The notes below the pieces were generated by a model that saw only the letters and a program-made list of their open reading frames with translations, ran no database searches and was not told the DNA's origin. Shown here piece by piece: positions 1 to 39,058 of a DNA stretch of 39,058 nt (position 1 is the stretch's first letter; each line of letters opens with the position of its first letter). The translations under genes were made by a program, and so were the position numbers. This stretch comes from Bacteroidales bacterium Bact_08 (GTDB lineage Bacteria > Bacteroidota > Bacteroidia > Bacteroidales > UBA932), in NCBI GenBank assembly GCA_001603425.1, contig LUYZ01000069.1:1-39058 (forward strand), read 5' to 3'.

Positions 1-10
1 TAGTATCGTA

Positions 11-2041
11 ATGAATTATAAGATAGATCAAAAAAAACTACTTTTAATTTTAAATTTAGTTTTAACAGTTATTATAATTGTAGCTCTATTCCCCAACAAA
101 GGGAAGTTTAAATATGAATACCAAAGAGGCAGACCATGGGTCTATGAAACTTTAGTTTCACCAATAGATTTTCCTATTCTAAAAAGCAACTCAGAGATTA
201 GACGAGAAAGAGAGCAGATTGTTGCCGATGCTTTGCCTCATTTTATCTATAAAGAGGGAGTATGTAACTCTTATATTAAGGAGATTGACAAGTTACTTAA
301 TGAGCAGTCAATAGACTCTATTTCTAGAGAAAAAATATTTAAAATAATTAAAGAGATTTATTCCAGAGGAGTCGTTAACGAACAGCCTGATAGCTCTCTT
401 TATAAGACTGGGGCTATTATTATTAAGGGCTCAGAAAAAAAACTTGTCCCTATTGAGATGATTTCGGCACAAGAGGCAACAGAACAAATCATAAAAATAA
501 TAGCCTCCCAAAACTTTCTTGAGCAAGAAAAGAGTATATCAACTATTACCAATATCATAAGTAATTCACAGATCATTCCTAATATAATATATGATATTAC
601 TGCAACACAAAACTACATTAAAGAGGCAATTTTATCTATTTCTCCCACAAAAGGTGTTATATATACTGGACAACTCGTTGTATCTAAAGGAGAGTTGATC
701 ACTGCAGAAACAGAGCAAATTTTGGATTCATTCAAGGCAGAATATGAATATTCAATGGGGTTTTATGGAAACCTATTTATACTTAAATTAGGGCATCTAG
801 TCATATCTATTTCTTTAGTTTTCCTTCTTTATATCTCTCTATTTTTTATGAAAAAAGAGATTCTTAAAGAGGTCCATAAAGTTACGTTTATATTATCACT
901 CTTAATATTGTCTGTGGTAATAACAGTATTTGTTTTAGAATATGGCACTAAGATGCTTTATGTAGTACCATACAGTGTTTTTGCTCTATACTTAACATCT
1001 TTCTTTACATCTCGGTTAATTCCGCCAATCTATACTATAATATTGCTCCCTTTAATATTTATAGCTCCCGGTGGTTTTGAACTTTTTTTCTTAAATCTTA
1101 TCTCTGGAATACTTATAATATACACATTCCAATTTTGGGATAAGGGTTGGCTTCAGTTTCTTAACTCAGTTATCATATTTGGGATGTTATCTCTGCTATA
1201 TATCTCATTTCGATTCATAGAAGATGGCACTTTAGAATCTATAAATAGTGAGTATTTTACAATATTTTTATGGAACTCTATTTTCGTATATGCTGCGTAT
1301 CCTTTTCTATTTATTTTCGAAAAAGTATTTGGGCTAGTCTCTAACTCTAGATTAAGAGATCTTTCCGATGCTACCTCTAAACTATTGAGAGAGCTTGCCG
1401 ATAAGGCTCCTGGGACTTTTCACCACTCTCTTCAGGTGGCTAGTCTTGCAGAGAGTGCAGCAAGGGAGATTGGTGCTTATGCTCTTCTGGCTAGGGTTGG
1501 GTCATTATACCACGATATTGGAAAAATGGCAAATCCATCTATTTATATTGAGAATATTCCAGAAGGGGGTAAGAATATCCATAAAGAGTTATCGGCAAAT
1601 CAGAGTGCTCAGCTTATTATTTCTCATGTAGACCAGGGTGTTGAAATTGCTAAAAAGAATAATTTGCCTCAGATCATTATCGATTTTATTTTATCTCATC
1701 ATGGTAGGTCTCAAACTCTCTATTTTTACAACAAATATCTACAAGAGGGTGGAGATGTAGATAATATTGAGAATTTTACTTATAATGGCATACTTCCTAA
1801 GTATAAAGAGCATGTTATAGTGATGATGGCCGATTCTATAGAGGCTGCTTCTAGGACTCTTCCTGTTTACAATAGGGATACTATTTCTGATTTGGTTGAT
1901 ACTATAATTGATGAGAGGGTTCTTGATGTTCAGCTTATTGAGTCTGATATAACTATCAGGGAGATTACTATTATTAAAGAGGTGTTTAAGAGTAAGATTG
2001 AGCAGATTTATCATTCCAGAATTGAGTATCCTAAATCTTAA
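11..2041 (+). CDS. pgpH: 7TM receptor-HD family cyclic-di-AMP phosphodiesterase (PgpH-like)
   Basis: 676 aa; N-terminal TM then extracellular domain, multiple TM helices, C-terminal HD domain with HHSLQVASLAESAAREIGA...LYHDIGK...HH motifs. Start is close to the window edge so the N-terminus could extend upstream. Confidence 0.88.
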   Translation: MNYKIDQKKLLLILNLVLTVIIIVALFPNKGKFKYEYQRGRPWVYETLVSPIDFPILKSNSEIRREREQIVADALPHFIYKEGVCNSYIKEIDKLLNEQSIDSISREKIFKIIKEIYSRGVVNEQPDSSLYKTGAIIIKGSEKKLVPIEMISAQEATEQIIKIIASQNFLEQEKSISTITNIISNSQIIPNIIYDITATQNYIKEAILSISPTKGVIYTGQLVVSKGELITAETEQILDSFKAEYEYSMGFYGNLFILKLGHLVISISLVFLLYISLFFMKKEILKEVHKVTFILSLLILSVVITVFVLEYGTKMLYVVPYSVFALYLTSFFTSRLIPPIYTIILLPLIFIAPGGFELFFLNLISGILIIYTFQFWDKGWLQFLNSVIIFGMLSLLYISFRFIEDGTLESINSEYFTIFLWNSIFVYAAYPFLFIFEKVFGLVSNSRLRDLSDATSKLLRELADKAPGTFHHSLQVASLAESAAREIGAYALLARVGSLYHDIGKMANPSIYIENIPEGGKNIHKELSANQSAQLIISHVDQGVEIAKKNNLPQIIIDFILSHHGRSQTLYFYNKYLQEGGDVDNIENFTYNGILPKYKEHVIVMMADSIEAASRTLPVYNRDTISDLVDTIIDERVLDVQLIESDITIREITIIKEVFKSKIEQIYHSRIEYPKS

Positions 2042-2050
2042 TTTTGTTTT

Positions 2051-2332
2051 CATCATACTACTTATGATGTTTTCTGGCTTACATCATACTACCTTATGAT
2101 GCTTGCTGGCTTACACCATACTACCTTATGATGCTTGCTGGCTTACATCATACTACCTTATGATGCTTGGTTGCTTACATCATACTACTTATGATGCTTG
2201 CTGGCTTACATCATACTACTTATGATGCTTGGTTGCTTACATCATACTACTTATGATGCTTGCTGGCTTACATCATACTACTTATGATGCTTGCTGGCTT
2301 ACATCATACTACTTATGATGCTTGGTTGCTTA
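2051..2332. repeat. Tandem array of nine 31/32-bp units, each a palindrome CATCATA-CTAC(C)T-TATGATG plus a 12-bp linker (CTTGCTGGCTTA or CTTGGTTGCTTA)
   Basis: Units read directly at 2051, 2082, 2114, 2146, 2178, 2209, 2240, 2271 and 2302; the inverted arms are perfect except for one T>C change in unit 3. Confidence 0.97.
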
Positions 2333-2510
2333 CACCTCACTCTCTTACTGTAACGAAGTTTTTTCAGAGGCACCTATTTTCTTTTCTGTTTTTTCGGGAA
2401 CTGCGGAACTCCTCACTGTCGTTCGTCAAACAGTCCTCGTCCTTTTCCTCAAAAACTATCAATAAAATAGGTAAAAACTTATGTTACAGTTTCGAGAGTG
2501 AGGTGTAAGA
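2329..2510. repeat. ~180-bp imperfect inverted-repeat element, possibly MITE-like or a structured RNA
   Basis: Outer arms CTTACACCTCACTCTCTTACTGTAAC (2329-2354) and GTTACAGTTTCGAGAGTGAGGTGTAAG (2483-2509) are complementary apart from a 2/3-nt internal loop. Inner segments AAGTTTTT and ACCTATTTT (separated by 8 nt) pair with AAAATAGGTAAAAACTT at ~2464-2480. Confidence 0.8.
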
Positions 2511-2562
2511 GAGTGAGGTGTAAGAGAGATGAGAGTGGGGTGCAAGAGAGATGAGAGTGGGC
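2494..2562. repeat. Purine-rich short tandem repeats (15-bp GAGAGTGAGGTGTAA expanding to a 22-bp GAGAGATGAGAGTGGGGTGCAA form)
   Basis: GAGAGTGAGGTGTAA at 2494-2508 and 2509-2523; 2-mismatch copy at 2531-2545; partial copy at 2553-2562; GAGAGAT insertions at 2524 and 2546. Confidence 0.85.
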
Positions 2563-2567
2563 TATAT

Positions 2568-2604
2568 AAAAAAAGAGGTCATCTTAAAAGACGACCTCTT
2601 TTTT
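2568..2604 (-). terminator. Intrinsic terminator downstream of tRNA-Val
   Basis: AAAAAAGAGGTC...GACCTCTTTTTT hairpin with U-tract, immediately 3' of the tRNA on the minus strand. Confidence 0.85.
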
Positions 2605-2605
2605 G

Positions 2606-2680
2606 TGGGAGCAGAGGGAGTCGAACCCCCGACCCTCTGCTTGTAAGGCAGATGCTCTAAACCAACTGAGCTATGCTCCC
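2606..2680 (-). tRNA. tRNA-Val (anticodon UAC)
   Basis: Minus strand GGGAGCATAGCTCAGTTGGTTTAGAGCATCTGCCTTACAAGCAGAGGGTCGGGGGTTCGACTCCCTCTGCTCCCA folds as a cloverleaf; anticodon loop CUUACAA. Confidence 0.95.
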
Positions 2681-2720
2681 TTTTTCATTTTGTCAACCCC
2701 ATTGTTTCCGTTTGGGAGTG

Positions 2721-2728
2721 CAAAGATA
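2721..2728 (-). promoter_or_regulatory. Bacteroidota -7 element (TATCTTTG) for tRNA-Val
   Basis: Matches TAnnTTTG, ~40 bp upstream of the tRNA 5' end. Confidence 0.55.
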
Positions 2729-2757
2729 TGTAGATTTTTTTAACCTCCAAAAAAAAA

Positions 2758-4053
2758 TCATTTTTTTTCAAAAAATTTCAAAGCATCTGCTACCACAAAT
2801 GTACTACCACCAATAAATAGGAGATCTCCTTTTTTGTAAATTTCATAAAATCTCTCTATAGCTCTCTCTACGTTATCACAAACCTCTCCATCAAGACCAA
2901 GATTCTTTGCTTTATTTTCTATATAACATGGGTCACATGCCCTATTTGTTTGTGCTTTGGTAAATAGATAATATGCCATTCGGGGTAAAATACCTAGAAT
3001 TTTATCTATATCTTTCTCTGCAGTTAGCCCTATTACACAAAATAATCTATCATAATTCTCTCTTTTTAGTTGAGAAAAAACAAGAGAAAGGCCTGCAAAA
3101 TTGTGTCCAGTATCGCAGATAATATCGGGATTAGACGATATTTTCTCCCATCTACCTCTTAATCCTGTATTTGAGATGACCATAGATAGACCTTTTCTAA
3201 TGTTAATATCACTCCACCTATCCTCAACTTTTTGTATAAAAGAATAATTAAGAGACAATTCAGATAATGCTGTTAGTACTGTTCTTAAGTTATATAATTG
3301 ACACTCTCCTTTTAAATCTAACGTATAATCGCTTAATGAGAGATCGCTAAATATACAATCTTGCGCAAATAAAACTTTAGACTCCAATTTATCAGCAATC
3401 ATACTAAATACCTCTTTAGAAACAGAGGTATACTCACCAATCACAACTGGCGTCCCTTTTTTAATTATGCCTGCTTTTTCGTGTGCAATATCTCTAACGC
3501 TATAACCCAAATGTTCACAATGATCCAATGATATGTTTGTAATAATACTTAATATAGGAGAGATAATATTTGTGGAGTCTAACCTTCCTCCCAATCCAGT
3601 CTCAATAACAGCTATATCCACACTCTCTTTGGCAAAATAGTTAAAAGCAATCGCAGTTGTTATTTCAAAAAAAGAGCTCTTATTAGATATCATAAACTCT
3701 TTGTGCTCGTCAACAAACTCAACAACACCCTCTTTTGATATCATGCTTCCATTAATCTTAATTCTTTCTCTAAAATCTATTAGATGAGGCGAAGTATACA
3801 ATCCAACTTTTAATCCTAGCTCCATTAAAACTGATGCTAACATATGACTAACTGAGCCCTTCCCATTAGTTCCTGCTACGTGGATAGTCTTAAACCTTTT
3901 GTGAGGGCAATTTAATCTCTTATCAAAAAGTATCATTGAATCAAGACCCTCTTTATACGCTATTTTACCAACCTGTTGATATGAGGGAAATTGATTAAAC
4001 AAAAACTCAGTTACTCTATTATATTCTATATCAATACTATTATCCATCCTCAA
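2758..4053 (-). CDS. folC: Bifunctional folylpolyglutamate synthase/dihydrofolate synthase
   Basis: VAGTNGKGSVSHMLASVL P-loop, ETGLGGRLDSTN, SLDHCEHLG, HEKAGIIKKGTPVV; Mur-ligase/FolC signatures. Confidence 0.93.
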   Translation of the reverse strand: MRMDNSIDIEYNRVTEFLFNQFPSYQQVGKIAYKEGLDSMILFDKRLNCPHKRFKTIHVAGTNGKGSVSHMLASVLMELGLKVGLYTSPHLIDFRERIKINGSMISKEGVVEFVDEHKEFMISNKSSFFEITTAIAFNYFAKESVDIAVIETGLGGRLDSTNIISPILSIITNISLDHCEHLGYSVRDIAHEKAGIIKKGTPVVIGEYTSVSKEVFSMIADKLESKVLFAQDCIFSDLSLSDYTLDLKGECQLYNLRTVLTALSELSLNYSFIQKVEDRWSDINIRKGLSMVISNTGLRGRWEKISSNPDIICDTGHNFAGLSLVFSQLKRENYDRLFCVIGLTAEKDIDKILGILPRMAYYLFTKAQTNRACDPCYIENKAKNLGLDGEVCDNVERAIERFYEIYKKGDLLFIGGSTFVVADALKFFEKK

Positions 4054-4172
4054 TTTATTCTTAAATTAATATATCTGTTAATGTTTTACTTTTACTACCA
4101 CAAATTTCAAAAATAAATATCACAAAAAGGTTAAAGGCAGCAATTATTTTTCAATTATTGACCAAAATGCCG

Positions 4173-4180
4173 TACTTTTG
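4173..4180 (+). promoter_or_regulatory. -7 element (TACTTTTG) for purL
   Basis: Matches TAnnTTTG 28 nt upstream of the ATG at 4209; lies inside the extended ORF-track N-terminus. Confidence 0.55.
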
Positions 4181-4208
4181 TAAATTAATTTACACCTTAT
4201 TATTTCCT

Positions 4209-7200
4209 ATGATTTCATTCTTTATTGCACAAAACGGGCCTGTTCTGGCGGTTAAAACTAAATCTGAATTATCAAAAGAGAGTATAAAGGCACTTGAGTG
4301 GCTGTTTAACAATGCAAAATTATTGCCAAACACATCTTTAGATGGAATATTTATTGGTCCTAGAAAAGAGATGATAACTCCATGGAGCACATCGGCAGTT
4401 GAAATTGCAAAAAATATGAATATTGGTGAAATTGAGAGAATTGAGGAGTTTTATCGAGTTGACAACATAGATGCTAAATATGATAAAATGCTCCAAAGGC
4501 TTTATCAAAGACTAGATCAATCAATATTTGACACCGATAAAACTGCTGAACCTGTGTTGGAAATAGAGAATATTGAGGAGTATAATAATAAAGAGGGTCT
4601 TGCTCTTAATCAAGAAGAGATCGATTACCTTAAAAATCTTAGTATAAAGCTACAAAGACCACTTACCGATGGTGAAGTATTTGGTTTTTCTCAAGTAAAT
4701 TCAGAACATTGTAGACACAAAATATTCAACGGAGTCTTTGTTATTGATGGTGTAGAGAGAGAGTCTTCGCTCTTCTCTTTAATTAAAAAAACATCAAAAG
4801 AGAATCCAAATAAAATAGTATCGGCATATAAAGATAACTGTGCTTTTTTGAAGGGCCCTCAGGTAGAGCTATTTTATCCGATTAAAGGAGATGCTCCTTC
4901 TGAGTTTACAACATCAAATTCTGAAACTGTTATCTCACTAAAGGCAGAAACTCATAACTTCCCTACCACTGTAGAGCCATTTAATGGAGCAGCAACTGGC
5001 TCTGGTGGAGAGATTAGAGATAGGATTGCTGGTGGAAAAGGATCTTTCCCAATAGCAGGTACTGCTGTCTATATGACTTCATACCCAAGACTCGATCCCG
5101 ATAATAAAATATGGGAACAAAAAGCTCCTAGAAAATGGCTATACCAAACTCCAAAAGAGATTTTAATTAAGGCTTCTAACGGAGCAAGCGATTATGGAAA
5201 TAAATTTGGACAGCCCTTAATATGTGGTTCATTATTAACTTACGAGTATAGTAATAATGATATTCAATTTGGATACGATAAAGTAATAATGCAAGCAGGA
5301 GGAATTGGATATGCAAAAAAAGATTATGCATTTAAAGACGTTCCAAAAGTTGGAGATAAAATAGTATTACTTGGCGGAGATAATTATAGAATTGGAATGG
5401 GCGGGGGAGCAGTATCTTCTGTTGCTACAGGGGAGTTCAATAATTCAATTGAGCTTAATGCTGTTCAGCGATCAAATCCAGAGATGCAAAAGAGGGTATA
5501 TAATACAATACGATCTTTAGCTGAGAGTAACAACAACTCTATTATATCAATACATGATCATGGAGCTGGAGGGCATTTAAACTGCCTTTCGGAATTAGTT
5601 GAGGAGACCGGAGGGTTAATCGATATAGGAAAACTACCTAAAGGAGACCCTACCCTATCGGCAAAAGAGCTCATTGGCAACGAGTCTCAAGAGAGAATGG
5701 GGATGGTTGTCTCTTCTGAAAACTGTAGTCAAATAGAGGCTATTGCGCAAAGAGAGAGAGCCCCTTTCTATGTAATTGGTGAAACAACCAATAATAAAAA
5801 ATTCACATTACAAGACTCTATTACTAAAGAGACCCCTATAGATCTTAACTTAGAAGATATGTTTGGATCTACACCCAAAACAGTTCTTACCGATACTACT
5901 ATTTTGAATAACTGGGAGGAGGTCGATAACAATAGAGATATCGAACATTCATTAGAACTTGTTCTTCAACTAGAATCTGTAGCATGTAAAGATTGGTTAA
6001 CCAACAAGGTAGATAGAAGTGTAACAGGTCTAATAGCAAAACAGCAAACAGCTGGTGAAATACAACTTCCTTTAAACAACTTAGGTGTTGTAGAAATAGG
6101 ATATGGGAGCAAAAAGGGAATGGCTACATCCATCGGGCATGCGCCATCAATTGCCCTTATTGATGAAAGAGCAGGTAGTAGAATGGCAATTGCTGAGACA
6201 CTAACAAATTTGATATGGACACCTATAGAAAGTAAAATAGAGGGAGTTTCTCTATCGGCAAACTGGATGTGGCCATGTAATAACCCTGGCGAAAATACCA
6301 AACTATATAACGCGGTTGAGTCTGCAAGTAATTTTGCAATAGAGCTTGGAATAAATATTCCAACGGGAAAAGACTCCCTATCTATGACCCAAAAATATCC
6401 AGATGGCAGCAAAGTAATATCACCTGGTACACTAATAGTATCCTCTGTTTGTGAAGTGACCGATATCACAAAAACAATTGAGCCAGTTATAGACACTGAG
6501 ACACCTAGCACTTTACTATACATTCCATTCAATAAATTAGATGAGATAACTTTTGAGCTTGGAGGAAGTGCATATGCTCAAGTATATTCAAAACTTGGAC
6601 AGAGAACTCCAGATATTAAAAATGCTCCCTATTTCAAAGAATGCTTTAATGTTGTACAAGATTTGATCAATAGCAGAGAGATATTGGCTGGCCATGATGT
6701 ATCTACAGGAGGGCTAATCACCACACTATTAGAGATGAATTTTGCTAATTGTAAAGGGGGCATAGATATAGATTTAACTGATCTAAAATCTAATCTTTTA
6801 AATATTTTATTCTCAGAGGAGAGTGCTATTGTAATTCAAGTTGCCGATGATAAACTTAAAAGCGTAGTCTCTAAATTAATTGATAATAATATACAATACA
6901 CTCTTATTGGAACTACATCTAGTCAGAGATTTGCTACAATTAGACATGGAGAGAATACCATTAAATTAGATATAGACAAGTATAGAGATCTGTGGTTTAA
7001 GCCTTCATATATGTTGGATATAGATCAGGTCGGTGAGAAGCTTGCAACTGAAAGATTCAACAATTACAAAAATCAACCGCTACAATATAGATTCCCATCT
7101 AATTTCAATGGTCTTAAAGAAACTCAAATTAAATCTAGCAATAAGAGAGTTACTGCTGCCATAATAAGAGAAAAAGGTTCTAACGGAGATAGAGAGATGG

Positions 7201-7904
7201 CGTGGGCTCTGCACCTTGCTGGATTTACCGTTAAGGACGTCCATATGACAGATCTTATCAGTGGAAGAGAGAATTTAGAAGATGTTAATATGATTGTTTT
7301 TGTAGGAGGGTTTTCAAATGCCGATACTCTAGGTTCTGCAAAGGGATGGGCTGGAGCATTTCTATACAATCAAAGAGCATCTCAGGCACTTGAGAATTTC
7401 TACTCTAGAGAGGATACTCTAAGCCTTGGTGTTTGTAATGGCTGCCAATTGATGGCAGAGCTTGGGCTAATTACACCAGATAACAGAGAAGAGTCTCCAA
7501 AGATGCATCACAATAATAGCAAAAAATATGAGAGCGCATTTGTTGGAGTTACTATTCAAGAGTCACCATCTATCTTACTTAAATCATTAGAGGGCTCATC
7601 ACTTGGCATATGGGTTGCTCATGGAGAGGGTAAATTCTATTTCCCTTCAGATATAAATAATTATAACATAGCGATTAAATATAATTTTGGTCAATATCCA
7701 GCTAATCCAAACGGATCTCCAGAATCAACAGCTGCAGTATGTAGCAATGATGGACGTCACTTGGCAATGATGCCTCATCCAGAGAGATGTCTCTATCCTC
7801 ACAACTGGGCTCACTATCCAAATCAAAGACAAACCGACGATATAACTCCTTGGTTAGACCTATTTACAAATGGATATAAATGGATTCTAAATACTAAGAA
7901 GTAA
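4209..7904 (+). CDS. purL: Phosphoribosylformylglycinamidine synthase (large single-chain PurL)
   Basis: ~1231 aa; SQVNSEHCRHKIFNG, KAETHNFPTTVEPFNGAATGSGGEIRD, C-terminal class I amidotransferase GVCNGCQLMAELG and MPHPERC. Start placed at MISFFIAQNGPVLAVKT rather than the track start 4158. Confidence 0.95.
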   Translation: MISFFIAQNGPVLAVKTKSELSKESIKALEWLFNNAKLLPNTSLDGIFIGPRKEMITPWSTSAVEIAKNMNIGEIERIEEFYRVDNIDAKYDKMLQRLYQRLDQSIFDTDKTAEPVLEIENIEEYNNKEGLALNQEEIDYLKNLSIKLQRPLTDGEVFGFSQVNSEHCRHKIFNGVFVIDGVERESSLFSLIKKTSKENPNKIVSAYKDNCAFLKGPQVELFYPIKGDAPSEFTTSNSETVISLKAETHNFPTTVEPFNGAATGSGGEIRDRIAGGKGSFPIAGTAVYMTSYPRLDPDNKIWEQKAPRKWLYQTPKEILIKASNGASDYGNKFGQPLICGSLLTYEYSNNDIQFGYDKVIMQAGGIGYAKKDYAFKDVPKVGDKIVLLGGDNYRIGMGGGAVSSVATGEFNNSIELNAVQRSNPEMQKRVYNTIRSLAESNNNSIISIHDHGAGGHLNCLSELVEETGGLIDIGKLPKGDPTLSAKELIGNESQERMGMVVSSENCSQIEAIAQRERAPFYVIGETTNNKKFTLQDSITKETPIDLNLEDMFGSTPKTVLTDTTILNNWEEVDNNRDIEHSLELVLQLESVACKDWLTNKVDRSVTGLIAKQQTAGEIQLPLNNLGVVEIGYGSKKGMATSIGHAPSIALIDERAGSRMAIAETLTNLIWTPIESKIEGVSLSANWMWPCNNPGENTKLYNAVESASNFAIELGINIPTGKDSLSMTQKYPDGSKVISPGTLIVSSVCEVTDITKTIEPVIDTETPSTLLYIPFNKLDEITFELGGSAYAQVYSKLGQRTPDIKNAPYFKECFNVVQDLINSREILAGHDVSTGGLITTLLEMNFANCKGGIDIDLTDLKSNLLNILFSEESAIVIQVADDKLKSVVSKLIDNNIQYTLIGTTSSQRFATIRHGENTIKLDIDKYRDLWFKPSYMLDIDQVGEKLATERFNNYKNQPLQYRFPSNFNGLKETQIKSSNKRVTAAIIREKGSNGDREMAWALHLAGFTVKDVHMTDLISGRENLEDVNMIVFVGGFSNADTLGSAKGWAGAFLYNQRASQALENFYSREDTLSLGVCNGCQLMAELGLITPDNREESPKMHHNNSKKYESAFVGVTIQESPSILLKSLEGSSLGIWVAHGEGKFYFPSDINNYNIAIKYNFGQYPANPNGSPESTAAVCSNDGRHLAMMPHPERCLYPHNWAHYPNQRQTDDITPWLDLFTNGYKWILNTKK

Positions 7905-7926
7905 TTGTCATTAAATACAAAGCACT

Positions 7927-9270
7927 ATGGCAAAGAAGAAAAAACCCAAAATTTTTGTTCTTGACACAAATGTTATTTTACATGACTTTAGTGCCATCTA
8001 CAATTTTCAAGAGAATGACATTGTCATTCCCATTGCTGTTATAGAGGAGTTGGATAAATTCAAAAAAGGAAATGACTCTATTAACTTCAATGCAAGAGAG
8101 TTTGTTAGAGAACTTGACAAAATCACAGATAATCAACTTTTTGACAAAGGCGTCTCTTTAGGCACAGGAAGAGGGGTAATTAAAGTAGAGCTTGGACACC
8201 CCTTTAGTGAAAAAATGGGGATGTCTCTTTTTGACGACACACAAGATCATCGTATATTATCTACCACAGAGTGGTTGCAAAGCAAAAATCCTGATAGAGA
8301 AGTTGTTTTAGTCACTAAAGATATTAACCTAAGGATGAAGGCAAAGGCTCTTCATTTAATGGCTCAAGATTATCTTACAGACAGAGTTACAGACGAAAAA
8401 GTAGAAAATATAAAAAAAGAGGTAATTACTATTCATGGTGCATCAGATCTGGCAATGCAAGAGCTGTTCTATAAAGACCAAGGAATACCTATAAAAGAAT
8501 TTAATATTGACAAGCCCTTTTGCAATCAATTGTTTAAAATCTATAATAGTGCAAAAGATAAAAAGGTATTAGCAAGATATAGTAGTCGTACTAAATCTCT
8601 TTTTGGAGTAAAAAAAGAGAGAGCCTATGGCATTGAGCCTAGAAACGACGAACAAGCTTTTGCGATGGACGCCCTTCTTAACCCAGAAATAAAATTAATA
8701 TCTCTTACCGGAACAGCTGGAACTGGTAAAACCTTACTAGCGTTAGCCTCGGCACTAGCTCAAGAGGAGATGTTTGATCAAATACTCCTATCAAGGCCAG
8801 TAATTCCTCTAAAAAATCAAGAGATGGGATTTTTACCTGGAGATATTAAGGAGAAATTAGGACCATATATGATTCCACTTTATGATAATCTTGCAGTAAT
8901 AAAAAGAGGATTTAAGCAATCCTCAAAAGAGGCAATTAGAATAGAAGAGATGCTAAAAAATGAAAAACTTCTAATTTCGCCATTAGCATATATAAGAGGA
9001 CGTAGTTTAACAAATGTATTTTTTATAATAGATGAGGCTCAAAATCTGACTCCTCACGAAGTAAAAACTATAATCACAAGAGCGGGAGAGGGAACAAAAC
9101 TTGTCTTTACTGGGGATATTTACCAGATTGACTCTCCTTACTTAGATTTACACTCAAACGGGTTAACACACCTAGGAGAAAAAATGTGTGGTCAAGAGCT
9201 TTTTGCCCATATTAATTTAACAAAAGGAGAGAGAAGTGAGCTCTCTGAGTTAGCCGGGAAATTGTTGTAA
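7927..9270 (+). CDS. PhoH family ATPase with N-terminal PIN domain
   Basis: FVLDTNVILHD PIN start; GTAGTGKTLLALASAL Walker A; FFIIDEAQNLTPHEVKTIITRAGEGTKLVFTGD PhoH motif. Confidence 0.92.
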   Translation: MAKKKKPKIFVLDTNVILHDFSAIYNFQENDIVIPIAVIEELDKFKKGNDSINFNAREFVRELDKITDNQLFDKGVSLGTGRGVIKVELGHPFSEKMGMSLFDDTQDHRILSTTEWLQSKNPDREVVLVTKDINLRMKAKALHLMAQDYLTDRVTDEKVENIKKEVITIHGASDLAMQELFYKDQGIPIKEFNIDKPFCNQLFKIYNSAKDKKVLARYSSRTKSLFGVKKERAYGIEPRNDEQAFAMDALLNPEIKLISLTGTAGTGKTLLALASALAQEEMFDQILLSRPVIPLKNQEMGFLPGDIKEKLGPYMIPLYDNLAVIKRGFKQSSKEAIRIEEMLKNEKLLISPLAYIRGRSLTNVFFIIDEAQNLTPHEVKTIITRAGEGTKLVFTGDIYQIDSPYLDLHSNGLTHLGEKMCGQELFAHINLTKGERSELSELAGKLL

Positions 9271-9278
9271 TTTTTTAT

Positions 9279-9286
9279 TATATTTG
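9279..9286 (+). promoter_or_regulatory. -7 element (TATATTTG) for ppdK
   Basis: TAnnTTTG match 44 nt upstream of the ATG at 9331. Confidence 0.5.
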
Positions 9287-9330
9287 CAACCCTTTAAAAT
9301 AAGAAAATATAAACCGAAAACAAATATTTT

Positions 9331-12048
9331 ATGTCAGAAATTAAAAGAGTTTATTTCTTTGGAGGCAAGAGTGCCGAAGGAGATGGCAAAATGAAGAATT
9401 TGCTTGGTGGTAAAGGAGCCAACTTGGCGGAGATGTGTTCTTTAGGAATTCCAGTTCCTGCAGGATTTACTATCACCACTGATACTTGTACAGAATTCTA
9501 CACAAACAATATGGCCTATCCACAAGGTCTTAAAGATGAAGTAGAAAATGCTATAAGACAAGTAGAGTCTGTGATGGATCTTAAGTTTGGAGATAAAGAG
9601 AATCCTCTTTTACTTTCTTGCCGTTCGGGAGCTAGAAGCTCAATGCCAGGAATGATGGAGACTGTTCTAAACATTGGTCTTTGTTCTGATACTATCCCTG
9701 GTCTAATTAAAAAAACAGGAAATCCAAGATTCGTTTATGATGCATATCGTAGACTAATTATGATGTACTCCGATGTTGTTATGGAGAAAGCAGAAGGAAT
9801 AGACCCTGAAGAGGGAAAAGGCATCAGAGTTCAATTGGACAAAATGCTTCATTCTGTAAAAGACAGCAAAGGATATAAAGGTGATACCGATCTTACTGCA
9901 GAAGATCTAATGGAACTTTGTGATGCTTTTAAAGCAAAAGTACAGGAGGTTTTAGGCAAACCATTCCCAGACAATGCTATGGATCAACTTTGGGGTGGAA
10001 TTAGTGCTGTATTCAAATCATGGAATGGAAAAAGAGCGATATCATACAGAAGAATTGAAAATATTCCTGATGAGTGGGGAACAGCTGTAAACGTTCAGGC
10101 AATGGTATTTGGAAATATGGGTGACAACTCTGCTACCGGTGTTGCATTCTCTAGAAACCCTGCTACTGGCGAAAACAAATTCTATGGAGAGTGGTTAATC
10201 AACGCTCAAGGTGAGGATGTTGTTGCTGGTATCAGAACACCAAATCCACTAAATGAATCTACTAAAAATGACCAAAATAAGCATTTGCCTTCATTAGAAA
10301 CAGCAATGCCTGTTGTATATAAAGAGCTTGATGACATTCAATTAAGTCTTCAAAAGCACTTTAAAGATATGCAAGATATTGAGTTTACCATTCAGGATGG
10401 AAAACTATGGATGCTTCAATGTAGAGTTGGTAAAAGAACAGGAGTTGCAGCATTGAACATGGCAATGGATATGCTTCAAGAGGGCCTAATTGACGAAAAA
10501 ACTGCAGTAATGAGAGTTGCTCCAGCTCAGTTAGACGAACTTCTTCACCCAATACTTGATCCTGCTTCTGAAAAAGCAGCTAATGTTATTGCTAAAGGTC
10601 TTCCAGCTGGTCCTGGTGGTTCAGTTGGTAAAATTGTATTTACTGCAGAAGATGCTGTAGCTGCAAATGAAAGAGGAGAGAAAGTTATCCTTGTAAGAGA
10701 GGAGACAAATCCAGAAGATGTAGAGGGAATGAGAGCTGCCGATGGATTATTAACTGCCAGAGGAGGTATGACATCTCACGCTGCTCTTGTAGCTAGAGGA
10801 TGGGGTAAATGTTGTATAGTTGGTTGCGATGCTCTACATATTAATCTTAAAGAGAAAACCCTTACCATTAATGGAAAAACCTACCCAGAGGGAGCTATAT
10901 TTAGCTTAAATGGTAGTAAAGGTTTTGTTTACGATAGTGCTATTGAAACAATGGATGCTTCCGAGAATCCTAGATTCATTGAGTACATGAAGATTGTTGA
11001 CAAATACAGAGTACTAGGTGTTAGAACAAATGCAGAGACTCCAGAAGATGCTCTAAATGCAATTAACTTTGGAGCAGAGGGTATCGGTCTATTTAGAATT
11101 GAACATATGTTCTATGGTCAAAATTCTGAACAACCTCTATCTAAGCTTAGAAAGATGATTCTTTCTAAATCTTCTACTGAGAGAGTAAGTGCACTTAAAG
11201 AGCTTGAGCCATTCATTAAGAATGTGGTAAAAGAGACTATGAAAGTAATGAACGGAAAACCTGTTACCTTCAGACTTCTTGATCCACCTTTGCATGAGTT
11301 TGTACCTCAAACAGAAGACAAACAATTAGAGTTAGCAAAAGAACTTGGAATATCTTTAGAAGATGTTAAAAAAAGAGGAGACTCTCTACATGAGATCAAT
11401 CCAATGATGGGTCATAGAGGTGTGCGTTTAGGAGTAACATATCCAGAAATCACTGAGACTCAATTCAGAGCAATCTTTGAAGCTACAGCAGAGTTGATTA
11501 AAGAGGGATATGAGCCACAACCAGAACTAATGGTACCTGTTACTGTTGCCGTAAAAGAGCTTGACAATCAAAAAGTTATTTGCGACAGAGTTCACAAAGA
11601 GGTTGAGAAAGCATACAATCTTAAAATTACTTACCTATATGGTACTATGATTGAGATTCCTAGAGCAGCAATGCTTGCCGATGAAATGGCCAATACTGCT
11701 CAGTTCTTCTCATTTGGTACTAACGACCTTACTCAAATGACATTTGGTTTCTCTAGAGATGATATCGGAGGATTTATGGGTGATTACTTAAGTAAAAAAA
11801 TCATCGATGCCGATCCATTCCAAACTTTAGATCAATCAACCGTAGGAAAACTAGTTGAAATGGGTATTAAAGGTGGTAGAAATACAAACCCTAAGCTAAA
11901 AGTGGGTATTTGTGGTGAGCATGGTGGAGATCCAGAATCAGTTGAATTCTGTCATAGAATTGGCATGAATTATGTTTCATGTTCTCCATTTAGAGTTCCA
12001 ATCGCAAGACTTGCAGCAGCTCAGGCAGCAATCAAAGAGTATAAATAG
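9331..12048 (+). CDS. ppdK: Pyruvate, phosphate dikinase
   Basis: 905 aa; GGKGANLAEM start, GGMTSHAALVARGWGKCCIVG phosphohistidine site, SFGTNDLTQMTFGFSRDD, CGEHGGDPESVEFCH. Confidence 0.97.
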   Translation: MSEIKRVYFFGGKSAEGDGKMKNLLGGKGANLAEMCSLGIPVPAGFTITTDTCTEFYTNNMAYPQGLKDEVENAIRQVESVMDLKFGDKENPLLLSCRSGARSSMPGMMETVLNIGLCSDTIPGLIKKTGNPRFVYDAYRRLIMMYSDVVMEKAEGIDPEEGKGIRVQLDKMLHSVKDSKGYKGDTDLTAEDLMELCDAFKAKVQEVLGKPFPDNAMDQLWGGISAVFKSWNGKRAISYRRIENIPDEWGTAVNVQAMVFGNMGDNSATGVAFSRNPATGENKFYGEWLINAQGEDVVAGIRTPNPLNESTKNDQNKHLPSLETAMPVVYKELDDIQLSLQKHFKDMQDIEFTIQDGKLWMLQCRVGKRTGVAALNMAMDMLQEGLIDEKTAVMRVAPAQLDELLHPILDPASEKAANVIAKGLPAGPGGSVGKIVFTAEDAVAANERGEKVILVREETNPEDVEGMRAADGLLTARGGMTSHAALVARGWGKCCIVGCDALHINLKEKTLTINGKTYPEGAIFSLNGSKGFVYDSAIETMDASENPRFIEYMKIVDKYRVLGVRTNAETPEDALNAINFGAEGIGLFRIEHMFYGQNSEQPLSKLRKMILSKSSTERVSALKELEPFIKNVVKETMKVMNGKPVTFRLLDPPLHEFVPQTEDKQLELAKELGISLEDVKKRGDSLHEINPMMGHRGVRLGVTYPEITETQFRAIFEATAELIKEGYEPQPELMVPVTVAVKELDNQKVICDRVHKEVEKAYNLKITYLYGTMIEIPRAAMLADEMANTAQFFSFGTNDLTQMTFGFSRDDIGGFMGDYLSKKIIDADPFQTLDQSTVGKLVEMGIKGGRNTNPKLKVGICGEHGGDPESVEFCHRIGMNYVSCSPFRVPIARLAAAQAAIKEYK

Positions 12049-12073
12049 TATATACTCTATTAACTAACTAATT

Positions 12074-12109
12074 AGAGAGCTGCCAATTATGACAGCTCTC
12101 TATTTTTTA
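12074..12109 (+). terminator. Intrinsic terminator after ppdK
   Basis: AGAGAGCTG-CCAATTATGA-CAGCTCTCT followed by ATTTTTT. Confidence 0.85.
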
Positions 12110-12124
12110 ATATAATTAATTAAA

Positions 12125-12640
12125 ATGAAAAGAAAACTTGGCACCCTTATTTTTGCACTACTTATTATTGTTCAAATCTCTTTTGCTCAAAATAACCAAA
12201 GAAAAGACAATCCTATTTTAAAAGAGATTTCTGGTTTAGAGGTAATTAAATCGGTATTTAGTGATGCTACATCTGTTGAAAAAGAGAGTGATGTATGGTT
12301 TAAGATTTTAGATAAAAACGGGAAAAAAATTGGTTACACCCTATCTAGTAAACCTTTTTCGCAAGATATAATTGGCTATCATAATACTACTCCAATAATT
12401 GTGGTGATGGACAATAATAAAGTTATTAAAAAAGTAGCACTTCTAAGTCATTACGAAAGCACTGGATATGTAAATAGACTTAATCGTCAAGGTTTCTTTG
12501 ATAATTGGAATGGTCTTAAGCCAGAGAAGGTTTTAGAGAAAAAAGCTAACTTAGATAGCTACACAGGAGCAACTATCACTGCAAAAGCAGTAGAAAAAAA
12601 TTTAGAGATAATCATAAAAAAGGCTCTAAACAAAAAATAG
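12125..12640 (+). CDS. Exported FMN-binding domain protein (RnfG/NqrC-like)
   Basis: Signal peptide MKRKLGTLIFALLIIVQISFA; C-terminal DSYTGATITAKAV matches the ApbE-dependent flavinylation motif. Confidence 0.8.
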   Translation: MKRKLGTLIFALLIIVQISFAQNNQRKDNPILKEISGLEVIKSVFSDATSVEKESDVWFKILDKNGKKIGYTLSSKPFSQDIIGYHNTTPIIVVMDNNKVIKKVALLSHYESTGYVNRLNRQGFFDNWNGLKPEKVLEKKANLDSYTGATITAKAVEKNLEIIIKKALNKK

Positions 12641-12651
12641 TTCTAAAAAAT

Positions 12652-12683
12652 CTTCAAGTCTATTTATCAAAATAGGCTTGAGG
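12652..12683 (-). terminator. Intrinsic terminator of hydE overlapping its stop codon
   Basis: Minus strand CCTCAAGCCTATTT-TGAT-AAATAGACTTGAAG followed by ATTTTTT; the TAG stop lies in the 3' arm. Confidence 0.75.
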
Positions 12684-13703
12684 ATCTCCCCATTCCCCCC
12701 AACCAATCTCAATTCCTGCCTTGGATAAATTCTCTTCTAATTTAGACTTTGTAATTAGAGCATCATCCTCTATTCCTGGTTTATTATTGTATATCTGATA
12801 CTCTTTTCTTACATCTGCTAATGTCATATTGGGCATTATCACATTAGCTCCCGCAAATATTGCCCTCTCTCTTCCAATAGGATCTACAACCTGCATCGCA
12901 GTTGTTGCAGCTATGTTTATTCTTGGCATCATCAATCTTAAAATTGCTACCATCTTTAAAGTTAAGGTCAAGTCTGTAGTAGTATGCTCCTCTTTTCCCA
13001 TTGGGGTCTGAGAGTGCCTAAGATATGGTCCCATCCCAACCATATGGATTCCAAAATTTTTTATAAAAAGTAGATCTTCTGCTAAATCTTGGTATGATTG
13101 ACCAGGAAGGCCTATCATAATTCCAGTTCCAGTCTGATAACCAATATTTTTTAAATCATTTAATGCAGACAATCTATTCTCCCATAGGTGATTATTATCC
13201 ATAGGATGTATTTTTGAATACAACATTGGATTAGAACTCTCTATTCGTAAAAGATATCTATGAGCTCCTGCTTCAAACCAATTTTTATAAGTCTCATAGC
13301 TCTGCTCTCCCAAAGAGAGAGTTATTCCAAGTCTACCATTAGAGATATCCTTAATAGACCCTATCAGCTTAGTCACTCTATCTACGTATACACTAGAGCA
13401 CCTCTCCCCTGCTTGTAAAACCAAAGAGCCATAATTAGATCTATATGCAAATTCCGCAGCCTCTAATATTTGGGAATCAGTTAATTCATATCGGCTTACA
13501 AAACTATTTCCGCTTCTTAAACCACAATACAAGCAGTTTTTAGCACAGATATTAGATATTTCTATTAAACCTCTTAAATAGACTTTATTACCAAGGTTAT
13601 ACACCTTAACATTGTATGCTTGCTCAATTAATCTATTAAATCGATTAGTATCTTTACTCTCTAGAATTTCAATAATACTCTCTTTTGAAGTTATATCTAT
13701 CAT
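12660..13703 (-). CDS. hydE: [FeFe] hydrogenase maturation radical SAM protein HydE
   Basis: ISNICAKNCLYCGLRSGN CX3CX2C radical SAM motif; HydE/BioB-like context, adjacent to hydF. Confidence 0.92.
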   Translation of the reverse strand: MIDITSKESIIEILESKDTNRFNRLIEQAYNVKVYNLGNKVYLRGLIEISNICAKNCLYCGLRSGNSFVSRYELTDSQILEAAEFAYRSNYGSLVLQAGERCSSVYVDRVTKLIGSIKDISNGRLGITLSLGEQSYETYKNWFEAGAHRYLLRIESSNPMLYSKIHPMDNNHLWENRLSALNDLKNIGYQTGTGIMIGLPGQSYQDLAEDLLFIKNFGIHMVGMGPYLRHSQTPMGKEEHTTTDLTLTLKMVAILRLMMPRINIAATTAMQVVDPIGRERAIFAGANVIMPNMTLADVRKEYQIYNNKPGIEDDALITKSKLEENLSKAGIEIGWGEWGDPQAYFDK

Positions 13704-13725
13704 GTAATAAAATTATAGAATAATA

Positions 13726-14937
13726 CTATTTAAACAGACTTACAGATCTTTCAAATATTCCCATACAATAAGCCAATGTCATACCATAATTAGAAACTGG
13801 TATTTTTTCACTAATAAGTCTCTTTATTCTAGATGATAATTGTCTATTAGTAACCATGCATCCCCCACACTGTATAGCCAACGAAAACTCATTTAAATTT
13901 TTAGGTAGGGGATCTAATCCAGAAACGAATGTAAATTCAAAAATAGAGATTCCTGTTTCCATTTTTAAAAGTTTCGGAATTTTAACTCTACCAATATCGT
14001 CACAAGATGTATGATGGGTACAAGACTCCAAAATAAGAATTTTACTCCCCTCTTTTAAGTTCTCAATAGCTCTAGTACCTTGTAAGTAGTAATCAAAATA
14101 GCCTTTACTTCTAGCTAAAAGGATGCTAAATCCTGTCAAATTTATATCAATTGGAATAATCTCAGAGACTTGATCAAAAGCCTGACTATCTGTGACAACC
14201 AGTTTATATTTTTTAAAACCGTCAGCTCCCGCCATACTGGCTAAGTTCTCTGGCTGAACAACTGTTGCAATTGCACCTTTATCCAAAATATCTCTTATAG
14301 CATTAACTTGTGGCAATATTAATCTTCCCTCAGGAGCCTCACTATCTATGGGGCATACAAGTAAAACATAATCTCCCTTATCAATAATACCATCAAAAAC
14401 AGTTTTTGGTGCATATGGAGAATCTACCAAAGATTTTATCATCAATGATACAAGAAGGGTTATTGAGTCTTTTAATCTTGATTCGTCAAATTCATTACAA
14501 GAGAATTCAATAACATCAATACCCATTTTCTGAGTTATCTCTAATGCTAAATCTGGATCTAACGGGATGATATCAGATTGATTATGAATTAGAATAGTAG
14601 GAATGCCCTCAGATTTAAATAGTGTTAATAACTCTAATTCATATCCATCAATAGTATTATTTGTAAAAATTAGTAGAGCGATATCAATTTGAGCTACTAC
14701 CTCTTTTGTCTTTGATACTCTCTGTACTCCCAATTTACCAGAATCATCAATACCAGCAGTATCAACAATAACAACTGGACCTATTCCAAAGATTTCCATT
14801 CTCTTTTTAACAGGATCTGTTGTTGTTCCGGGAATATCAGATACAATTGCAATATCTTGCCCAGTAATAACATTAATTAATGAGCTCTTCCCAGCATTAC
14901 GTTTCCCAAAAACACCTATATATTTAACTTTTGACAT
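13726..14937 (-). CDS. hydF: [FeFe] hydrogenase maturation GTPase HydF
   Basis: GKRNAGKSSLIN P-loop, DTAGIDDSG, C-terminal LESCTHH...IQCGGCM cluster motif. Confidence 0.93.
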   Translation of the reverse strand: MSKVKYIGVFGKRNAGKSSLINVITGQDIAIVSDIPGTTTDPVKKRMEIFGIGPVVIVDTAGIDDSGKLGVQRVSKTKEVVAQIDIALLIFTNNTIDGYELELLTLFKSEGIPTILIHNQSDIIPLDPDLALEITQKMGIDVIEFSCNEFDESRLKDSITLLVSLMIKSLVDSPYAPKTVFDGIIDKGDYVLLVCPIDSEAPEGRLILPQVNAIRDILDKGAIATVVQPENLASMAGADGFKKYKLVVTDSQAFDQVSEIIPIDINLTGFSILLARSKGYFDYYLQGTRAIENLKEGSKILILESCTHHTSCDDIGRVKIPKLLKMETGISIFEFTFVSGLDPLPKNLNEFSLAIQCGGCMVTNRQLSSRIKRLISEKIPVSNYGMTLAYCMGIFERSVSLFK

Positions 14938-14983
14938 AAAATCTAGATTTAGTAAAAAGTGTACATTAAATAAAACATTTTAA

Positions 14984-14991
14984 CAAAAATA
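14984..14991 (-). promoter_or_regulatory. -7 element (TATTTTTG) for hydF-hydE
   Basis: TAnnTTTG match 46 nt upstream of the hydF ATG. Confidence 0.45.
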
Positions 14992-15033
14992 GTGATTTTT
15001 ATAATACTTCCCTGATTTTTAAATATTAGGAGC

Positions 15034-15041
15034 TATATTTG
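15034..15041 (+). promoter_or_regulatory. -7 element (TATATTTG) upstream of the 42-aa sORF
   Basis: Exact TAnnTTTG match, 33 nt upstream of the ATG at 15075. Confidence 0.5.
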
Positions 15042-15074
15042 AATAACTAAACATAAAACTAAATCTAATTAACT

Positions 15075-15203
15075 ATGAAAAAGAGTAATAAGAAAATTAT
15101 ACTATGGATTATTCTATCCTTAGTAATAGTAACAGCACTAATTATTGGATTCAATTTAACGGATTTTATTAATGGATTCAAAGAGGGATTTAACTCCATT
15201 TAG
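15075..15203 (+). CDS. Small single-pass membrane protein (42 aa), absent from the supplied ORF track
   Basis: ATG..TAG encodes MKKSNKKIILWIILSLVIVTALIIGFNLTDFINGFKEGFNSI: positive N-terminus, one TM helix, short C-terminal tail; own -7 box. Confidence 0.6.
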   Translation: MKKSNKKIILWIILSLVIVTALIIGFNLTDFINGFKEGFNSI

Positions 15204-16553
15204 GTAATCTTTTGGGGTAATTTTCATCTCTTTGGCAAGTAGAGAAAACCACTTCCAATGTTGATAAAGAAGTTGAGAGAAAAAAGGCACAACAATTAGA
15301 GACAGAACACCTAAGTTTGTCCACCTTAGAGACAGATACAAAAAAACAAGAGCAAAAAGAGCTGTTATCATCTGTGCTTTATAGTGAGGGACTATATTCT
15401 TGCTCAATAGAACAGAGGTAGAAAGATATGTTAATGCCTCAAAAAGAGAGGCTAAGAATAAAATAGACATAATTCCTACTGGCAATAAACTAGTAGAGCT
15501 TTTTATAAAGTCTAGCAAAACTCCTCCAAATAGAAGTGTTCCAAAAGATATTACTATAAATACAAAAAGAGCAACTATTTGAGACTTAATATAGAGCCTC
15601 TTAACTTCATTCTTCTCATTTGCAACCTGCTTTCCAGTAAGTTTTGGATAGTATGTTGTAAACCAGACTACAGAGAGTGTTATAGTAATATCCGTTATCT
15701 GTTTACTAATTCCATAGTCAGCTATAACTGTTATTGGCAAGAAAAGAGCTCCAAATATTGCCAACATTCGATTGGTAAATATCCAACTAAGACTCGCTAA
15801 TCCACTTTTGTATGCAGTAGTAAAAAGAGTCTTAATTATCTCCACCCAATCACTTGAGGATGATGATTTAAGACTCTTTTTTAGCTCTTTATCATAAAAT
15901 ACCCTCTTTGCCAAATACCTATTTATTAGAGTAGATATAGATTGCCCAATAACTAGAGAAATAATTCCGTATCCAGAAAAAAGTAATATAGTAGATACTA
16001 TAATATGAAATAACTGAGAAAAAATTATAATTTGCTTTGCACGTTTAATCAGACCTCTACCAATTAAAAGAGCATCATAATAGTACGTATAGAATTGATA
16101 ACATAGCAGAACTGAATATATAAACCATGCTCTTTTTGCATCAACAATATCGCCTTGATAACCTAATAAAACTCTATTGATATACCAGATACCAATAGTA
16201 AAAAATATAATAAGCAGAAATAAAGATAAAGCTCCATAAAGGGATCTCATTGCATGTAAAGTCCCTTTTAATAACGGATAATTAACCTCCTTATTATTAA
16301 CTATCGGCACAAAACCCTCTTTTAAAAGTGATTGAGCACCAGAAAAAATATAGGTAATTGCTCTTGAAAAAGTTTGATAAAAGCCAAAATCTAAAAGATA
16401 TATCATGGAATTTAATCCAATCATTATACTCCAAAGTCCAACATCTTCTGCTGGAAGCATTCTTAATATAACAGGCAGAACAATAACACCAGAAGCGACT
16501 CTCATGAAAGTTGCACCATAGTTCCAAAAAAGATCTGCCTTTGAAATATTCAT
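15156..16553 (-). CDS. Polysaccharide biosynthesis / Wzx-like flippase (MATE/MOP superfamily)
   Basis: 465 aa multi-TM protein, N-terminal NISKADLFWNYGATFMRVASGVIVLPVILRMLPAEDVGLWSI typical of Wzx-like transporters. Confidence 0.82.
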   Translation of the reverse strand: MNISKADLFWNYGATFMRVASGVIVLPVILRMLPAEDVGLWSIMIGLNSMIYLLDFGFYQTFSRAITYIFSGAQSLLKEGFVPIVNNKEVNYPLLKGTLHAMRSLYGALSLFLLIIFFTIGIWYINRVLLGYQGDIVDAKRAWFIYSVLLCYQFYTYYYDALLIGRGLIKRAKQIIIFSQLFHIIVSTILLFSGYGIISLVIGQSISTLINRYLAKRVFYDKELKKSLKSSSSSDWVEIIKTLFTTAYKSGLASLSWIFTNRMLAIFGALFLPITVIADYGISKQITDITITLSVVWFTTYYPKLTGKQVANEKNEVKRLYIKSQIVALFVFIVISFGTLLFGGVLLDFIKSSTSLLPVGIMSILFLASLFEALTYLSTSVLLSKNIVPHYKAQMITALFALVFLYLSLRWTNLGVLSLIVVPFFSQLLYQHWKWFSLLAKEMKITPKDYLNGVKSLFESINKIR

Positions 16554-16556
16554 CTC

Positions 16557-17816
16557 TTAAAAATTAAGTTTTGCCATAAGCTCTAATCTATTATTGGAGT
16601 TAGACTTATAGACAGACAACGGCTTAAGTTTAGAGTCTATCTCTTTTGCCCATTTAGCTGTTATATGACTGTACTCAACTGCTAAAGTAAACTTTCCAGA
16701 GACAATATACTCTACTCTTGGAGACAATCTACTAAACCACATTAGATTAGGATCTCTTAAAAAACTATAGATATATGAATTAGAAGAATTTGTATTTAAA
16801 GCTAAATCTTTGGAAGTTCCCATATTTTGTTGGTACCCAAAAAATATCCCTGCTTTATAATTATTAGGTAATTTAAAATCTAAATCTGCCCATCCAGATA
16901 AAGTCTCTACACCAACTATTTTATTATTATAAATATTATCTCCACCAGCTCTAAAGCCATAACCCCCAATCTGACCTAACATTGTCATATTATCACCATA
17001 TATTGCCCACGTTCTAAATAATACATCTTTGGTAATCTGCGCTCTAAAAAAGGCTCCAACATTATAAAAACTAGCCTTATTGTTAACCTCAATATTATTT
17101 ACATCATAAATTACTGGACGTAATGTTCTATATCCTAAAGTAAATCCCCCAAATATCGATGATGGTTTACCAAACTTAAACTGAACCTGTAAATCTGGAA
17201 TACCACTTTGAGATTGTGCTTTAGCAGGACCAACGCTATTATGTCCAGAATACATGTGAGCAGCAGCTAAAAACTCTATATTATCATATATAAATTTAGA
17301 ATATCTGACCTGAATACTTCTATTAAGCGGATTAAATGGAAAACCTGCTCCAAATGCAATTGTTCCAGACAAAACCTCTCTTACTAATGATAGATGGTCT
17401 GTTTGACCCAAAAGTAGAGTGCTTCTATTCTTCCATGCAAAATTTATATATGCATGTCTTAAGTTGACCATATATATATTTGCATCAGAAGAGCCGTTAA
17501 AATCTGTCTCTATGTATGCATTTACATCTGCATTGAGATAATTCATCCCAGTAACAGAGAAATTTAATCTACTAGCAAAAACTGATGCATTTAAGGTAGA
17601 GAACTTATTTAAATCAGCCCCATTTTCTCCAAATATTGGTCTAAGAGGATAATAATTAACCAAATCGTTTCTAGATGTTCTAGATCTATAATCATCGGTA
17701 TAAGCCTTTAATTCAATGTGCCCTCCAAATTTATAATTTGGTGCAGATTGAGATAAAAGAGATGAATATAAAAAGATTAAAAATAGAGAAGTGGTAATAA
17801 AGAATTTAAATTTCAT
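16557..17816 (-). CDS. Outer-membrane porin-like beta-barrel protein (DcaP-like)
   Basis: Signal peptide, alternating beta-strand pattern (FGGHIELKAYTDD..., LNADVNAYIETDFNG, HAYINFAWKNRSTLLLGQTDHLS), ends in LELMAKLNF. Confidence 0.7.
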   Translation of the reverse strand: MKFKFFITTSLFLIFLYSSLLSQSAPNYKFGGHIELKAYTDDYRSRTSRNDLVNYYPLRPIFGENGADLNKFSTLNASVFASRLNFSVTGMNYLNADVNAYIETDFNGSSDANIYMVNLRHAYINFAWKNRSTLLLGQTDHLSLVREVLSGTIAFGAGFPFNPLNRSIQVRYSKFIYDNIEFLAAAHMYSGHNSVGPAKAQSQSGIPDLQVQFKFGKPSSIFGGFTLGYRTLRPVIYDVNNIEVNNKASFYNVGAFFRAQITKDVLFRTWAIYGDNMTMLGQIGGYGFRAGGDNIYNNKIVGVETLSGWADLDFKLPNNYKAGIFFGYQQNMGTSKDLALNTNSSNSYIYSFLRDPNLMWFSRLSPRVEYIVSGKFTLAVEYSHITAKWAKEIDSKLKPLSVYKSNSNNRLELMAKLNF

Positions 17817-17820
17817 AGCC

Positions 17821-17854
17821 TATCTTATATTTATTAAGCCACAAATATAAGATA
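17821..17854. promoter_or_regulatory. Perfect 12-bp inverted repeat over the porin promoter (contains -7 TATATTTG on minus at 17842-17849)
   Basis: TATCTTATATTT (17821-17832) ATTAAGCCAC AAATATAAGATA (17843-17854), immediately upstream of the ATG at 17816. Confidence 0.65.
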
Positions 17855-17879
17855 ATTATAATAAAATTTAAGTTAAAAG

Positions 17880-17951
17880 TAGTCCCACCAGGACTCGAAC
17901 CTGGATCTAAAGTTTAGGAAACTTTTGTTCTATCCCTTGAACTATAGGACC
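17880..17951 (-). tRNA. tRNA-Arg (anticodon CCU)
   Basis: Minus strand GGTCCTATAGTTCAAGGGATAGAACAAAAGTTTCCTAAACTTTAGATCCAGGTTCGAGTCCTGGTGGGACTA; anticodon loop UUCCUAA. Confidence 0.93.
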
Positions 17952-17966
17952 ATTAGATATCTAAAT

Positions 17967-18971
17967 CTATTTTGGATCATATGCCCATTTGTAATACATA
18001 GATCCCCAAGTAAATCCAGCACCAAAAGCAGATAATATTAGTATATCTCCCCTTTTGAAGTTCTTTTCAAATTCCCATAAAACTAGAGGAATCGAAGTAC
18101 CTGCTGTATTACCGTATTTTTCTATATTAATTAATATTTTATCTTTAACTAAACCCATTCTTTTTCCAGTAGCCTCTATAATTCTCATATTAGCCTGATG
18201 AGGTACTAAATATGCGATATCCTTAGCTTCAAGATTATTTCTCTCCATAATCTCTACAGAGACATCTGCCATTCTACTAACTGCATATTTAAACACAGTT
18301 TGACCATCTTGATATATAAAGTGCTCTCTGTTAGTAACTGTCTCTATAGTTGGCGGATACATAGAGCCACCTGCCTTCTGGTATAGATAGTGTCTCCCTA
18401 CTCCATCAACATGTAAAATAGAGTCCATTAACCCATAACCATCATCAGTTGTTGGTTCAATTAACATGGCAACTGCAGCATCTCCAAAAAGTGGGCAAGT
18501 TGTACGATCGGTGTAATCAGTCATTCCAGTCATTCTTTCACCTGTTACTAAAATGATCTTTTTATACCTTCCACTTTGAATAAAGGCAGCTGCTGTTTCA
18601 AATGAGAAAATAAAACCAGAACATCCTGCATTAATATCATAACCCCAAGCATTCATTATACCAACCTTGTCACAGATTATATTTGCAGTTGCAGGAAATA
18701 ACATATCAGGTGATACTGTTGCGCACAGAAGCATATCAATATCCTCTGCTTTTGTTCCCGTTTTATCGAGCAACTTTCGTACTGCATCAGCACCCATATG
18801 AGAAGTACCTAATCCATCCTCCTTTAAAACTCTACGCTCACGTACTCCGATTCTGGACATTATCCACTCATCTGTGGTATCGACCATTTTAGATAACATT
18901 TCGTTATCTATAATATCATCTGGTAAAGATGCCTCAATTCCAGTTATAATTGCTTTAATATCTCTGTTCAT
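17967..18971 (-). CDS. fabH: Beta-ketoacyl-ACP synthase III
   Basis: DINAGCSGFIFSFETAAAFIQSG active-site Cys, VPHQANMRIIEATGKRMG, NIEKYGNTAGTSIPL. Confidence 0.96.
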   Translation of the reverse strand: MNRDIKAIITGIEASLPDDIIDNEMLSKMVDTTDEWIMSRIGVRERRVLKEDGLGTSHMGADAVRKLLDKTGTKAEDIDMLLCATVSPDMLFPATANIICDKVGIMNAWGYDINAGCSGFIFSFETAAAFIQSGRYKKIILVTGERMTGMTDYTDRTTCPLFGDAAVAMLIEPTTDDGYGLMDSILHVDGVGRHYLYQKAGGSMYPPTIETVTNREHFIYQDGQTVFKYAVSRMADVSVEIMERNNLEAKDIAYLVPHQANMRIIEATGKRMGLVKDKILINIEKYGNTAGTSIPLVLWEFEKNFKRGDILILSAFGAGFTWGSMYYKWAYDPK

Positions 18972-19911
18972 ATGAGATGGTTTCTTTAAATTTATCCACT
19001 AACTTATTGAGCAGCGCACGTTCTGACTGAAGTATCATATTTGTCACAGCTAAAGAAGATGAGGCACCATGAGCAATTATTACTGGAGACTCAACTCCTA
19101 GAACAGGAGTTCCTCCATAATACTCATAATTAAGTCTCTCAAGAAAATCATTATTAATGCTTAACTTTTTTATGAGAGAGTATGTACCCTCAATCTGCTT
19201 CAAAAGAACATTTCCTACAAACCCATCAGTCACTACAACATCGGCTTCGGGGTCCAAATATAAATGATTTGATTCAATATTCCCACAAAAATTAAAATGA
19301 ATTGAATCACTCATTAGACTATAGGCCTCTTTTACAGACATATTCCCTTTGTCTTTTTCTTCTCCTATATTCAAAAGAGCGACTCTTGGATTAACAATCC
19401 CCATCATCTGCTTTGCATATACACTACCTAAAAGACCAAATTGATATAAAACATCTGGTCTACAATCTGTATTAAATCCAACATCTAATACTAACAATCG
19501 CCTATCGCCATAAATCGGCAACTCTGCAGAGATGCATGGCCTAATAATTCCGGGTAATGTTTTTAATGTTGTAACACATCCTGTGAGCATTGCTCCAGTA
19601 TTACCACAACTAGCAAAAGCATCAATTTGACCTCTTTTAAGAGATTCAAATCCTTTGACAATACCAGAGTTTAACTTAGTGTTATATGCCTTAACTGGAT
19701 GGTCTCCCATCTCAATAGCTTCAGAAGAATTTACTATTTCAAAGATTTCTGGATTTACTGATCTATCTTTACAAATAGAAAAAATTGTCTCTTTGCAACC
19801 AAAGAGAACAAGTTTTGTGTTTGAAGTAATGTACTTAAGCGAATCAATTGCTCCGAGAACTACGTTCTGCGGAGCATAATCTCCACTAGTTACATCTACT
19901 CCAATTCTCAT
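18955..19911 (-). CDS. plsX: Phosphate acyltransferase PlsX
   Basis: SCGNTGAMLTG, NIGEEKDKGN, DGFVGNVLLKQIEG; located between rpmF and fabH. Confidence 0.93.
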   Translation of the reverse strand: MRIGVDVTSGDYAPQNVVLGAIDSLKYITSNTKLVLFGCKETIFSICKDRSVNPEIFEIVNSSEAIEMGDHPVKAYNTKLNSGIVKGFESLKRGQIDAFASCGNTGAMLTGCVTTLKTLPGIIRPCISAELPIYGDRRLLVLDVGFNTDCRPDVLYQFGLLGSVYAKQMMGIVNPRVALLNIGEEKDKGNMSVKEAYSLMSDSIHFNFCGNIESNHLYLDPEADVVVTDGFVGNVLLKQIEGTYSLIKKLSINNDFLERLNYEYYGGTPVLGVESPVIIAHGASSSLAVTNMILQSERALLNKLVDKFKETISYEQRY

Positions 19912-19918
19912 TTAAGAG

Positions 19919-20101
19919 CTATGAGTTGGACTTATCGATAATTAAACGACCTCTGTAGTATCCACACTCTGGACATACTCTGTGATACAATACAGCCGCT
20001 CCGCAATTTGAACAAGTACCTAATGTAGGTAATTCTGCTTTGTAGTGTGTTCTGCGTTTATTTCTACGTGTTTTAGAAATTCTGTGTTTCGGATGTGCCA
20101 T
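19919..20101 (-). CDS. rpmF: 50S ribosomal protein L32
   Basis: MAHPKHRISKTRRNKRRTHYKAELPTLGTCSNCGAAVLYHRVCPECGYYRGR, zinc-binding Cys pairs. Confidence 0.97.
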   Translation of the reverse strand: MAHPKHRISKTRRNKRRTHYKAELPTLGTCSNCGAAVLYHRVCPECGYYRGRLIIDKSNS

Positions 20102-20120
20102 TTCTTCTTATATTTCAATA

Positions 20121-20639
20121 TTAATTTACTATATCTTTTAACTTATCAAACGGAGTCTCTTTTTCTAAAGAATCTGCTTGTTTTTTTCCAATCATATATC
20201 CAGAGAGTTTACTCTCCATCTCTTTATTACACTCTCCTTGCGGATGGGTTTTATATATGGGTAGTGACAGGCATACATAATCATATATAAATTGAGATAG
20301 GTCTAACTCTGCCTCTGATGGATCTAAAATCATTACCTCATCTGTCTCCTCCTCTTCACAACTTCTAACAAACTTGACTAGTAACTTCCCTTTAATATCA
20401 ACAGGGAAAGATATGCTATCCAAACACCTATCACACTCTGTTTCCACAAAACCATTCGCATCCATTTCTAATAAAATATGCGTATTTTTTTTATCAACAT
20501 TCAACACTATTTCCAATCTAGCGTCTTTAACAAGAGAGTTTTCAATTATCTTAAAAAACTCATTGTCAATCGTAAATTTAAAATCATGTCTGCCTACCGA
20601 CATCCCCTTAATTGGGAGAATGTAATCTTTGCTACACAT
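20121..20639 (-). CDS. YceD/DUF177 family protein
   Basis: CDRCLDSISFPVDIKGKLLVKF; upstream of rpmF as in the conserved yceD-rpmF-plsX-fabH cluster. Confidence 0.85.
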   Translation of the reverse strand: MCSKDYILPIKGMSVGRHDFKFTIDNEFFKIIENSLVKDARLEIVLNVDKKNTHILLEMDANGFVETECDRCLDSISFPVDIKGKLLVKFVRSCEEEETDEVMILDPSEAELDLSQFIYDYVCLSLPIYKTHPQGECNKEMESKLSGYMIGKKQADSLEKETPFDKLKDIVN

Positions 20640-20665
20640 AGTTAATCATATAGGAAATGAGCCCG

Positions 20666-20673
20666 CAAAGTTA
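20666..20673 (-). promoter_or_regulatory. -7 element (TAACTTTG) for the yceD-rpmF-plsX-fabH cluster
   Basis: TAnnTTTG match 26 nt upstream of the ATG at 20639. Confidence 0.45.
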
Positions 20674-20702
20674 ATCTTTTTTTTATAATTTACAATCAAA
20701 TA

Positions 20703-22499
20703 CTAACCCTTTCTTCTTTTACGCTCATTCTCATCTAGATATATCTTTCTTAATCGAATAGATTTAGGAGTTACCTCTACTAATTCATCTTCTTGAATAT
20801 ACTCTAGAGCCTCCTCTAAAGAGAAGACTATTGGAGGTGGAAGCATTGCTTTATCATCAGATCCAGAAGCTCTTACATTTGTAAGTTTCTTAGTTTTACA
20901 TAAATTAATACCCAAATCATCTGCACGAGAGTTCTCACCCACTACCTGACCTGCATAAATATCCTCTCCTGGAGATATAAAGAACTTTCCTCTATCTTGA
21001 AGCTTATCCATTGAGTATGCAATTGCATTACCCGTCTCAATAGATATTAGAGAACCATTGGATCTTTTCTCAATCTCTCCTTTATATGGCTCATATGCCT
21101 TAAATCTATGAGAAACCACTGCCTCTCCTTGTGTTGCTGTAATTAAATTACTTCTTAATCCAATTAAACCTCTAGATGGGATATCAAACTCTAAATGAGT
21201 CCTCTCTCCTCTATGATCCATATGTAATAGAGAACCCTTTCTTCTGGTTACCATCTCAATAGCTCTACCAACCATTTCTGCTGGAAGATCAATTGTAAGA
21301 AACTCTACTGGTTCACATCTAATTCCGTTTATATTCTTATCTAGTACCTTTGGCTGCCCAACCTGCAATTCAAATCCCTCTCTTCTCATTGTCTCAATTA
21401 AAACAGATATGTGTAAAACACCCCTTCCGTTGACAATAAAAGAGTCTGCTGTTAATCCCTCTTTCACCCTAAGAGCTAGATTCTTCTCCAACTCCTTCTC
21501 TAATCTATCTTTTATATGTCTAGATGTAACAAACTTGCCCTCTTTACCAAAAAATGGAGAGTCATTTATTGTAAATAACATACTCATTGTTGGCTCATCA
21601 ATAGAGATCGGCGCTAGTGGCTCTGGATTCTCATAATCTGCAATAGTATCGCCTATATCAAAACCCTCTATGCCCACTACTGCACAAATATCTCCACTCT
21701 TAACCTCAGAAACTTTTTCTTTTTCTAGACCCTTAAAAATCATCAACTCTTTTACTCTAGACTTAACAATCTCGCCATCTCTTTTGCATAATGAAGCATT
21801 CATCCCTGCCTTTAAAACACCTCTTGTAACTCTTCCTATAGCAATTCTACCTACATAAGGAGAGTACTCTAAAGATGATATTAGCATTTGCGGCGTACCC
21901 TCCAAAAACTCCGGAGCAGGTATTTCAGAAATTATGGTATCCAAAAGTTGAGTTATATCCTCTTTGGGATCTTTCCAATCAAAAGACATCCATCCATTTT
22001 TAGCACTACCATATAATGTTTTAAAATCTAACTGATACTCTGTAGCATTTAATGAAAACATTAAATCAAATACCTGTTCATTAACCTCCTCTGGTCTACA
22101 ATTTGGCTTATCCACCTTATTTACAACAACAATTGGCTTCTTGCCCATTTCTAATGCCTTTTGCAAGACAAATCTTGTTTGAGGCATTGTACCTTCAAAG
22201 GCATCTACCAGTAAAAGTACCCCATCAGCCATATTTAGAACTCTCTCTACCTCACCACCAAAATCGGCATGGCCTGGTGTATCTATAATATTAATTTTAT
22301 ATTCTCCGTAAGGCACAGAAACATTTTTAGCCAAAATTGTTATACCACGCTCTCTTTCAAGATCGTTGTTATCTAGTATTAAATCTCCGCATTTGGATGA
22401 GTCTCTGAATATCTTCGCCTGAAGAATCATTCTGTCCACTAAAGTGGTTTTGCCATGGTCGACGTGCGCAATAATGGCAATATTTCTTATTTTCTGCAT
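20703..22499 (-). CDS. typA: Translational GTPase TypA/BipA
   Basis: AIIAHVDHGKTTLVDRM, DTPGHADFGGEVERVL, NKVDKPNCRPEEV, GERTHLEFDIPSRGLIGLR. Confidence 0.96.
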   Translation of the reverse strand: MQKIRNIAIIAHVDHGKTTLVDRMILQAKIFRDSSKCGDLILDNNDLERERGITILAKNVSVPYGEYKINIIDTPGHADFGGEVERVLNMADGVLLLVDAFEGTMPQTRFVLQKALEMGKKPIVVVNKVDKPNCRPEEVNEQVFDLMFSLNATEYQLDFKTLYGSAKNGWMSFDWKDPKEDITQLLDTIISEIPAPEFLEGTPQMLISSLEYSPYVGRIAIGRVTRGVLKAGMNASLCKRDGEIVKSRVKELMIFKGLEKEKVSEVKSGDICAVVGIEGFDIGDTIADYENPEPLAPISIDEPTMSMLFTINDSPFFGKEGKFVTSRHIKDRLEKELEKNLALRVKEGLTADSFIVNGRGVLHISVLIETMRREGFELQVGQPKVLDKNINGIRCEPVEFLTIDLPAEMVGRAIEMVTRRKGSLLHMDHRGERTHLEFDIPSRGLIGLRSNLITATQGEAVVSHRFKAYEPYKGEIEKRSNGSLISIETGNAIAYSMDKLQDRGKFFISPGEDIYAGQVVGENSRADDLGINLCKTKKLTNVRASGSDDKAMLPPPIVFSLEEALEYIQEDELVEVTPKSIRLRKIYLDENERKRRKG

Positions 22500-22509
22500 A
22501 ATTAGGGCG

Positions 22510-22535
22510 CAAAAGTAGAAAAAATATTACTTTTG
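22510..22535. promoter_or_regulatory. Bidirectional typA/guaA promoter: mirrored -7 boxes CAAAAGTA (minus) and TACTTTTG (plus)
   Basis: Perfect 8-bp inverted repeat spaced by 10 bp; each arm matches TAnnTTTG in the outward direction. Confidence 0.6.
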
Positions 22536-22563
22536 TGGTTTAAAATTGCGAAAAAATTCCTTT

Positions 22564-24093
22564 ATGACAGAAAAAATTTTAATTGTAGACTTTGGTTCTC
22601 AATTTACTCAGCTGATTGGCAGACGTGTTAGAGAATTAAATGTATATTGCGAAATTGTTCCATTCAACAATATTCCTGCTATTGATGATAGTATTAAGGG
22701 TGTTATATTATCGGGCAGCCCTTTTTCTGTCAGAGAAGAGAACTCACCAAAAATAGATTTAGACAAATTGATTGGAGTTAGACCTATTCTAGCAATTTGT
22801 TATGGAGCTCAGTATTTGGCTCACAACTTAGGAGGAGAAGTTACTCCCTCATTAGCAAGAGAATACGGAAGAGCAACTCTCTCTATCAAAGATATATCTT
22901 GCCCTCTATTCAAAGATGTTCCTGAGAGTTTTGATGTATGGATGTCCCATGGCGACACAATTAAAGATCTTCCTAATGGTGCTTCTATTGTTGCTTCCAC
23001 ATCTGATATTACAAATGCTGCATATAGAATACAAGAGAGTAACTGTTATGCTTTGCAATTTCATCCAGAGGTATATCACTCACAATATGGTTCTTCTCTT
23101 CTAAAGAATTATGTTATTGATATTTGTAAATGTTCTGCTACATGGACTGCCGACTCATATATAGATAGCACAATCAAAGAGATTAAAGAAACAATTAAAG
23201 ACCAACAAGTCATTCTTGGTCTATCTGGAGGTGTCGATTCAACTGTAGCGGCAGTATTACTACACAAAGCGATTGGATCTCAACTACACTGTATATTTGT
23301 GGATAATGGATTATTAAGAAAAAATGAGTTTGAGCAAGTTTTAGACTCATACAAAAATATGGGATTAAATGTAATTGGAGTAGATGCTTCTAAACTATTC
23401 ATGGATGCCCTTAAAGGTGTTACAGATCCAGAGTTAAAAAGAAAAGCTATCGGAAAAGTTTTTGTCGATGTTTTTGATAATGAGTCTCATAAAATAGAGG
23501 GGGCCACATGGCTAGCACAAGGCACTATTTATCCAGATGTGATTGAGTCAATTTCTGTAAATGGCCCATCAGCAACAATTAAGTCTCATCACAATGTTGG
23601 TGGACTCCCAGATTATATGAAACTTAAGGTAATTGAGCCTTTAAGATCTCTCTTTAAGGATGAAGTGAGAAGAGTTGGAAAAGCTCTAGGGATAAAAGAG
23701 GAACTAATTTCTAGACACCCTTTCCCTGGACCAGGATTAGGAATTAGAGTTTTAGGGGAAGTATCTATGGAGAAATTAGATATTTTAAAAAATGCCGATG
23801 AGATTTTTATATCATCTCTTAGAAGTAGCGGATTATACCACCAAGTATGGCAAGCAGCTGCAATTTTACTACCTATTAAAAGTGTGGGCGTTATGGGAGA
23901 TGAGAGAACATATGAATATACTATTGCATTAAGAGCCGTAACATCTACAGATGGAATGACTGCCGATTGGGTTCATCTTCCATATGAATTCCTAGCAAAA
24001 GTATCTAACGATATCATAAATAGAGTTAAAGGAGTTAATAGAGTTGTCTATGACATCTCTTCTAAACCACCTGCAACAATTGAATGGGAATAA
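22564..24093 (+). CDS. guaA: GMP synthase (glutamine-hydrolysing)
   Basis: [53 protein letters not shown]-terminal KPPATIEWE. Start placed at MTEKILIV rather than the track start 22546. Confidence 0.96.
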
Positions 24094-24121
24094 ATAGATT
24101 GCAGTAATTATAGTGATAAAT

Positions 24122-24160
24122 AAAAGGGAGGTTGCCTACTTAGACAACCTCCCTTCTTTT
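24122..24160 (+). terminator. Intrinsic terminator after guaA
   Basis: AAAAGGGAGGTTG-CCTACTTAGA-CAACCTCCCTTCTTTT hairpin. Confidence 0.85.
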
Positions 24161-24201
24161 GGTTTTAAGTCAAGAAAAACTAGCTAATAAAAGTTTGTAG
24201 A

Positions 24202-24399
24202 TTATTCTACAACTTCTGCTGCTGGAGTTTCTCCCTCTTGCACATGTGTGCTGTCAGAACACTCAGAACCACAACATCCTGTAGAGTCTGCTGCTTCAAC
24301 TTTTTGTTCCTCAACAACAACTTCCTCTTGCTGTGCGCTATTGCCACAAGATGAAAGTACAAAACCTGCAACTGCAAATAGTAGGAAAAGCTTTTTCAT
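24202..24399 (-). CDS. Small acidic, Cys-containing lipoprotein
   Basis: MKKLFLLFAVAGFVLSSCGN signal peptide with lipobox; mature region acidic with GCCGSEC. Start placed at 24399, downstream of the track start. Confidence 0.7.
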   Translation of the reverse strand: MKKLFLLFAVAGFVLSSCGNSAQQEEVVVEEQKVEAADSTGCCGSECSDSTHVQEGETPAAEVVE

Positions 24400-24430
24400 T
24401 TTTAAAAAAATTTGATTATTAATTTCGCCA

Positions 24431-24438
24431 CAAATATA
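24431..24438 (-). promoter_or_regulatory. -7 element (TATATTTG) of the small lipoprotein
   Basis: TAnnTTTG match 31 nt upstream of the ATG at 24399; lies inside the extended ORF-track N-terminus. Confidence 0.5.
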
Positions 24439-24456
24439 CAAGATTTCTAGATATTT

Positions 24457-26238
24457 CTACAATTTTAATTCAAAACCTAAAAAAAATGTAACACCAGGCA
24501 TTCTAAATCCCTGATTAATTGAGTATGATTCTCCTAACAAATTGTCACACAACACAAAAAAGGATGAACGGTAACCATATATTTTTGTATGATAATATCC
24601 TTTAAAATCAAATAGGGAGTAACTATTTTTTTGCTTAGTAAATATATTTATGCAATACCCTTTTGCATTTGAATATGCTATAACAGCATCAAAGGGGTAT
24701 TTACTATATAAGAAAGAAAGATTGATAATACTCTCTGGCACATGAATCGTCAATGGAGAAACATTAGTTAACGAGTAATTCCCAGTAACTTTCCATATAT
24801 CATTTACAGTATATCTAAAATCTAACTCAAAGCCTTTACTTTCTGAAAATCCAGTATTTAGATTTTTGGGAATTCCCATAATTCGCTTCTGCTCTACCAT
24901 ATTCCACATATCAATATAGAACAGAGTAAACTTAGAAAACAATCTATTATCAAGAAAATTGTATTCTATGGATGATTCGTAAGTTACAGCCGATTCTTGA
25001 AGTAGATCTGGATTAGAGGCATTTCCATAATATAACTCCATAATAGATGGGGATCTATACCCTTTTGATATTTTACCATTAACTGAATATCTTTCTCTCT
25101 CTAAAACAAATCCCAAATGGGGTGTTACTTCATTTTTAAAAGATTTATTATTAGTATATCTAATACCTCCCTCTAATGTAAAAACATCAAAAAACTTGTG
25201 TTTTAGAATAGCATACATAGATAATTCCGAAATATTAGCATCCAGGAGCTCTTGATTATTTTCAATATTCTTAAAATAATCTCTTAAAATATTACCTGCA
25301 TTATATGAATAATCAAATCCAGCAGAGAGTATTGAACTATTTTTTAAAGTAAAGTCTTCATTACCTCTAACTCCAAATATCCTCTCTTTAAATATAGATT
25401 GATATTCTGTGGGAAAATCGCTCGGAACAAATCCTTCGTTTATCGAATTCCTATAGATAGTTGTATATAAAATCAAACCTCCATTTGCTTTAGAAAACTT
25501 ATTGCTCAACTCAAAAGAGATAGTTGCAATATTAATATCAGATAAACTTCTTAATAAAGGACGGTTTACAATACCAGGATTTCTAGAAAAAACATCTGTA
25601 AAAGAGCCATTTAATTTCAAATTATAATTTCCATTTAACTTATACTGAGTCCTTAAATAGAGATCAAATCTAGAAAAATCAGAATTGGCTCTATGTCCAT
25701 CACTTGATTTATAATTTAAAGATAAATTAGATATAAATTTATCTCTATTGAGCTTACTATTTAAATTGTAATTCTGCGTATTAAATGATCCATAACCAAT
25801 AGTAGTATTTGCGCTATTCCCATATGTTGTGTCAGTAAAAGATGTAATATTGACTACTCCACCAAATGCATTTTTACCATAAATTAATGATGAAGAGCCT
25901 TTTTCTATAGAGATATTATCTACATATCCCATATTAAAAATATCTATCAAAGGCATTCCGTCTATCTGTAGATTCATCGGTATACCGTCTCTATAAATGG
26001 CAACTCGACGACCTTGTCCAACACCTCTTACATTTATAAATCCAGCTCTATTATCAAAAAAACCATACCCTTCAATACCCTTTTTAGTAACAAAGATTGA
26101 TGAGTAATTTTTGGATATTGGATCTAAAATAGATTGATTATAAACAAAGTTTAGAGAATCAGAGATTGCAGACTCATTTTTTCCAAACAATAGAGAGGAA
26201 AGCAACATAAATAATGTTATCCAAAAGGTTCTAGTCAT
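24457..26238 (-). CDS. TonB-dependent outer-membrane receptor
   Basis: Plug-domain motif INVRGVGQGRRVAIYRDGIPMNLQIDGMPLIDIFNMGYVDNISIEKGSSSLIYGKNAFGGVVNI, C-terminal beta-barrel. Confidence 0.85.
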   Translation of the reverse strand: MTRTFWITLFMLLSSLLFGKNESAISDSLNFVYNQSILDPISKNYSSIFVTKKGIEGYGFFDNRAGFINVRGVGQGRRVAIYRDGIPMNLQIDGMPLIDIFNMGYVDNISIEKGSSSLIYGKNAFGGVVNITSFTDTTYGNSANTTIGYGSFNTQNYNLNSKLNRDKFISNLSLNYKSSDGHRANSDFSRFDLYLRTQYKLNGNYNLKLNGSFTDVFSRNPGIVNRPLLRSLSDINIATISFELSNKFSKANGGLILYTTIYRNSINEGFVPSDFPTEYQSIFKERIFGVRGNEDFTLKNSSILSAGFDYSYNAGNILRDYFKNIENNQELLDANISELSMYAILKHKFFDVFTLEGGIRYTNNKSFKNEVTPHLGFVLERERYSVNGKISKGYRSPSIMELYYGNASNPDLLQESAVTYESSIEYNFLDNRLFSKFTLFYIDMWNMVEQKRIMGIPKNLNTGFSESKGFELDFRYTVNDIWKVTGNYSLTNVSPLTIHVPESIINLSFLYSKYPFDAVIAYSNAKGYCINIFTKQKNSYSLFDFKGYYHTKIYGYRSSFFVLCDNLLGESYSINQGFRMPGVTFFLGFELKL

Positions 26239-27208
26239 CGCTACTAATATTTTTAATCTTTAATCCAGGATGATACTTTAAAATAGCACCTCTCCATCTA
26301 TTACTATCTAAATGTGTGTAAATCTCTGTTGTTAAAATACTCTCGTGCCCCAACATCTGCTGAACTGCCCTAAGATCTGCACCATTTTCAATTAGATGAG
26401 TTGCAAATGAGTGCCTAAATGTATGAGGAGATATGTTCTTCTCTATTCCAGCCTTTAGAGCCGTATCTTTTATGATCATAAAAATCATCTCTCTTGACAA
26501 AGATTTGCCGAATTTACTTAAAAAAACAGTGTTTTGATGTTTGATGTCTATTTTTCGTTGTGCTCTCTGAGACAGGTATGCCAATAACTGCTTGAGCGCA
26601 GGCTCGCCAATTGGGACAACTCTCTGTTTATCTCCTTTACCTATAACTCTAATAAACCCCTCTTTTACAAAAAGATCAGAAAGTTGAAGATTAATTAATT
26701 CACTTACTCTCAGACCACATGAATATAGAATTTCAATAATCGCTCTATTTCTATGACCCTCTGTTAACGACAGATCTATTGAAGATAAAATAGACTCAAT
26801 CTCAAAAACCGATAATACAATTGGGATATGGTTATTATATTTTGGATTATCAATATTATCCAAAGGGTTAATTGATATTAAATTTGATAAAACCAAAAAA
26901 CTAAAAAATGCTCTCAAAGATGAGATTACTCTCGCTTGGCTTCTTTTGGATACAGTATTAAAAATATCATTATCCAAAAATTCAATAATATTATTGGAGT
27001 TTGCCGATAGTAACAGTAAGTCCAAATCACCGAATTGACTTTGAGAACTCTTATTTATACTCTTAGTTTCTATATTTGAAACCAAAAAATTTAACAATTT
27101 AATAACATCGGCACAATAAGCTTTTACACTATTGGCCGACAATGATCTCTCATATTTTAAATAGTATGAGAAATCATTTATAAGAAGACTGCTGATATTT
27201 TTATTCAA
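26231..27208 (-). CDS. xerD: Tyrosine recombinase XerC/XerD
   Basis: CGLRVSELINLQLSDL, SPHTFRHSFATHLIENGADLRAVQQMLGHESILTTEIYTH catalytic R-H-x-x-R-H-Y. XerC versus XerD not resolved. Confidence 0.9.
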   Translation of the reverse strand: MNKNISSLLINDFSYYLKYERSLSANSVKAYCADVIKLLNFLVSNIETKSINKSSQSQFGDLDLLLLSANSNNIIEFLDNDIFNTVSKRSQARVISSLRAFFSFLVLSNLISINPLDNIDNPKYNNHIPIVLSVFEIESILSSIDLSLTEGHRNRAIIEILYSCGLRVSELINLQLSDLFVKEGFIRVIGKGDKQRVVPIGEPALKQLLAYLSQRAQRKIDIKHQNTVFLSKFGKSLSREMIFMIIKDTALKAGIEKNISPHTFRHSFATHLIENGADLRAVQQMLGHESILTTEIYTHLDSNRWRGAILKYHPGLKIKNISSDD

Positions 27209-27217
27209 ATAATTAGT

Positions 27218-27235
27218 TACTTTTGTACAAAATTA
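27218..27235. promoter_or_regulatory. Divergent xer/pyk promoter: TACTTTTG (plus, 27218-27225) and TAATTTTG (minus, 27228-27235) separated by 2 bp
   Basis: TACTTTTG-TA-CAAAATTA read directly; ATGs at 27208 (minus) and 27244 (plus). Confidence 0.6.
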
Positions 27236-27243
27236 TTACAATT

Positions 27244-28677
27244 ATGGAAGATAAAAAAACTAAAATTATTTGTACTGTATCAGACAGAAATTGCAGTGTT
27301 GAATTTATCAAAAGCTTATACGACGAGGGGATGAATGTGGTTAGAATAAATTCTGCTCATACTACACTGGAGTCTTCCCTTCCAATAGTAGAGAATACAA
27401 GAAAAGTATCTGATAAAATAGCTATTCTAATAGACACCAAAGGGCCAGAAATTAGAATAACAAACATGGGTAATGAAGAGGGGTTTCAAGTAAGTGCAGG
27501 CAATGAAGTTATCTTTGAAGACAATCCACTTGGTATTTCAGGGAATGGACTTCTCTATACAAATTATAATAACTTTGTTAAAGAGGTACCTGTTGGCGCT
27601 AAAATTCTAATAGACGATGGAGAGATCTCTTTAACTGTCGTTAGAAAGTGCGACTCTAGGCTATATTGCAAAGCTAATGATGATGGATTTATCAAAGGAA
27701 GAAAGAGTATAAATGTTCCAAATGTCCATATTAACTTACCTGCTATATCAGATAGAGATAGAGAATATATTCTATGGGCAATAAAAAATAACCTAGACTT
27801 TATTGCTCACTCATTTGTTAGACATAAAGAGGATCTTAATGAAATTCAAAAAATTCTAGATCAGCATAATAGCCCAATAAAAATTATTTCTAAAATAGAA
27901 AATCAAGAGGGAGTTAATAATATAGATGAAATACTATCTTTCTGCTATGGAGCAATGGTTGCAAGGGGCGATCTTGGAGTGGAAATAGACTATCAAAAGA
28001 TCCCTACAATTCAAAGAACAATTGTTAAAAAGTGTCAGGAGAGAAAGAAACCAGTAATTATTGCTACTCAGATGCTCCACTCAATGATTAATAATCCAAG
28101 ACCAACAAGAGCAGAGGTTACAGATATTTCAAATGCTATATACCAAGGCGCTGATGCTATTATGCTTAGTGGCGAAACTGCAAATGGTAAATATGCAAAA
28201 GAGGCTGTAAAAACAATGAGTACTATAGCAAAAGAGACAGAATCGGCAATAAAACCACATTATAAACTTGAGTTAAAAGACATTACTCATCCAGTTGCCG
28301 CTGTTCTATGTTGTCAGTTAGTAAGCGCTACAAAAAAGCTCCCAATAAAAGCAATGGTATTTGACACAAGATCTGGTAGAACAGGAAGATATTTATCTGC
28401 ATTTAGGCCTAATATTCCAATTTATGCAATGTGCTACACTCCTCACGTAATGAGAGAACTTGCTCTATCCTATGGTGTAACTGCCTATTCTATGGATCCA
28501 CTGCAAAGTAAAGATAAGTTTATAAAAAACTCAATAAAAACACTTTTAGAAGATAATAGATTTCACAAAGATGATATTATCGGATTAATCGGAGGCAGTT
28601 TTGGTCCTTCTGCTGGAGCTACTTTTATGGAAATCTGCCCTGCTTCTAATATGATAATCGGTACAGAAATTAAGTAA
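27244..28677 (+). CDS. pyk: Pyruvate kinase
   Basis: TKIICTVSD, VVRINSAH, IDTKGPEIR, MVARGDLGVEI, KPVIIATQMLHSM, DAIMLSGETANGKYAKEAV. Start at the ATG (MEDKKTK); the track start 27223 is a TTG inside the -7 box. Confidence 0.95.
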   Translation: MEDKKTKIICTVSDRNCSVEFIKSLYDEGMNVVRINSAHTTLESSLPIVENTRKVSDKIAILIDTKGPEIRITNMGNEEGFQVSAGNEVIFEDNPLGISGNGLLYTNYNNFVKEVPVGAKILIDDGEISLTVVRKCDSRLYCKANDDGFIKGRKSINVPNVHINLPAISDRDREYILWAIKNNLDFIAHSFVRHKEDLNEIQKILDQHNSPIKIISKIENQEGVNNIDEILSFCYGAMVARGDLGVEIDYQKIPTIQRTIVKKCQERKKPVIIATQMLHSMINNPRPTRAEVTDISNAIYQGADAIMLSGETANGKYAKEAVKTMSTIAKETESAIKPHYKLELKDITHPVAAVLCCQLVSATKKLPIKAMVFDTRSGRTGRYLSAFRPNIPIYAMCYTPHVMRELALSYGVTAYSMDPLQSKDKFIKNSIKTLLEDNRFHKDDIIGLIGGSFGPSAGATFMEICPASNMIIGTEIK

Positions 28678-29274
28678 AATACAGCTTTCGCATTTAGGAT
28701 TTCTAGCTGTACAGACATATCTCCCGTGAAGAATAAGCCAGTGATGCGCAATTGCTCGCTTATCTTCCGGGATATTTTTTTCTAGATCTTCTTCAACACC
28801 AATTACGGTTTTTGAGTTGGATAATCCCAACCTTCTAGAGACTCTAAAAACATGAGTATCAACAGCAATAAATGGAGAATTAAACAAAACAGAAACAATA
28901 ACATTTGCAGTTTTACGACCAATTCCAGGCAGCGTTTCTAAAAGATCTCTGTCATTTATAATCTCTCCATTGAATCTTAATACAATCTCCTTAGCCAAAA
29001 GCGAAAGGTGTTTACTCTTACTATTTGGGTAAGTAACAGATGATATTAAAGTTTTTATTTCTGACTCACTAGCATTACTCAAGACAAAAAAATCTGGAAA
29101 TCTTTGAAAAAATTTGGGAGTAACCATATTTACCCTCTTGTCTGTGCATTGTGCCGATAATAGAACCGCTACAACCAGTTGATATGGATCATTATAGTTT
29201 AGCTCAGTCTTTGCATCGGGATAATTACTTTCTAATAGATGCAAAACCGAAGCATACTTTTCTGATAGTTTCAT
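28585..29274 (-). CDS. nth: Endonuclease III
   Basis: LLSAQCTDKRVN, LPGIGRKTANVI, VDTHVFRVSRRLGL, Fe-S motif C-x6-C-x2-C-x5-C. Start placed at MKLSEKY. Confidence 0.93.
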   Translation of the reverse strand: MKLSEKYASVLHLLESNYPDAKTELNYNDPYQLVVAVLLSAQCTDKRVNMVTPKFFQRFPDFFVLSNASESEIKTLISSVTYPNSKSKHLSLLAKEIVLRFNGEIINDRDLLETLPGIGRKTANVIVSVLFNSPFIAVDTHVFRVSRRLGLSNSKTVIGVEEDLEKNIPEDKRAIAHHWLILHGRYVCTARNPKCESCILLNFCTDYHIRSRADFHKSSSSRRTKTASD

Positions 29275-29284
29275 TAAAAAAAAA

Positions 29285-30010
29285 TTAAATATCCAATATC
29301 TGAGAAATAGAGACCTCCTCAACAGGAAGTTCCTCCTTACAACACATATTATCACAAACTAAAACTCTACCAGGATAACGCTTTAAAAGAGATCTATTAT
29401 GAGTAACTAAAATTATTGTTGGCTCATATAGCTTATGAATACTATATATTAAATCCATAATCTCTTCTGTAGTAACATCATCTAAATTTCCTGTGGGCTC
29501 ATCTGCAAGAATTATTTCTGGATTATTTAGTAATGCTCGCGCTATTGCCACTCTTTGCTGCTCTCCTCCAGATAGTTGATGTGGCATTTTATGGCTTTTC
29601 AGTAACATCCCAACGCTCTCCAACCTCTCCTTAATAACAGCATCAATCTCTCTACTATTTTTCCAACCAGTAGCCATTAATACAAATTTAAGATTTTCAT
29701 ATACGGTTCTATCAGACAGCAGTTGAAAATCCTGAAAGACCACTCCTATTTTTCTTCGTAAATATGGTATTTTTCTATCCTTTATTGACTCAAGCCTATA
29801 CCCAGAAACAGTTACAGATCCTTTTTTTATAGGTATCTCAGCTATTATTGTTTTAATTATGGATGTTTTACCACTCCCAACTCTACCAATTAAATAGACA
29901 AACTCTCCTTTATTTACAGAAATGTTAAGATCTGACATTATAAGATTTTCTGACTTTTGTATATCTACTCCTACAAATTCAATTATTGGCACCGAAACAT
30001 CTAAACTCAT
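29285..30010 (-). CDS. ftsE: ABC transporter ATP-binding protein, FtsE-like
   Basis: [12 protein letters not shown] Walker [35 protein letters not shown]. Start placed at MSLDVSV (30010). Confidence 0.8.
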
Positions 30011-30031
30011 AATTTTATTTATTATTAAAGG

Positions 30032-30039
30032 CAAATTTA
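30032..30039 (-). promoter_or_regulatory. -7 element (TAAATTTG) for ftsE-nth
   Basis: TAnnTTTG match 21 nt upstream of the ATG at 30010. Confidence 0.45.
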
Positions 30040-30096
30040 CTAAATTTGAAAATTAATCCTTAATATTTGTAAATATATTCTATAATAATATTTAAG

Positions 30097-33000
30097 ATGA
30101 GAAACATTAATCAGATTGTATCAACTATAATTGCTATTATATTATTTTCTACCTCTGGCTATGGGCAAAATAGCACTCATGTAGAAAAATACAACAAAGC
30201 TATTGAGCTCTTAAACTCAAACATGTATAAGTCTGCCCAAGCTGAGTTTATGAAGTCACTAGAGATAGCCGATGAATTAGGTGTTCCTAATACAAAAGAG
30301 CACTCATCTATCATTTCTCAAACATATGGATATCTTGCGATTATTGCTATAGAATTACATCAAGATGATGCCTCTTATTTATATAATAAAGTAGAAAGTT
30401 TTAAATTATTACCTGCAAACATAGATCTTGTTAGATTTAAATATGCATCATCTCTTTTTGATAGTGAGCAATATAGTAAAGCTGTAAATATATTTAGCAA
30501 AATCGACCACAGCAACTTAAGCAAAAATGAGATAAATGACTATTATTTTAGATTTGGCTATTCATATATGTCACTAGGCCAATTTAAGCACTCATTAGCC
30601 CTATTTGAGAACCTAATAGAGCTCCCTAATAATAAATTTACCAATCCTTCTATATATTACACTGGGTATATTCACTATCTAAACAAAGAGTTTGATTCTG
30701 CAATCTCATTTTTCTCTAAACTTATTAACGATCCAAGATTCTCTCTTAGTTCAAGGTATTATATTTTAGAATCCAATTTTATGTTACAGAACTACTCCTA
30801 TGTAACTCAAAATGGGGAGGTTTTATATGATATCCTTACTAATGAACTAAAAACACGAACAGCCAGAGTATTATCAGAAGCTTTTTTTGCCCAAAACAAC
30901 ACACAAAAAGCTAGACTTTACTTTGAAAAATACTCAATGGTAAGTGGTCAATTAAATAGAAATGACATCTATTTTGCTGGTATTCTATCATATGCTCAAA
31001 GAGATTATTTTAGATCTATCGATCTTTTAAGACAAGTTATAGATAGAGAAGATAGTATATCTCAAAATGCTGCATACCACTTAGCAAAATCATATATTGA
31101 GATAAGAAACAAAATTGAAGCACTTAATTATTTTAAAATTGCATCACAATACAGTTTTGACTCTTCAATTCAAGAAGATGCTCTTTTTAACTATGCTAAA
31201 CTATCTTTTGATCTCAATTCAAATATAGAGCCTTTTAAGGAGTATATGTCCAAATACACCCCATCACAAGAAAAATTTAATGAAATCCAAAATTACATTG
31301 CAACTGCATATCTATTAGATAAGGACTACACGAGAGCTTTACAAGCCTTATCCAACATAATAAACCCATCTGATAACGAAATCATTAATTTAAAAAAGGC
31401 AGCGTTTTTAAGGGGGATGGAGCTAATGGAGCTAAACTCTTATAGAGAAGCTATTCCAATATTCAATACCGCTCTTCAAAGGAACTCATCCAATATCTCC
31501 CTATCCAATATTATCCAGTTCTGGCTTGCAGAAGCTTATTACAGAGATAATCAATTTCAAAGATCTATAGAAATAAATCTTTCGCTAGCTACTAGAAATA
31601 ACAGTTTTAAGAATCATCGAGAATATCCTCTTACAATGTTCAATCTTGCCTACGGATATTTTAGAATTTCTAATTATGACCTTGCTGAACAATGGTTTTC
31701 TAGATTTTTATCCAATAGTCCAAACACATTCCCAGCCCAGGCTAATGAGGCCAGAGTAAGACGGGGAGACTGTCTTTTTATGCTAAGAAAATATCAAGAG
31801 GCAATAAAATCATATAATAAAGTTAATTCATCCGATCAAAATCTTCAAAACCACTCTAATTTTCAAATAGCAATAGCTTTGGGCCTTATCGGAAACGATC
31901 GAGCAAAAATAGAGACATTAAGAGCTATGCTTCCAAAATCCTTGGATAAAAGTATTAGACCTCAGGTTCTATATGAGTTAGCTAGGACATTGGTTCAAAT
32001 TGGCGATTATACTGGAGCTATTTTTTATCTTAATGAGATTAATAATAATTTCTCAAATACTCACTTTTATCCAAAATCGCTTTTAGAACTAGGATTAATT
32101 AGCCTCAACAGAGGAGAGAATTTTAATGCTATCAATTTTTACAAAAGAATAATGGAACAGGCTCCAAACTCTCCTGAAGCACAAAGTGCTCTTATTGGCT
32201 TAGAAAATATTTATCAAGATATGGGAAGAGCTGGAGAGTATTTACAATACTTAGATCAATTGGGATTGTCTGCTACAAGGAGCACAGAAGAGAGAGAAAA
32301 TATTCTATTTAATTCTGCAGAAAAACTATTTTTGGCTGGGAATTTCTCCTCTGCAATTACATCATTAAATTCATTTATTGAGGCACATCCAAACAGCAGT
32401 AAACTATCTCAATCCTATTTTTATTTGGGAGAATCATATCTAAAAATAGATAAACCAGAATTAGCGCTTGATGCATTCTATAAAGTTATGGAACTTGGAC
32501 AAGGAGCATTTAACGAACTTGCAACTCTAAATTATGCAAGGATATCATTTAATATTCAAAAGTACTCTCAGGCAGCTAAGGCTTACTCTACCCTACTGCA
32601 CATTGCTAAATTAGAAAACAATCAGCTTGAGGCACATTTGGGTTTGGTTAACTCCCTCTTTATGGATAAACAATACCAAAATGCAATAGCAGAAGCTAAA
32701 AGAACTGAGAGACTAAATTTAAATCCTGACCAAAGAAGAGGTATTAACTATATTTTAGCAAAGTCTCTTTATAGCATAGGAAAGAGAGATGATGCAATGA
32801 CATATCTAAATGATTTATCAAAAGACAAGAGAACCGTAGAGGGAGCAGAAAGCGCATTTATGATAATATCTCATCTTTATGACAAAGGCGATTTTGAACA
32901 AGTTGAAAGTAAGGTTTTTGAATTTTCAGACTCAAGAACTCCTCATAGTTACTGGTTAGCTAGAAGTTTTATCCTACTTGGAGACACATATGCAGAAAAA

Positions 33001-33123
33001 GAGAACTGGGCCCAAGCAAAAGCAACCTACAACAGCATTCTAGAATCTTACAAAGGAGCAAATAGAAAAGATATAGTAGAACAGATAAATATTAGATTAC
33101 AAAAAATAGCAGAAATTGAGTAA
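30097..33123 (+). CDS. Large exported tetratricopeptide-repeat protein
   Basis: Signal peptide; 1008 aa of helical TPR units (e.g. YYRFGYSYMSLGQFKHSLALFENLIELP, YFYLGESYLKIDKPELALDAFYKVMELG). Confidence 0.88.
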   Translation: MRNINQIVSTIIAIILFSTSGYGQNSTHVEKYNKAIELLNSNMYKSAQAEFMKSLEIADELGVPNTKEHSSIISQTYGYLAIIAIELHQDDASYLYNKVESFKLLPANIDLVRFKYASSLFDSEQYSKAVNIFSKIDHSNLSKNEINDYYFRFGYSYMSLGQFKHSLALFENLIELPNNKFTNPSIYYTGYIHYLNKEFDSAISFFSKLINDPRFSLSSRYYILESNFMLQNYSYVTQNGEVLYDILTNELKTRTARVLSEAFFAQNNTQKARLYFEKYSMVSGQLNRNDIYFAGILSYAQRDYFRSIDLLRQVIDREDSISQNAAYHLAKSYIEIRNKIEALNYFKIASQYSFDSSIQEDALFNYAKLSFDLNSNIEPFKEYMSKYTPSQEKFNEIQNYIATAYLLDKDYTRALQALSNIINPSDNEIINLKKAAFLRGMELMELNSYREAIPIFNTALQRNSSNISLSNIIQFWLAEAYYRDNQFQRSIEINLSLATRNNSFKNHREYPLTMFNLAYGYFRISNYDLAEQWFSRFLSNSPNTFPAQANEARVRRGDCLFMLRKYQEAIKSYNKVNSSDQNLQNHSNFQIAIALGLIGNDRAKIETLRAMLPKSLDKSIRPQVLYELARTLVQIGDYTGAIFYLNEINNNFSNTHFYPKSLLELGLISLNRGENFNAINFYKRIMEQAPNSPEAQSALIGLENIYQDMGRAGEYLQYLDQLGLSATRSTEERENILFNSAEKLFLAGNFSSAITSLNSFIEAHPNSSKLSQSYFYLGESYLKIDKPELALDAFYKVMELGQGAFNELATLNYARISFNIQKYSQAAKAYSTLLHIAKLENNQLEAHLGLVNSLFMDKQYQNAIAEAKRTERLNLNPDQRRGINYILAKSLYSIGKRDDAMTYLNDLSKDKRTVEGAESAFMIISHLYDKGDFEQVESKVFEFSDSRTPHSYWLARSFILLGDTYAEKENWAQAKATYNSILESYKGANRKDIVEQINIRLQKIAEIE

Positions 33124-33125
33124 TT

Positions 33126-34985
33126 ATGAAAAGATTAATTAGACTTAAATTATATATTATATTAGCAATATCCTTTACTCTTACTAGCGCGTATGGACAA
33201 CAGAGGATTGATCCAACTTTAGAAGTTAAAAGAGATTTTGATACACAGCTAAGCGAAATAACAAAAGGTAGGCTTGAACCATCTTTTGCTGACACTTTAG
33301 GTATTTTTAACTTAAATTTCCGATACTCAATTTTTGATAAACCGCTTAGAAACTTATACGATTTTAACCCTGTATTAACTACAAAACCACAATCTTATGC
33401 AAAGGTAAAAGAGCCTGTTTTTTTCATATCTGCAGGCAGTAATTTTTCTCTAAATCCATATGGGAACTTATATATACAACCAAATCTTGGGAGGAGTAAC
33501 TCTTTAATAATTTTTGCCAATCATCAATCATATTTATCTAAATTGAATAATGTACAATTTGATAATGAAGGATATACAAAAAGAGGCGAAGACAAATTAA
33601 ATGCCCCATCTAATCTGTCAAATATAGGACTGTCTCACAGATTAACCTGGAAAGAGTTTGAACTTGGGTCTAATATTAATATAAATTCTGGTATGTTTTC
33701 TTATTACTGGAATAAAGACCACAGCAATAGTTATTTAAAAGACTCATCTTCCCATAAATACACAATATCATCGTTTCGTTTTTACTCAAAATCAAATAGA
33801 AAAAACCACAATACCGTATCCTACAACTTTGATGTCAACTACTCTATTTTAAAAGATGATTCAAAATTCATCTCCACATTTTTTCCAATCGATATAATTA
33901 GTGGTCCTTTTACAGACTACTCTTTATTCAATAATGAAGTAAAAGAGAATCTTTTAAATCTTAGCTTTGAGGCAGGTGTAGGATTTGCCGATTACAACAC
34001 AATATCTGTAAGCACCAACTATCAATCATCAAATCTTAAAAGAGGAGCTATTTCTCAAATAGAGACAGATAGAAGTAATATGGTACTACATCCTAAGTTT
34101 AATTTCAAAAAGGGAAGATGGAACTTTGAATTGGGGTTAAAGTATAATCAGTGGTGGATTGACGATATTGATGATTACAATATATATCTAAATGCTAAAG
34201 CAAGGTTCGAAATATCACCAAATAAATTGTATGCCTATGCATTTATAGATGGACAAAACAACATGATGAGCTATCACCAGCTTCTATCTAAAAATCCGTG
34301 GATATCACCAAATATTGATATAGAAAACATTGAACAACCCGTAATTTCCAGAATTGGAATTAATGGTAAAATTGCTAACAATATCTCCTTTAACATATAT
34401 GGCGGATATTATGAATATAAAAACCAGATATATTTCTATTATAACAATGACTCCAACGCTATACCATGGTTCAAATCAATGCTTTCCTCAAGTTTAACAA
34501 CAGAATCTGAACCTATAACACCATATAGCTATAACGCTAATTATGGAGCTGAAGAAAAAAGGTTTGGTATTGGCGGAGAAATTTCATTTGACTCCAGACA
34601 TTTTGAAGGAAGAGTATCCACAGATATTTTCTCATTTAAAGATAAAAATAACTTCTCAGATAGGCATTACAACTACTCACCTATAGAAATAAACGGATAC
34701 TTTAGATACAATCTTAAGGAGAGATTAGTTATCTCATCGGATTTCACCTTTAAAAATAAAGCTCCAATACTTTATTCAAAAGTAGGTACAGATATTACAC
34801 ATCATTATACCAAAATGAATACCTCTTCGTACTTCAATTTAAATACAAAAGTCTCTTATAACTACAATAAAAATCTGACCTTTTTTGCAACCCTTAATAA
34901 TATTCTAAATGCTCATATAACCTTTATCTCTCACAATTCGATGCCAGGCATTAATGGGGGATTAGGATTAAGTTATAAATTTTAA
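33126..34985 (+). CDS. Outer-membrane beta-barrel protein (TonB-receptor-like barrel, no obvious plug)
   Basis: Signal peptide; alternating beta-strand pattern, terminal NGGLGLSYKF; 2 nt after the TPR gene. Confidence 0.75.
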   Translation: MKRLIRLKLYIILAISFTLTSAYGQQRIDPTLEVKRDFDTQLSEITKGRLEPSFADTLGIFNLNFRYSIFDKPLRNLYDFNPVLTTKPQSYAKVKEPVFFISAGSNFSLNPYGNLYIQPNLGRSNSLIIFANHQSYLSKLNNVQFDNEGYTKRGEDKLNAPSNLSNIGLSHRLTWKEFELGSNININSGMFSYYWNKDHSNSYLKDSSSHKYTISSFRFYSKSNRKNHNTVSYNFDVNYSILKDDSKFISTFFPIDIISGPFTDYSLFNNEVKENLLNLSFEAGVGFADYNTISVSTNYQSSNLKRGAISQIETDRSNMVLHPKFNFKKGRWNFELGLKYNQWWIDDIDDYNIYLNAKARFEISPNKLYAYAFIDGQNNMMSYHQLLSKNPWISPNIDIENIEQPVISRIGINGKIANNISFNIYGGYYEYKNQIYFYYNNDSNAIPWFKSMLSSSLTTESEPITPYSYNANYGAEEKRFGIGGEISFDSRHFEGRVSTDIFSFKDKNNFSDRHYNYSPIEINGYFRYNLKERLVISSDFTFKNKAPILYSKVGTDITHHYTKMNTSSYFNLNTKVSYNYNKNLTFFATLNNILNAHITFISHNSMPGINGGLGLSYKF

Positions 34986-35021
34986 CTATAGCTACACCAA
35001 AATACTATTTATCAAGCCATT

Positions 35022-37094
<2,073 letters not shown>

Positions 37095-37096
37095 CT

Positions 37097-38020
37097 ATGA
37101 ATATCAAAAGAGCATACTTAATATTTCTAACTCTATTAATGTATTGGTCACCAATTGTGGCCAATCCATTTGTTTTTAAAAAAAACAGGGAGGTAACTCT
37201 TCCTATTGAGAAATATAATAATATCTTATACAGTATCCCCGAGCCTCCAAAATTCAAACCAACAAGCTTGAATTTCTTTGGCTTAGAGATAAAAGAGATC
37301 TATCCTATACCAGATGAGCTTCGACAGATTGAGTTTTCTGATTTTCCAGAAGAGTATGATATATGGAGTGATCACAAGATTAATCCATATAATGTTAGAT
37401 TAGTAGATACCAAAGACACCATATTATTGGATCTAAGAAACTACTACCCTCCAAGTACAAAATATATTACTTCAGATTTTGGATTTAGAAGAGCAAGACA
37501 CCATTATGGAATCGACTTAAAAGTACATAGAGGAGATAGTGTTTATAACGCATTTGACGGAGTTGTCAGAATAACAAGGAGGGCTAGAGATTATGGCTTT
37601 TTTGTTGTTGTTAGACACAATAATGGATTAGAGACACTATATGCTCACCTAAATAAAATACTGGTTAAACCAGGTGATACAATTAGTGCAGGTCATGTAG
37701 TTGGAATGGGTGGTAACACAGGAAGATCAACCGGATATCATCTTCACTTTGAAGTTAGATTTCTTGGCAATCCAATTAATCCTCATGACATTATAGACTT
37801 TAATAATCATAAACCTAAAAATGAAATATACCAACTTACCTCCGCTAACTTTGATTACATAAAGGAGGTAGAAAAAATAAGATATTGGACTGTTAGAAGA
37901 GGAGATACTCTTGGTAGAATTTCTCAAAGAACAGGGGTCTCAATAGCTCGTCTTTGTTCACTTAATGGTATAAAAAGAAACTCAATATTACGAATCGGAC
38001 AACGAATAAGATACACATAA
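37097..38020 (+). CDS. M23 family metallopeptidase with C-terminal LysM domain
   Basis: SDFGFRRARHHYGIDLKVHRGDSV, YHLHFEVRFLGNPINP M23 motifs; YWTVRRGDTLGRISQRTGVSIARLCSLNGI LysM. Confidence 0.9.
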   Translation: MNIKRAYLIFLTLLMYWSPIVANPFVFKKNREVTLPIEKYNNILYSIPEPPKFKPTSLNFFGLEIKEIYPIPDELRQIEFSDFPEEYDIWSDHKINPYNVRLVDTKDTILLDLRNYYPPSTKYITSDFGFRRARHHYGIDLKVHRGDSVYNAFDGVVRITRRARDYGFFVVVRHNNGLETLYAHLNKILVKPGDTISAGHVVGMGGNTGRSTGYHLHFEVRFLGNPINPHDIIDFNNHKPKNEIYQLTSANFDYIKEVEKIRYWTVRRGDTLGRISQRTGVSIARLCSLNGIKRNSILRIGQRIRYT

Positions 38021-38033
38021 TAAATATTTAATC

Positions 38034-39058
38034 ATGGATATTTTTGACAGAATTAAAAATGACGAAGGTGGTCCTTTAGGACAATATAGAAAAAAGGCAC
38101 ACGGATATTTTATGTTTCCAAAATTAGAAGGACAGATTCAACCCAAAATGATGTTTAACGGAGAAGAGGTTCTTGCTTGGACATTTAATAATTATTTAGG
38201 CTTAGCAAATCACCCTGAGGTTAGAGAGGCCGATGCAAAAGCAGCTGCTAAATGGGGGTTAGGTTATCCTATGGGAGCAAGAATGATGTCTGGTCACACC
38301 TCTTTACATGAACAATTAGAAAGAGAACTGGCCGATTTTGAATTAAAAGAAGATGCGTTCCTTTTTAATTTTGGATATCAAGGTATGGTATCTACAATTG
38401 ATGCCCTAGTAAATAGACATGATATTATTGTGTATGATTCTGAAGCTCATGCATGTATAATGGATGGCGTGAGATTACATATGGGACAGAGAATTGTATA
38501 TCCCCATAATGATATAGAAAAATGTGAAAAGGCATTAGCAAGAGCAACCAAAATTGTATCAGAAACTGGTGGTGGAATACTTCTCATAACAGAGGGAGTA
38601 TATGGTATGACTGGTGATTTAGGTATTTTAGATAAAATTGTAGAGCTTAAAAATAAATATCAATTCAGAATTCTAATTGATGATGCTCATGGATTTGGTG
38701 TAATGGGAGAGAATGGAAGAGGAGCATCTGAACATTATGGAGTTATGGATCAAATAGACCTTTACTTTGGTGCATTTGCAAAATCAATGGCATGTATTGG
38801 GGGTTTTGTTGCTGGACCAAAAGAGATCATCAACTATTTAAGATATAACCTAAGATCACAAATCTATGCTAAATCACTTCCAATGCCAATAGTTGAAGGT
38901 TGTTTAAAACGAATTGAGCTGATAAGAACTAGACCTGAGTTGAGAGAGAAACTGTGGACTATAACTAGAGCAATGCAAAATGGTCTGAGAGAAAGAGGTT
39001 TTAATATTGGAAAAGCAGAAGCATGTGTAACACCTGTATTTTTAGAAGGTAATGTTGC
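38034..39058 (+). CDS. PLP-dependent alpha-oxoamine synthase / serine palmitoyltransferase-like enzyme, 3' truncated by window end
   Basis: Open frame from ATG 38034: MDIFDRIKNDEGGPLGQYRKKAHGYFMFPKLEGQ...NNYLGLANHPEV...YPMGARMMSGHTSLHEQLERELADF...DDAHGFG...FAKSMACIGGFVAG. Not in the ORF track because no stop occurs in the window. Confidence 0.8.
   Translation, partial: MDIFDRIKNDEGGPLGQYRKKAHGYFMFPKLEGQIQPKMMFNGEEVLAWTFNNYLGLANHPEVREADAKAAAKWGLGYPMGARMMSGHTSLHEQLERELADFELKEDAFLFNFGYQGMVSTIDALVNRHDIIVYDSEAHACIMDGVRLHMGQRIVYPHNDIEKCEKALARATKIVSETGGGILLITEGVYGMTGDLGILDKIVELKNKYQFRILIDDAHGFGVMGENGRGASEHYGVMDQIDLYFGAFAKSMACIGGFVAGPKEIINYLRYNLRSQIYAKSLPMPIVEGCLKRIELIRTRPELREKLWTITRAMQNGLRERGFNIGKAEACVTPVFLEGNV

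Follow-up and report, generated by a model that had tools for sequence, protein, structure and literature searches.

A palindromic 31/32-bp tandem array at the foot of a dispersed hairpin element in a Bacteroidales genome

The window, i.e., the whole analysed stretch of 39,058 nucleotides of contig LUYZ01000069.1 from Bacteroidales bacterium Bact_08, carries near its start a pgpH-like gene on the forward strand (11–2041), identified as a 7TM-HD phosphohydrolase by the Pfam matches 7TMR-HDED (2.7e-16), HD (1e-15), and 7TM-7TMR_HD (2.4e-10). Its downstream neighbour, the convergent tRNA-Val (TAC) gene, occupies positions 2605–2680 of the reverse strand (ARAGORN), and the array described here lies between these two genes, where the first-pass annotation had placed it. 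From pgpH to tRNA-Val, the intergenic region consists of a 31/32-bp tandem array (2051–2334), a dispersed hairpin element (about 2337–2500), a second array of 15/22-bp units (2494–2561), and a bidirectional terminator-like hairpin with 17-bp arms (2569–2604). The folding energy of the latter is −17.5 kcal/mol on the forward strand and −21.0 kcal/mol on the reverse strand, with z scores of −5.7 and −7.4, respectively. The array locus is not conserved: the region downstream of pgpH is occupied in relatives by tmRNA or other genes, and the locus is absent from the nearest relative with pgpH, the protein of which is 68% identical.

The 31/32-bp array, which lies beyond the left arm of the hairpin, is recognized by TRF with a period of 31, 9.1 copies, 93% matches, and a score of 478. 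Its nine units start at positions 2051, 2082, 2114, 2146, 2178, 2209, 2240, 2271, and 2302; units 1 and 5–9 are 31 bp long and units 2–4 are 32 bp long, in exact agreement with the original description. The palindrome CATCATA-CTAC(C)T-TATGATG, with arms of 7 bp, was likewise found in every unit as described, with one arm substitution in unit 3 (CACCATA). The 12-bp linkers between the palindromes are essentially two variants of one sequence, and a CRISPR array was rejected because there are no unique spacers. As in a minisatellite or VNTR, the units are arranged head to tail, are near-identical, and have a length within 10–100 bp; since their variants also form block-like patterns, the array appears to have been amplified recently. 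The exact copy number of this 284-bp array is not assured because the source assembly, a draft that is 80% complete (1.88 Mb), is fragmented into 169 contigs. The array itself is far above chance expectation. The palindrome is less far beyond it and only moderately unusual: 2.3% of random 31-mers from the window, and 0.7% of shuffled units, contain perfect arms of 7 bp or more with a loop of 3–8.

A search of the whole genome and of its relatives for the palindromic motif, suggested in the first-pass annotation, confined it to the array locus in its own genome and 24 congeners. The 20-bp form of the palindrome, with up to two mismatches allowed, is found in the draft genome only at the array locus, and BLAST of the whole array against the same genome yielded no second place of note; a REP/BIME assignment was rejected on the basis of this single locus. 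The unit is absent from 24 other genomes of the genus, and the motif from phages, plasmids, and viral contigs. An exact scan of ~85,000 species genomes (GTDB) returned two single matches, on Lokiarchaeota and Spiroplasma contigs, which are taken as unrelated and due to chance.

The hairpin element that follows is ~160 bp long and is flanked by two outer arms, identified by an inverted-repeat search and by the DNA fold. The left arm (CTTACACCTCACTCTCTTAC, 2329–2348, forward strand) comprises 20 bp, the first six of which are the end of the array, and is 100% complementary to the right arm (GTAAGAGAGTGAGGTGTAAG, 2505–2524). Folded either as RNA or as DNA, the element forms one long hairpin closed by this perfect 20-bp outer arm; the energy of the DNA fold of 2329–2524 is −37.7 kcal/mol (z −6.8). 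The part of the element covered by a covariance model, built from 17 copies, extends over residues 2359–2491 (match R1, E=1.5e-19), with a conserved apex at ~2402–2440 that follows the pattern CTGCGGAACTCCTC(A/C)CT..CG(T/G)TCGTCAAACAGTCCTCG. Positions 2326–2570 of the window have matches at no fewer than 12 further sites of the same genome, most of them with 86–96% identity over the element. With the covariance model, the count is 12 copies for this genome, 18 for G009 (a single contig), and one each for G004, G010, G017, and G021. The element is thus present in 6 of 80 genomes sampled from the family, all belonging to the same genus, with 1 to 18 copies per genome; the model found no copy in the other genera of the family, of which 74 genomes were sampled. 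There is no match to the element in Rfam, the only above-threshold Rfam match in the window being the tRNA, and none was found in plasmids. The gene contexts of the copies are mostly convergent or co-directional, with a divergent arrangement in 2 of the 25 scored. A Bacteroidota invertible promoter was rejected on account of these contexts and of the lack of the TAnnTTTG promoter in ten copies.

In G009, 15 of the 18 copies are on the same strand. In two regions of that genome (G009:C1:1933000-1948000 and G009:C1:2150000-2160000), the copies have one orientation and are spaced by 1–2.7 kb, with one or two genes between them. The intervening genes, in a cassette-like order, are those of GNAT, HipA-like, DUF2130, HsdR, AbiEi/AbiEii, and Cas9 proteins. 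Elsewhere in the same genome (G009:C1:287242-287659), two copies are located ~160 bp apart and enclose a small 21-bp tandem repeat. A related multicopy element found in G001, G013, G014, and G023 has only the apex core in common with the one described here, its arms being different, and one of its copies lies 28 bp away from a 44-bp array of 2.7 repeats.

The arms of the element differ from locus to locus. When the left flank of each copy was compared with the right flanks of all copies, including its own, the partner from the same copy was the best match in 15 of 19 cases, with scores of 21–58 vs an average of ~13 for mismatched pairs. The arm is a perfect 28 bp in G010 and reaches ~33 paired bases in the G009 copy at 774 kb. 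In what is apparently the same locus of G010 and G012, the arms have changed in a paired manner (CCTCCC/GGGAGG vs CCCCCC/GGGGGG), with the pairing kept. One conserved core is therefore found within locus-specific palindromes, a situation that could have resulted from insertion into existing palindromes, from local inverted duplication, or from selection for pairing. Taken by itself and in its original description, the array is nothing out of the ordinary; the element with its private arms is more unusual and raises the question of how one core comes to reside in different perfect inverted repeats.

Tandem arrays accompany the element at other loci as well. A 358-kb sample of the genome contains 41 intergenic regions of 200 bp or more. 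Arrays are found in five of them, namely in all 4 of the 4 regions that bear the element vs 1 of the 37 without it (Fisher p=5e-5); the sampled contigs were partly picked for element matches, which inflates the count of regions with the element but leaves the rate of arrays among them unaffected. The fifth, element-free array, on contig C95, runs off the contig end. An array with a TRF score of at least 50 is located within 400 bp of 9 of 11 element copies, compared with 3.6% of the sampled bases, with the reservation that the copies on C2, C53, C101, C131, and C167 are not independent because they have longer repetitive flanks in common. The plan of the window is repeated on contig C82 (18425-18830), where a 25-bp array of 4.8 copies, the element, and a 19-bp array of 7.6 copies follow each other between two convergent genes. 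The units are not shared among the loci, other element copies being accompanied by units of 25, 19, 15, or 113 bp. In G009, despite its 18 copies, only a few small arrays occur next to the element, so the arrays are not an inevitable result of the element.

The relation of the units to the ends of the element is clearest on the right-hand side. The right-hand array of the window (TRF scores 71 and 92) consists of the right arm (GAGAGTGAGGTGTAA...) repeated in tandem with units of 15/22 bp, and such a unit corresponds to the element's own end both in C82 (p=0.0005) and in the window (p=0.0045). On the left-hand side, the arm in C82 continues the array in register as a degenerate unit (22/25). 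In the window, the sequence that follows the 31-bp array matches its unit in register at 11 of 15 positions (P=0.00025; 0.004 if the shared CA is taken as given), and the match fades past 15 bases; in a free alignment, the similarity of the 31-bp unit to the end of the element is not significant (p=0.49).

These observations lead us to regard the 31/32-bp array as a minisatellite that probably expanded through slippage during replication at the base of the dispersed hairpin element. This account is supported by the dispersed nature of the element, by its hairpin arms, which close exactly at the edge of the array, and by the arrays present at other loci. A replication fork or a repair polymerase that meets the hairpin would stall at the base of the stem, slip back, and re-prime upstream, adding copies of the sequence just outside the arm. 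Once a few copies were available, ordinary slippage and unequal exchange would homogenize and extend the array. We infer the step that leads from stalling to an array; slippage on hairpin-bearing templates is documented for archaeal polymerases in vitro (PMC4134008). The palindrome within the 31-bp unit may aid slipping, although arrays in general do not need one, and under this account both the palindrome and the helical phasing of the units are incidental. The array would be mainly a by-product, at most giving the pgpH transcript a longer and more structured 3′ end before the terminator-like hairpin at 2569–2604 is reached. If this reading is true, the genome is a natural record of hairpins seeding bacterial minisatellites, with the same hairpin accompanied at several loci by different arrays on both sides. 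The closest of the earlier interpretations was the fallback to a neutral VNTR unique to the locus, which missed the dispersed hairpin element next door.

Several other explanations of the array were weighed against slippage at the hairpin foot. The units might form a protein-binding array on one face of the helix, similar to iterons, parS sites, or the sites of nucleoid proteins, since their core has dyad symmetry and the spacing of about three turns noted previously is numerically right: the mean of 31.4 bp corresponds to 2.99 turns, and all unit starts fall within 0.1 turn at 10.5 bp/turn. However, symmetry this strong has a 1–2% chance in any 31-mer, the motif does not occur elsewhere in the genome or in the 24 congeners, and the sister arrays beside the element, with periods of 25, 19, and 15 bp, are mostly out of helical phase, and in those measured no inverted repeat is longer than 4 bp. 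Moreover, no rep or par gene is found among the annotated proteins of the window, and the neighbours of the array are pgpH and tRNA-Val. The iteron- or parS-like interpretation is thus not supported; a binding array of any of these kinds appears very improbable, and the array is unlikely to have a protein-binding role of its own. Alternatively, the array might be a functional outer part of the mobile element itself, with subterminal repeats to which a transposase or recombinase binds, in the manner of foldback-type elements and their long terminal repeats made up of tandem sub-repeats. This would be in line with the multicopy, intergenic character of the element and with the presence, at two loci, of arrays directly adjoining either side of the hairpin. 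Such a role is improbable, though somewhat less so than the binding array, because one enzyme could not recognize by sequence arrays whose units differ at every locus; in addition, most copies have no array at their exact edge, and no transposase is known to be linked to the element.

An effect at the level of RNA, by which successive hairpins in the pgpH 3′ UTR would stabilize, process, or terminate the transcript, is unlikely, if slightly less so than the transposase-bound repeats. If transcribed from pgpH, the array precedes the only strong terminator-like hairpin, and its folding as a whole surpasses that of shuffled sequences (z −9.9 on the forward and −12.8 on the reverse strand), as would that of any palindrome array. 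On the other hand, single hairpins of −5 to −8 kcal/mol are weak, the substitution in the arm of unit 3 disrupts pairing on the forward strand, and the region 3′ of pgpH is not conserved in relatives. The hairpins proposed earlier to follow the pgpH stop codon are conceivable, with a weak fold of −5.3 to −8 kcal/mol in each unit. The related proposal of an amplified terminator did not stand: the T-tracts around unit 1 are present, yet T4 follows unit 1 only, the terminator scan is empty within the array, and the strong hairpin is found instead at 2569–2604. An array of intrinsic terminators was accordingly rejected and a terminator function of the array is unlikely, while a modest effect on the 3′ end of pgpH is possible. 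A comparably low probability is assigned to an independent neutral VNTR that lies beside the element merely by chance. Its palindromic unit is unlike those of other arrays and is not convincingly derived from the element, but arrays are rare away from the element and the end of the array coincides exactly with the start of the arm.

A broader proposal, which we consider doubtful although less remote than the explanations weighed above, treats the structure as a new genus-specific element in which a ~127-nt core with locus-private complementary arms would use template switching to create or preserve giant palindromes out of local sequence. The arrays would then be a trace of the same copying, and the copies that separate defence-type genes in a related genome would be part of a cassette-like organization.

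Among the systems known, the closest counterpart is BrickBuilt of Porphyromonas gingivalis, a species-limited, intergenic minisatellite-in-MITE with 10–20 copies and a 23-bp minisatellite (PMC4596501). Both are intergenic elements limited to a taxon and tied to a minisatellite, with long stem-loops, and the multicopy, intergenic, genus-limited distribution seen here is that of a BrickBuilt-type MITE, a likeness in organization and distribution; there is no Rfam match. In BrickBuilt, however, a single 23-bp unit, located between leader and tail and inside the terminal repeats, recurs in every copy (PMC4596501), whereas here each locus has its own unit, the 31-bp one being found at one locus, and the arrays are positioned outside or at the arms. 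The array with its element is therefore close to BrickBuilt without being a member of that family. Foldback-type elements, such as Galileo of Drosophila, have giant inverted repeats with tandem sub-repeats in their arms (PMC3573991), a combination that resembles the hairpin and arrays described here. They are eukaryotic transposons with a transposase relative, in contrast to this 0.16-kb element with private arms and no known enzyme. Bacterial VNTRs and minisatellites share with the array the near-identical head-to-tail units, the block-like variants, and the restriction to one species, but here the array is tied to a hairpin element. We regard the array as a minisatellite attached to a hairpin element of which the sources searched give no description. 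The REP/BIME and REPIN sequences of proteobacteria are short palindromic units that form intergenic arrays at 3′ ends and are dispersed in high copy. The array resembles them in its short palindromic units and its intergenic 3′-end position and differs in that its unit is found at one locus only.

Other repeats were observed in the same genome. The array at the end of contig C95 (16314-16493) consists of ~13 copies of a 14-bp unit (CTTTGCTATTCTCG) and is located just after a terminator-like hairpin. In turn, the intergenic islands around other copies of the element are long and repeat-rich, with tandem repeats of 52 to 195 bp and recurring CACGCACTCCGTCAGAG motifs.
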